Position numbers and translations under genes: made by a program
Notes under the pieces: generated by a model
Seen by the model: the letters and a program-made list of their open reading frames with translations, nothing else
The model's database searches: none
What the model was told of the DNA's origin: nothing
Origin: Candidatus Doudnabacteria bacterium
GTDB lineage: Bacteria > Patescibacteriota > JABMPQ01 > JAGQLO01
DNA: 46,275 nucleotides
Direction: 5' to 3'
NCBI GenBank assembly: GCA_020429185.1
Contig: JAGQLO010000005.1
Span: 3,341 to 49,615, forward strand
In this document: one piece after another, positions 1 to 46,275 of the stretch
Layout: each line of letters begins with the position of its first letter
Position numbering within the stretch: position 1 is the stretch's first letter

Positions 1-461
1 TTGCATACTTCCTCAAGCACAAGAAAAACACGCTCAACAAGCGAGGTGTTCGGCTTGCGGTACTAGGGGAGGTAAAGGCCTTTCCTCGAAATTTGCAGAA
101 GGCGATTCATCGCACGGTTGATCTGTTAAAGAACAACGAGCGCGTGAAGTTGAACATTGCACTCAACTATGGAGGGCGAAGCGAAATTGTTCGTGCGGTG
201 CAGAATATTATTCGTGAAGGGGTCGAAGCGGATGCTGTGAACGAAGAGCTTATCTCACGCCACCTCTACACGTGTGATAGCTGTGACCCAGATCTCATTA
301 TTCGAACGGGTGGAGAATTGCGCCTGTCGAACTTCCTCATTTGGCAGGCAAGTTATGCAGAGTTCTATTTTACAGATGTCTTGTGGCCAGACTTTCGACC
401 AGAGGACTTCCGAAACGCGATCGAAGAATTTACCAAACGACAGCGGCGTAAAGGCAAGTGA
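1..461 (+). CDS. uppS: Isoprenyl (undecaprenyl) diphosphate synthase, 5' truncated
   Basis: The reading frame is already open at base 3, so the gene starts before the window and only about the last 152 residues are present. Two cis-prenyltransferase signatures are clear: LNIALNYGGRSEIVRA and, further on, DPDLIIRTGGELRLSNF followed by WQASYAEFYF and LWPDF. In this family they line the isopentenyl diphosphate site and the dimer interface. The enzyme makes the C55 lipid carrier for peptidoglycan and other surface glycans, at the cytoplasmic face of the membrane. The TGA stop at 459-461 is followed at once by a terminator. The next gene makes an activated sugar, which fits a surface-polymer neighbourhood. 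The family assignment is secure; the exact chain length of the product cannot be read from the sequence. Confidence 0.95.
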   Translation, partial: AYFLKHKKNTLNKRGVRLAVLGEVKAFPRNLQKAIHRTVDLLKNNERVKLNIALNYGGRSEIVRAVQNIIREGVEADAVNEELISRHLYTCDSCDPDLIIRTGGELRLSNFLIWQASYAEFYFTDVLWPDFRPEDFRNAIEEFTKRQRRKGK

Positions 462-462
462 T

Positions 463-485
463 AAAACCGGCTCCAGCCGGTTTTT
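463..485 (+). terminator. Intrinsic terminator after uppS
   Basis: Perfect inverted repeat AAAACCGGCT / AGCCGGTTTT with a short CC loop, ending in five T. It starts two bases after the uppS stop. Confidence 0.85.
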
Positions 486-511
486 GAGTCATCTCTGTGT
501 TCTGATACCAT
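484..511 (+). promoter_or_regulatory. Probable promoter of the mannose-1-phosphate guanylyltransferase gene
   Basis: TTGAGT (484-489), 16-base spacer, TACCAT (506-511) with an extended TGA just before it. Predicted transcription starts near 518 and supports the ATG at 563 rather than an upstream in-frame start at 515. Confidence 0.5.
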
Positions 512-562
512 AGAGTGACCAATCCAAGGGAGTTGGTTTCCCTCTTATCTAAGGCAAACAGT

Positions 563-1657
563 ATGGTCATTGTAATTCGTGCAGGTGGCGGCGGAACACG
601 CTTGTGGCCCGTGAGTCGAAAGGCAAAACCAAAGCAATATCACGCACTCGTGGGTGAGAAAACATTACTGCGTGATACGTATGAGCGCATCGCGCCGGCA
701 CTTTCAGCTCCCGAAGAACTCTATGTATCGATCGGGAAGGGCTTCCACGAATTGTTAAAGCAGGAAGTTCCAGAGGTGCTAGATGCAAATGTCATCGCGG
801 AGCCCGCAAAGCAAAACACAGGGCCAGCTGTCGCGCTCGAGGTAGCAATGATCGCCCGCTCTCACGGAGATGATACGGTGATCGCAACGTTGCCTTCCGA
901 CGACTTCATTTCTGATCCCGAGGCATTTCAGCAGTTGCTACATCGCACAGAAGGGTTCTTGCAGGAACACCCTGAGTACATTGTGACTCCGGGCATCAAG
1001 CCTACGAAAGTCGACACGGGGTACAGTTATATGAAAGCAGGACAGCGTCTCGATGCCGACGGGGAAGAGGCAATTTTTACGGTTGAAGACTGGGTAGAGA
1101 AACCAGAACGGGAGCGCTGTGAAGAATTGATTGATTCAGGAATTTATTACACGCACGCGGGTATGTATATCTGGCGTCTCGATACAATTCGGGGTCTCTT
1201 CAAAGAACTTCGACCGGCATTGTATGAAACGTGTGAGAAGGTGGCAGAACTCCTTGCAACGGGAGATGAAGCGTCGCTCACGGAAGCAGAAACGCTCTAT
1301 AACACGGTAGAAGAAGAGTCGATCGAGTCTGCGATCACGGATCGGGCACCAAAGATCGCCATGAGCGTCTCCAATCGCATCGGCTGGTCAGACCTCGGAA
1401 AGTGGCACATCTTGCAGGAGATGATCGAATCAAACAATGGAACGAATGTTGTACAGGGTGCGCACGCCGTCTTAGACGATGTAGAGCATTCGCTCATTTC
1501 AGCGCCAGAAGGAAAGGTGGTTGCAGCGATTGGTCTGCATGACCTCGTTATTGTAGATACACCAGATGCGCTCTTTATCTCTCGGAAGGAAGATGCGGGC
1601 GACGTGAAGAATTTGCTTAAGCGACTGAAAGAAGAAGGTCGCGACGATATTCTCTAA
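563..1657 (+). CDS. manC: Mannose-1-phosphate guanylyltransferase (GDP-mannose pyrophosphorylase)
   Basis: 364 residues. The N-terminus is the nucleotidyltransferase signature: VIRAGGGGTRLWPVSRKAKP followed by KQ. Further matches are EPAKQNTGPAVAL (the usual GRNTAPA region), WVEKPERE (the F.EKP sugar-binding motif) and IGWSDLGKW near residue 290, typical of GDP-mannose pyrophosphorylases. The enzyme joins GTP and mannose-1-phosphate to GDP-mannose for surface polysaccharides. The length matches the single-domain class; the cupin isomerase domain of bifunctional ManC is absent. An upstream start at 515 is in frame, but the extra 16 residues would precede the universally N-terminal beta strand, so 563 is preferred. 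There is no Shine-Dalgarno. mltG follows after seven bases. Use of another NTP or sugar is possible; the family is secure. Confidence 0.9.
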   Translation: MVIVIRAGGGGTRLWPVSRKAKPKQYHALVGEKTLLRDTYERIAPALSAPEELYVSIGKGFHELLKQEVPEVLDANVIAEPAKQNTGPAVALEVAMIARSHGDDTVIATLPSDDFISDPEAFQQLLHRTEGFLQEHPEYIVTPGIKPTKVDTGYSYMKAGQRLDADGEEAIFTVEDWVEKPERERCEELIDSGIYYTHAGMYIWRLDTIRGLFKELRPALYETCEKVAELLATGDEASLTEAETLYNTVEEESIESAITDRAPKIAMSVSNRIGWSDLGKWHILQEMIESNNGTNVVQGAHAVLDDVEHSLISAPEGKVVAAIGLHDLVIVDTPDALFISRKEDAGDVKNLLKRLKEEGRDDIL

Positions 1658-1664
1658 AACATCT

Positions 1665-2738
1665 ATGGGAAACGGATCATCTTCGGCGCGGCCAACGCGC
1701 TTTGGAGGCTGCTTAGGGCTCTTCCTTCTGCTCGTGGTTGCAGGAGGAATTGGCACATTGGCACTCATTGGCGACACGTGTGATTGTTCAGAGAAGGAAG
1801 TGGCAATTGTGGTGCAGCCAACAGAAACGTTCGAGCAACTGACCGATCGCTTAGTGAAGGAAGGATATGTAGAACATCCTCTCGCCTTGAGTTTGTGGGG
1901 GCAGTTCCGAGGGGTACCAGGTGAGTTGCAGGCAGGTCGTCATGTGTTGCCGCCAAATGCGTCTGTGCGCGACGTGGTAAACGTGCTCCTTGTGGGGCCG
2001 TCTCAAACAGAATTTAGCGTGACAACGATCGAAGGGTGGACGAATCAAAAAGTGTCGCAGGAAATCGCCTTGGCAATTGTCACAGGTCCGGGAGCTCCTG
2101 CAGATGTCAGCGAAGAAGTCTTCGCAGAACGATTGCTGGAGGAAATGTCTCAACTTGAGAAGTATCGAGGCGAGTTTGAGTTCCTCGGCGACGTTCCGTC
2201 CGGTCGAACACTTGAAGGATATCTGTTCCCAGACACGTATCAGTTCTTCTACACGGCACAGCCAGAAGACATCGTACGAAAGATGTTGCAAAACTTTGGA
2301 GTGCGCATTTCAGACGAGCTACGCGCGCAAACAGAACGTGAATACGGATCGCTGTTCGACGCGGTCACGCTTGCATCAATTGTGCAGCTAGAGTCTGGGA
2401 GCGCATCTGACAATGCGGCAATTGCGCGTGTATTCCGTAATCGACTCGATGCAGGTCAAGCGCTGGAGTCAGATGTCACGGTGAACTACGTCACACAAAC
2501 CAACAATCAAATTGCCACGCTCGAAGAAACGCGTGTGGACTCACCGTACAACACGTATCTGGTTCCAGGTTTGCCGTTTGGACCAGTTGGAAATCCTGGG
2601 CTGTCAGCGATCCAATCTACAGTAAGCACAGAAGATCACGACTATTTCTTCTTCCTTACGGATCTTGAAACAGGGGAGGCGGTCTTTGCAGAAACCTTCT
2701 CAGGACACCAAGACAACGTACGAACGTATTTGAGGTAA
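1665..2738 (+). CDS. mltG: Endolytic murein transglycosylase MltG (YceG-like)
   Basis: 357 residues. A short basic N-terminus is followed by one membrane segment (about residues 16-36), a LysM-like region (about 45-110) and the catalytic YceG domain. Family landmarks are GYLFPDTYQF (185-194), LASIVQLESG (236-245), RVFRNRLDAGQALESDVTV, YNTYLVPGLPFGPVGNPGL and the C-terminal HDYFFFLTD region. The family motif is ASIVEKE; here the first Glu is Gln and the second, which corresponds to the catalytic Glu of the E. coli protein, is kept as Glu243. The enzyme cleaves nascent glycan strands next to the membrane and sets their length. It lies seven bases after the guanylyltransferase gene and is probably co-transcribed. 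Its TAA overlaps the T tract of a terminator that serves the opposite strand. Confidence 0.93.
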   Translation: MGNGSSSARPTRFGGCLGLFLLLVVAGGIGTLALIGDTCDCSEKEVAIVVQPTETFEQLTDRLVKEGYVEHPLALSLWGQFRGVPGELQAGRHVLPPNASVRDVVNVLLVGPSQTEFSVTTIEGWTNQKVSQEIALAIVTGPGAPADVSEEVFAERLLEEMSQLEKYRGEFEFLGDVPSGRTLEGYLFPDTYQFFYTAQPEDIVRKMLQNFGVRISDELRAQTEREYGSLFDAVTLASIVQLESGSASDNAAIARVFRNRLDAGQALESDVTVNYVTQTNNQIATLEETRVDSPYNTYLVPGLPFGPVGNPGLSAIQSTVSTEDHDYFFFLTDLETGEAVFAETFSGHQDNVRTYLR

Positions 2739-2763
2739 AAGAAAAAGCCCTTCTTACGAAGGG
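2737..2763 (-). terminator. Intrinsic terminator of the minus-strand orphan 2881-3384
   Basis: Read on the minus strand: CCCTTC, GTAA loop, GAAGGG, then C and TTTTTCTTTT. There is no T tract on the plus side, so it serves transcription coming from 3384 rather than mltG. It lies 117 bases past the orphan's stop. Confidence 0.8.
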
Positions 2764-2880
2764 AGTTCGGGCAGCATGTGCTGGTCGGTGACAAACTGCT
2801 CTACAACAGGCCGAACGAGCTCATTCAGGGCTTAGTTGAGCTTATCCGAAGCGTGTGCACTAAGAAACGTTCTGGCGTAT

Positions 2881-3384
2881 TTACACTGTGAGACTTTGAA
2901 TGCACGCGAGGGCTGCATCGATGCCTCCCGTGTCAGGATCGAACACGTGTGTCTCGCCCCAAACCGCTGCCATGTTCGCGGGTGTCATTCGTGACACGGT
3001 CACTCGCGGGACATTTGCAATGCCGGGCATGGCGGGCAGTCGTGGGAGTCCTCGGTGACCATTCATGGCAGCGTTTCGGGCTCCCGCGAGGCGCATTGAT
3101 CTGGCTTCTTCGGCCTTCTCTGTGGCATCCATGAGAATAACGCAACCTCGTGCCATGCGGTCGATGACGTACTGGATCGCCCAGGTGTAGGCACTGATCG
3201 CATCACGATACATGCGCACACCGAAGTCGAGCACGATAATGACATCAGTGGGCCCCACGGGAGTCGTTTGCGGTCCATCCGGGTTCCACATGACATCTAC
3301 GATGGGGTGCCCCAGTCGAGTCAAAGACCGTTGCCACGGCTCTCTGGGAAACGCATTTCCAATCGAAAGTACGAGAATTCTCAC
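2881..3384 (-). CDS. Orphan protein of unknown function, possible Rossmann/flavodoxin-like fold
   Basis: 167 residues from a GTG at 3384-3382, chosen because AGGGGG lies six bases upstream and the protein then opens with a buried beta strand, VRILVLSIG. Longer in-frame starts to 3432 would run over the promoter. Hydrophobic strands VRILVLSIG, DVIIVLDFG and CVILMDAT alternate with helical segments, which suggests an alpha/beta three-layer fold. That is inference; I recognise no family. The C-terminal half is rich in Met, Arg, Ala and Pro. Base composition is visibly more GC-rich than the flanking mltG and rplJ, and the gene has its own promoter, Shine-Dalgarno and terminator. It belongs to the set of six anomalous single-gene units in this window. 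Confidence 0.65.
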   Translation of the reverse strand: MRILVLSIGNAFPREPWQRSLTRLGHPIVDVMWNPDGPQTTPVGPTDVIIVLDFGVRMYRDAISAYTWAIQYVIDRMARGCVILMDATEKAEEARSMRLAGARNAAMNGHRGLPRLPAMPGIANVPRVTVSRMTPANMAAVWGETHVFDPDTGGIDAALACIQSLTV

Positions 3385-3421
3385 GACAAGCCCCCTGCTT
3401 GTTTGTGGAACAGATGTCCTT

Positions 3422-3449
3422 ACTATGCCCAAAACAAGTTAAAAATCAA
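3422..3449 (-). promoter_or_regulatory. Promoter of the orphan 2881-3384
   Basis: On the minus strand TTGATT (3449-3444), 16-base spacer, CATAGT (3427-3422). It is divergent from the rplJ promoter, whose -35 lies about 30 bases away. Confidence 0.55.
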
Positions 3450-3477
3450 GGGGAACGCGGGTATCATGACCGGAAGC

Positions 3478-3506
3478 TTGACTCAGAGCAAAGCATTGCG
3501 TACTAT
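3478..3506 (+). promoter_or_regulatory. Promoter of rplJ-rplL
   Basis: TTGACT (3478-3483), 17-base spacer, TACTAT (3501-3506). The expected start near 3513 coincides with the 5' edge of the predicted L10 leader. Confidence 0.8.
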
Positions 3507-3509
3507 TTT

Positions 3510-3574
3510 CGCGAACCAAAGACAGTGAGTGCGTCACCGACAAGACGCGTAACTCTCACCGAGGTCGACACGCG
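3510..3574 (+). ncRNA. Ribosomal protein L10 leader (autoregulatory RNA)
   Basis: The leader has the core of the bacterial L10-binding site: AGACAG (3520-3525) and CCGAGGTC (3559-3566) flank a helix TGAG/CTCA (3526-3529 with 3555-3558). Beyond an asymmetric internal loop ending in TAA comes a second helix, GCGTC/GACGC (3531-3535 with 3544-3548). Outer pairing CGCG (3510-3513) with CGCG (3571-3574) and ACC with GGT closes it. In other bacteria L10, alone or as the L10(L7/L12)4 complex, binds this kink-turn-like element to repress its own operon. Family recognition is by eye from the conserved core. Confidence 0.72.
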
Positions 3575-3636
3575 CTGCTCCAAATACGTGCTTTCTCTTG
3601 TAGAAAGGCCCGGTGAGGACGCGGAACGCTTCCTGT

Positions 3637-3667
3637 CTTCTGGTGTTCAGAAGCCATTTTTATTTCT
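3637..3667 (+). terminator. Possible attenuator hairpin directly before rplJ
   Basis: CTTCTG, loop GTGTT, CAGAAG (3637-3653), then CCATTTTTATTTCT running into the ATG at 3668. A hairpin plus U-rich tract at the end of an L10 leader suggests premature termination, or occlusion of the start, when L10 is in excess. The stem is only six pairs, so this is tentative. Confidence 0.45.
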
Positions 3668-4195
3668 ATGGCAAAAACACGGCAGCAAAAGAAGAAGATC
3701 ATCGAAAAGCTTACGAAGGAGCTCTCTGCATCCAAGAGCGTCGTGATGGCCGACTATCAGGGTCTCACCGTTGAGGAAACAGAAGAGCTGCGAAATCAGC
3801 TCTACGCTCAGGGCGCTGTCCTGCGTGTAGTGAAGAACAAGCTTGCCGCCATCGCGCTGAAAGAATCTGAGCTCGACGCAACGCTCGACGCAACTGGTCA
3901 GACGGCGTACGCTATCGGACTGGAAGACGAAGTAGCGCCAGCAAAGATTCTGTATGACTTCGCAAAGAAGCATGAGGCGCTCGAGCTCAAGTCAGGACTT
4001 CTTGGAAACAAGGTCATGACACTCGAAGAGGTGCAGGCACTCGCACAGCTCCCAAGCAAGGAAGAGATGATCGCGAAGACCGTGGCAACCATCAAGGCCC
4101 CTATTACTGGATTTGTAACCGTAATGGGTGGCAACTTGCGAGGACTTGTACAAGTGCTTGCGCAGGTGCGTGATGCCAAGGGCGACGCAAACTAG
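3668..4195 (+). CDS. rplJ: Large ribosomal subunit protein L10
   Basis: 175 residues, normal for L10. The N-terminal RNA-binding domain shows KKKIIEKLTKEL, SVVMADYQGLTVEE and LRVVKNKLAAIAL, the usual L10 landmarks. The C-terminal helix after VTVMGGNLRGLVQVLAQV carries the L7/L12 dimers. L10 forms the base of the ribosomal stalk on 23S rRNA. The gene starts at ATG 3668 without a Shine-Dalgarno, directly after a U-rich tract. The operon is preceded by its own promoter and a predicted L10 leader. rplK and rplA, the common upstream neighbours, are not here. Confidence 0.97.
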   Translation: MAKTRQQKKKIIEKLTKELSASKSVVMADYQGLTVEETEELRNQLYAQGAVLRVVKNKLAAIALKESELDATLDATGQTAYAIGLEDEVAPAKILYDFAKKHEALELKSGLLGNKVMTLEEVQALAQLPSKEEMIAKTVATIKAPITGFVTVMGGNLRGLVQVLAQVRDAKGDAN

Positions 4196-4219
4196 TCTCG
4201 TTAACTAATTAGTACTCCT

Positions 4220-4663
4220 ATGGCAGAAGAAGCCGTAAAGGAAACCGAAGCTACAGAAGCTACGGAAGAGAAGAAGGAAGTTGAAGTTCCAGCTGAGTTC
4301 AAGGACTTGGTGGAGCAGATCGAAAAGATGACCGTTCTCGAGCTCTCTCAGCTCGTTGAAGTCCTCGAAGACAAGTTCGGGGTATCCGCAGCTGCTCCAA
4401 TGATGATGGCTGGTGCTCCAGCTGGAGGTGGAGAAGAAGGTGGAGAAGAAAAGTCCAACTTCGACGTTGAGCTGACATCCGCAGGTGACCAGAAGATCGC
4501 TGTGATCAAGGTTGTTCGCGAGGTGACAGGTCAGGGACTCAAGGACGCAAAGGCAATGGTGGACGGTGCTCCAGTTGTTGTGAAGGAAGGCGTAGCAAAG
4601 GAAGAAGCCGACGACCTCAAGGCCAAGCTCGAAGAAGCAGGTGCAACGGTAACTCTCAAGTAG
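4220..4663 (+). CDS. rplL: Large ribosomal subunit protein L7/L12
   Basis: 147 residues, about 25 longer than usual because of an acidic N-terminal extension rich in Glu, Thr and Ala ([19 protein letters not shown]). Then come the dimerisation region ([20 protein letters not shown]), an Ala/Gly/Met hinge with Pro, and the conserved C-terminal domain ending [15 protein letters not shown]. The C-terminal domain recruits translation factors to the stalk. It lies 24 bases after rplJ and shares its promoter and leader. There is no Shine-Dalgarno. A strong terminator follows. Confidence 0.97.
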
Positions 4664-4685
4664 TTCCGTTCAGCCTCGCTGAATT

Positions 4686-4717
4686 ACAAAAACCACTCCC
4701 TCGGGAGTGGTTTTTGT
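4686..4717. terminator. Bidirectional intrinsic terminator between rplL and the convergent gene
   Basis: Near-perfect inverted repeat ACAAAAACCACTCCC / GGGAGTGGTTTTTGT with A and T tracts on both sides. It can end both rplL and the minus-strand gene finishing at 4744. Confidence 0.9.
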
Positions 4718-4743
4718 AAAACTAGATATCAGGACAAAGCACA

Positions 4744-6921
4744 CTACAGACCAACCTCGTAAATCCCATCAGATGTTAGAACGGTTGCTTGAGATCCAGA
4801 ATCGTTCAAGAACAGATCGAGCGCACCAGCAAAGACATCTGCTTCGTATTGTGCCGTCAATTCACCAGTCGCTTTGTCGAAGACTCCAAGACGAAGTGTG
4901 GAGGGGTCGAGCAGTACAAGGCGATTCGCATTCGAGCTTGTAGCAAGATGTGTTGCTGACGTGTACGGCTTAGACGGTGTTCCGAGTGTGAACTCCTGGC
5001 GACTTCCAGAAAGATACTTTTCAATGGTGCCGTTTTGGAACAAGACGTAGATGTCTCCATCAATGGCAAGATCTGTTGCTGACGCAAGTGAAACGCCCCC
5101 GTCTGCAATCCAGCTGGTTCCTGTTGCAAAGCCACTTCCAGCGGGACGGAACTTCAGAATTTGGTCATCGGTGCGATTCAGAACGTACAGATTGTTGTTG
5201 TACTGAGCTCCACCTTGCAGGTCGGCTCCATCTGGCACGCTTCCATCAACAAGTCCGAGGGCATCTGTGTCTGGGTTGAACGTAAAGAGTGATCCTGCAG
5301 AACCAAGAAGAACAGTCTTGCCGCCATCCGCGTCCTGAAAGGCTCCTACGAACTGTTCAGACGTTCCGTCTGGTTGGGTAGCGCGAAGACGAATTGCTCC
5401 ACTATCTGTAAACCCATAGACGTCCGTTGCCGTGTAAAAGAGTCGCTCGTCACCCGATTCAATAAGTCCACGTGGTGAGGCATTGTCGATGGCGAGAGCA
5501 GGAGTGAGACCATCGAGTCGAGTGATTTTGTCGATCTGATCATAGACATCTGCAAGTGACGCCTGAAGGAGGGTGAGCTCCTCTTCTGAAGCAGCACCGG
5601 AAGGAATGACCTCAGTCTCGAGTCGAGCTTCTGCTCCCGAAAGGAGTGCAAGTGCAGTTGCCTCATCGCGGAACAAAAGGGTGTCAGACGCTTTCTTAAT
5701 GTCTTGCTGAACAGATGTAACAAGTTCGGAGTTTGACGCGGTAGTCTGAGCTGTTTCCTGTCGGGAGGTATTGACCGAAACAGAGACGACAAGCACGAGG
5801 ATCAATAGTATAGCTCCTCCGAGAAGGCCCTGGCTTATGCGAGGAAGGCGGCGGAGCCGTGTCACAAAACGCTTCGCCTGATGCAGAATGTTTGGGGCAA
5901 ACTGCTTTGAGGCAGATGAAAGTGATGGTTGTGGAACGACCGTCGCTCCAGAGGCAACAGACTGCTTGGTATTACGTGCTCGAAGCGTTTTCAGAACCGA
6001 AGCGCCACGCGTGGCAACACCAGACATACCCTTCGTGACGGTTCGGAACATCGCACCGGGAGATGGCGCTTGCTCTACCACTGGAGCTTCGGGAGCAATG
6101 ACAGGGCTTTTTACGGCAGTCTGTCCACGACGACCTTCTGGAGCTGACGTGTGTACATCAGGGGATATCGCTGAAACAGAAGAGCTCTGTCGCGAACGAT
6201 TGCGCAATACGGAAGGAGCGGTGACAGGCGCAGACACTTCGCCAGCGCGTTCAAAGACAAATAGTCCAACAGAGCCATCTGGCGAACCGTCGGGCGCAAG
6301 AAGTGATTCAAGCTCCATCTTCGCCATATCTGGCGATCGCTCTGTGAGAACGCGTCGAATCTTTTCGTTTGAGAGAAAGTCGAAGAGTTGCGGAGTCGAC
6401 AAGAGGGCTCTGTCGCCGGGTTCAAGACGTCCGCTGATAATGGTTCCAAACGTCTTGAGTGGGTTCTCTGAAGAGGAGGTCTGGCCGCGAAGAATGTCGA
6501 TGAACTGTGAGCCACGTAACAAGAATCCGCGCGCGTCACCAGAGCGCGTGAGGTGCAACTCTGTTTCACTGACAAGAGCAAGAACGACATGCAGTGATCC
6601 AACCCATCCGACATGACCCTCTGCTGCCAATGTTGAAAGAGCCTGGTTCACGCTTCCAACACCTTTTTCAAACAGGGCGACGGGGGAGGGTGGTTGTTGG
6701 TTTTTAGCTGGGGTACAACCGTGTTCAAATACCTCAAGAAGGATGTCGAGAACGGTACCCGCTCTTCCGTCATCCGAAGTAAGCTCGCCTAAAAACACGA
6801 GCTTCGACCCAACTGATTCTGGTCCCGCTCCGGGTCCAACTAACGGAAGAGGGCGCACGATCGAGCGCAATGCACCTGTCTTCCCGTCCGTTGTATCCAG
6901 AACGAGTTCTTCAAGAGTCAT
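4744..6921 (-). CDS. Membrane protein with PPM-phosphatase-like N-domain and extracytoplasmic propeller-like C-domain
   Basis: 725 residues. Residues 1-230 resemble a degenerate PP2C/PPM fold: LVSETELHLTRSGDARGFLLR mirrors the usual GDSRaYLhR strand, and GRLEPGDRALLSTPQL mirrors the GD.hLLcTDGl strand. The metal-binding GDGMGG motif is missing (LTSDDGRAG instead), so activity is doubtful. A Ser/Pro-rich basic linker (about 230-360) leads to one membrane segment, GLLGGAILLILVLVVSVSV (365-383). A helical region (390-465) follows, then repeated beta strands with FYTATDVYGF, NNLYVLNRTDDQILKF and ANRLVLLDPS, which suggest a beta-propeller outside the membrane. A sensor or adaptor that couples an outside propeller to a cytoplasmic pseudophosphatase is inference. 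The gene has its own TATACT promoter and is divergent from a winged-helix regulator. Confidence 0.8.
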   Translation of the reverse strand: MTLEELVLDTTDGKTGALRSIVRPLPLVGPGAGPESVGSKLVFLGELTSDDGRAGTVLDILLEVFEHGCTPAKNQQPPSPVALFEKGVGSVNQALSTLAAEGHVGWVGSLHVVLALVSETELHLTRSGDARGFLLRGSQFIDILRGQTSSSENPLKTFGTIISGRLEPGDRALLSTPQLFDFLSNEKIRRVLTERSPDMAKMELESLLAPDGSPDGSVGLFVFERAGEVSAPVTAPSVLRNRSRQSSSVSAISPDVHTSAPEGRRGQTAVKSPVIAPEAPVVEQAPSPGAMFRTVTKGMSGVATRGASVLKTLRARNTKQSVASGATVVPQPSLSSASKQFAPNILHQAKRFVTRLRRLPRISQGLLGGAILLILVLVVSVSVNTSRQETAQTTASNSELVTSVQQDIKKASDTLLFRDEATALALLSGAEARLETEVIPSGAASEEELTLLQASLADVYDQIDKITRLDGLTPALAIDNASPRGLIESGDERLFYTATDVYGFTDSGAIRLRATQPDGTSEQFVGAFQDADGGKTVLLGSAGSLFTFNPDTDALGLVDGSVPDGADLQGGAQYNNNLYVLNRTDDQILKFRPAGSGFATGTSWIADGGVSLASATDLAIDGDIYVLFQNGTIEKYLSGSRQEFTLGTPSKPYTSATHLATSSNANRLVLLDPSTLRLGVFDKATGELTAQYEADVFAGALDLFLNDSGSQATVLTSDGIYEVGL

Positions 6922-6944
6922 AACTGTCTACAAAACGTACAAAA

Positions 6945-6973
6945 AGTATACGCACAGATAAGGGATTCGTCCA
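6945..6973 (-). promoter_or_regulatory. Promoter of the phosphatase-like membrane protein
   Basis: On the minus strand TGGACG (6973-6968), 17-base spacer, TATACT (6950-6945). The ATG at 6921 lies about 17 bases after the predicted start. Confidence 0.6.
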
Positions 6974-7008
6974 TGTCGATCCTCGCGTAGTCAAGCATAG
7001 TGTCCTCA

Positions 7009-7036
7009 TTGACACCTCGAGAGTAGACCCTAAGAT
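7009..7036 (+). promoter_or_regulatory. Promoter of the winged-helix regulator gene
   Basis: TTGACA (7009-7014), 16-base spacer, TAAGAT (7031-7036), about 44 bases ahead of the ATG at 7087. Confidence 0.7.
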
Positions 7037-7086
7037 GGAGTTGTTGAACACAATTTCCGTTCAGTCAGTACTTGTAGACTTCTTGT

Positions 7087-7710
7087 ATGAGCCAACCCCT
7101 TGATCATCTCTTCAGTTCGAAAACGCGAGTGAAATTGCTCTCGCTCTTCTTGCGGAACTTTCAATCAGAGTTCTATGTTCGTGAGCTCACGAGAAAACTT
7201 AAGGAACAGATTAACTCCGTGCGACGTGAACTTTCGAACCTCGAAGGAATTGGCCTGGTGACAGCGACGACTCGAGACCGAAAGAAGTACTATTCTGTGA
7301 ATACGCAGCACGTATTGTTTAAAGAGTTGCGATCACTCTTCTTGAAGGCTCAAGCAGCGCCAAAAGAGATCCTTGGAGTACGACTCCAAAAGGTTGGAAC
7401 GGTTTCCTATGCGGCGCTCTCTGGTTTCTTTACAGAGTCGAGTAGCTCAGTTGATCTGTTGATTGTGGGAGACGTGGATCGCGCGAAGGCAAAGGAGTTT
7501 GTACAAAAACTTGAAGAGGATCAGGGGCGTGAAATCAACTATACGATCATGCCAACTTCTGAGTACACATACCGACGCGATTTGAAGGATCGATTCCTCC
7601 TCTCCGTGCTCGACGGGAAGCACATGGTGCTCGTTGATAGCGAAGCTTCTCCAAAGTCAGTCACGATAACGGAAGAGGGGGTAGAAGCGTCCGAGCTGGT
7701 GGTCTCCTAG
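7087..7710 (+). CDS. Winged-helix transcriptional regulator with nucleotidyltransferase-like C-domain
   Basis: 207 residues. The N-terminal 85 residues form a winged helix: TRVKLLSLFLRNFQSEFYVR, then the recognition helix INSVRRELSNLEGIGLV and the wing ATTRDRKKYYSVN, as in MarR/ArsR-type repressors. The second half (about 95-190) has the strand pattern seen in proteins of this kind with a nucleotidyltransferase-like domain (AALSGFFTESSSSVDLLIVG, with the D at the end of a strand), but I see no full GS.ARG.. catalytic motif. A DNA-binding regulator with a degenerate effector domain is the most likely role; the target is unknown. The ATG has no clear Shine-Dalgarno. It is divergent from the phosphatase-like gene, so that gene is a candidate target, and it ends in a strong terminator. 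Confidence 0.82.
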   Translation: MSQPLDHLFSSKTRVKLLSLFLRNFQSEFYVRELTRKLKEQINSVRRELSNLEGIGLVTATTRDRKKYYSVNTQHVLFKELRSLFLKAQAAPKEILGVRLQKVGTVSYAALSGFFTESSSSVDLLIVGDVDRAKAKEFVQKLEEDQGREINYTIMPTSEYTYRRDLKDRFLLSVLDGKHMVLVDSEASPKSVTITEEGVEASELVVS

Positions 7711-7727
7711 AAAAAAAGAATCGAACG

Positions 7728-7756
7728 AAAGCGAGTGGTTTCCCACTCGCTTTTTT
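7728..7756 (+). terminator. Intrinsic terminator after the winged-helix gene
   Basis: GCGAGTGG, TTTC loop, CCACTCGC, six T. Perfect 8-bp stem. Confidence 0.93.
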
Positions 7757-7820
7757 GATGTCAAAAATGTGGAGTTGTCCCCACATCTATGGGAAGAAAG
7801 GGGTGTTCATGAAAACAAAC

Positions 7821-7870
7821 GTGGGGTAAAATGGCTGTACGTGGAACGAGGTGGAGCAAAGTGGGGAACA
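7821..7870 (+). promoter_or_regulatory. Probable MraZ operator: five 10-bp direct repeats
   Basis: GTGG (once ATGG) recurs at 7821, 7831, 7841, 7851 and 7861, exactly one helical turn apart: GTGGGGTAAA, ATGGCTGTAC, GTGGAACGAG, GTGGAGCAAA, GTGGGGAACA. MraZ family rings are known to bind short G-rich direct repeats with this period upstream of mraZ. A -10-like TAAAAT (7827-7832) lies inside the first repeats, so bound MraZ would block the promoter of its own operon. The -35 is poor (TGTTCA at 7804). The predicted leader to the ATG at 7936 is about 98 bases. Confidence 0.75.
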
Positions 7871-7935
7871 GACAAAATTGTCCTCGCTCCGCGTGCTGCA
7901 CCTTCCAAACACGACTACTTCTCACGAACACACCG

Positions 7936-8376
7936 ATGTTCATTGGCGAATACAGTCACACGATCGACGAAAAAGGGCGCCTAGCGCTCCCTTCGAAGTT
8001 TCGTGCAAAGCTCGCCGACGGAGTCGTAGCAACACGAGGAATTGACCGCTGTCTTTTTCTCTACACCAAAACAGAATGGGAGGCGCTCGCTGAAAGACTG
8101 GCAGCTCTTCCTATCACCTCGAAGAACACACGAGCATTTGCACGTCTCATGCTCGCCGGTGCAATGGAGCTCTCGCTCGATCGGCAGGGGAGAGTCGTGC
8201 TTCCTGAGTACTTGCGATCGTATGCAGGATTCAAGAAATCTGTGGTGGTAGCAGGACTCTATGGTCGTATTGAACTCTGGGATGAGTCGGCATGGAAGAA
8301 GGAGAAGGCGCAGCTCGAAGGCAACTCAGACGAAATCGCTGAACAGCTTTCAGAACTCGGTGTTGCGGGAGTCTAG
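7936..8376 (+). CDS. mraZ: Transcriptional regulator MraZ
   Basis: 146 residues, the usual length. Both SpoVT-AbrB-like half-domains are visible: MFIGEYSHTIDEKGRLALPS at the N-terminus and MELSLDRQGRVVLPEYLRS near residue 77, each with the DxxGR.hhP signature. The protein assembles into a ring that binds direct repeats upstream of its own gene and controls the dcw cluster. The ORF stays open upstream to 7831, but those residues would be encoded by the operator repeats and are not family-like, so ATG 7936 is chosen. rsmH follows after two bases. No Shine-Dalgarno is evident. Confidence 0.95.
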   Translation: MFIGEYSHTIDEKGRLALPSKFRAKLADGVVATRGIDRCLFLYTKTEWEALAERLAALPITSKNTRAFARLMLAGAMELSLDRQGRVVLPEYLRSYAGFKKSVVVAGLYGRIELWDESAWKKEKAQLEGNSDEIAEQLSELGVAGV

Positions 8377-8378
8377 GT

Positions 8379-9332
8379 ATGAAGGTCTATGGCCCTCACG
8401 TCCCTGTGCTTCTTTCAGAAGTATTGGAATCTCTCAATCTGGCTGAAGGAAACATCGCTGTCGATGGGACGCTTGGCCAAGGGGGATATACCTCAGAACT
8501 TCTCACGCTCGTAGGACCAACAGGACAGGTCGTCAGTTTCGACCTCGACCGGGAAGCGATTGCCAATGCGCAAACGCGATTCGCGGCCGAGATCGGAGAG
8601 GGACGACTGCATCTTCTCAATCAACCGTTCGATGCGTGGGAACGCATGACCGAAGCTACCCAAGGAGCGCAACCGCATGCGTTTGTGCTCGACCTCGGTC
8701 TATCGACCCATCATCTGACGCACGCACAGCGAGGATTCTCATTCGGAGAAGATGCACCACTCGACATGCGCTTTGGAGACGATCTCGATCGTCCTACTGC
8801 AGCAGATGTCCTTGGGAGTCAGTCCGAAGAGGAACTTGCCGACATCTTTTACCAGTTCGGGGAGCTGCGAAACGCTCGCGTCTTGGCAAAAGAGGTTGTG
8901 GCCGCAAGGCCGCTCGTGCGTACAACAGATCTTGTCGAAGCGGCAATGCGAGCAAAGCGTGGAGCAGAACGACGAGAACGGTATCTCGCCAAAGTGTTCC
9001 AAGCGGTCCGTATTGCCGTAAACGATGAGCTAGGCGTACTCGAACGGGCTCTGAATACAGCAACGCATCAGCTTGCACCCGGCGGACGAATCGCCGTTGT
9101 GAGCTACCACTCGCTTGAAGATCGATTGGTAAAGCAACTGTTTCAAGAGGCATCAAGAGACTGTGTCTGTCCTCCAGAATCACCTATCTGTACGTGCGAC
9201 ACGACGCCGTCCATCAAGGTGATTACCTCCTCTCCACGTACCCCTTCAGAAGAAGAAGTACATACAAACCCCAAGGCTCGGAGTGCGAAACTCCGGGTTG
9301 CAGAACGACTTACACCAACATCACGTCACTAA
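8379..9332 (+). CDS. rsmH: 16S rRNA (cytosine1402-N4)-methyltransferase RsmH (MraW)
   Basis: 317 residues, normal length. Landmarks in order: HVPVLLSEVLE, the SAM-binding VDGTLGQGGYTSELL, DLGLSTHHL, RGFSFGEDAPLDMRF, KVFQAVRIAVNDELGVLE and VVSYHSLEDRLVKQLF. It methylates C1402 in the decoding centre of 16S rRNA. Second gene of the mraZ-rsmH-ftsL group, starting two bases after mraZ. A weak GGGAG lies 9-13 bases ahead of the ATG. The C-terminal segment around CVCPPESPICTC holds four Cys, as is common in this family. Confidence 0.97.
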   Translation: MKVYGPHVPVLLSEVLESLNLAEGNIAVDGTLGQGGYTSELLTLVGPTGQVVSFDLDREAIANAQTRFAAEIGEGRLHLLNQPFDAWERMTEATQGAQPHAFVLDLGLSTHHLTHAQRGFSFGEDAPLDMRFGDDLDRPTAADVLGSQSEEELADIFYQFGELRNARVLAKEVVAARPLVRTTDLVEAAMRAKRGAERRERYLAKVFQAVRIAVNDELGVLERALNTATHQLAPGGRIAVVSYHSLEDRLVKQLFQEASRDCVCPPESPICTCDTTPSIKVITSSPRTPSEEEVHTNPKARSAKLRVAERLTPTSRH

Positions 9333-9335
9333 TCT

Positions 9336-9713
9336 ATGTCACGCAACACCACACAAACTCGCCGCGCAACTCGTCGCAGGGCCGTACAACGATCCTCCGT
9401 CCTTACGCGTCTTCGTGATTTTGTGACACATCCACAAGGTCGTGTCCCAACGGCTCTTGCGATCGCAGCTGTTGCAACATCAAGCATGTTCTTCGTGCAG
9501 GTGTTTATGACACAGGCTCAGGGATTCGACGTCGCTGAAATGGAACGAGCGGCAGAAGAGCTGCGAGATGAAAACGATCGTTTGGAAGCACGCACAGGAG
9601 AATTGCGAGCGCTTTCTGAGATTCAGAAAAGTGCCGACGAGCTTGGAATGAAAAAAGGTGGAGCTGTTTCCTACCTGACGGTTGGTGACACTGGTGTTGC
9701 ACTGAATCGCTAG
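9336..9713 (+). CDS. ftsL: FtsL-like septum protein
   Basis: 125 residues. A basic cytoplasmic tail (about 1-38, many Arg) is followed by one membrane segment (about 39-58, ALAIAAVATSSMFFVQVF) and a coiled coil (about 66-105, MERAAEELRDENDRLEARTG). That is the architecture of FtsL/DivIC, which bridges FtsI-FtsW to the rest of the divisome. Primary sequence is poorly conserved in this family, so the call rests on size, topology and position between rsmH and the PBP gene. It begins three bases after rsmH. Confidence 0.75.
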   Translation: MSRNTTQTRRATRRRAVQRSSVLTRLRDFVTHPQGRVPTALAIAAVATSSMFFVQVFMTQAQGFDVAEMERAAEELRDENDRLEARTGELRALSEIQKSADELGMKKGGAVSYLTVGDTGVALNR

Positions 9714-10065
9714 TCCTGACTGAATGGTGTGCTCCGCGACTAGAGGCAGAAACAACATGACTCCGCATCATGCGGAGTCATCTGGCAAAGCGGGTCAAGT
9801 TTATTTTGGAACGACTCAATACGCGAAACCCCTCGCGCTGGTTCAGATTCTCTCAGGATTCAGGTGGGAGCCTTCGCCCGCGGGCCACGGCCCTTGGGTC
9901 AGACGGATCTCCCCAATAAAGAGAGTGATAAGAATCGATTTCGGCGCGAGGGTGTCGCACGAATATGGTAGCATCGGGTGTTCAGTCCGAACAGGAGTGA
10001 ACGAAAGAAACGGAAACTACAGGAAACTCCTCCCGTAGCGCAACTGGTTTGTAGAAGATATCCCC
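9714..10065 (+). other. 352-base gap between ftsL and ftsI: palindrome and further hairpins
   Basis: No convincing coding frame. It holds a perfect 12-bp inverted repeat with one central base (9757-9781), a CGCGA/TCGCG hairpin near 9820-9838, and a GC-rich block (about 9865-9915) where GGGAG can pair with CTCCC around an inner GGGCC/GGCCC. Possible -10 elements for ftsI are TATGGT (9964-9969) or TAGCAT (9969-9974), but no good -35 is seen. The structure suggests a long regulatory leader or a small RNA; no known RNA family was recognised. Confidence 0.5.
9757..9781. repeat. Perfect 12-bp inverted repeat, one-base loop
   Basis: ATGACTCCGCAT, C, ATGCGGAGTCAT. No T tract on either side, so it is not a standard intrinsic terminator. 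It could be a protein-binding palindrome, or a hairpin that ends the mraZ-rsmH-ftsL message. Confidence 0.8.
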
Positions 10066-11871
10066 ATGGCATCAGAAACGACAGTACGTACGCGAAAAAA
10101 GCCAGTCCGTCCAAACGACGGCTCCGTTCGTGTGGGGAAAGCATTTCACGAGCGACAAGAAAAAGGGCAACGTCGCACGACAATCATTTTCGGCGTCGTC
10201 CTGTTTATGACGTTAGCGGTACTTTTCCGCTTATTCCAGTTGCAGGTAGTGAGCTATGAAACATACGACGCGCTCGCAACGGGACAACATCAAATCTACG
10301 AAGATCTGAAACCTGAACGCGGGGAAATTCTTGTAGAGGATCCATTTAGTAATGAGCTCGTTCCAATTGCAACAAACAAAGAGTTTGCACATGTCTATGC
10401 AGTACCGCGAGACATCGAGAACGTCGAAGAGGCAGTACTCGAGCTTTCAAAACTCTTTGATGTAGACGAAGAAGACTTGAAAGAGCGTCTGAGTCGAGAA
10501 GGGGACTTGTACGAACCTATCAAGCACCGAGTGGACGAAGAAGGTGTACGGAAGCTCGGGGAGCTAGGGCTCTCTGGGGTGCACACGCAGCCCGAGACAT
10601 TCCGAAACTATCCAGATGGAAGTTTTGCAGCACACTTGCTTGGATTCGTACGATTCGATGGTCAGGAGCACAAGGGGCAGTATGGGCTCGAGGGCAGTTT
10701 CGACGATGAGCTTCGTGGAACGAATGGATTCTTGCGTGCTGAGCGTGATGCACTCGGAAGGTTTGTAGCAAGCGGAGAAAGTGCTCACGAAAAGGCACAA
10801 GATGGAAGCGATATTGTACTAACGCTCAATCGCACGATTCAGTTTCACACGGAACGAATTCTCGCAGAAGGGGTAGAAAAATTTGGAGCAGAGGAGGGGT
10901 CTGCCATTGTGCTTGATCCTACAACCGGCGAGGTACTGGCACTCGCCAATGCTCCTACGTTCGATCCGAACGAGTATGGAAAAGTAGAAAAGGTAGAAGA
11001 CTACGTGAACTCGGCCGTACACGACCTGTATGAACCAGGCTCGACCTTCAAGCCGCTTGTGATGTCTGCGGCAATTAATGAAGGTCTTGTATCACCGAAC
11101 ACGATTCACGACGACACTGCAGGAGAGGTGAAGGTGGGTCCATATACGATTCGAAACTTCGACGACAAGCCCAACGGCTATCAGACCATGACGAATGTCT
11201 TGGAGCGTTCGTCAAACACGGGAATGGTATTCGTGAGTGACAAACTTGGTGCGCAGCGCATGTACGACTACTTTGTGAACTTTGGTCTCACGCGACCAAC
11301 AGGAATCGATGTTCCGGAAAGCTATGGAAGTATGTTGCCTGCTTCGACATGGACGGCTTCTGACCAGGCGACTCGTGCATTCGGCCAGTCGTTTGCAATC
11401 ACACCTCTGCAGCTTGCTGTGGCCGAGTCTGCATTCGCAAACAGTGGTGTGATCATGAAGCCGCACGTGATCGAGAAAATCATTCATGCAAACGGGGAAG
11501 AAGATGTAACGCCGATCGAAGAATTGGCAACAGTGCTTACTCCTGAAACAGCGGATACCGTTGCAGCCATGATGGTGAGCACAGTAGAAAATGGGTTTGG
11601 AGACACGGCAAAAGTCGAGGGGTATCACATTGCTGGTAAGACGGGTACGGCCCAAGTTCCCCGTAAAGACGGTGTGCCGGGATACGACCAAGGAAGCAAG
11701 ATCACCTCGTTTATTGGCTTCGGCCCAATCGAAGATCCAAAATTCCTTGTATTAGTAAAGCTGAACAATCCGGGTGGAGACGTGTGGGGATCGAGTACAG
11801 CTGGACCGCTTGCAAAAGAAATCATGGAAGAAACAATCCGCGTGCTGCGCATTCCACCTTCGTATGAATAG
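10066..11871 (+). CDS. ftsI: Class B penicillin-binding protein (FtsI/PBP2-like transpeptidase)
   Basis: 601 residues. Basic cytoplasmic tail, one membrane anchor (about 38-60), a dimerisation/pedestal domain beginning LKPERGEILVED, and a C-terminal transpeptidase domain. Active-site motifs are in order: S326 in EPGSTFKP (SxxK), SSN at 382-384 and KTGTAQ at 525-530. It cross-links septal peptidoglycan outside the membrane. Position after ftsL and before a murF-like gene supports the division role over elongation. A long leader of 352 bases separates it from ftsL. The ATG has no clear Shine-Dalgarno. Confidence 0.95.
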   Translation: MASETTVRTRKKPVRPNDGSVRVGKAFHERQEKGQRRTTIIFGVVLFMTLAVLFRLFQLQVVSYETYDALATGQHQIYEDLKPERGEILVEDPFSNELVPIATNKEFAHVYAVPRDIENVEEAVLELSKLFDVDEEDLKERLSREGDLYEPIKHRVDEEGVRKLGELGLSGVHTQPETFRNYPDGSFAAHLLGFVRFDGQEHKGQYGLEGSFDDELRGTNGFLRAERDALGRFVASGESAHEKAQDGSDIVLTLNRTIQFHTERILAEGVEKFGAEEGSAIVLDPTTGEVLALANAPTFDPNEYGKVEKVEDYVNSAVHDLYEPGSTFKPLVMSAAINEGLVSPNTIHDDTAGEVKVGPYTIRNFDDKPNGYQTMTNVLERSSNTGMVFVSDKLGAQRMYDYFVNFGLTRPTGIDVPESYGSMLPASTWTASDQATRAFGQSFAITPLQLAVAESAFANSGVIMKPHVIEKIIHANGEEDVTPIEELATVLTPETADTVAAMMVSTVENGFGDTAKVEGYHIAGKTGTAQVPRKDGVPGYDQGSKITSFIGFGPIEDPKFLVLVKLNNPGGDVWGSSTAGPLAKEIMEETIRVLRIPPSYE

Positions 11872-11889
11872 TCTTGCTGAATTGTCTGT

Positions 11890-13146
11890 ATGAAAACATT
11901 GCTTCGAGGTCATCTCAAAAAGAAACTTGCTGAGTTCGCAACACAGCGCCTTTCAAATGCCGCAACACGTCCAACGATCATCACGATCACGGGAAGTGTA
12001 GGGAAAACAGGAACAAAAGAGGCGATCGCAACAGCGCTCGGCAAAGAAGATGTGCTCGTAAGTGAGGGAAACTACAACACCGCATTCGGGGTGCCGCTTA
12101 CCATTCTTGGTCTAAAAGGTGGAGGAGGATCCTTCAGTGAGTGGAAGCGCATCCTCGCAGAGGCAAAAGAGATTGCGGAAACACCTTGGGAAGACGTGCC
12201 AAAGTATTTGGTGCTCGAGCTTGCGGTAGACCATCCTGGTGACATGGAAGAATTGCGAGAAATTGTAACGCCGGATATCGCTGTGATTACACCGATTCCA
12301 AATATGCCAGTGCACGGAAAGTTTTTTCCATCGGCAGAAGAGCTGGCAGAAGAAAAAGGAAAGATGATTAAAAACGTTGCAGAGGGAACGGCGTTTCTTG
12401 CAGGAAGCGAGCCTCTCACGACAGCACTTGCACGCGGTACAGGCATGAAGACACTGACCTACGGAATGGCCACAGGAGACGACGTGCAGATGACAGAGCC
12501 TGAGCTACTGATAGATGAACGAGGTCCGTACGGACTTTCCGGAAAAGTGGTGCTCGACGGAGCAACGGTTCCAATGCGACTCAATCGTGTGATTGCACCC
12601 ACGCAGTTTTTGGCAGCAGGTGTTGCACTTGCGGTGGCAAACGCGGCCGGACAAAACCCTGTTGAGGTGTTGGCGCGTCTTGAAGATTGGGAGCCACCAC
12701 AACGACGTATGCAACTGAAGCGCACGGTCGAAGGTATGGCAATTATCGATGATACGTACAACGCATCTCCAGTTGCTGTGCGTGCCGCACTCAACTTCAT
12801 GAAGGAGTTCCCGGTGCTGGGGCGTCGTATTGCTGTGTTGGGAGACATGCGCGAATTAGATTCTGCCATCGAAGAGCAGGCACATACCGAAGTTGGGAAG
12901 CTTGCTGCTTCCTCAGTAGATCTCTTGATCGCGGTAGGAGAACGACGATCATGGCTCGCAGACGCAGCAAACAAGGCAGGAGGTGAAGCACGTGAAGCAG
13001 AAGACAAAGAAGCGGTTGCGCGTGAGTTGGCAGCGCTCGAGCTGACAAAAGAAGATGCGGTTCTGTTTAAAGCTTCGCGAGCGATTGGACTTGATGAGGT
13101 GGTAGATGCACTTACACGCACTCCATCTTCGAAGACAGCTGTATAG
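11890..13146 (+). CDS. murF: MurF-like Mur ligase lacking the N-terminal domain
   Basis: 418 residues. The ATP-binding loop TGSVGKTGTKE is at about residues 34-44, followed by EGNYNTAFGVPLTIL, ELAVDHPGDMEEL, the MurF-type DDTYNASPVAVRAAL (near 284) and the C-terminal LGDMRELD and LFKASRAIGLDEVV. These match MurF, which adds D-Ala-D-Ala to the UDP-MurNAc-tripeptide. In ordinary MurF about 80 residues precede the P-loop and bind the uridine nucleotide; here that domain is absent. The gene follows ftsI after 18 bases and closes the short dcw group; murE, mraY, murD, murG and murC are not in the window. MurF function is likely but the altered N-terminus leaves room for a different acceptor. Confidence 0.85.
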   Translation: MKTLLRGHLKKKLAEFATQRLSNAATRPTIITITGSVGKTGTKEAIATALGKEDVLVSEGNYNTAFGVPLTILGLKGGGGSFSEWKRILAEAKEIAETPWEDVPKYLVLELAVDHPGDMEELREIVTPDIAVITPIPNMPVHGKFFPSAEELAEEKGKMIKNVAEGTAFLAGSEPLTTALARGTGMKTLTYGMATGDDVQMTEPELLIDERGPYGLSGKVVLDGATVPMRLNRVIAPTQFLAAGVALAVANAAGQNPVEVLARLEDWEPPQRRMQLKRTVEGMAIIDDTYNASPVAVRAALNFMKEFPVLGRRIAVLGDMRELDSAIEEQAHTEVGKLAASSVDLLIAVGERRSWLADAANKAGGEAREAEDKEAVARELAALELTKEDAVLFKASRAIGLDEVVDALTRTPSSKTAV

Positions 13147-13151
13147 AAAGG

Positions 13152-13187
13152 AAAAAGAAAAAGGCCTGCGTCCCGAAGGAGGCAGGC
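13152..13187 (-). terminator. Intrinsic terminator of the lipoprotein gene
   Basis: Minus strand: GCCTGC, 12-base loop, GCAGGC, then CTTTTTCTTTTTCC. It has no T tract on the plus side, so it ends the minus-strand lipoprotein message. Confidence 0.82.
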
Positions 13188-13244
13188 TGGACCCAAGAAG
13201 TGATGCGGAGAGGCTCGGCCAAGACCGTGCCTCTTTGGCGATGA

Positions 13245-14786
13245 CTAGCGCATGAGCGGAGGGAGCGTGCGCAGCGTGTGCGCGATCTCCGCCACCGGAC
13301 GGTAGCCCGTCCACGCGTACAGACCGTCGATCTCCGCCGGGAGGCGGAACAGACCGTCGGCCTGAGCGTCGTGCTGGCAGTTGCCCGCGCCCTGCTCACA
13401 CAGGAGCTGGGTGGGGTTGGCCGGGACCTCGAGAGGCTCCAGGCCGTACCAGCGCGTCACCACCATGGGCGAGTTGACCGGATCGACCGTGACCTCGAGG
13501 GTCCCGTTGCCGTCCCAGCCAATGCCGAAGGTGCACATGTCACCGCGCGGCACGTTCCCGAAGGTCCGCGCCTCACCGTTCCACGTCACCGTCAGCTCAC
13601 CCGCCACCGAGATTCCGAGGGCGAATCCGCCCACACGCACGATCTCACCCGACTCCCCCGGAGGGACGTCGTGGGCGAGGGTGACCATGAGGGTGCGCGC
13701 CTGGCCGAAGCCGAGCGCGTCCTCGTAGTTCACCACGTAATCGCGCGCGTTCGGGTTGTTGCGGAAGTGGTAGCTCCCGCACACGAACCCGCTCAGCTCA
13801 CGGTTGTGCATCACCGTCTGCGCTTGCGGCAGTCGACCACCATCCTCGTGGGGCTCGAAGGAGTCCACGGACCAGCAGTCCAGGTCGAGCCCATCGGAGG
13901 GCAAGTCCTGGACACCGATCGCACCGGCCACGGCCGGCGGGATGATGCGGGCGCCGTTCAGGTGCCCGCCCGACGCGATGTCGGGGCGCCACCCAGCGTA
14001 GTGGAGGGTGAGGAGGGGATCATCGGCGAAGTTGCCGCTGCAGTTCCCATCCACACCAGCGCGCTGAACCCGCAGGTCCGACACGCCGTCCGTCCACGCC
14101 GGCTGGATGTTTCCACACGCCACCTGGGCGTCGCATACGCCATGACCGTTCGGGTCACCGAAGCCCGCGTCACAGAAGACCTCGCAGTCCTCACCGATGC
14201 AGAACTCCAGGCCGTGCAGGTCGGGGCGCGGCGTCACCCGAGGCTGGGCCTCCTGGGGCGGCTCCGGGTCCTCCGGATCCTCGGGATCAGGGTCCGGCCC
14301 GACGGGGTCCTCCGGATCCTCGGGATCCGGGTCTTCCATCGGGTCAGGGTCCTCCGGATCCTGGGGGTCCGGTTCGACGGGGTCGACCGGGTGAAAGTCA
14401 CCCGGACCAGGTGGCCCGACGCGCAGGTCTGGCGGTGCCATCACGGGGCAGCCCACGAACCGCATGCCGGTTTCGTCCGGGCCGTTCGACTCCGCGCAGA
14501 ACCCCGGGGTGTGCCGCCAGGCGGCGCAGCTGCCCGTGTCCGTGCAGAAGGCGAACTGGAAGCCCGCGGGCGCCATGCAGTCGGCGTTGACCGTGCAGGT
14601 GACGTCCGGAAGCTGCTCCGGCTCGGGGGTCGCGTCAGGGCTCTTGCCCTCGACGTCGGCCGGCTGGAACTCCGGCGTAGGCCGGACGGCCTCGGCGTTC
14701 TGGTCGACGAAGTTGCACCCGGGGAGGGCGCAACCGAGGAGGGCGGCCAAGACGGCCAGGGCGGGGAAAGTGTTCAGGAACTTCAT
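13245..14786 (-). CDS. GC-rich predicted lipoprotein with acidic DP/PEDP linker, Myxococcota-like
   Basis: 513 residues. Start at 14786 because AGGAG lies 7 bases ahead and the protein then opens with a lipoprotein signal peptide (MKFLNTFPALAVLAALLG, then CALPGC). A Cys-rich module (about residues 55-100, spaced CTVNADC and FCTDTGSC) is followed by a linker of repeated DPEDPEDP units (about 125-180). A second Cys-containing region includes EFCIGEDCEVFCDAGFGD. A long beta-rich domain includes LDLDCWSVDSFE and CTFGIGWDGNGTLEVTVDP, which resembles a carbohydrate-binding or lectin-like fold. No catalytic family was recognised. The coding region is strikingly GC-rich with codons ending in C or G, unlike its neighbours. 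Architecture and style recall Myxococcota/Bradymonadota lipoproteins, suggesting transfer; promoter and terminator look host-like. An open antisense frame over the same stretch is a composition artefact. Confidence 0.85.
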   Translation of the reverse strand: MKFLNTFPALAVLAALLGCALPGCNFVDQNAEAVRPTPEFQPADVEGKSPDATPEPEQLPDVTCTVNADCMAPAGFQFAFCTDTGSCAAWRHTPGFCAESNGPDETGMRFVGCPVMAPPDLRVGPPGPGDFHPVDPVEPDPQDPEDPDPMEDPDPEDPEDPVGPDPDPEDPEDPEPPQEAQPRVTPRPDLHGLEFCIGEDCEVFCDAGFGDPNGHGVCDAQVACGNIQPAWTDGVSDLRVQRAGVDGNCSGNFADDPLLTLHYAGWRPDIASGGHLNGARIIPPAVAGAIGVQDLPSDGLDLDCWSVDSFEPHEDGGRLPQAQTVMHNRELSGFVCGSYHFRNNPNARDYVVNYEDALGFGQARTLMVTLAHDVPPGESGEIVRVGGFALGISVAGELTVTWNGEARTFGNVPRGDMCTFGIGWDGNGTLEVTVDPVNSPMVVTRWYGLEPLEVPANPTQLLCEQGAGNCQHDAQADGLFRLPAEIDGLYAWTGYRPVAEIAHTLRTLPPLMR

Positions 14787-14799
14787 GTGGAATCTCCTC

Positions 14800-14816
14800 G
14801 CGCGCTCGCAGCGCGC
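14800..14816 (-). promoter_or_regulatory. GC hairpin touching the lipoprotein ribosome-binding site
   Basis: Inverted repeat GCGCGCT, GCG, AGCGCGC ends about two bases upstream of the AGGAG ribosome-binding sequence (14798-14794 on the minus strand). A second GCGCGC repeat lies near 14850 in the same leader. It could tune translation, or may only reflect extreme GC content. Confidence 0.4.
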
Positions 14817-14965
14817 TCCAATGAGGGGTGCGCTACGCGCGACTGAAGCGCGCGTCGCGCGCGCGGGGAACAGAAACACTCTTGCGATCACTTCTTTAGG
14901 TTGTGAAAGGTCAAGCGTTTCTAGAAGAACCACAGGGAAGAGAGTCCACCTGCAGTATGACCTAA

Positions 14966-14993
14966 AGCATACCACGTTTAGTAGACTTGTCAA
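14966..14993 (-). promoter_or_regulatory. Strong promoter of the lipoprotein gene
   Basis: Minus strand TTGACA (14993-14988), 16-base spacer, TATGCT (14971-14966). The message leader would be about 170 bases. The promoter lies in AT-richer, host-like DNA. Confidence 0.82.
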
Positions 14994-15236
14994 CTATTCA
15001 GCACGGGTACGCTTAAAACAGCTAAAAAACCAGCGCTTCGAAAGAGCCCTGGCAGGGAGCAGGGAAAAGATGCCGTCTTTCCCTTTCTGTCGCGGAACCA
15101 TATCCGCCGTCTGAATTGTTGACGGATTGGGTCGATTGAATCGCCCAACACCACTAAAAACGTACTCTGTCTGAAGTGAGTTGACAAGAGTTTTGCCACT
15201 CATCTGCAGAAAAAGTGGCGGAAACGTGTATTAAAC
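14994..15236. other. Intergenic stretch without a recognised gene
   Basis: No convincing coding frame on either strand. It contains AGGGAAAAGA / TCTTTCCCT (15061-15082), a hairpin with a weak T-rich tail, and GCCACT / AGTGGC (15195-15200 with 15214-15219). A TTGACA at 15181 has no good -10 partner. Confidence 0.5.
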
Positions 15237-15265
15237 GTGACAATCAAAAAAACGCCTGCTAGGAT
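15237..15265 (+). promoter_or_regulatory. Promoter of tRNA-Glu
   Basis: GTGACA (15237-15242), 17-base spacer, TAGGAT (15260-15265), ten bases before the tRNA. The same -10, TAGGAT, precedes the tRNA cluster at 45754. Confidence 0.65.
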
Positions 15266-15275
15266 CGTGGTCACT

Positions 15276-15350
15276 GGCCCTATCGTCTAGTGGTTAGGAC
15301 GCGAGGTTCTCATCCTCGAAACCGGGGTTCGATTCCCCGTAGGGCCGCCA
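15276..15350 (+). tRNA. tRNA-Glu (anticodon CTC)
   Basis: Acceptor GGCCCTA / TAGGGCC, D arm with GTGGTTA loop, anticodon stem CGAGG / CCTCG with loop TTCTCAT, T arm CGGGG TTCGATT CCCCG, discriminator G and encoded CCA. Confidence 0.96.
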
Positions 15351-15384
15351 ACACAAATGTCACCGAAAGGTGGCATTTTTGTGT
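15351..15384 (+). terminator. Intrinsic terminator after tRNA-Glu
   Basis: CACAAATGTCACC, GAAA tetraloop, GGTGGCATTTTTGTG; one G-U pair, with a T run in the descending arm. It begins directly after the encoded CCA. Confidence 0.85.
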
Positions 15385-15522
15385 ATAGAGAGTCATGTGC
15401 AAACTACGTTTCGTGCGTTAAGATGAAGGCATTCCGTTGAATGTAGTTGGTCAGTCATTTGTGTGTGCTGTGCACACAAGACCGAACACAAACATGCACG
15501 TATCTGTCATACTACTCCCGTT

Positions 15523-18500
15523 ATGAAAAACGCTTTCACTAAGGCGTTCCGAAATCCGGCAATTCTCGTTTTGGGACTTGTTGGGTTTCTTGTCGTTGGC
15601 GTAGCAACGGCGGCAGATCTGTATTCGTTTGAACGAGCAAATGACGACGGTTTTGGTGACGCCCAGAATGATATTGCCGTGACAGATCACGATGTAGTGA
15701 AGTTCAACAACTACGTCTACGTTTCGGTTGAAAATACAAACGGCGCACAGATATTGCGCTGCAAGATTTCTACAGGATGTGATGCTCAGGCAGATTGGGC
15801 AGCGGTTGTAGATGATGGATTTGGAGACGGGGTCAATTTTTCTATCAGCATGCTTGCGGTCTTCAATGACTACATTTATGCGGCTACGCAACATTCTGCA
15901 GATGGTGCGGAAATTTGGCGTTCAGATACGGGAAACGCAGACGATTGGGAGAAGGTAGTGCACGACGACGTTGATGCAAATGGAGCAGGATTCGATGAGT
16001 CAGGATTTGGGCTGGGGACCTGTTGTGTTCCACCAGAAGAAAAGGCGCAGTTGATTGAAGGAGATGTTGTGGTTTCAGTGGGAGGTGAGGACCGGCTCTT
16101 TGTGGGAGCTTCAAATGTAGGGCGTCTCTTCTATACCGATAACGGTACAACATGGAAGTCAGCAACAGACGATAGTTTTGGAATGGGTGATGAAGATGGG
16201 GTAAACATTCGTGACATCGAGGCATCAGACGACTATATCTACGTTGCGCTCGACACGAACGGTGATTTTGACTTCCCGGCATCTGAGGGCGCTCAGGTTT
16301 GGCGTTGTGAAATAAACACGGGATGCGACGTGCAAGCAGAGTGGTCGCGCATCACTGATCCGGGACTCGATCCTGCATTGGGAGGAACGTACGACCAGCT
16401 CTACGATCTGGAACTCTTCGGTGGCTATTTGTATGCCGCCACAGATGAAGAGGTCTTTAATAAAGGTGGTCAGATCTGGCGTTGTTTCGAAACCGGCGGA
16501 CAGTGTACCGATCAAAGTAAGTGGAGTCGTGTTGTATCGAACGGTTTTGGGAATCAGGATGGGAATAGTGATGTGCTTTCACTCTTCTCATTTGCGGACT
16601 TCTTGTATGCCACAACGGACAATGGTGACGATGGTGCAGAGCTTTGGCGTTCACGCGATGGATCAACCTGGTCAGCGGCAGCAACAGGCGGATTCGGAGA
16701 AGGAAGCTCAACGTACCTTGCTCGTCACATGATCGATGCGGGAAACCGCCTGCTCACATTTGCGGAAGGCGCCGATGCAGCAGAGGCCTGGATTCAATCG
16801 CTCGCTCCTACGCTCGCAGCAGGTCAGTTCGACGTGACAGCAGAGAAAGATGGAACAGGACAAGTAGCATTGTCGTTCGTCATGAACGATCCTGACCTTA
16901 CCGACTCAGGTCAGGTGCAGGTGGAATATAGTATCGACAGCGGATTGAGCTATTCGCAGGCAACGCTTTCCACAACAGACGCAGACACGTCTGCCACGAG
17001 TGGAGATCCTGGAATCGACAACACACAAACCTACCAGATTGGAACGAGTGGTGAGTTCATCGATATTTCTGGTGGACAGAATACAATCACGTCTACGTGG
17101 AATTCGGATACAGACGAGCCAGATACAAATGTCACGACGGCACGATTGCGAATCACGACGTATGACGGAGAAGGAGAAGGTGACACACAGACAACGGCTG
17201 ACTTCGAAATCGACAATGTCGATCCTGTTATCACAGATTTCTCAATACGCCCTTCTGCTGCAAAAGCAGGCGAGTTGTTGACAGTCACATTTACCGTCGA
17301 CGAGGGGTTAGATGAAAACCCAACCGTGACGATCGATGGTGAGACCGCAACATTCGTTTCGTCTGAAGTAAATGGTGACGGGGCTGATTACACCTATACC
17401 TACCGTACAGTTGGAGTGGGGACGGAGTCAGAAGGGGATGTAAACGGAGTAAGTATTGCGACCGACGATTTCTTGAACCAGGGAAACGATACAGAAACGG
17501 TCACGTTGGACTTTACGCCGCCCACAACGGACACGAACCCGGATGCTGGAACCTATCAGGCTGCACAGTCGATTACGCTTTCCGCAACCGACGATGGTGT
17601 GGGTGGAGCCGGAGCTCAAGGGGTTGGGGTGGACACGATCTACTACACAACTGATGGTTCGGATCCAACAACAGCATCTGCGCAGTATGCGGGTCCAATT
17701 GCGGTAAACGCGTCGACAACCATAAAGTATTTTGCAACAGACAACGTCGATAATCAGGAATCCATTCGAACAGCTTCGTATGTGATCGATGCAGATGCCC
17801 CTTCTGGAGCGGATAGCTTCGTTCTTGGAACCGTGTTTAACGACGCAGATCGAGACGGAACACAAGATGCTGGAGAAAGTGGGATCGAATCAGCAGTGGT
17901 ACAGCTCTTTGAAGACATAGATGAGGACGGAAATTATGATGCAGAGCTCGATGTCTTGCAGTCAACAGATACGTCAGATGCAAACGGAGCCTTCTCATTC
18001 CTGGGTCTCGCACAAGATCGATACGTGATCCGTGTCGATGAGACGACCATTCCTGCTGGATACGCACTGACTACGGGCAATAATCCTGGTGCACTTGCGC
18101 TTCTCGACCCAGGTCAAGGATTTACGGCACGTTTCGGCTATGCAACACCGGCAGCGACACCAGATGTAGACGACGGCGCCTCTCCATCGCCATCTCCAGT
18201 TCCAACAAAAGATGCCGATGGTGGAAGTGCGCCCGATGAAGGCGATACGACAACTCCTGTGATAGGCGAGACTGCAGATGAGTCGGACACACCAACGGAT
18301 AGTAGAGGAGGAGAAGAATCTACTGAGTCAGACACGATTATTGGAGGAATTCGAGATTTCTTCGACAAGCTCTTTGGAGACGAAGAATCTGCAAAGAGTG
18401 AGACGTCTCGAGATGGTACGGCATTTACCCGTCTTGTTGATGATGCGGTCACCTCAATCTTTGCGCCGGTTAGTTTGGCTGCTCTCGCTGGCGCGGCGTT

Positions 18501-19518
18501 AAATCTTGGAATAGTTGGAACTGGATTCTTTACCTATCTGCGGTATCTCATTCAGTTGATTACAGAGCCGTTCCGGCTGTTGGCTGGAAATAAAGGACGT
18601 CGATGGGGAATCGTATTCGACGTGGAAACAAATCGACCAATTGATCTTGCAATTGTTCGACTTTTCGACGTAGAAACGGGTCGCCTTATTCGTACGAGCG
18701 TGACGGACAGATACGGACGCTACCTCTTCTTGGTAGATGAGGAGAAGCGGTATCGCATGACAGTCACAAAGCCGCACTTCACATTCCCTCCAGATCGTGA
18801 CATGCAGCCGCGAAAAGATCTGTATCTCGGAGGTGTTATTGAGCGTGGTGTAGAGCGTCGCTCCGCTGAAGTAACAGATATACGTCCTGAGCGCGTAACA
18901 CAGGAACGAACACAGGAAACAGGCGAGCAAACGGTGATTCGTCTCGACATTCCTATGACGCGTACAGCGGGTACAGTCTATGTGGGAAATAGTCCAAAGC
19001 CTGTTCAACTCAACTTGGCAACCGCTGCTGCGTTTCGTCAGGCAACTGAGCAAGAGCGCGCAGATGACGACAAAAAGGTTTCTGTGGCAACACGTGGTCG
19101 CCGGTTTGCGCACGTCATTTCCTACCTTGGACCACTTGTCGCGCTGATCTCACTGATTCTAGAGCCGTCCATGGTGAATCTTATCTTGCTTGCACTGCAT
19201 ATCCTTCTGTTGTTGCTCTTCCGACGTCTCGCATTGCTGACGGCTGGAAAGCCCTGGGGACACGTACGCGATCTTGGATCAAATCAGACATTGTCTCGAG
19301 CTGTCGTGCGACTGTTCGACGAGAAGTACGGAAAACTCCTATTGGCGAAGGTGACGGCTGGAGATGGCCGATATGCATTCCTTGTGGGGGAAGGGGATTA
19401 CCAGCTCAACGCAAACAAGGAGAGCTACCTATTCCCGGAGGGCGTAGTCGATGTGCGTGGAGGCTCAGAGCGAGAAATCAACGAGGAGCTGGGGTTGCGT
19501 AAGGAACGAAAAGCGTAG
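15523..19518 (+). CDS. Large multidomain surface protein: propeller-like repeats, Ig-like, SdrD-like and carboxypeptidase-regulatory-like domains
   Basis: 1331 residues. Signal/anchor segment at about 8-29 (PAILVLGLVGFLVVGVATA). Residues 30-430 repeat a pattern with DDGFGD, YIYAAT, GAEIWRS and disulfide-like RCKISTGC or RCEINTGC units, likely a beta-propeller. Ig-like segments follow (430-660), then a chitobiase C-terminal-like unit (TTDGSDPTTASAQYAGPI, about 700-760) and an SdrD/CNA-B-like unit beginning GTVFNDADRDGTQDAGESG (768-870). A Ser/Thr/Pro/Asp linker leads to a membrane region near 980-1010. Two regulatory-like beta sandwiches, WGIVFDVETNRPIDLAIV (about 1027) and WGHVRDLGSNQTLSRAVV (about 1245), flank another hydrophobic hairpin (1194-1236). 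The two-part membrane topology with repeated sandwiches suggests an attachment or envelope scaffold; ligand unknown. ATG 15523 is chosen because the signal sequence starts there and CATACT lies just upstream. gpmI follows after 11 bases. Confidence 0.85.
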   Translation: MKNAFTKAFRNPAILVLGLVGFLVVGVATAADLYSFERANDDGFGDAQNDIAVTDHDVVKFNNYVYVSVENTNGAQILRCKISTGCDAQADWAAVVDDGFGDGVNFSISMLAVFNDYIYAATQHSADGAEIWRSDTGNADDWEKVVHDDVDANGAGFDESGFGLGTCCVPPEEKAQLIEGDVVVSVGGEDRLFVGASNVGRLFYTDNGTTWKSATDDSFGMGDEDGVNIRDIEASDDYIYVALDTNGDFDFPASEGAQVWRCEINTGCDVQAEWSRITDPGLDPALGGTYDQLYDLELFGGYLYAATDEEVFNKGGQIWRCFETGGQCTDQSKWSRVVSNGFGNQDGNSDVLSLFSFADFLYATTDNGDDGAELWRSRDGSTWSAAATGGFGEGSSTYLARHMIDAGNRLLTFAEGADAAEAWIQSLAPTLAAGQFDVTAEKDGTGQVALSFVMNDPDLTDSGQVQVEYSIDSGLSYSQATLSTTDADTSATSGDPGIDNTQTYQIGTSGEFIDISGGQNTITSTWNSDTDEPDTNVTTARLRITTYDGEGEGDTQTTADFEIDNVDPVITDFSIRPSAAKAGELLTVTFTVDEGLDENPTVTIDGETATFVSSEVNGDGADYTYTYRTVGVGTESEGDVNGVSIATDDFLNQGNDTETVTLDFTPPTTDTNPDAGTYQAAQSITLSATDDGVGGAGAQGVGVDTIYYTTDGSDPTTASAQYAGPIAVNASTTIKYFATDNVDNQESIRTASYVIDADAPSGADSFVLGTVFNDADRDGTQDAGESGIESAVVQLFEDIDEDGNYDAELDVLQSTDTSDANGAFSFLGLAQDRYVIRVDETTIPAGYALTTGNNPGALALLDPGQGFTARFGYATPAATPDVDDGASPSPSPVPTKDADGGSAPDEGDTTTPVIGETADESDTPTDSRGGEESTESDTIIGGIRDFFDKLFGDEESAKSETSRDGTAFTRLVDDAVTSIFAPVSLAALAGAALNLGIVGTGFFTYLRYLIQLITEPFRLLAGNKGRRWGIVFDVETNRPIDLAIVRLFDVETGRLIRTSVTDRYGRYLFLVDEEKRYRMTVTKPHFTFPPDRDMQPRKDLYLGGVIERGVERRSAEVTDIRPERVTQERTQETGEQTVIRLDIPMTRTAGTVYVGNSPKPVQLNLATAAAFRQATEQERADDDKKVSVATRGRRFAHVISYLGPLVALISLILEPSMVNLILLALHILLLLLFRRLALLTAGKPWGHVRDLGSNQTLSRAVVRLFDEKYGKLLLAKVTAGDGRYAFLVGEGDYQLNANKESYLFPEGVVDVRGGSEREINEELGLRKERKA

Positions 19519-19529
19519 GTGAATTAGAC

Positions 19530-21089
19530 ATGACCAATCGGTCTCAGCATCAACGTGTGGTTCTCCTCGTTCTGGATGGATGGGGACTTTCACTCCATGA
19601 AGAGGGAAATGCTATCGCGCGAGCAAACACGCCGGTAATGGATCGACTTGTATCGAGCGAGTTTGGAACGGTGCTAAGTGCATCGGGCGAAAGCGTTGGG
19701 TTGCCGCATGGACTTGCGGGAAATTCAGAGGTTGGGCACCTCCACTTGGGATCTGGGCGCATCGTTCCTCAAGATCTCACACGCATTAATGCGGCCATTC
19801 AAGATGGGACGTTCTTTCAAAACCCCGTTTTTTTGTCTGCGTTGCATCATGCAAGAAGTAACGGGTCGAAGTTGCATATCATGGGATTGTTGTCGCATGG
19901 TGGGGTACACTCGGAGGCTTCGCATCTCTACGCTTTGCTAGAAATGATTCGTGATCGTGGCTTCGAAAAGGAAACGTTCCTTCATATATTTACGGACGGA
20001 CGCGATACACCTCCACGACATGCGCAGACGCAACTCGCAGAGCTTCAAGAGATAATGAACGAACTTGGGTGTGGTCATATTGCGAGCGTATCAGGAAGGC
20101 ACTATGCCATGGATCGTGCGCATAACTGGAAGCGAGTGCAGAAGGTATATGACGTCATGGTGGAAGGTAAGGGTCAAACAGCTACGAGTGCTCAGGAGGC
20201 CATCGAACGCGCGTACGACCAGGGTCTCGATGATCAGCATATTCCTCCAACAGTAATTACGAACGGTGGAGACGCTCCAGTGGCGACACTGGCAGAAGAT
20301 GATGTGGTCATTTTCTTTAATCTGCGTTCCGACCGGGCACGACAGCTTACAAAGCCGTTTGTGTTGCGTGATTTCTCCTTCTTCCCGCGAAAGACGGTGC
20401 TCGATCACGTGCATTTCGTTGGAATGACAAATTTTGGAGACGATCTGCCGATGTCGATCGCCTTTCCAGCAGACCCGGTGCGCAATGCAATCCCAGAAGT
20501 GCTTTCGCGGAGACAGAATTTGCGACAGCTCTACATTGCCGAAGAAGAGAAGTTTGCGCATGTGTCGTATTTCTTTCGGGGTGGTTCATCAATTCCATAC
20601 GACAATGAAGAGCGTGTCATGGTCGATTCGTTGGACATTGAAAGCTATAAAGCAAAGCCAGACATGTCTTCGAACGAAGTAACGGAGCTTGTGGAGAAGG
20701 CGGTTCGTTCGGCAGAAGGGGAATTATTTGTTCTGGCAAACTATCCAAATGCTGACGTGCTTGGTCATACCGGAGATCTGGAAGCAACCATTCAAGCGAT
20801 CGAAGCGCTGGATGTGCACATTGGCGAGTTGGTAAAGGTTGCGGAGGAAACAAATACGCACCTCATCATCACGGCAGATCATGGAAATGCCGAGGAGCTA
20901 ATCGATCCTGAGACAGGTGAAGTTCGGACGCAACACACAACAAACCCGGTTCCGTGTATACTTCTTACACCGAGAGAACTCCCGAAGACACTTCAAGAAG
21001 GTGGATTGATCAATGTAGCTCCCACCATTTTGGATCTTTTGGGTATCGAACCGCCAACAGAAATGACAGCTACAAGTCTCGTTTCATAA
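19530..21089 (+). CDS. gpmI: 2,3-bisphosphoglycerate-independent phosphoglycerate mutase
   Basis: 519 residues, typical for iPGM. Alkaline-phosphatase-superfamily metal motifs are present: VLDGWG (Asp16), AGNSEVGH with the phospho-acceptor Ser66, TDGRDTPP, SGRHYAMDR, ANYPNADVLGHTG and ITADHGNAEE, which supply the Mn ligands. It interconverts 3- and 2-phosphoglycerate in glycolysis, in the cytoplasm. It lies 11 bases after the surface protein and 12 bases before the histidine kinase, so this housekeeping enzyme appears to be co-transcribed with envelope and signalling genes. No Shine-Dalgarno. Confidence 0.97.
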   Translation: MTNRSQHQRVVLLVLDGWGLSLHEEGNAIARANTPVMDRLVSSEFGTVLSASGESVGLPHGLAGNSEVGHLHLGSGRIVPQDLTRINAAIQDGTFFQNPVFLSALHHARSNGSKLHIMGLLSHGGVHSEASHLYALLEMIRDRGFEKETFLHIFTDGRDTPPRHAQTQLAELQEIMNELGCGHIASVSGRHYAMDRAHNWKRVQKVYDVMVEGKGQTATSAQEAIERAYDQGLDDQHIPPTVITNGGDAPVATLAEDDVVIFFNLRSDRARQLTKPFVLRDFSFFPRKTVLDHVHFVGMTNFGDDLPMSIAFPADPVRNAIPEVLSRRQNLRQLYIAEEEKFAHVSYFFRGGSSIPYDNEERVMVDSLDIESYKAKPDMSSNEVTELVEKAVRSAEGELFVLANYPNADVLGHTGDLEATIQAIEALDVHIGELVKVAEETNTHLIITADHGNAEELIDPETGEVRTQHTTNPVPCILLTPRELPKTLQEGGLINVAPTILDLLGIEPPTEMTATSLVS

Positions 21090-21101
21090 CACAGATACCA
21101 C

Positions 21102-22427
21102 ATGGGAAAGTTGTATCAGCGATTGTTTCCAGAGTGCGCGGCAAATGGGCTCTCACCATTTGAGTGTCCGGGTGTCGTGTTCGTATTCCTGGGCGCTGTG
21201 AACATTCTGATTATCCTGTTGACCTTCTTTATTGGTCGTCAGGTCGCAAGTGATGAGTTGATTTTGCTGATCATTTTTGGGCTTTCGATCGCAATCCTGC
21301 TCATCTCGTACAACGTGTCTTCAGGATTACGACGTATTGCCATGGTGCGACGTGAGTTGGAAGACGAGCGAAAAAAGATCGCAACAATCGTTTCACAGCT
21401 CTCAGATGGACTCCTTTTCTTGTCTCAAGAGTGTCGTATTTTACTCGTGAACAAGCGCGCAGAAGAGTTGCTTGGTATTCAGGAGCGAGAAGTCCTCGGA
21501 CTTCCAAGGGGAAAGAATCTATATGAGACCTTTCCAAGTCTGCTGCCAGTATTGGAATGGTGCCCAACACCTCAGGAGCTCAAAAACGCAGCAGAGTTTG
21601 AGCCAGTAGAAATACAGGTAGAGCATCCGGCAAAGCGCACGCTTCGTGTAACGACGGCCGGAATCCGAAATGCGGAAGGGGAAATCATGGGATTTACAAA
21701 GACGCTGCATGACACGTCAAAGGAAAAGGAGCTCGATGAAATGAAGTCTGAGTTTTTGTCTGTTACGTCACATCAGTTGCGTACACCTCTTTCGTCCTTA
21801 CGGTGGCTTTTAGAGCTTCTAAGAAAGGGTAGGCTTGGTGAGATGACGGAAGAGCAGATGGAAGTGGTCAAAAAGATGGACGATATGAACCTGCGCATGA
21901 TTGCCCTTGTAGAGGACTTGCTTGGAGCGACACGTGTGGAGCAAGGACAAATGCAATACGAGTTTGGGGCCTGTCAGATCGAAAACATCATTCAGCAGCT
22001 GATTGAAGATCTTCAATCACAAGTTGCTGCAAAAAATCTCAGCCTCTCTGCTGATCTTCAGGATGATCTACCAGAGCTGAACTGTGACGAGAAAAAAATT
22101 CGCTTGGTTGTTCAGAATCTCGTGGAGAACGCAATTCGCTACACAACAAGAGGATCGATTGTCGTGCGCGCGTTCAGTGAGAACAATCAATTAATTGTAG
22201 AAGTGCAAGACACCGGCATTGGACTCGATGATGATGAAAAACGTAAGATATTCATGAAGTTCTACCGAGGAAAGCGTGCCCGCCAGCTTGAACCGGAAGG
22301 AACAGGGCTCGGATTGTATCTCATTCAAAATATTGTGCGAAAGCATGGCGGAACACTTTCGGTAGATTCAGAGCGCGGAAAAGGAAGCACATTCCGTGTC
22401 ACATTCCCACTTGCGTCAACTTCTTAA
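21102..22427 (+). CDS. Membrane sensor histidine kinase with PAS domain
   Basis: 441 residues. Two membrane segments (about 24-44 and 52-70) with almost no extracytoplasmic loop, a PAS-like domain (about 90-205, LLVNKRAEELLGI), a HisKA dimerisation domain with the phospho-acceptor His224 in SVTSHQLRTPLSSLRW, and a HATPase_c domain with N-box QNLVENAIRY, G1 DTGIGLDDDE and G2 GTGLGLYL. The tiny sensor loop suggests it senses within the membrane or through the PAS domain. Directly upstream of a single-domain response regulator, ten bases away, which is its likely partner. The signal and the final output are not evident from the sequence. Confidence 0.92.
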   Translation: MGKLYQRLFPECAANGLSPFECPGVVFVFLGAVNILIILLTFFIGRQVASDELILLIIFGLSIAILLISYNVSSGLRRIAMVRRELEDERKKIATIVSQLSDGLLFLSQECRILLVNKRAEELLGIQEREVLGLPRGKNLYETFPSLLPVLEWCPTPQELKNAAEFEPVEIQVEHPAKRTLRVTTAGIRNAEGEIMGFTKTLHDTSKEKELDEMKSEFLSVTSHQLRTPLSSLRWLLELLRKGRLGEMTEEQMEVVKKMDDMNLRMIALVEDLLGATRVEQGQMQYEFGACQIENIIQQLIEDLQSQVAAKNLSLSADLQDDLPELNCDEKKIRLVVQNLVENAIRYTTRGSIVVRAFSENNQLIVEVQDTGIGLDDDEKRKIFMKFYRGKRARQLEPEGTGLGLYLIQNIVRKHGGTLSVDSERGKGSTFRVTFPLASTS

Positions 22428-22436
22428 CACGTTTGT

Positions 22437-22835
22437 ATGGCAGAAGATTCATCAACAACCAAAAAGCGCGTTCTTGTGATCGAAGACGAGTCGGCGCTCT
22501 TGTTCGCACTAAAAGCGGAGTTGTCACATGAAGGCTATAGCGTTGACGCCGCGCTTTCAGGTGAAGAGGGAATCAACAAAGCAATCACAGGCATGCCGGA
22601 CATTATTGTGCTCGACTTAATGCTTCCTGAAATGAGTGGATTTGATGTGATGGAGCGTCTGAATGCAGATGAGCACACAAAAAACATTCCAGTCTTGGTG
22701 GTAAGTAATCTTGCAGACACAGAGCATGTTGAGCGTGGAAAAAAGATGGGCGCCGTTGATTATCTCGTGAAGACAGAGCATAGCCTGGAGAAGATCACAG
22801 AGCTTCTCAAAAAGGCAATCGAAGAACACGTATGA
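22437..22835 (+). CDS. Single-domain response regulator (receiver only)
   Basis: 132 residues, a CheY-like receiver with no output domain. Acidic pocket IEDES, phospho-acceptor Asp60 in IIVLDLMLPEMSGFD, the conserved Ser in VLVVSNLAD (most receivers have T/S here) and Lys in DYLVKTE. It probably takes phosphate from the kinase just upstream and acts by protein contact, not by binding DNA. The stop overlaps the start of the next gene (ATGA at 22832-22835), so the secreted protein downstream is translationally coupled. Confidence 0.93.
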   Translation: MAEDSSTTKKRVLVIEDESALLFALKAELSHEGYSVDAALSGEEGINKAITGMPDIIVLDLMLPEMSGFDVMERLNADEHTKNIPVLVVSNLADTEHVERGKKMGAVDYLVKTEHSLEKITELLKKAIEEHV

Positions 22836-23662
22836 TGCGCTGGGGTATCGTATTGGTTGCGGTCGTTGTGTGGGCGATGTGGGTTACGCCATCTGCTTTG
22901 GCGCGTGTTGTTGTGGGGGGAGATTTAGATAAAGCTGCTTCTGATGCGGATGTGTTTCTCGCAGATGAATTTGACGAGTTTGTAGGACTGACAGAGGAAA
23001 CGTGGGAGGTGATCAAGCAGTTTGCAGCAGCGGATCCAGATCGTTACGAGGGCATTCGAACAGAAGAAAACGAGTTCATTTATGAATTCAATGAAGCGAT
23101 CCTCTCGGATTATGATGGCAACCCGTATTTTGGGGTAAATGAAGTATTCGGTGGGGCGCTTGAGATTAATCCGCGAGACGAATACGCGATTTCTGTCGGA
23201 AGCGCAGATATCAAGGTTGTAGAAAGTGATCTCGACAATTTTGTGTTTGATATACGCGTGCGCGGATATGAAGATCAAGAAAATCTTGTTATTGAACAGC
23301 GCGGCAACGAGCTTGAAGTAGACATCGAAGGTGAAGTGGTCGCGAGAACAACAGAAGCGCTCGTGATCGAAAATGGTCGCGTATTCCTGCAAGATTCTGA
23401 AGGAAAAGATCTCAATCCAGTAGAGCTTCTACCTCGGCAAACATCGGAAAAGATTTTGTCACGATTTAAGCAGGCAAGTATCGTCGATCTTGCGCTTATC
23501 CAGTCCATTTCAGGTGACGCGGAATATCTTGCGATTGTTGAAAAACAGGGAAATCTATTCGGACTGCTCCCGGTTACAGAGGAAGTTGAGGTAAATGTGG
23601 ATGCGGAAACAGAAAATGTGGAGCAGATTGTCGCTCCTTGGTGGGACATTTTTGTCTTCTAG
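22832..23662 (+). CDS. Secreted or anchored protein of unknown function, coupled to the response regulator
   Basis: 276 residues. Signal peptide (about 1-24, GIVLVAVVVWAMWVTPSALA), then an acidic protein with no further membrane segment. It contains helix-rich and beta-rich parts (IEQRGNELEVDIEGEVVART and similar). A DUF5667-like or polymer-lattice role cannot be shown; I do not recognise the family. The four-base overlap with the receiver gene suggests a functional link to the two-component pair, for instance as its sensor accessory or output. The next gene, hrcA, has its own promoter, so this is the last gene of the operon starting at 15523 or later. Confidence 0.78.
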   Translation: MMRWGIVLVAVVVWAMWVTPSALARVVVGGDLDKAASDADVFLADEFDEFVGLTEETWEVIKQFAAADPDRYEGIRTEENEFIYEFNEAILSDYDGNPYFGVNEVFGGALEINPRDEYAISVGSADIKVVESDLDNFVFDIRVRGYEDQENLVIEQRGNELEVDIEGEVVARTTEALVIENGRVFLQDSEGKDLNPVELLPRQTSEKILSRFKQASIVDLALIQSISGDAEYLAIVEKQGNLFGLLPVTEEVEVNVDAETENVEQIVAPWWDIFVF

Positions 23663-23667
23663 GGGAA

Positions 23668-23695
23668 TTGACTCACATGCGTCCTGGGGTATGCT
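23668..23695 (+). promoter_or_regulatory. Promoter of hrcA-grpE
   Basis: TTGACT (23668-23673), 16-base spacer, TATGCT (23690-23695). The predicted start falls inside the left arm of the CIRCE element. Confidence 0.78.
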
Positions 23696-23696
23696 A

Positions 23697-23723
23697 TTAG
23701 CACTCAAGTAGAGTGAGTGCTAA
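23697..23723 (+). promoter_or_regulatory. CIRCE operator of hrcA
   Basis: Exact consensus TTAGCACTC - 9 bases - GAGTGCTAA, which is the HrcA binding site. It ends two bases before the hrcA ATG, so repressor binding covers the transcription start and the start codon region. Confidence 0.97.
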
Positions 23724-23725
23724 CT

Positions 23726-24508
23726 ATGCAAGATCTCACATCACGACAACAAGAAATTCTCACAGCTGTCATTCAGCTGTACGTACAAACCGCAGAGCCA
23801 GTTGCTTCAAAGCGTCTATGTGACGAGGTTGGATTTGCCTGCTCACCTGCGACAGTGCGAAACGAAATGGCAGCACTTGAAAAAGCAGGCTATCTGACGA
23901 ACACGCACACGTCATCGGGCCGCGTCCCAACAGATAAAGGCTATCGTTTCTTTGTGAATGAGCATGGGCGAGATGACCTTTCGAAAGAAGAGCAACTCGG
24001 CTTGCAAGAGGAATTCTTAAAGCTGAGGGCTCAGTACGCGCGCATGGCCCGCATTACCTCGAAACTGCTCGCACAACACGGCGGAGGAATCGGATTTTCT
24101 TCGTTGCCGGAGCAGGGGATTTCGTTCGAAAGTGGGCTTACAAACCTCCTTCGTTCCCCCGATTTCACGGGTTCTGATGAGCTTGCGGAAGCAGCGGAAG
24201 TGTTGGAACAACTTGATGAGCGAAGCGAAGAGGTTCTCAATGAACTTGAGCAGCGTGGAGGAGAAATTGAAGTGTATATTGGCCAGGAAAACCCGATGTT
24301 TCAGTTAAATCATGTGAGCATGATTCTTACGCGGGCGGAGTTTCCAAATGGCGAAAAAGGATTTGTGGCGCTTATTGGACCAAAGCGTATGCCCTATCAG
24401 CGAAACATCTCCGTGATGGACCAAATTCGACGACTGTTATCTGGGGGTTCTGGCATGGCACTTGTTGCGCTATCTACAACAGGAGGTCTTCTGCTACTCT
24501 CGTTCTAA
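23726..24508 (+). CDS. hrcA: Heat-inducible transcription repressor HrcA, short form
   Basis: 260 residues; typical HrcA is about 340. The N-terminal winged helix is intact (SRQQEILTAVIQLYVQTAEP, then SPATVRNEMAALEKAGYL and SSGRVPTDKGYRFFV). The C-terminal signature LIGPKRMPYQRNISVMDQI is kept. The shortfall lies in the middle, where the GAF-like and inserted domains are reduced. It binds CIRCE elements and represses chaperone genes; GroEL normally modulates it. Start at ATG 23726, two bases after CIRCE; an in-frame GTG at 23717 lies within the operator and is rejected. It self-regulates and should also control dnaK and dnaJ, which carry identical operators in this window. Confidence 0.92.
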   Translation: MQDLTSRQQEILTAVIQLYVQTAEPVASKRLCDEVGFACSPATVRNEMAALEKAGYLTNTHTSSGRVPTDKGYRFFVNEHGRDDLSKEEQLGLQEEFLKLRAQYARMARITSKLLAQHGGGIGFSSLPEQGISFESGLTNLLRSPDFTGSDELAEAAEVLEQLDERSEEVLNELEQRGGEIEVYIGQENPMFQLNHVSMILTRAEFPNGEKGFVALIGPKRMPYQRNISVMDQIRRLLSGGSGMALVALSTTGGLLLLSF

Positions 24509-24509
24509 T

Positions 24510-25073
24510 ATGGAAGAAAAAAACCACCACAACACTGCCTCACACGCCAACGTTAAAGAGGAAAAAGAACAACCCTCACAAAAGAAGAGTTCTAAGAAAG
24601 AGGGAAAGCGCATAGCAGAACTCGAGGCACAACTTGCTGAACATCTTGAGGGGTGGCAGCGTGCACAAGCAGACTACAAAAACCTAAAAGCACGAACAGC
24701 AGAAGATGTGGTGCATGCCCGAACGGCAGGAATGACAGATGCGCTCGAGCGACTCCTTCCGGTGATCGATAACTTTGAAAGTGCGTACGGAGCTGTACCT
24801 GAACATCTTCAAGATGATCCATGGGTGCGCGGAATTGAATTCATACGTCAGCAGTTCGAGCAGTATGTGCAAGAACAGGGACTCGAGCGGATTGAGGTAC
24901 AACGAGGTGATCTGTTTAATCCAGAACTACACGAGGCGATTGAGACAGACACGACCGCAGAAGGCGAACCAAATTCAGTGATTCGTGTGACACGAGCTGG
25001 CTACAAGCAAGGCGATCGCGTGCTGCGACCCGCGGGCGTTGTGGTTGCTGGAGAACAAAAGAACGACGAATAA
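24510..25073 (+). CDS. grpE: Nucleotide exchange factor GrpE
   Basis: 187 residues. Charged, Lys/Glu-rich N-terminus, a long dimerising helix (about 28-85, LEAQLAEHLEGWQRAQADYKNL is its central stretch) and the beta domain with LERLLPVIDNFESAY, GIEFIRQQFEQYVQEQGLE and the conserved FNPELHEAI. GrpE releases ADP from DnaK. ATG 24510 follows the hrcA stop by one base with no Shine-Dalgarno, so it is in the HrcA-controlled message. An upstream in-frame start at 24462 overlaps hrcA and is not family-like. Confidence 0.95.
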   Translation: MEEKNHHNTASHANVKEEKEQPSQKKSSKKEGKRIAELEAQLAEHLEGWQRAQADYKNLKARTAEDVVHARTAGMTDALERLLPVIDNFESAYGAVPEHLQDDPWVRGIEFIRQQFEQYVQEQGLERIEVQRGDLFNPELHEAIETDTTAEGEPNSVIRVTRAGYKQGDRVLRPAGVVVAGEQKNDE

Positions 25074-25076
25074 CCC

Positions 25077-25673
25077 ATGTCTGCTGCTGATATCGAAGTA
25101 GAACTGAGAGCTCCTCTCACACGGGATGACGTCGTGCGTATTAACGCGTACCTCGAACAGAATGGAGCGACGCTCAAAGAGGATCGTGAGCGTACAAACT
25201 ATTTGTATGATTGCGACGACTTCTCTTCTGGTCGAGATTTGCGTGTTAAGGAGACAAACGGAGTGACGAAGTTGTCACTAAAGATAGGTGGTTGGGGTGA
25301 TGTCGATCGAGAAGAGATTGAGTGGGAACTCGGAGAAGGCGAAACGCAAAAAGCGCTTCGCTTTTTGGCGGCTACGGGATGCGTCTCGGGAAAGTCATCA
25401 CAGCAGCACGCAATGATCTGGGACTACAAGGGGTATGAACTCGCTGTTGTGGAATGGAACGGCGGCGACATGAACTATTTGGAGATTGAATCTATCTATC
25501 CATTAGGTGCCACGGAAGAACAGCGTGAGCAGCTGCACGAGGCTATGCGGGCAGTATTTAAAGAGCTTGAAGTGAATGAGTTTACGACAGAAGCATATGA
25601 GGCATTCTTAGATGAAATGAGCGGAAAGGGCGTTGTCTTCTCTGTCGAATCACCACTTCGTCCACAGTCTTGA
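25077..25673 (+). CDS. CYTH-domain protein (class IV adenylate cyclase / triphosphatase-like)
   Basis: 198 residues. The ExExK-like motif that marks the CYTH tunnel is seen at the N-terminus as IEVELRA, and charged strands follow (RTNYLYDCDDF, DLRVKETNG, VTKLSLKIGG, EIEWELGEG, LAVVEWNGGDMNYLEIES). CYTH proteins bind triphosphate groups with divalent metals: ThTPase, inorganic triphosphatase or adenylate cyclase. The specific substrate cannot be read. It starts three bases after grpE, so it seems to belong to the hrcA-grpE heat-shock operon, an unusual partner. A terminator follows at 25711. Confidence 0.82.
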   Translation: MSAADIEVELRAPLTRDDVVRINAYLEQNGATLKEDRERTNYLYDCDDFSSGRDLRVKETNGVTKLSLKIGGWGDVDREEIEWELGEGETQKALRFLAATGCVSGKSSQQHAMIWDYKGYELAVVEWNGGDMNYLEIESIYPLGATEEQREQLHEAMRAVFKELEVNEFTTEAYEAFLDEMSGKGVVFSVESPLRPQS

Positions 25674-25710
25674 CGGGCAAGGGGCGAGTGATACCCGTGA
25701 AGTACGACAT

Positions 25711-25739
25711 GAACGCGGAGCCATGCTCGCGTTCTTTTT
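25711..25739 (+). terminator. Intrinsic terminator of the hrcA-grpE-CYTH operon
   Basis: GAACGC(G)GAG, CCATG loop, CTCGCGTTC, five T. Nine pairs with one bulged G. Confidence 0.82.
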
Positions 25740-25765
25740 GAAGGCGACAATGTTGGGAGAATCCA

Positions 25766-26137
25766 ATGAAGAAGATCTTGGTATCTAGCCTTTTAGCGCT
25801 CGCATGCTCTGAGAATCAGTCAACACACAGCTGGAGCACGATGTACGGCAGTCGTTCAGATACGCTCATCGTCTATCTACATGTTGAAGGTGGGGCCGGC
25901 TGTGAAGACTTGGTTGCGCAGCTGCTCACGACTCAAGAAGTGGCAGAGCACGACGAGGTGCTTCATGAAGAGTGGGTCGATGAAGAGGGTGATGCGTGGA
26001 TTGGACCTGTCTCGAAATGGCATGACTTCACCCTTGTCATCCGAGAAGTTGGCACGACGGGCGAGCAGTCCAGATGCTTCGCGCAGCAACACATCGATCT
26101 CCCAGAAGACAGTCACGTCTTCGTAGACATCTATTAG
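25766..26137 (+). CDS. Small orphan protein with signal peptide, possibly a lipoprotein
   Basis: 123 residues. MKKILVSSLLALAC resembles a lipoprotein signal with Cys14, though the lipobox (A-L-A-C) is imperfect; a Sec-type signal is the alternative. The rest is acidic with two more Cys (in GAGCEDL and SRCFAQ) that could form a disulfide, and a regular strand/helix pattern. No family recognised. GGGAG lies six bases before the ATG, unlike neighbouring core genes. It follows the hrcA-operon terminator by 26 bases with no clear promoter between, so expression may come by read-through or from a weak promoter (TTGACG at 25670 with TACCCG at 25692). One of the six anomalous cassettes. Confidence 0.65.
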   Translation: MKKILVSSLLALACSENQSTHSWSTMYGSRSDTLIVYLHVEGGAGCEDLVAQLLTTQEVAEHDEVLHEEWVDEEGDAWIGPVSKWHDFTLVIREVGTTGEQSRCFAQQHIDLPEDSHVFVDIY

Positions 26138-26166
26138 GCGCACAACACAGTGCGCCCTCTTTTCTT
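26137..26166 (+). terminator. Intrinsic terminator after the small orphan
   Basis: GGCGCAC, AACACA, GTGCGCC, then CTCTTTTCTT. The stem starts at the last base of the stop codon. Confidence 0.85.
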
Positions 26167-26167
26167 G

Positions 26168-26194
26168 AGAAAAGAAAAAAGCGCCGATGGCGCT
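26168..26194 (-). terminator. Intrinsic terminator of the minus-strand orphan 26201-26779
   Basis: Minus strand: AGCGCC, ATC, GGCGCT, TTTTTCTTTTC. Only one base separates it from the opposite-strand terminator at 26137-26166, so two separate hairpins stand back to back. Confidence 0.85.
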
Positions 26195-26200
26195 AGAGGG

Positions 26201-26779
26201 TCAGTTGCGGGCCACTTCGATTTCACCTCGGGGGGTGAGCATGATAGCGATCTCGGCTCGCCTGGAGTCAGTCATGGCAATAACAGTGAACGGCACATCT
26301 GACTCGAGAACCACCAGGACCTGCATGAAGGCGCGAATTCCTCGCTCGGACTTCGCATCCGAATCGGGAGCCCACAATCCACCCCCAGACGTAGGTGGAA
26401 AGAAGCCCGTTGTTCCTCGGGTACGGCTGAGAAGTTGCCACATCACGAGAACGTGAGAGTCATCTTGGTCACGTTCAGTCCCTACGAGCGGACCATTGTG
26501 TCCAACGGGCAGAGAGCCTCGCAGAATGACAGGCACGCGCTCGGTGCGAAGCACGATACTTCCAGCATCAGCGCGAAAGACAGCAAGGTCCTGCATGCTG
26601 AGAAGCGCATCCCGATCGCGATGGCCGACCGGCAATGAGTGACCGGCATCCATTGGGTGTCTGCAATCCTCGAACGCACGCATGGGACCGATGCGATCTC
26701 CAACCACTTCAATCCCAGCGCAGATCTCGGTCGAGACATCCACCGGGCCGACGGTCGTGGTAACGGTGAGAAACTTCAT
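26201..26779 (-). CDS. Orphan protein of unknown function, GC-rich
   Basis: 192 residues starting MKFLTVTTTVGPVDVSTEIC. AGTAGGT lies directly ahead of the ATG. No signal peptide or membrane segment is evident. Beta-strand-like stretches alternate with polar segments, for example VLRTERVPVILRGSLPVGH, then HVLVMWQLLSR and AFMQVLVVLESDVPFTVIAM. A GTTGFFPPTSGGG loop sits mid-protein. This pattern recalls phage- or self-assembly-type coat or capsule proteins (beta-rich, repeated LPVGH at about 50 and 94), but that is speculation; no family recognised. Codon use is GC-richer than the flanking heat-shock genes. Divergent from dnaK, with its own promoter and terminator. Confidence 0.68.
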   Translation of the reverse strand: MKFLTVTTTVGPVDVSTEICAGIEVVGDRIGPMRAFEDCRHPMDAGHSLPVGHRDRDALLSMQDLAVFRADAGSIVLRTERVPVILRGSLPVGHNGPLVGTERDQDDSHVLVMWQLLSRTRGTTGFFPPTSGGGLWAPDSDAKSERGIRAFMQVLVVLESDVPFTVIAMTDSRRAEIAIMLTPRGEIEVARN

Positions 26780-26863
26780 GACCTACTTTCTTCGGAGTGA
26801 CATGTGTGTCGCGGAAAGGAACATTCCTTCATGCTCCCGCAAATGGACGGGGAAGGACGAAGC

Positions 26864-26892
26864 ATTTCAAAACATTTCAGGAGTTTTGTAAA
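26864..26892 (-). promoter_or_regulatory. Likely promoter of the orphan 26201-26779
   Basis: Minus strand TTTACA (26892-26887), 17-base spacer, TGAAAT (26869-26864). It gives a leader of about 75-80 bases. Confidence 0.5.
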
Positions 26893-26920
26893 GAGTCTCG
26901 CGAGAAAGGTTGTGGGAAAG

Positions 26921-26948
26921 TTGACACAGATTTCAGACGAATTACACT
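26921..26948 (+). promoter_or_regulatory. Promoter of dnaK
   Basis: TTGACA (26921-26926), 16-base spacer, TACACT (26943-26948). The same -35 and -10 hexamers recur at dnaJ. Confidence 0.88.
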
Positions 26949-26949
26949 A

Positions 26950-26976
26950 TTAGCACTCTCACATATAGAGTGCTAA
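26950..26976 (+). promoter_or_regulatory. CIRCE operator of dnaK
   Basis: TTAGCACTC - TCACATATA - GAGTGCTAA, exact arms. It covers the predicted transcription start, 33 bases upstream of the ATG. Confidence 0.97.
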
Positions 26977-27009
26977 TTTGTTCCAAACAACGTTATTTCA
27001 TCAAACACT

Positions 27010-28953
27010 ATGTCGAAGATTCTCGGAATCGACCTCGGAACCACCAACTCGGCAATGGCCGTTGTGGAAGGTGGTGAACCACGCATTCTCGAAAACGCAG
27101 AAGGAAATCGTACGACGCCATCGATGGTGGCAAAAAAGTCTGATGACGAGCTTGTTGTTGGACAGATCGCAAAGCGTCAGGCGGTCACGAATCCAGAAAA
27201 CACGATCTTCTCAGCCAAGCGATTGATTGGGCGTCGTTTTGATGACAAAGAAGTGCAGGACATGATGAAGACGGCTCCATTTGAAATTGTGAAGCATGGA
27301 GAAGGTGTCGGCGTGAAGATGGCGGGCAAGGAATACACTCCGCAAGAAATCGCTGCCATGATTTTGAAGAAGTTGAAGACCGACGCTGAGGCAAAACTCG
27401 GAGAAGAAATTACGGAAGCTGTGATTACGGTGCCCGCATACTTCGATGACGCCCAGCGCCAGGCAACTAAGGACGCTGGAAAAATCGCGGGTCTTGAAGT
27501 GAAGCGTATTATTAATGAGCCAACGGCTGCGGCGCTCGCGTACGGATTCGACAAGAAGAACGAGCAGAAGATTGCTGTCTACGACCTTGGAGGCGGAACG
27601 TTTGACGTCTCCATTCTTGAGGTGTCAGCAGATACGGTTGAGGTAAAGGCCACAAATGGTGACACACACCTTGGTGGTGACGACTTTGACGCAAAGATTA
27701 TCGACTACCTCTTGCAAGAGTTTAAGAAAGAAGAGGGAATCGATCTCGCTAACGACAACATGGCGTTGCAGCGTGTGAAGGCTGCTGCTGAAAAGGCAAA
27801 AATTGAGCTTTCAACAGCCCAGACAACCGACATTAACGAGCCGTTTATTACGACGGACGCAAGCGGACCAAAGCACCTCAACATGTCGCTTACACGCGCC
27901 AAGCTTGAGGAGTTGGTAGACGAGCTTGCAGAACAGTCCTTGGAGCCATGTAAAAACGCACTCGTAGACGCTAAGCTCAGTGCAAGTGACATTGACGAAG
28001 TGATCTTAGTAGGTGGTCAGACGCGCATGCCGCTGATTATCGAAAAGGTGAAGAGCTTCTTTGGGAAAGAGCCAAACATGTCGGTAAACCCCGATGAGGT
28101 GGTGGCAACTGGTGCGGCTATTCAGGGTGGAGTCCTGCGTGGTGACGTAAAGGATGTGCTCCTGTTGGACGTCACTCCGTTGACGCTCGGGATTGAAACG
28201 GCAGGACGTATTAGTACTCCAATGATCGAGCGAAATACGACGATTCCAGCGTCGAAGACGCAGACCTTCTCGACGTTTGCAGACAACCAGCCTTCAGTAG
28301 AAATTCATGTGTTGCAGGGTGAGCGTGAGATGGCAGAAGGAAATAAGTCGCTCGGAAAGTTTATGCTCGACGGAATTCCTCCAGCACCACGAGGAGTGCC
28401 TCAAATCGAGGTGAGCTTCGACATCGACGCAAACGGAATTCTGAATGTGAAGGCTGTCGACAAGGCAACGAACAAGGAACAGAAGATCACTATTTCTGGT
28501 TCGACAGGGCTCTCTGACGAAGAAGTGGAAAAGATGAAGGCAGACGCTGAAAAGCACGCTGAAGACGACAAGAAGCGCAAAGAAGAAGTGGAGATTAAGA
28601 ACACTGCTGACCAAATGGTGTACTCCACCGAAAAAACGCTCAAAGAGGCTGGCGACAAAGTAGATGCCGAAACCAAGAAGCAGATCGAAGAAAAAGTTGA
28701 AGCTCTCAAGAAGGTAAAGGATGGTGACGACTACGAGGCGATTAAGGAAGCTTCGAAGGAGCTCGGGGAACTCGTGCAAAAGCTCGGTGAGCAGATGTAC
28801 AAGAATGCCGCAGAACAGCAGCAAGCAGCTGGAGCAGAAGGGGCAACCGACAACAAAGCTGACGACACTGTCGAAGCCAACTACGAAGAAGTGAAAGACG
28901 AACAGAAGGAAGGAGGCGACGCTGCCGACAAAGAAGAAAAGACCAAGTCGTAG
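27010..28953 (+). CDS. dnaK: Chaperone DnaK (Hsp70)
   Basis: 647 residues, full length. The ATPase domain begins [20 protein letters not shown], with [32 protein letters not shown] and the phosphate loop [12 protein letters not shown]. The substrate domain follows [11 protein letters not shown], and the alpha-helical lid ends in a Gln/Ala and acidic tail. DnaK binds unfolded segments and cycles with DnaJ and GrpE, all encoded here. It is controlled by a CIRCE operator and a strong promoter. The ATG at 27010 lacks a Shine-Dalgarno. It stands alone as a message, 57 bases ahead of an alternative TTG-initiated frame of the next gene. Confidence 0.98.
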
Positions 28954-28963
28954 CCGAGCTCAT

Positions 28964-28992
28964 TGCGCTTCGGTTTCCGTGTGAGGTAAATT
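28964..28992 (+). promoter_or_regulatory. Possible promoter of the membrane protein 29039-30184
   Basis: TTGCGC (28964-28969), 17-base spacer, TAAATT (28987-28992). It supports ATG 29039 over an in-frame TTG at 28991. Confidence 0.45.
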
Positions 28993-29038
28993 GGCGTATC
29001 CTGGGTCTAACTCAGAGCCAATACCTCACAGAAACCTT

Positions 29039-30184
29039 ATGGATAGCGCGGCCGCACAGCATGTGCCAGATAGTGCGCAAAAACAGCATATTTCGCCTGA
29101 TGACGAAAAGAAGGTCCTCATAAAAGAACTCCTCCTTCAGATTCCGGTGCTACTGTTGGCGGGGCTGACACTGTGGTCACTTCGAGCCTCTGTTGCGGTA
29201 GACGCGCTTCCGGGAACAAATGAAGTTGCCTCATTTCTATTGCCATTGTTTTTGTTGAGTGGGTTATTAGCAACCTACGGATTTGTGGCACTCGTCACGG
29301 AAAAATGGTGGCCACCAGCTATCACTGGGCTCATGACAGTCGTCCTGGGAGTTGTATTGCTCGGCGTCTCACCGGGGATGATTGTTGTTGCGGTACTGCT
29401 GTTGGCTGTATGGGTTGCGGGCGGGAAATACATTGCGCGTGAGCGAGACGAATCTATGAAGATTCGTATTTACCGATCTCTCAAAAGAGCATTGCCCATT
29501 CTTTCCACGATCTTGTTGTTGATGCCGACAGTACGTTTTCACAACGTGTCCGCACAGCAGTACGAAGAAAGCGATCTGATTTTGCCTCGTGGGGTTGTGG
29601 TCTCTCTCTTGGGCCCACTTGAAGGCGGGCTGCGACAAGTGCTGCCTGGATTTTCGCTAGATGCAAATTTCCAAGAGTTTGCAGCTCAGGCCGCAGCCGA
29701 TCAGATCAGTAAACAGCTGGATGGTATGACGGGTCCGGTTCCAGCTGATCTCACTGATCTACAACAATTCGCTCTCGATGCTGGGTATGATGCAGAAACA
29801 GCAGAGCAGCTCGCCCTCGCGCTCGAGCAAGAAGAGGTGAAGCAAGCCATTTCGCAAGATCTGGCGGGTGGCGCAGACATCGAGCTCGCCAACAGCTTGT
29901 CAGATTCACTCGGAATCGAAATTGCGACATCAGACACCGTCACGGACGTAATTACGAAATACGTGAACACGCAACTCACGCAGGTCGCAGGCCCATTTGC
30001 AGAATATGTGCCTTGGTTGTTCTCGCTGATTTACTGGTTTGGATTCCGCCTTATTGCGATTCCGTTTATCTGGCTTGCTTTCCTGTTGGCGTGGGGACTC
30101 TTCAAGATACTCCAGCATACGCCACTTTTTGATGTGGTGTACGTAAAACGCCCGGTAGAAGAAGTTAGTCTGATCACCTCATAG
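29039..30184 (+). CDS. Integral membrane protein of unknown function
   Basis: 381 residues. Hydrophilic N-terminus, then about four membrane segments: QIPVLLLAGLTLWSL (near 36), FLLPLFLLSGLLATYGFVAL (67), ITGLMTVVLGVVLLGV (95) with VVAVLLLAVWVAGG (115), and ALPILSTILLLMP (150). A soluble region of about 150 residues follows, with amphipathic helices rich in Gln, Ala, Asp and Leu (for instance AQAAADQISKQLDGM and AETAEQLALALEQEE). Two more membrane segments close the protein (LFSLIYWFGFRLIAIPFI, LAFLLAWGLFKIL). No family recognised. It lies between dnaK and dnaJ but has no CIRCE site; it may be a membrane-linked quality-control factor, only by position. Confidence 0.78.
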   Translation: MDSAAAQHVPDSAQKQHISPDDEKKVLIKELLLQIPVLLLAGLTLWSLRASVAVDALPGTNEVASFLLPLFLLSGLLATYGFVALVTEKWWPPAITGLMTVVLGVVLLGVSPGMIVVAVLLLAVWVAGGKYIARERDESMKIRIYRSLKRALPILSTILLLMPTVRFHNVSAQQYEESDLILPRGVVVSLLGPLEGGLRQVLPGFSLDANFQEFAAQAAADQISKQLDGMTGPVPADLTDLQQFALDAGYDAETAEQLALALEQEEVKQAISQDLAGGADIELANSLSDSLGIEIATSDTVTDVITKYVNTQLTQVAGPFAEYVPWLFSLIYWFGFRLIAIPFIWLAFLLAWGLFKILQHTPLFDVVYVKRPVEEVSLITS

Positions 30185-30241
30185 GCAAAGTCCGTGGGGG
30201 GGATGGCCAGTAGTCTGAAAATGCGATGCAAATCGCAGTGT

Positions 30242-30269
30242 TTGACACAGAAAGGGAGAGACGTACACT
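30242..30269 (+). promoter_or_regulatory. Promoter of dnaJ
   Basis: TTGACA (30242-30247), 16-base spacer, TACACT (30264-30269), identical hexamers and spacing to dnaK. Confidence 0.88.
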
Positions 30270-30270
30270 G

Positions 30271-30297
30271 TTAGCACTCAATACATAAGAGTGCTAA
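30271..30297 (+). promoter_or_regulatory. CIRCE operator of dnaJ
   Basis: TTAGCACTC - AATACATAA - GAGTGCTAA, exact arms, one base after the -10. It gives dnaJ its own HrcA control, separate from dnaK. Confidence 0.97.
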
Positions 30298-30349
30298 ACA
30301 AGCGAAAGTAGGGAGTGATTGAATTTGAAGAACAGACCACGTTTTACTC

Positions 30350-31495
30350 ATGGCAAAAGACTTTTACGAAGTGCTGGGTGTTGACCGCAGTGCCTCGCAA
30401 GATGAGATCAAAAAGGCATTCCGTAAGAAAGCGCATGAACTCCACCCAGACAAAGACACGGGTGACGAAGCGGCGTTTAAAGAGGTAAACGAGGCCTATC
30501 AAACGCTTTCAGATGAGCAGAAGCGCGCACAGTATGATCAGTTTGGTCAGGCCTTTTCTGGTGGGGGCGGACCGGGCGGGCCAGGAGGATTCGGAGGATT
30601 TCAGGGTGGATTTCCAGGAGGTGCACAAGGATTCCCGGGAGCAGAAAATATTGACCTCAATGACATCTTCTCTTCTATGTTTGGTGGGCAGGCTCGCGGA
30701 GGGCGACGTGCACGACGTCAGGGCGGAGAGGATATCTCAGTTCGCATCGATATTTCGTTTGAGGAAAGTTTTTCTGGGGTAGAACGTACACTTGAAATTG
30801 AAAAGCGCGTGAAGTGTGAGAAGTGTTCAGGAAATGGAGCAGAGCCGGGCACGCCCATCGAAACCTGTGGAACATGTGAGGGTCGAGGTCAGGTCGAACA
30901 ACAGCGACAAACCATGTTCGGCGTGGTGTCCCAGGTGGTGATCTGTCCAACGTGTGCAGGAGAAGGAAAAACCGCAAAAACGCCATGTGAAAAGTGTTCA
31001 GGAGATGGGCGAACACGCGAGCGGGTGCAGGTAAAAGTGTTTGTTCCTGCAGGAATTAGCGACGGTCAAACAATTGAAATTCAGGGTGGAGGAGAAGCAG
31101 GTAAAAACGGCACGCCAGCCGGAAACTTATTTGTGACCGTGGGCGTGATTCCGCACCCAGACTTACAGCGTGATGGAAACGATGTACTAATGCGTCTTCC
31201 TGTAAGCTTCACGCAAGCAGCATTGGGTGATTCGGCAGAGATTCCAACACTCGACGGTAAGATTAAGCTCGACATCCCATCTGGTATTCAGTCGGGCAAA
31301 GTGTTGCGCGTGCCAGGAAAAGGATTCCCTTCGATTCGAAGTGGTGCACGAGGCAATATGCTTGTAGAAGTCGTGGTAATGACTCCTCAAAAGCTTTCAG
31401 ATGCCGAGCGAGAACTCTTTGGTCAACTTGCGGAGCAAAATGGGCAGGCAGTGAATCCACCAAAAGAAGGATTCTTTAAGAAGCTGTTTTCTTAG
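30350..31495 (+). CDS. dnaJ: Chaperone DnaJ (Hsp40, type I)
   Basis: 381 residues. J domain with the HPD motif ([12 protein letters not shown], about 31-42), a Gly/Phe-rich linker (about 70-105), the zinc domain with four CxxCxGxG repeats ([32 protein letters not shown]) and the C-terminal peptide-binding beta domain. It delivers clients to DnaK and stimulates ATP hydrolysis. Controlled by its own promoter and CIRCE; the leader is about 75 bases and there is no Shine-Dalgarno. Confidence 0.98.
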
Positions 31496-31511
31496 GCTCT
31501 GTGGAAGGGTT

Positions 31512-31520
31512 TGGTATACT
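31512..31520 (+). promoter_or_regulatory. Extended -10 promoter of the small membrane protein
   Basis: TTGGTATACT (31511-31520) has TGG directly before TATACT, the extended -10 form, and no clear -35. The ATG at 31541 lies 21 bases after it. Confidence 0.55.
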
Positions 31521-31540
31521 ACTCCAGACTCAATACATAG

Positions 31541-32095
31541 ATGCCAGACACACTTCCATTTAGCGCAGACCTAAACGAATGGGCGGTAAACGCTGGATTT
31601 GACGTCTCGTCACCAAGTTGGGACCTCTTCATCGCCATCTTCTTTGTGGCGGCTGTTGTGCTGTACGGCCTTACGCTCGGACGTGAGCGCATTATTGTGG
31701 TGCTCATGTCGATCTACATGGGAGTTGCGATTTCGCATGCCGTGCCAGTTCTGGCAAACGAAGGGCAGATTCTTGGATTCGACGCCTACATCGTTCGTCT
31801 TGTAGTGTTTTTTGCGGTGATTCTCGCGATGTTCTTCCTGTCGTCCCGTGCGGGGATCTTTAGTGGCTTTGGGGCGAATGGACATATCTTAGTGTTAGTG
31901 GCGATTAGTGTGCTTCAAGTAGGCCTGCTGATTTCTACAACGCTGTCCTATCTGCCCACAACAATGACAGGGGCGCTGTCACCGCTTATGCAGTCGGTAT
32001 TCTTGTCGGAAACGGCGGTAACGATCTGGGCGGTGGTGCCGCTTTTAGCCTTTTACTTCATGAAAGGAAAAGGAGGGGGTGCAAAAGATGATTGA
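31541..32095 (+). CDS. Four-segment integral membrane protein, colicin V production-like topology
   Basis: 184 residues with four to five hydrophobic segments: WDLFIAIFFVAAVVLYGLTL (about 27-46), RIIVVLMSIYMGVAISHAV (50-68), FDAYIVRLVVFFAVILAMFFL (80-100), ILVLVAISVLQVGLLIST (116-133) and AVTIWAVVPLLAFYFM (158-173), then a basic Lys/Gly tail. The size and topology recall CvpA-like proteins, but no signature is clear. It has its own extended -10 promoter and is followed by tRNA-Lys. The TTGACG at its 3' end may serve that tRNA. Confidence 0.72.
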   Translation: MPDTLPFSADLNEWAVNAGFDVSSPSWDLFIAIFFVAAVVLYGLTLGRERIIVVLMSIYMGVAISHAVPVLANEGQILGFDAYIVRLVVFFAVILAMFFLSSRAGIFSGFGANGHILVLVAISVLQVGLLISTTLSYLPTTMTGALSPLMQSVFLSETAVTIWAVVPLLAFYFMKGKGGGAKDD

Positions 32096-32149
32096 CGTGA
32101 GGCGCGCATTGCGGCATTCTGCGCATGCGCCTCGGCGCATTTTAGGTGA

Positions 32150-32225
32150 GGGCCATTAGCTCAGCTGGTAGAGCAGCTCCCTTTTAAGGAGACGGTCGCA
32201 GGTTCAAGTCCTGCATGGCCCACCA
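32150..32225 (+). tRNA. tRNA-Lys (anticodon TTT)
   Basis: Acceptor GGGCCAT / ATGGCCC, D arm GCTC...GAGC, anticodon loop CTTTTAA in stem CTCC / GGAG, T arm GCAGG TTCAAGT CCTGC, discriminator A and encoded CCA. The outermost pair of the anticodon stem is G-A. Confidence 0.96.
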
Positions 32226-32240
32226 AGAAGTATAAAGATG

Positions 32241-32266
32241 AAAACGACCTCGGCTGAGGTCGTTTT
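32241..32266. terminator. Bidirectional terminator after tRNA-Lys
   Basis: AAAACGACCTC, GGCT, GAGGTCGTTTT. Perfect 11-bp stem with A and T tracts on both sides. Confidence 0.82.
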
Positions 32267-32453
32267 GTGTTGCTGTTGCGTTTTACCGCCTTCTCCTCTA
32301 CATTCCGGGCACGTACATTCACGGCAGGGGAGATTGTCAGTGCCACTGATCGTTTTGAAGAACATGTTCGACCGTCGGTCCGGAGCGGGGCAGCCGAGCG
32401 AGTCCACGTCGGACGACTGACCGCTTCCGCGCGAACGGTCATTTTTCTTTTGT
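32267..32453 (+). other. GC-rich unexplained stretch between terminators
   Basis: Lies between the tRNA-Lys terminator and a second terminator at 32418-32451. It holds GTCC/GGAC and GACC/GGTC hairpins around 32370-32415. Short frames on both strands, including a minus-strand peptide with the pattern LPCRECTCPECRGEGGK, have no Shine-Dalgarno or recognised family. A small RNA gene on the plus strand is possible. Confidence 0.4.
32418..32451 (+). terminator. Intrinsic terminator before the small conserved gene
   Basis: TGACCG, 12-base loop, CGGTCA, then TTTTTCTTTT. It implies a plus-strand transcript from the preceding GC-rich stretch. Confidence 0.7.
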
Positions 32454-32476
32454 AGAAAGCTTTGTACACTACGTGC

Positions 32477-32785
32477 ATGCAAATCTCTGCCGGCCGCCCA
32501 ATCACGATCAATGCAACGGCAATCATGCGCAAACTGGGCTATAAGCCTTGGCGTGACCCCAAAACAGGAAAAGAAAGTTTCATTCGCCGTCTTGGGCAGG
32601 CGTTTTATCCTCGCTTTCATGTCTACGTGTTGTACGAGGAAGATCGGACACCTGTGATCGATCTCCATATGGACTGGCGACGACCGATGCATAAAAAGGG
32701 TCAGAAATCCTATGAAGACGCAGAAAGTGACACGGTGCAGGAAGAAGCGCGAAGAATCATTCAAATTCTTGACTCAATCCAATAA
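32477..32785 (+). CDS. Small conserved protein of unknown function
   Basis: 102 residues starting MQISAGRPITINATAIMRKLGY. It is basic and aromatic: GYKPWRDPKTGKESFIRRLG, then YPRFHVYVLYEEDRTPVIDL and HMDWRRP. The strand content and the HVYV...IDLHMDW pattern suggest a compact alpha/beta fold; I recognise no named family. TACACT (32465-32470) lies seven bases before the ATG, so the transcript probably starts at the start codon (leaderless). The rplU promoter lies in its last codons. An upstream in-frame ATG at 32462 would sit in front of the -10 and is rejected. Confidence 0.78.
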   Translation: MQISAGRPITINATAIMRKLGYKPWRDPKTGKESFIRRLGQAFYPRFHVYVLYEEDRTPVIDLHMDWRRPMHKKGQKSYEDAESDTVQEEARRIIQILDSIQ

Positions 32786-32797
32786 TCCACGTACGAT
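32769..32797 (+). promoter_or_regulatory. Promoter of rplU
   Basis: TTGACT (32769-32774), 17-base spacer, TACGAT (32792-32797), inside the end of the preceding gene. A second TATACG (32827-32832) lies four bases before the ATG at 32836 and could give a shorter message. Confidence 0.75.
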
Positions 32798-32835
32798 ACG
32801 TGCCGTCTGAGACCGTTTTGTTTTTGTATACGACT

Positions 32836-33282
32836 ATGGCATTTGCAGTCATTCGAACAGGTGGAAAGCAGTATGTTGTCGAAGCCGGCGACACGCTTGA
32901 TGTAGAAAAACTCGAAGAAAAAGAAGGTAAGGTTCTGAAGCTCGACACGTTGTTGATTTCCGATGGAAAAACAACAGATGTAGGAATGCCGCTCGTCAAA
33001 GAGTCGGTAGAAGCCACTGTCGTAGAGCATGGAAAGGCGAAAAAGGTACACGTACGAACATACACTTCGAAAAAGCGAACACAGCGAACGTACGGACATC
33101 GTCAACCGTTCACGCGCATTACGATCACGAAGCTCGGATCGGAAACGGCGAAGGCTGCCGAGGCAACTCCCGTAAAGGAAGAACCCAAAGCGAAAGCAAA
33201 GAAGGCTCCCGCAGCAAAGATAGCTGCAAAGAAGCCTGAGGCTAAGAAAGCTCCGGCAAAGAAGCCAGTAGCGAAGAAGTAG
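32836..33282 (+). CDS. rplU: Large ribosomal subunit protein L21 with Lys/Ala-rich tail
   Basis: 148 residues; ordinary L21 is about 103. The L21 core is clear: MAFAVIRTGGKQYVVEAGD, then GMPLVKESVEATVVEHGKAKKV, with TSKKRTQRTYGHRQPFTRI. After about residue 103 comes a lineage-type extension of Lys, Ala and Pro (KAKAKKAPAAKIAAKKPEA and similar) that probably contacts rRNA. ATG 32836 is chosen over an in-frame start at 32800 because L21 begins MxAVIxTGGKQ. rpmA (L27), the usual neighbour, is not downstream; a strong terminator follows at once. Confidence 0.96.
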   Translation: MAFAVIRTGGKQYVVEAGDTLDVEKLEEKEGKVLKLDTLLISDGKTTDVGMPLVKESVEATVVEHGKAKKVHVRTYTSKKRTQRTYGHRQPFTRITITKLGSETAKAAEATPVKEEPKAKAKKAPAAKIAAKKPEAKKAPAKKPVAKK

Positions 33283-33284
33283 TC

Positions 33285-33316
33285 ACAAAAAGAACGGCCG
33301 CGGCCGTTCTTTTTGT
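33285..33316. terminator. Bidirectional terminator between rplU and recR
   Basis: Perfect 16-bp inverted repeat ACAAAAAGAACGGCCG / CGGCCGTTCTTTTTGT. It ends rplU and the convergent recR. Confidence 0.93.
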
Positions 33317-33319
33317 TTG

Positions 33320-33937
33320 TTATGCGCGTTTGAGTTCCCGTCGACCTTCGAGTGCTTGAATCAGTGTCATGTGGTCTGCGTATTCAAGGTCTCCGCCGGT
33401 TGGAAGTCCTCGTGCAAGACGCGTGAGTCGTAGCTCAACAGGTTCAAATAACTTCGTAAGGTAAAGCGCGGTCGCCTCGCCCTCGAGCGAAGGGTTCATT
33501 GCCAGAATGAGCTCTTTGATCTGGCCAGCCGACTCAGTGACACGTCGCTCAAGCGCATTGATAGAAAGATCCTCGGGGCCCACGTTATCAATAGGGGAGA
33601 TTACTCCGCCAAGTACGTGGTAGCGACCTTTAAATGCACCCGTGGACTCGATAGCAATCACATCGAGCACTTCTTCAACTACACACACTTGTGATAGATC
33701 ACGTGAAGTGTCAGTACAGATGACACAAGGGTCTTGTTCGGCGATGTTGTGACAAATCGCGCAGAACGTTGTTCCGCGCTTGAGTTCAGTGAGTGTAGAT
33801 GCAAATTGATCAAGATCGTCTTGCTTTCCCTTAAGGAGCGTAAAGGTTAAGCGTTGTGCGCTCTTTGGGCCAATGCCAGGCAAGGATGCAAATGCATCAA
33901 TAAGCCGGCGTACCGAAGATGGAAGAAGCGAGGCCAC
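33320..33937 (-). CDS. recR: Recombination mediator protein RecR
   Basis: 205 residues, normal length. Helix-hairpin-helix with LPGIGPKSAQRLTF (19-32), a C4 zinc finger (C59, C62, C71, C74; CAICHN and CVICTD), a Toprim domain with the acidic VIAIESTGAF, and the C-terminal LARGLPTGGDLEYAD. With RecO and RecF it loads RecA on gapped DNA. The start is a GTG at 33937, preceded by AAGGA. It lies four bases after ybaB, the conserved pairing. Confidence 0.97.
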   Translation of the reverse strand: MASLLPSSVRRLIDAFASLPGIGPKSAQRLTFTLLKGKQDDLDQFASTLTELKRGTTFCAICHNIAEQDPCVICTDTSRDLSQVCVVEEVLDVIAIESTGAFKGRYHVLGGVISPIDNVGPEDLSINALERRVTESAGQIKELILAMNPSLEGEATALYLTKLFEPVELRLTRLARGLPTGGDLEYADHMTLIQALEGRRELKRA

Positions 33938-33940
33938 TTG

Positions 33941-34255
33941 TTATCCTTGCAATGTATCAAGATCTGGCATCTCGAGTTCGCCAGAGCGCATCTTCTTTGC
34001 CATCGTCTTCTGAATGTCCTTTACAGCACCATTGATGGCGGTGAGTACAGCCTCTTGCACCTTCACTTGGTTCTCTGGCTGGAGAAGATCTTTGTCAATT
34101 TCAACGGACTGCACTTCCTGGTTTCCGTCCATGGTGATCTTCACCTTTCCTCCCATCGCAGAGCCGGAAGCGGTGATCTCTGAAAGGACGTTCTTCATTT
34201 CCTTGGCTTGTGAACGAAGGTCCTTTACTTCTTTGAGCTTGTTAAACATGGCCAT
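33941..34255 (-). CDS. ybaB: Nucleoid-associated protein YbaB/EbfC
   Basis: 104 residues. Typical content: MAMFNKLKEVKDLRSQAKEM, coiled helix, then the beta strands GGKVKITMDGNQEVQSVEID and the helical dimer interface ending MRSGELEMPDLDTLQG. The dimer binds DNA as a tweezer-like clamp. The adjacent recR is the conserved partner. No Shine-Dalgarno before the ATG and no convincing promoter seen in the 80 bases upstream. Confidence 0.93.
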   Translation of the reverse strand: MAMFNKLKEVKDLRSQAKEMKNVLSEITASGSAMGGKVKITMDGNQEVQSVEIDKDLLQPENQVKVQEAVLTAINGAVKDIQKTMAKKMRSGELEMPDLDTLQG

Positions 34256-34354
34256 AGAGTCGAATAACTAAGGGGAATTACGACGCCTACCGTAGCGCGT
34301 TCCTGGGTCTATGACTAGGTTGACTCTTTAGGGTACTGTGGTACTTCTATGCGC

Positions 34355-34360
34355 TATACT
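34355..34360 (+). promoter_or_regulatory. -10 element placing transcription at the ATG of 34368
   Basis: TATACT ends seven bases before the ATG. A TTGACT at 34320 pairs better with a second candidate, TACTTC (34342-34347), 16 bases on. Confidence 0.5.
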
Positions 34361-34367
34361 AAGTGCT

Positions 34368-34811
34368 ATGAAATACCTCACCTTTGAAGACAGGACCATT
34401 CCCCATTTGATTTCAGCGCCGATTATCTACTCGATGATTATTCCAGTGGTGTTCTTTGATCTGTGGATTGAGCTGTACCATCGTCTCGCTTTTCCGTTAT
34501 ATGGAATCCCGCTTGTAGAGCGAGGCAACTACATTAAGATCGACCGACAAAAACTTTCGTATCTGGATGGGATGCAGAAACTAAACTGCATGTACTGCGG
34601 ATACGTGAATGGCGCGTTGCACTATTGGTCCACAATTGCAGGTGAGACAGAAAAATACTGGTGTGGAATCAAACATAAGAACGAGTCAGGTTTTGTAGAA
34701 CCAGAGCATCACGCAGCATTCACCGAGTTTGGTGATGAGGCGAGCTACAACAGTCAGTACAAAGAAGCCCCAAAAACGACAGAGGAGCAGCCTTCACGGA
34801 AGCAGGCTTAA
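34368..34811 (+). CDS. Conserved protein with membrane-associated helix and Cys cluster
   Basis: 147 residues beginning MKYLTFEDRTIPHLISAPII. A hydrophobic helix (about 17-42, SAPIIYSMIIPVVFFDLWIE) is followed by NYIKIDRQKLSYLDGMQKLN and a Cys group (CMYCGYVNG, then WCGIKHKN), which may bind a metal. The acidic-polar tail ends in KTTEEQPSRKQA. I recognise no named family, though the QKLNCMYCGYVNG motif looks strongly constrained. The ATG follows TATACT by seven bases (predicted leaderless). An in-frame ATG at 34338 would put residues upstream of the promoter and is rejected. Confidence 0.8.
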   Translation: MKYLTFEDRTIPHLISAPIIYSMIIPVVFFDLWIELYHRLAFPLYGIPLVERGNYIKIDRQKLSYLDGMQKLNCMYCGYVNGALHYWSTIAGETEKYWCGIKHKNESGFVEPEHHAAFTEFGDEASYNSQYKEAPKTTEEQPSRKQA

Positions 34812-34850
34812 GTGCGTTTGGATTCGTAGGCGGGACCCGTGCGACGAGTA

Positions 34851-36302
34851 CTACGGCATCATGTCTGTTGCCGCAGCTTGTTGTGTTTCAAGATCCCGGA
34901 AGCTTGCGTTTTGTGAGGCGAAGAACAAATCAATCTGACCGATTGGTCCATTTCGGTGCTTTCGAACGTGTATTTCCGCAATATTTGGTCGTTCCGTGTC
35001 CTTCTTATAGACCGCTTCACGATAGATAAACATCACGACGTCGGCGTCCTGCTCAATCGAACCTGATTCACGAAGGTCAGACAACATTGGAATCTGAGGT
35101 GAGCGGTTCTCCACGGCACGCGACAACTGTGACAGCGCGAGCACCGGAACGTTCAGCTCACGTGCGATACCCTTCAGGGCACGTGAGATTTCAGATACCT
35201 CTTGAACACGATTGTCGCTACTTGCGGACTTATGTCCGGCCATCAGCTGAAGATAGTCAATGACAAGAAGTCCAACGCCATGCTCGGCAGCTAGGCGGCG
35301 TGCCTTGGTGCGTAATTCCATTACATTCAACATCGGCGTATCGTCGATATAGATAGGTGCCTCAGACAAAACACCCATCGCCTCACCAATCCGGCCAAAG
35401 TCATTCGATTCAGGTGAATCCGACAATTTTCCACTTCGCAGTCGCCACAAATCAACACCCGCTTCAGCAGAAAGCATGCGGTCAACCAACTGCTCCTTAC
35501 TCATCTCAAGTGAGAAGATACCGACTGGAATCTTTTCTTCAACACCAACGCGACGAGCAATGTCTAACGCAAACGAGGTCTTACCCATGGAAGGACGGGC
35601 GGCAAGGATGATTAAGTCAGAGCGTTGCAATCCTGATAGGAGATTGTCGAGATCTGCAAATCCAGTTGGGACTCCGCGGATCTTGTTTCCGCCTTTGTGT
35701 AGTTCGTCCAGGCGCTCGAAGGCACCTTCCAGTACTCCCTTAATAGGAGAAAAACCCTGCTTTACCGAAGACTGGCTAATCGAAAACAACTTCTGCTCTG
35801 CTTCATCGAGCACGGTTGTAATCTCTTCCTCTTCGTTCTTGGCAAGCTCAGCGATCTCAGCAGAGGCACGAATCAGTCGTCGAAGCGTAGCCTTACGCGT
35901 TACGATCTGCGCGTAGTGCTTTACATTTGCGGCTGTTGGGGTGGCATTCGCGAGCGTGACAAGCTCTGCGCGTCCTCCGATGGTTTCCAATTCCTTCTTT
36001 TCCTTGAGTCTGTTTGAAAGGGAAACAACATCAATAGGTTCTCCAGAAGATTCGAGGTCGATCATTGCCTGGAAAATCGTTCCGTGGATCTGTCGGTAGA
36101 AATGTTCAGGTGCCAAGAAGTCCGAAACCTGAATAAGCGCATCGCGATCAATCAAAATAGCCCCCAAGACAGACTGTTCCGCCTCGTTATTGTGTGGCGG
36201 AGTAAGCGTGCTCAGCGCTTGGGTGCTTCGTTCAAATGCTGGTGGTGCCGAAGGCCCCGGCGCATCATCGCGATCGCGTGTTTTGGTAGGAGAGGTAGCC
36301 AT
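34851..36302 (-). CDS. dnaB: Replicative DNA helicase DnaB
   Basis: 483 residues. The N-terminal primase-interacting domain (PPHNNEAEQSVLGAILID from about 34) leads to the RecA-like domain with Walker A ARPSMGKTSFALDIARR, FSLEMSKEQLVDRML, Walker B LLVIDYLQLM, LSQLSRAVE and the arginine finger region LSDLRESGSIEQDADVVMFI. The hexamer unwinds DNA at the fork. The start at 36302 (MATSPTK) is used because the -10 lies only 15 bases upstream and would cover a further in-frame ATG at 36326. Confidence 0.98.
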   Translation of the reverse strand: MATSPTKTRDRDDAPGPSAPPAFERSTQALSTLTPPHNNEAEQSVLGAILIDRDALIQVSDFLAPEHFYRQIHGTIFQAMIDLESSGEPIDVVSLSNRLKEKKELETIGGRAELVTLANATPTAANVKHYAQIVTRKATLRRLIRASAEIAELAKNEEEEITTVLDEAEQKLFSISQSSVKQGFSPIKGVLEGAFERLDELHKGGNKIRGVPTGFADLDNLLSGLQRSDLIILAARPSMGKTSFALDIARRVGVEEKIPVGIFSLEMSKEQLVDRMLSAEAGVDLWRLRSGKLSDSPESNDFGRIGEAMGVLSEAPIYIDDTPMLNVMELRTKARRLAAEHGVGLLVIDYLQLMAGHKSASSDNRVQEVSEISRALKGIARELNVPVLALSQLSRAVENRSPQIPMLSDLRESGSIEQDADVVMFIYREAVYKKDTERPNIAEIHVRKHRNGPIGQIDLFFASQNASFRDLETQQAAATDMMP

Positions 36303-36316
36303 GGGAATGACAGGAA

Positions 36317-36345
36317 ACGATACCATGTGGCTAATCCGCTCTCAA
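36317..36345 (-). promoter_or_regulatory. Promoter of dnaB
   Basis: Minus strand TTGAGA (36345-36340), 17-base spacer, TATCGT (36322-36317). The message would begin within about 8 bases of the ATG. Confidence 0.72.
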
Positions 36346-36374
36346 TCGTCCGAATGTGTGTTTCTTGTGGGAAT

Positions 36375-37340
36375 CTATTCTGCTGGCAAAAATAGCTCGA
36401 GGGTTTCCTGAAGAGCATCAACCGTACGAATGGAAGCAAGGCGCTTTCTAAGCTCTTTCGCGCCTGGGAATCCCTTGAGGTACCACAAGAGGTGCTTCCG
36501 GAAGTTAAGAATGCCGCGCTCCTCTCCGTAAAACTCCGACATGTAGGTTGCGTGCAACAAAATCGTTTCTTTGAGTTCCATTGGTGATGGTTCGTGCGGA
36601 GTGTTGTTTGTCAGCTCACGGAAAATCCAGGGGCGTCCGAGTGCAGCCGCTCCCACCATAAACCCATCGATTCCCGTGGCTTCCCGGATGCGATGCATGT
36701 CATCCAGAGTGGCAATGCCTCCGTTTGCGACAACTCGACAAGGTGCCTGCTCTTTCACGCGCCTCAGTAATTCAAGGTTGATATCACCGGTAAATTTTTC
36801 CTCGTATGTGCGGCCGTGAATAGTGAGTCCAGAAAGTTTGTCGAGCGGAAGTTGCATCGCGAATTCATAGACATCTGTGTCGCGAATTCCTGCACGTGTC
36901 TTAAGAGAGAGTGGAACAGAAATACGCTCAGAGATGGCATTGATAATCTCAGAGACAAGCTTTGGATGCTCCATGAGCGCAACCCCGGCACCTGTTTTCA
37001 TGACCTTCTTCGCAGGGCAGCCGCAGTTAATGTCGATACCGGCAGGAGAGAATGCTTGTTCAATCTTTTCTGCGGCATCTGCCATGTATTCTGGCTCATC
37101 ACCAAAGATCTGCATGACAACCGGATACTCTTCTTGTGTGTATTCCAATAACGCCGAAGACTTCGCCCAGTTGTGGTGTAGTCCACGTACGGACACAAAC
37201 TCAGACCACACAAGCGGTGCGCCGTAATGCTTACAGATGCGTCGGAAGGGGGAGTCTGTCACACCGGCCATGGGGGCCAGTGCCACAAGGGGATCGTGTG
37301 TTTCCCAAAAGGTTCCTTTGGCGTTTTCAGGAAGTTGCAT
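36375..37340 (-). CDS. dusB: tRNA-dihydrouridine synthase (DusB-like)
   Basis: 321 residues. FMN-binding TIM barrel: LAPMAGVTDSPFRRICKHYG, then QIFGDEPEYMADAAEKIE, NCGCPAKKVMKTGAG with the catalytic Cys108, SLKTRAG with the conserved Lys, TIHGRTYEEKFTGDI, VVANGGI and GRPWIFRE. It reduces uridines in the D-loop of tRNA with NADPH. Predicted to be leaderless: the -10 box ends seven bases from the ATG. Downstream is dnaB, which has its own promoter. Confidence 0.95.
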   Translation of the reverse strand: MQLPENAKGTFWETHDPLVALAPMAGVTDSPFRRICKHYGAPLVWSEFVSVRGLHHNWAKSSALLEYTQEEYPVVMQIFGDEPEYMADAAEKIEQAFSPAGIDINCGCPAKKVMKTGAGVALMEHPKLVSEIINAISERISVPLSLKTRAGIRDTDVYEFAMQLPLDKLSGLTIHGRTYEEKFTGDINLELLRRVKEQAPCRVVANGGIATLDDMHRIREATGIDGFMVGAAALGRPWIFRELTNNTPHEPSPMELKETILLHATYMSEFYGEERGILNFRKHLLWYLKGFPGAKELRKRLASIRTVDALQETLELFLPAE

Positions 37341-37346
37341 GCGCGC

Positions 37347-37375
37347 ATTAGACCGGAAATCCGGATTTCTGGCAA
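37347..37375 (-). promoter_or_regulatory. Promoter of dusB, leaderless geometry
   Basis: Minus strand TTGCCA (37375-37370), 17-base spacer, TCTAAT (37352-37347). Seven bases after the -10 is the A of the ATG at 37340. Confidence 0.75.
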
Positions 37376-37399
37376 GAAAAAACTGCGCGACAGGCGAGG

Positions 37400-37648
37400 T
37401 TACTCGATGTCGGGCAGTTCGTCCGTATCGACGCTCATGGCTGCAGGACGGGCGGGTGCCGTAGTGGTCTTGCCGATGTTCCGGCGACCGCCCGTCGGGG
37501 CGAAGCCACGCGGACTGTGCGGCAAGCCGGCTCGCGCGCAGGCTGTTCGTCGGCGGCCCAGCAGTTCAATCCCGAGATCGTCCTCGGGGTCGAAGGCGGG
37601 GTCGGACGGATCGGTCACTCGGGCTTGTGGGGGCTTCGTTCCGGACAT
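37400..37648 (-). CDS. Small orphan protein, low complexity, GC-rich
   Basis: 82 residues beginning MSGTKPPQARVTDPSDPAFD, rich in Pro, Arg, Ala, Asp and Gly. It is probably disordered. A very strong Shine-Dalgarno, AAGGAGGG, sits six bases ahead of the ATG, in contrast to the flanking cysS and dusB. Base composition is clearly more GC-rich than either neighbour. No family recognised. No promoter is visible between cysS and this gene, so it may be made from the cysS message; only a weak T-rich sequence precedes the dusB promoter downstream. Confidence 0.55.
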   Translation of the reverse strand: MSGTKPPQARVTDPSDPAFDPEDDLGIELLGRRRTACARAGLPHSPRGFAPTGGRRNIGKTTTAPARPAAMSVDTDELPDIE

Positions 37649-37721
37649 TGGGAACCCTCCTTGAAGGTGCAGCCAGGAGTCTAAAGAAAAGCTGCCTTCA
37701 GTGCAACTACAGAGAGTGTTG

Positions 37722-39164
37722 TCAGCGAAGGTGCCAAGTGGGACCGGTTGGACCGTCTTCTAGCTCAATACCTTCTGCAGCAAGTTGGTCACGGATTTCA
37801 TCTGCGCGCGTAAACTCTTTAGAGGCACGAGCCTCTTCTCGTTCTGCTACAAGGTCATCAACCTCTGCTTTGCGCTCTTCTGAGAGCACGGAAGAAGACG
37901 ATGGGTAGTCGCCAAGAACACCCAGAACACGGTCAAACCAGTTGATGAAATGTTGGGCCGACAATACAAACGCGGCTGCGTCGTCGCCGCCTTTGTCGAG
38001 TAACGCATTTCCATCGCGAACGAAGTCGTACACAGCGGCGAGTGCTTCGGGCGTATTCAAATCATCATCAAGCGCGGCAATGACACGTTCGCGTGCAGTG
38101 GTTTCAAGGATGTGGGTACCAGCGGAGAGATCCTGTTCTGAGTGTGAGAGTCGCTCCTTAAACGTTAGAATACGACGAAGACCTTCTCGGGCTTGTGTCA
38201 TAGCATCCCACGAAAAGTCCATCTTTTGACGGTAGTGAGAACCAAACACGAGGAAGCGGAAATCAAGTGGGTGAAACCCATGCGCTTCAATGTCACCAAG
38301 AGAGTAGAAATTGCCAGCAGACTTCGCCATCTTCTCTCCGCCAACAAGAATATGACGACGATGGAGCCAGTAGTTCGCCATGGGTTTTCCGGTGAGGGAA
38401 GACGTCTGAGCAATCTCAGATTCGTGATGAGGGAAAATATTGTCTTCACCACCTGTGTGAATGTCGAGTTGGTCGCCAAGAAGGGCACGTGACATGGCGG
38501 AACACTCAATATGCCAACCAGGGTAACCTTTTCCCCAAGGAGAATCCCAAACAAGAAGATGGTCTTCAGCGGCGTGTCGCCACAATAAGAAATCTGCTGC
38601 GTTGCGTTTGTTTGTGTCGACTTCTACACGTGCTCCCGCGTTGAGTTCAGTAATGTCGTTTCCCGACAGTGCTCCGTAGTGGGGGAATGTGGTGACGTCA
38701 AAGTACACATTGCCATCTACTTCGTACGCATGACCACGCTCAATAAGCGCCTCAACCATTTCGATTTGTTGCTGAATATACTCAGTGGCACGTGGTCGAG
38801 CTTCTGGCTCGAGCATGTTGAGGGCGTTCTCGTCGGCAATGTAGAGATCTGAATATAGGCGTGCAACTTCTTCAACGCCCTTTCCTTCCTTTTTTGCGGC
38901 AGCAATCATCTTGTCTTCACCGGCATCAAAATCATCTTGTGTCAGATGCCCAACATCAGTGATGTTTTTTACTTGTCGCACAGAATAGCCAGAAGCTTCT
39001 AGCCAACGACGCAGAAAATCTGCAAATAAATAGCTCGCAAGATTTCCAATGTGCGCCCTGCTGTACACAGTGGGGCCACAGTTATACATCAATACCTCTC
39101 CTTCAGTCAGAGGAGTGAAGAGTTCTTTTGCTCGCGATGCGGAGTTGTGGAGATGTAATGCCAT
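37722..39164 (-). CDS. cysS: Cysteine--tRNA ligase
   Basis: 480 residues. Zinc ligand Cys29 and HIGH motif in YNCGPTVYSRAHIGN, KNITDVGHLTQDDFD, GWHIECSAMSRALLGD with the second zinc Cys, HTGGEDNIFPHHESEIAQ and the KMSKS equivalent KMAKSAGNF. The C-terminal helical domain ends near DQLAAEGIELEDGPTGPTWH. It charges tRNA-Cys. The frame stays open to 39371, but that part crosses the neighbour's terminator and the cysS promoter; ATG 39164 (MALHLHNS) is correct. Predicted leaderless. Confidence 0.97.
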   Translation of the reverse strand: MALHLHNSASRAKELFTPLTEGEVLMYNCGPTVYSRAHIGNLASYLFADFLRRWLEASGYSVRQVKNITDVGHLTQDDFDAGEDKMIAAAKKEGKGVEEVARLYSDLYIADENALNMLEPEARPRATEYIQQQIEMVEALIERGHAYEVDGNVYFDVTTFPHYGALSGNDITELNAGARVEVDTNKRNAADFLLWRHAAEDHLLVWDSPWGKGYPGWHIECSAMSRALLGDQLDIHTGGEDNIFPHHESEIAQTSSLTGKPMANYWLHRRHILVGGEKMAKSAGNFYSLGDIEAHGFHPLDFRFLVFGSHYRQKMDFSWDAMTQAREGLRRILTFKERLSHSEQDLSAGTHILETTARERVIAALDDDLNTPEALAAVYDFVRDGNALLDKGGDDAAAFVLSAQHFINWFDRVLGVLGDYPSSSSVLSEERKAEVDDLVAEREEARASKEFTRADEIRDQLAAEGIELEDGPTGPTWHLR

Positions 39165-39170
39165 GCGTGC

Positions 39171-39199
39171 ATGGTAGCGGGGGAACGTAGGAATGTCAT
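39171..39199 (-). promoter_or_regulatory. Promoter of cysS, leaderless geometry
   Basis: Minus strand ATGACA (39199-39194), 17-base spacer, TACCAT (39176-39171). The ATG at 39164 is seven bases after the -10. Confidence 0.72.
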
Positions 39200-39202
39200 C
39201 AG

Positions 39203-39234
39203 GAAAAGAAAAGGCTGCCTTAGGCTGAGGCAGC
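39203..39234 (-). terminator. Intrinsic terminator overlapping the end of the orphan 39220-39744
   Basis: Minus strand: GCTGCCT, CAGCCTA, AGGCAGC, then CTTTTCTTTTCC. The loop contains the TAA stop, so the hairpin also encodes the last residues of the protein. Confidence 0.85.
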
Positions 39235-39744
39235 GGTGGGGTCCGGCGAGGTGTCCGCGTCGTTGTGACCATGAAGTGGGAGCGAGTCGTGTACGACTCC
39301 GGCTTCCAAGAGTTGGTCAACAAGATGCAGCAGGAGGTCGTGTACCTGGCTGACCGTTTGCCATCGGACAAGGCCAGGACGGCACGGGACGGAGCCGGGA
39401 GAGGGTGCCGGTCGGAAGAAATCCAGCTGGATCGCTCCGAACAGGTGACTTGCCTCCGGCCCGAAGTGCCCAGCGATCGCCTCCGCTTGCGCGGCCGTCA
39501 TGGCCTGATCAGGCTCACGCGCTTCGTGAAGCGGTCGAACCGTGAACTGCCGTGTGCCAAACTCCGCTGCTAGGGTGGCAACCATCCATGGGCGCTCACC
39601 TTCGCGGAACTGGCAGCTCGCAGACGCGCCATCCGGGAGACAGTGCAGGAACAAGTACCGTGCCTCCAACCGGATGGTGCCCGCAGCACCATCGCCGATC
39701 AGAAAGACACGATCGTCGGGATACGCTCTTTCTTCTGTGCTCAA
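39220..39744 (-). CDS. Orphan protein of unknown function, GC-rich
   Basis: 174 residues from a TTG at 39744 (TTG AGC ACA GAA), chosen because GGAG lies seven bases upstream; no ATG alternative is as well placed. MSTEERAYPDDRVFLIGDGA starts a mostly soluble protein with strand/helix alternation; GEGERPWMV-like and VHDLLLHLVDQLLEAGVV helices are visible. The C-terminus is polar (HGHNDADTSPDPTAASA). No family recognised. Base composition is GC-rich against the flanking cysS and small genes. One of the six anomalous cassettes; its terminator overlaps the stop codon. Confidence 0.65.
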   Translation of the reverse strand: MSTEERAYPDDRVFLIGDGAAGTIRLEARYLFLHCLPDGASASCQFREGERPWMVATLAAEFGTRQFTVRPLHEAREPDQAMTAAQAEAIAGHFGPEASHLFGAIQLDFFRPAPSPGSVPCRPGLVRWQTVSQVHDLLLHLVDQLLEAGVVHDSLPLHGHNDADTSPDPTAASA

Positions 39745-39778
39745 GGTGCTACTCCAGTGTGGTGACGAGACAAAAGGA

Positions 39779-39799
39779 AATCGCCCGTGAAGGGCGATT
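39779..39799 (-). terminator. Hairpin terminator after the 48-residue gene
   Basis: Minus strand AATCGCCC, TTCAC, GGGCGATT, then TCCTTTTG. The T tract is interrupted, so termination may be partial and the TTG-started orphan downstream may be read through. Confidence 0.65.
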
Positions 39800-39804
39800 G
39801 GGAA

Positions 39805-39951
39805 CTATTCTACATCCGGATCAAGAATGGGACCGAGCTTGTCGGCACCAGACTGCAGGCGGTCGATCATTGGAACGTTCGGAAACCGCGATGCCAAATA
39901 ATCAACGTAGATGGATGAAGAGCGCAACATGTCGAGAAATTCTTGTTTCAT
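39805..39951 (-). CDS. Small protein, 48 residues
   Basis: Opens MKQEFLDMLRSSSIYVDYLA and ends KLGPILDPDVE. Helix-forming first half, acidic end, no membrane segment. It lies between a small membrane protein and a terminator hairpin five bases past its stop, which supports it as a real gene. No family recognised. No Shine-Dalgarno, like the core genes. Confidence 0.5.
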   Translation of the reverse strand: MKQEFLDMLRSSSIYVDYLASRFPNVPMIDRLQSGADKLGPILDPDVE

Positions 39952-39985
39952 AAGAATGGAAAGTGTGTGTTTGGGTGAATGGCGT

Positions 39986-40144
39986 TTATCCAACAAGATC
40001 GTTGAGCATGAGAAATGCCATTCCATAGAGTAATCCACCAAGAAGTGCCACTTGGTAGACCGCCATGGTAGACGTAATCGCGAAGGTGTCCGTCTCAGTT
40101 TGGACGGCGACTGCGGTACGTCGGGGAGGGAGTGGAGCTGCCAT
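39986..40144 (-). CDS. Small single-segment membrane protein, 52 residues
   Basis: Starts MAAPLPPRRTAVAVQTETDT; one hydrophobic segment (VYQVALLGGLLYGMAFLML) fills the second half, ending NDLVG. It lies 23 bases after the Clp-like gene on the same strand and may be co-expressed with it; since both are membrane-bound, an accessory role is possible but not shown. No Shine-Dalgarno or obvious promoter of its own. Confidence 0.5.
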   Translation of the reverse strand: MAAPLPPRRTAVAVQTETDTFAITSTMAVYQVALLGGLLYGMAFLMLNDLVG

Positions 40145-40167
40145 ACGCAATGCAAGTTAAGCACACA

Positions 40168-41490
40168 TTAGGAAGGGGATCCAGAATCGGCTGGGACATC
40201 CGAGTCCTTCGAAGAGTTGTGTCCTTCGTGTCCAGGCGCAACGGACTCTTCAAGTTCTGCCGCAGACTCTGCCCAATCTTGAACAATCTCTTGAATGTCT
40301 GAGGCGTTTACGGACGGCCAAACCGAATCAGACTCAACCTCACGAATCGCAGCCTCAAGCAAAGCGATTTCTTGCTGAAGAGAAATCATGCGCTCGTAAT
40401 GTTTCTTCAGGGCTTTCGGTTGGAGAATCTGGTTCTCCTCTACTTGCAGCTGCTTTAACTCGGCGCGCAGCTTCTGCAGTTTTACTGGTGCATTCGTGAG
40501 ATCTATATGCGCGCGTTCGTTTGCTTCTGCAATAAGGGCAGGGGACTCAAGTGTGTTCTGAGTCTGTTCATCAATCGAACGAAGCTTAACCTTCGCAGCA
40601 GCCTCGTCGATCAAGTCGATGGCTTTGTCGGGCAAGAAACGATCGTGAATGTATTTGTCTGAGAGTTCGGCAGCAGCGCGCACAGCTTCTTCTGTGATCT
40701 GAACGCGGTGGTGTTTTTCATACACATCCTTCAGTCCCATGAGAATTTCGACGGTGATGTCGATGCTTGGCTCACCAATGTGTACGGGCTGGAAACGACG
40801 CTCGAAAGCAAGCTCAGGTTTAATATACTCCCGGTACTCAGCTTCTGTGGTCGCACCAATGGTCTGGAGTTCACCACGTGCAAGTGCAGGTTTAATGATA
40901 TCGGCAGGGTTGACAGCACCTTCCGTTCCCTGAGACTGAACAATCGTGTGAATCTCATCGATAAAGAGAATAATCTGCCGATTCGCAGCCGTGATTTCGT
41001 CTGTGATGGCCTTTAGGCGCTTCTCGAACTCACCTCGGTACTTCGTTCCAGAAATGAGACCGGTGACATCAAGTGCAAGAACGCGTTTTCCCTGAAGAGC
41101 TGTCGTTACCTTTCCGGCAACGATGCGCAATGCAAGACCTTCTGCAATTGCCGTTTTACCGACGCCGGGTTCACCAAGTAGAAGAGGATTATTTTTGCGT
41201 CGCCGAGATAGAATCTGAATCACACGGGCGATTTCCTCGCTACGACCGATCACAGGGTCAAGTTGTCCGAGCGTCGCTTGACGAGTCAGGTCACGAGCAT
41301 AGGCGTCGAGTGTTGGAGTAGGGGAATTCCCTTTACCAGATTTAGAAGCTCGAGCCATGCGAGGGTTGGTAGGGGCAACCGGAGCATCATCCGAATTATG
41401 TTTGCCGCGACTGCGCCAGTACCACATGAGTCCCCCCACGCCGAACAAGATCAGGGCTGTATAGAAGAATTCAGCAGGTCCGTAATCCAT
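40168..41490 (-). CDS. Membrane-anchored ClpA/B/C-like protein with one AAA+ domain
   Basis: 440 residues. An N-terminal membrane segment (about 8-26, [18 protein letters not shown]) replaces the usual Clp N-domain. Then comes the D1 AAA+ module: [20 protein letters not shown], Walker [10 protein letters not shown] (106-114), pore loop GTKYRGEFE (148-156), Walker B LFIDEIHT (175-182), sensor TIGATT and the arginine finger region [10 protein letters not shown] helical lid and a coiled coil of ClpB/ClpC middle-domain type follow (about 330-400, [15 protein letters not shown]). The second AAA+ domain and the ClpP-binding loop are absent. The protein ends in an acidic Ser-rich tail. It may act as a membrane-bound unfoldase or remodelling factor with an unknown partner. 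Start at 41490: TACACT with TGG before it lies ten bases upstream. An in-frame start at 41562 would overlap corA and carries no signal. Confidence 0.88.
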
Positions 41491-41499
41491 AGTCCTAGA

Positions 41500-41505
41500 A
41501 GTGTA
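41500..41505 (-). promoter_or_regulatory. Extended -10 promoter of the Clp-like gene
   Basis: Minus strand TGGTACACT, an extended -10 of the TGNTANNNT kind, at 41508-41500. The ATG at 41490 is about three bases past the predicted start, so the message is almost leaderless. Confidence 0.6.
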
Positions 41506-41509
41506 CCAC

Positions 41510-42409
41510 CTAAAGAAGACGATTTTTTCGGAACAAGATCGAGAGACCCCCGATAGCAGCAAGCATCAGTCCGATCATGATCCAAAAACCGTATGGGTGA
41601 TCGATAAAAGGCAAGCTCGTGAAGTTTGTTCCAAACGATCCTGCAATAATCGACACCGGCATCAGCAACACAGAGAAGACCGTCAGCGTTTTAATGGTTC
41701 GGTTGGTCCGACTAGAAAGGAGCGACTCTTCCATGCGCTGAAGCTCGTCCAGAATGGCATCTTCGGAAATGAGGTCGTCCCACAAACGTTCAGCAATGTC
41801 CCGAACGTCTGACACGCTTTCCTGAAGGGATTCTGGAACAGCTGCTTCAAGGTCGGCAAGAAGTGTTCGAGCGGGACCAAGTGTTTTCTGAATCGAAATC
41901 AGAGCCAAGTTTAACGAGGTGCTCAGGCGATACGTCTGCTGGTCTGGCTCTCGAAAGAGAACATGTTCAACTTCATCAATGTCACTCGCAATTCGCTTCA
42001 TGATCGGAGCCAGTGACGAAATGACTTCTTTGAGCGTGGAAATGGCAAGTTCCATTGGTCCGTGAAACTCGGTCAGCTTGGCGCCATTGTTTTCTCGTAA
42101 TTCGGCAAAATGTGCCTCCAGGGCGGCAAATCCTGCGTGTGTAATGGTGATCAGGTGGGTGGGCGTAACGAAGAAGTCGATCTCTGCCGATTCAATAGAA
42201 CGGTCTTCCTTGTCGAGGGAGGGGAAGCGCAAGACAAAAAAGGCGTAATCGTCATACACTTCAATCTTTGATCGCTGTGTGTCTATGTAGACGTCTTCGA
42301 CGTCAAACATCGAAAAACCAAACTCTTTTGCGAGTGCAGTAAGTTCAGCACGATCGGGATCACGCAAATGGATCCATGTTAGGTTCGGGGCAACGTATTG
42401 TTCTTTCAT
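41510..42409 (-). CDS. corA: CorA-like divalent cation channel with GTN in place of GMN
   Basis: 299 residues. A long soluble alpha/beta N-domain ([40 protein letters not shown]) leads to a stalk helix and two C-terminal membrane helices ([20 protein letters not shown], then [19 protein letters not shown]). The selectivity loop of CorA is YGMNF; here it is FGTNF. Some ZntB-type relatives also vary the second position, so ion choice is open: magnesium, zinc or another metal. Start at 42409 (MKEQYVAP) because the stretch up to 42817 in the same frame is antisense to the next gene. It has a very strong promoter at 42464-42492. Confidence 0.9.
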
Positions 42410-42463
42410 GTGTGTTTCGTAGTCAGCCGCTCGTTTGCGAGATGGCTCTTCAAGGACAGAAAT

Positions 42464-42492
42464 ATTATAGCAAAAATGGGGGTAAGCGTCAA
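42464..42492 (-). promoter_or_regulatory. Strong promoter of corA
   Basis: Minus strand TTGACG (42492-42487), 17-base spacer, perfect TATAAT (42469-42464). It is the only perfect -10 found in the window. Confidence 0.88.
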
Positions 42493-42514
42493 AGACGTTT
42501 GTCCGTGAATGCGC

Positions 42515-42520
42515 TATACT
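42515..42520 (+). promoter_or_regulatory. -10 element of the DUF87-ATPase operon
   Basis: TATACT with ATG at 42549, about 22 bases past the predicted start. No good -35; it shares the gap with the divergent corA promoter. Confidence 0.55.
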
Positions 42521-42548
42521 TTTCGTACGTTTAAGAACACACACGATC

Positions 42549-43070
42549 ATGCCAGACCGACCAGACAAGGGAATGCCACTTGGACGTGGCCCAGAAAGTG
42601 AGCCAAAAACGATTGACGAACTTGCGGAGGAGCAAAAACAGCAGGAAACGCAAGAAGTATCGGAACGGTTTCGTGCGCCCGAGACAACAAAGGAAGAACA
42701 AGAAGCGAGACAAGGGATGGCACGCGAGGGGGTAGAAGAGGCATCGCGCGAACAAGAAGTTTCGAAAGAACGTGAGCAGGTAGAGTCGACTCCGCAGGAA
42801 GGCGAACAGCCAGGCAAGGGGGCAAAGCCAGCTATCTCGCAGTTACCAGAAGATCTTCAAGACGATGTCTTTCTGAAAGCATTCATGGCAAGCGACAAGC
42901 CGCAGCAAATCAAGACACTTGTGGTGATAACATTGAAGAAAGGGGTTCGTCATGCCATTCAACTCGCACAATCTTCAAAAGACCCATATCTCATGGATAT
43001 CTTCCATGATACTCTCGTAGACGAACTCCACGACCAGTTGGTCAACAACAAGAAGCTCAAAGATCAATAA
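42549..43070 (+). CDS. Charged helical protein, likely partner of the DUF87/TraG-like ATPase
   Basis: 173 residues. The first 95 are very rich in Glu, Gln, Arg and Lys (TIDELAEEQKQQETQEVSER and similar) and likely disordered or coiled coil. The last 75 form a compact helical domain, QLPEDLQDDVFLKAFMASDK, then GVRHAIQLAQSSKDPYLMDI and DTLVDELHDQLVN. No named family recognised. It lies 11 bases ahead of the ATPase gene in one operon, so a role as adaptor or substrate loader is a reasonable guess. Confidence 0.72.
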   Translation: MPDRPDKGMPLGRGPESEPKTIDELAEEQKQQETQEVSERFRAPETTKEEQEARQGMAREGVEEASREQEVSKEREQVESTPQEGEQPGKGAKPAISQLPEDLQDDVFLKAFMASDKPQQIKTLVVITLKKGVRHAIQLAQSSKDPYLMDIFHDTLVDELHDQLVNNKKLKDQ

Positions 43071-43081
43071 ACAAACACACC

Positions 43082-45673
43082 GTGCTTGCCGTCGTCGCAG
43101 AACAGCTGTCTCAGACAGGCTTCCAGCCACAAACCGAGCGGGTAATCGTCATTCCGGACGTGCCCGTCTGGCTTTTGGTAGTGCTGGTTATCGTAGCTGT
43201 GTGTGTCGGCATCGTGCTGCTTGTCATGGTGGTGAGACAGTTAAAAGCACGGCAACGACTTCCAAAATCACTCAATATGGTGTCGTTGCTAGTGACATTG
43301 CCGCGAGCCTTGAAGGATGTCGTCGAGAAAGAGAAAACAGAAGGAGAAGATAAAGACGAGCTGATCTCCATTGCGGAGACCATGTACACAAACCTCTCAG
43401 CGATCGATTCGTTTACACCTCGCTGGAGGAGAACGCTGCTTGGGAGAGATGCACTTGCACTCGAACTTGTTCTGGCTGACGGCGAGATTCGTTTTTACAT
43501 TGCCTGTTCGCGTCGACTTAAAACATTCGTAGAGCGTCAGGTACAATCGCAGTATCCCAAAAGCCAGATCGAAGAGGCGGGTGAGTATACGATTTTCGGG
43601 CCAGGCCAAGCTGTGCGCGGCTCAACGCTTCGGCTCATGAAAAAGCCAGAGTTGCCTGTAAAAACCTATCGTGAACTTGAAAGCGATCCGTTGAACGCGC
43701 TCACAAACGCCCTCGCAAAACTGCCAGACGGGTCTGGGGCCGCGATTCAATTGTTGATTCGTCCCGCTTCTGCAAAGCAGGCAAAGAAAGGGCGACAAGC
43801 AGCACTGAAAATGCAGCAAGGTCGTGGCTATGGAGAGGGTGGAGACAAACTCAGTAAGGGGCTCGAGAGCCTCAAGACGGCTGCGAAGCCGGTAAAGCAG
43901 GGTCAGTCTTCTGCTGCAGATCCAAATCAACAAAATGACACGCGTCGGCTCACTCCGTTGGAGGAAGAAACAGTTCGTGCGCTTGAGGAAAAGACAAACA
44001 AGGTTCAGTTTGAAACGAATGTGCGTGTCTTGGTGTCGGCCCCAACGGAGCAGATGGCCCAACTAGAGCTCAATGGAATTTTGTCTTCGTTTACACAGTA
44101 TAATGCGCCACGACTCAACGGGTTCAAGCAGGGAAAAGAGCGACAGCGTGCGTTAGTTACCAACTTTATTTTTCGCTACTTCAACAAGCGCGAAACGATG
44201 GTGCTCAACACGGCGGAGCTTGCTTCGATCTTCCATTTCCCAACGCGTTTCACTGAAACCCCAAAGATCTTGTGGCTTGGCTCGAAAAAGGCGCAACCAC
44301 CACTAGGACTGCCTTCGGAAGGAATTTCATTGGGAACGAATACGTATCGGGGTGTCTCTCAGGAAATACGTATCGCCAACGAAGATCGCATGCGACACTT
44401 GTATCTCATTGGTCGTACCGGTACTGGTAAGTCGACGCTGTTAGAAAACATGATCGTACAAGACATCCGTAATGGAGAGGGGCTTTGTGTGATCGACCCG
44501 CACGGAGACCTTGTTGAAAATGTGCTCCTGCAGATTCCGAAGGAGCGTGCAGAGGATGTCGTTCTATTTTCTCCTTCAGACACGGATCGTCCAGTGGGAT
44601 TGAACATGCTCGAGTTTTATAACGAAGAATCAAAAGACTTCGTTGTGCAGGAAATGATCGGCATTTTCTACAAGTTGTTCCCGCCCGAAACAATCGGTCC
44701 GCTCTTCGAGCACAACATGCGTAATGTCATGCTGACGCTCATGGCCGATCCGAACGACATGGGAACGGTGGCTGAGATTCCGCGCATGTTTACCGACGAC
44801 AATTTCCAAAAATCACGTGTGGCGAAGGTGAAGGATCCAGTGGTGCGCGCCTTTTGGGAACAGGAAATGGCTCAAACCGACAACTTCCATAAATCAGAAA
44901 TGCTTGGCTACCTGGTCTCAAAGGTGGGTCGCTTTGTGGAGAACGAAATGATGCGTAACATCATTGGGCAGGCGCGATCTGGGTTTAACGTGCAAGAGAT
45001 CATGGACCAAGGAAAGATTTTGTTGGTCAATCTTTCTAAGGGAACGGTAGGAGAAGTGAACTCAGATCTGCTCGGTCTGATTATCGTGTCGAAGTTGCAG
45101 ATGGCAGCCTTTTCACGAGCTGCGCGTCCAGAGTCTCAGCGTCGAGACTTTTTCCTCTACATCGACGAGTTCCAAAACTACACGACTGACTCGATCTCAA
45201 CCATCCTCTCTGAGGCACGAAAGTATCGACTCGGTCTTACTGTCGCGCATCAGTTCTTGGGACAGCTTGTAGGAGACAACAACGATACCAGCATTCGTGA
45301 CGCGATCTTCGGAAACGTGGGAACGATGGTAGCGTACCGCATTGGTGTTGATGACGCAGAAACATTCGCGAAAGAGTTTGAACCCGTTTTTGATGAAAAC
45401 GACGTCATCAATATCGAAAAGTTCAATGCATACGTGAAACTGATGGTGGGAGGTACAACATCGCAGCCGTTTAACATGTCGGTGCCAGCACCAGAGCGTT
45501 TGGAAACAGGTGGAAACCCAAGGCTGGCCGAAGCGATTCGTCAGCTCTCGCGTGCCAAGCACGGACGAAACAAAGCAGAAGTAGAAGCAGAAATTGCCCG
45601 ACGTGCTCAATTCGGCCGCGCGCCAGATCGAGGGCCGGCACTGGATCCTTCGTCAATGGGACCGTCCTTCTAG
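43082..45673 (+). CDS. Membrane-anchored DUF87/TraG-VirD4-like ATPase
   Basis: 863 residues from a GTG start. One N-terminal membrane segment (about 29-52, VWLLVVLVIVAVCVGIVLLV), a long alpha/beta region (about 60-430) and then a RecA-like motor: Walker A GRTGTGKST (444-452), CVIDPHGDLVENVLL, Walker B FFLYIDEFQN (690-699) and a TVAHQFLGQL segment typical of conjugative coupling proteins and FtsK/HerA-type pumps. The C-terminus is basic and polar. It could translocate DNA or protein across the membrane, perhaps linked to DNA uptake or pili, which are common in this group; no other secretion gene is in the window. An alternative is HerA-like DNA processing. It ends 31 bases before the tRNA promoter. 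Confidence 0.85.
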   Translation: MLAVVAEQLSQTGFQPQTERVIVIPDVPVWLLVVLVIVAVCVGIVLLVMVVRQLKARQRLPKSLNMVSLLVTLPRALKDVVEKEKTEGEDKDELISIAETMYTNLSAIDSFTPRWRRTLLGRDALALELVLADGEIRFYIACSRRLKTFVERQVQSQYPKSQIEEAGEYTIFGPGQAVRGSTLRLMKKPELPVKTYRELESDPLNALTNALAKLPDGSGAAIQLLIRPASAKQAKKGRQAALKMQQGRGYGEGGDKLSKGLESLKTAAKPVKQGQSSAADPNQQNDTRRLTPLEEETVRALEEKTNKVQFETNVRVLVSAPTEQMAQLELNGILSSFTQYNAPRLNGFKQGKERQRALVTNFIFRYFNKRETMVLNTAELASIFHFPTRFTETPKILWLGSKKAQPPLGLPSEGISLGTNTYRGVSQEIRIANEDRMRHLYLIGRTGTGKSTLLENMIVQDIRNGEGLCVIDPHGDLVENVLLQIPKERAEDVVLFSPSDTDRPVGLNMLEFYNEESKDFVVQEMIGIFYKLFPPETIGPLFEHNMRNVMLTLMADPNDMGTVAEIPRMFTDDNFQKSRVAKVKDPVVRAFWEQEMAQTDNFHKSEMLGYLVSKVGRFVENEMMRNIIGQARSGFNVQEIMDQGKILLVNLSKGTVGEVNSDLLGLIIVSKLQMAAFSRAARPESQRRDFFLYIDEFQNYTTDSISTILSEARKYRLGLTVAHQFLGQLVGDNNDTSIRDAIFGNVGTMVAYRIGVDDAETFAKEFEPVFDENDVINIEKFNAYVKLMVGGTTSQPFNMSVPAPERLETGGNPRLAEAIRQLSRAKHGRNKAEVEAEIARRAQFGRAPDRGPALDPSSMGPSF

Positions 45674-45703
45674 GTGACTCATTCAAAAACAGTCAAAAAG
45701 CTC

Positions 45704-45731
45704 TTGACGCTACGCGAGAACCGTGTAGGAT
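45704..45731 (+). promoter_or_regulatory. Promoter of the tRNA cluster
   Basis: TTGACG (45704-45709), 16-base spacer, TAGGAT (45726-45731), 22 bases before tRNA-Phe. Confidence 0.75.
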
Positions 45732-45753
45732 CTTCGCATGCACTTTTGAGTAT

Positions 45754-45827
45754 GCGCGTGTAGCTCAGTTGGTTAGAGCAGGTGAATGAAAATCACCTTG
45801 TCGGCGGTTCAAGTCCGTCCACGCGCA
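45754..45827 (+). tRNA. tRNA-Phe (anticodon GAA)
   Basis: Acceptor GCGCGTG / CACGCGC, D loop AGTTGGTTA, anticodon stem GGTGA / TCACC with loop ATGAAAA, T arm GGCGG TTCAAGT CCGTC (one G-U pair), discriminator A. CCA is not encoded. Confidence 0.95.
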
Positions 45828-45833
45828 GGTGTT

Positions 45834-45909
45834 GGGGAGTAGCTCAGTTGGTTAGAGCGACGACATCGTAATGTCGTAGGTCGCCGGTTCAAGTCCGGCC
45901 TCCCCACCA
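45834..45909 (+). tRNA. tRNA-Thr-like (anticodon CGT) with irregular acceptor and anticodon loop
   Basis: D arm GCTC AGTTGGTTA GAGC and T arm GCCGG TTCAAGT CCGGC are normal, and ACCA is encoded. The acceptor stem has only six pairs (GGGGAG / CTCCCC), and the anticodon stem ACGAC / GTCGT encloses eight bases (ATCGTAAT). A stem CGACA / TGTCG with a six-base loop is the alternative fold. CGT would read ACG. It may be functional or degenerate. Confidence 0.8.
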
Positions 45910-45916
45910 CATTTGT

Positions 45917-45989
45917 GGGCCTGTAGCTCAGCTGGGAGAGCGCTCGCTTTCTAAGCGAGAGGTCGGTGGTTCGAGACCGCCCAGGCCCA
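45917..45989 (+). tRNA. tRNA-Arg (anticodon TCT)
   Basis: Acceptor GGGCCTG / CAGGCCC, D loop AGCTGGGA, anticodon stem CTCGC / GCGAG with loop TTTCTAA, T arm GGTGG TTCGAGA CCGCC, discriminator A. CCA is not encoded. Confidence 0.95.
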
Positions 45990-45990
45990 C

Positions 45991-46230
45991 TGCGTCAACC
46001 CCCGCCCAAGGGTGACGCATGCTGCCGAGTTTCGGCTCGGCAGTAGCGAGGCGTGCCTCGCATGTCAGGAGCGGGAGACAACCTGCCCGACTCCATGCTG
46101 CTGGAAGTGGCACGCTCCTGACTGGCCTCCTCTTTCGTTCTTGTTCCCCATCCGCTCGCGGACATCGGGGGTAGCCATGCTCTATCTACGGAGTACATAA
46201 GGCGACAGGCACGATTGAGGAGGCCCTTTT
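45991..46230 (+). ncRNA. Candidate structured RNA downstream of the tRNA cluster
   Basis: Consecutive perfect or near-perfect hairpins: TGCGTCA / TGACGCA (45991-46019), CTGCCGAG / CTCGGCAG (46022-46043), GCGAGGC / GCCTCGC (46046-46061), then GTCAGGAGCG / CGCTCCTGAC (46064-46122) around an inner loop. A long-range GGCCTCCTC / GAGGAGGCC pair (46124-46132 with 46217-46225) encloses TCCGC / GCGGA (46151-46162) and is followed by CTTTTAATTT. No coding frame is convincing. I recognise no RNA family; an array of palindromic repeats is the alternative. ATG 46246 may start the next gene, but only ten codons are inside the window. Confidence 0.55.
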
Positions 46231-46275
46231 AATTTCTGAACGACGATGAAGGCGACGAGTGGAAAATGTAAAGAA

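What the first reader, a model, noticed from the sequence alone, without database searches (positions are those of the whole stretch)
45991..46230. Dense array of perfect hairpins after tRNA-Arg: candidate new structured RNA
Five nested or consecutive stems of 5-10 pairs occupy 240 bases, including a 9-bp long-range pair that closes a domain and is followed by a T-rich end. No known RNA family or coding frame fits. It could be a tRNA-linked RNA or a palindromic repeat array.
Basis: seen in the sequence. Interest (0 to 1): 0.6.

Follow-up and report, generated by a model that had tools for sequence, protein, structure and literature searches.

The report
Orphan hairpin array after tRNA-Arg
The 240 bases after a tRNA gene really do fold into an unusually dense row of hairpins and match no known RNA; no relative of this exact array was found, but related bacteria carry a distinct, widespread, apparently undescribed family of palindromic elements fixed to the ends of tRNA genes, and the array most likely belongs to that kind of thing rather than being a lone new RNA gene.

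Summary
Window 45991-46226 folds at -121.8 kcal/mol (z about -6), the strongest non-tRNA signal in the window, with no Rfam match and no convincing ORF. It lies 1-2 nt after tRNA-Arg(TCT), downstream of one promoter-like site; the contig ends at window position 46275. It is single-copy in its 0.9-Mb Patescibacteria-like genome. No homologue turned up in 57 relatives by BLAST, in 380 phylum genomes with a single-sequence covariance model, or in phages and plasmids, so its own covariation cannot be tested. RNase P, tmRNA and the rRNA leader were excluded. In order mates, tRNA genes are flanked by about 115-nt, two-hairpin, CGTC-tagged palindromic elements that abut mature tRNA ends and, in some genomes, start codons. 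That family covaries strongly (28/29 pairs) and was found in 39 of 380 phylum genomes. The window array shows the family's motif order (CGTC at the tRNA end, CTCCTCTT, CCCC-hairpin-GGGG, GAGGAG), rare in shuffles, but the family model does not score it significantly (2.3 bits). Best reading: a diverged or analogous tRNA-docked palindromic array, not a demonstrated new RNA class. Membership is unproven.

The parts
45704..45731 (+). promoter-like site TTGACG-16-TAGGAT upstream of the tRNA cluster; the only one in 45500-46275
   Evidence: consensus match only
45753..45828 (+). tRNA-Phe(GAA)
45833..45908 (+). odd tRNA with 8-nt anticodon loop ATCGTAAT (Thr-CGT-like)
45917..45989 (+). tRNA-Arg(TCT)
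45991..46019 (+). hairpin 1; contains CGTC at 45993-45996, 3 nt from the tRNA end
46020..46045 (+). hairpin 2 (UUCG loop)
46046..46061 (+). hairpin 3
46064..46121 (+). hairpin 4, long foot GTCAGGAGCG/CGCTCCTGAC with branched top
46124..46226 (+). domain 5, closed by GGCCTCCTC/GAGGAGGCC, two inner hairpins, followed by CTTTTAATTTCT
   Evidence: z -4.17
46127..46170 (+). CTCCTCTT...CCCC-hairpin-GGGG, the motif order of the tRNA-docked element family; only occurrence in the window
46248..46275 (+). possible start of the next gene (GACG-ATG...), cut by the contig end
   Evidence: too short to identify

Best explanation
The array is lineage-specific palindromic DNA docked to the 3' end of the last tRNA gene of a Phe-(Thr-like)-Arg operon. 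It is read through from the operon's promoter and folds as the 3' trailer of the tRNA precursor. It is the same sort of thing as, and possibly a diverged or stacked relative of, the CGTC-tagged two-hairpin elements that sit at tRNA ends in related genomes. Proposed mechanism for that family: copies enter at the gene boundary with the CGTC end facing the gene, newer copies push older ones outward, and the hairpins are harmless because tRNA ends are trimmed by processing enzymes. Shown here: the hairpins, the position, and the existence, docking and covariation of the family in relatives. Inferred: transcription, common origin with that family, mobility, and tolerance through tRNA processing.
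For: The array starts within 2 nt of the tRNA end. One promoter-like site precedes the whole unit and none lies in between. Order mate G001 has 38 model hits and G005 has 5. In 20 of 20 G001/G005 tRNA-proximal copies checked, the CGTC end is 0-3 nt from a mature tRNA 5' or 3' end, including 3' of tRNA-Arg(TCT) in G005. Family structure: 28/29 pairs have two-sided changes, 92% of cells paired, 0/500 shuffles; an independent set gives 95% and 29/29. Window array: CGTC within the first 7 nt after the tRNA occurs in 2.3% of shuffles, CTCCTCTT..CCCC..GGGG in 0.01%, and the latter occurs once in the 46-kb window, here. The closing CCTCCTC/GAGGAGG pair is what an inverted pair of such elements would give. 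In G001 tandem pairs, the tRNA-proximal copy scores higher than the distal one in 7 of 7.
Against: The family models do not recognise the array: R2 has no hit there at E<=10, and R3 gives 2.3 bits, E 1.1 in 576 nt. No member is found elsewhere in this genome. The gap between CTCCTCTT and CCCC is 12 nt here against 0-3 in the family, and the motif test was framed after seeing the sequence. CGTC is paired in hairpin 1 here but unpaired in the family.
Confidence: 0.45

Rival explanations
1. A genuine new structured non-coding RNA, made as the last member of the tRNA operon and released by tRNA 3' processing, ending at the domain-5 stem and U-run.
For: z -6, the strongest non-tRNA signal in the window. 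The + strand folds better than the - strand. Other tRNA genes of this genome are mostly followed by one terminator-like hairpin rather than such an array.
Against: No homologue in 380 phylum genomes by covariance model or in 57 relatives by BLAST. No expression data.
Confidence: 0.25
2. Cis-regulatory leader (riboswitch- or ribosomal-protein-leader-like) of the gene that begins at 46248.
For: An ATG follows about 22 nt after the last stem, preceded by GACG. In other genomes the docked elements also sit directly before the start codons of rpmA, rpsH and nusB.
Against: The gene is cut by the contig end. GGAGG lies about 24 nt from the ATG, too far for a normal Shine-Dalgarno site. No Rfam leader matches.
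Confidence: 0.12
3. A cluster of back-to-back terminator or mRNA-end hairpins with no further function.
For: tRNA genes in this genome are generally followed by strong hairpins.
Against: Hairpins 1-4 lack U-runs, and the terminator scan finds none. The other tRNA genes use mostly single hairpins with T-runs.
Confidence: 0.13
4. Leader of the rRNA operon, with the contig broken before 16S.
For: The assembly has no reported 16S hit, and a boxA-like TGCTCTATCT lies at 46180.
Against: The 16S 5' end of this genome lies on contig C15 after trmD, as in order mates.
Confidence: 0.02

Closest known systems
CGTC-tagged REP superfamily (Di Nocera et al. 2013, PMC3733652)
   Same: Palindromic repeats with an unpaired CGTC tag at one end, likely transcribed, with no dedicated transposase known. 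The Patescibacteria family found here also starts with CGTC (30/38 and 22/27 copies).
   Different: Published CGTC REPs are single 8-9 bp hairpins of 20-40 bp in high copy, reported from five phyla that do not include this one. The relatives' elements are about 115 nt, two-hairpin and docked at tRNA ends. The window array is single-copy, 236 nt, and its CGTC is paired.
RAYT-mobilised GTAG REPs / IS200-IS605-derived MITEs
   Same: Hairpin-based, non-autonomous, intergenic palindromes, often in inverted pairs.
   Different: No transposase association was tested, and the copy number in this genome is one.
Standalone tRNA-operon sRNAs and tRNA trailers (for example 3'ETS-type RNAs; own knowledge)
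   Same: Position at the 3' end of a tRNA precursor.
   Different: No sequence relation; the array is far larger and more structured.

Membership tests
tRNA-docked palindromic element family defined here (models R2/R3) | Significant covariance-model score | tested here: not met
   R2: no hit on the array; R3: 2.3 bits, E 1.1 in 576 nt
tRNA-docked palindromic element family defined here (models R2/R3) | CGTC end within 0-3 nt of a mature tRNA end | tested here: met
   CGTC at 45993-45996, tRNA end 45989; 2.3% of shuffles
tRNA-docked palindromic element family defined here (models R2/R3) | CTCCTCTT followed by CCCC-hairpin-GGGG | tested here: inconclusive
   Present and rare in shuffles, but with a 12-nt gap against 0-3 in the family
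tRNA-docked palindromic element family defined here (models R2/R3) | Several copies per genome | tested here: not met
   No R2/R3 hit in G000
CGTC/GTAG REP repeats | High copy number in the genome | tested here: not met
   Single copy
CGTC/GTAG REP repeats | Short single hairpin with unpaired tetranucleotide tag | tested here: not met
   236-nt multi-hairpin array; CGTC is paired in hairpin 1
Any Rfam family | Score at or above gathering threshold | tested here: not met
RNase P RNA / tmRNA | Missing elsewhere in the genome and matching the model here | tested here: not met
   Both found on other contigs
rRNA-operon leader | Lies before 16S rRNA | tested here: not met
   16S start lies on C15 after trmD
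New structured RNA class | Covariation across homologues | not testable with these tools
   No homologues found

The most novel reading that the evidence does not exclude
The array is a far-diverged, stacked member of a previously undescribed, phylum-wide class of CGTC-tagged palindromic elements that insert exactly at the boundaries of translation genes (tRNA 5' and 3' ends, tmRNA 3' end, start codons of rpmA/rpsH/nusB). These elements carry their own Shine-Dalgarno-like GGAG, so that insertion directly before a gene is tolerated.
Probability: 0.25. Interest if true: 0.7.

Novelty: new variant of a known kind. Interest (0 to 1): 0.48.

Why it matters
The array alone is an orphan. What it led to is a covarying family of palindromic elements fixed to mature tRNA ends in at least 36 genera of one phylum. 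If confirmed, that would be a bacterial counterpart of eukaryotic elements that target tRNA genes, in genomes otherwise thought to be streamlined, and would raise a concrete question about how tRNA precursors with such flanks are processed.

Tried and rejected
Rfam at gathering and relaxed thresholds: tRNAs only. RNase P and tmRNA: both elsewhere. rRNA leader: refuted by C15. Synteny through the upstream TraG/VirD4-like gene: the tRNA cluster is not linked to it in order mates. DNA homologues in relatives, phages, plasmids and IMG/VR exact patterns: none. A 17-nt match on C4 lies in the 3' end of a proline-rich gene and was judged chance. Single-sequence covariance model over 380 genomes: own locus only. 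Literature searches for tRNA-docked palindromes in this phylum found nothing matching; one search led to the CGTC REP paper.

Full report
What is there. Window 45991-46226 lies directly after tRNA-Arg(TCT) (tRNA end 45989), which closes a cluster of three tRNA genes. The fold of 45991-46240 has z = -6.06 on the + strand and that of 45991-46275 has z = -3.8 on the - strand. In a scan of 394 segments of 236 nt from the whole window, only a segment of the tRNA cluster had a lower z. No Rfam family matches, and the two short ORFs have no Pfam match. The window ends where the contig ends (window = G000:C40:3341-49615, contig length 49615), so the downstream gene is unknown.

What it is not. RNase P RNA and tmRNA of this genome are on contigs C11 and C4. 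The idea of an rRNA leader was tempting, because no 16S hit is reported for this assembly and the array contains a boxA-like TGCTCTATCT. But the 5' end of this genome's 16S lies at the start of contig C15 after trmD, as in four of the order mates. The array is not a dispersed repeat: it is single-copy in its genome. No homologue was found in 57 relatives by BLAST, in 380 phylum genomes with a single-sequence covariance model, or in phage, plasmid and viral collections. Covariation of the array itself therefore cannot be tested.

Surroundings. Most other tRNA genes examined in this genome are followed by one strong hairpin, usually with a T-run, as expected of intrinsic terminators. Hairpins 1-4 of the array lack T-runs, and no standard terminator is detected. 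A promoter-like TTGACG-16-TAGGAT lies upstream of tRNA-Phe and none lies between tRNA-Arg and the array, so the array is most simply read as the trailer of the tRNA operon transcript. This is an inference; there is no expression evidence.

Related loci. In order mate G001 the tRNA genes are interleaved with palindromic elements of about 115 nt in both orientations. Twelve copies (eleven from G001, one from G005) gave model R2. R2 finds 38 copies in G001, 5 in G005 and weaker ones in five further genomes, but none in G000. In all 20 G001/G005 tRNA-proximal copies checked, the CGTC end lies 0-3 nt from a mature tRNA end, 12 at 3' ends and 8 at 5' ends. One copy follows the tmRNA 3' end (G001:C6). 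With 38 copies, 28 of 29 pairs show two-sided changes and 92% of cells pair. Model R3 hits 39 of 380 phylum genomes in 36 genera. The 27 matches in the newly fetched loci, which were not used to build R3, pair in 95% of cells, and 18 of them abut a tRNA, although that alignment is fitted to the model. Several others end right at the start codon of a protein gene. By translation I read these as rpmA (L134, L154, L157), rpsH (L129) and nusB (L166); the gene names are from my own reading of the N-termini. In seven tandem pairs of G001 the tRNA-proximal copy scores higher than the distal one, which fits insertion at the tRNA boundary; the model was trained mainly on proximal copies, so this is suggestive only.

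Does the array belong? By the models, no: R2 does not list it and R3 gives 2.3 bits. By motif order there is a suggestive resemblance: CGTC 3 nt from the tRNA end, CTCCTCTT, CCCC-hairpin-GGGG, then GAGGAG. In 20,000 dinucleotide shuffles the first occurs in 2.3% and the CTCCTCTT..CCCC..GGGG pattern in 0.01%, and the latter occurs once in the 46-kb window. But the spacing allowed was set after seeing the sequence; the true gap is 12 nt, against 0-3 in the family. I therefore do not file the array as a member. I consider it most likely (0.45) to be the same kind of thing: tRNA-docked palindromic DNA that is transcribed as a trailer.

Known kinds. The nearest published kind is the CGTC-tagged REP superfamily (PMC3733652): short 20-40 bp palindromes with an unpaired CGTC at one end, reported from five phyla, without a dedicated transposase. 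The family in relatives shares the tag but is larger, two-hairpin and tRNA-docked. I found no paper describing it in the library available, which is not proof that none exists.

Noticed in passing
L121:173-1530 and 4238-4510; L111:1552-1785; L106:2097-2221; L126-L176: Phylum-wide family of ~115-nt CGTC-tagged two-hairpin palindromic elements docked at tRNA 5'/3' ends, the tmRNA 3' end and start codons of rpmA/rpsH/nusB; strong covariation; in 39 of 380 genomes sampled; no Rfam family matched in the loci scanned.
   Followed up: partly
45833-45908: tRNA gene with an 8-nt anticodon loop ATCGTAAT (Thr-CGT-like), while a normal tRNA-Thr(CGT) exists on contig C27; possible frameshift-type or decayed tRNA.
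   Followed up: no
13245-14993 (-): 582-aa ORF, about 65% GC against about 51% around it, with a lipobox-like N-terminal region and a D/P/E-rich linker; no Pfam match; looks like an acquired surface lipoprotein.
   Followed up: partly
23697-23723, 26949-26977, 30271-30297: Three CIRCE operators (TTAGCACTC-N9-GAGTGCTAA and near copies) before hrcA, dnaK and dnaJ: an ordinary HrcA regulon.
   Followed up: yes
L079 (G000:C41) 902-975: 18-bp imperfect palindrome GGCCGGCAGTCAGCTTCG...CGAAGCTGGCTGCCGGCC upstream of tRNA-Ser(GGA) in the same genome; unexplained.
   Followed up: no
L158:1603-1720: Element abuts what looks like a tRNA-Gln interrupted after the anticodon loop, possibly by an intron.
   Followed up: no
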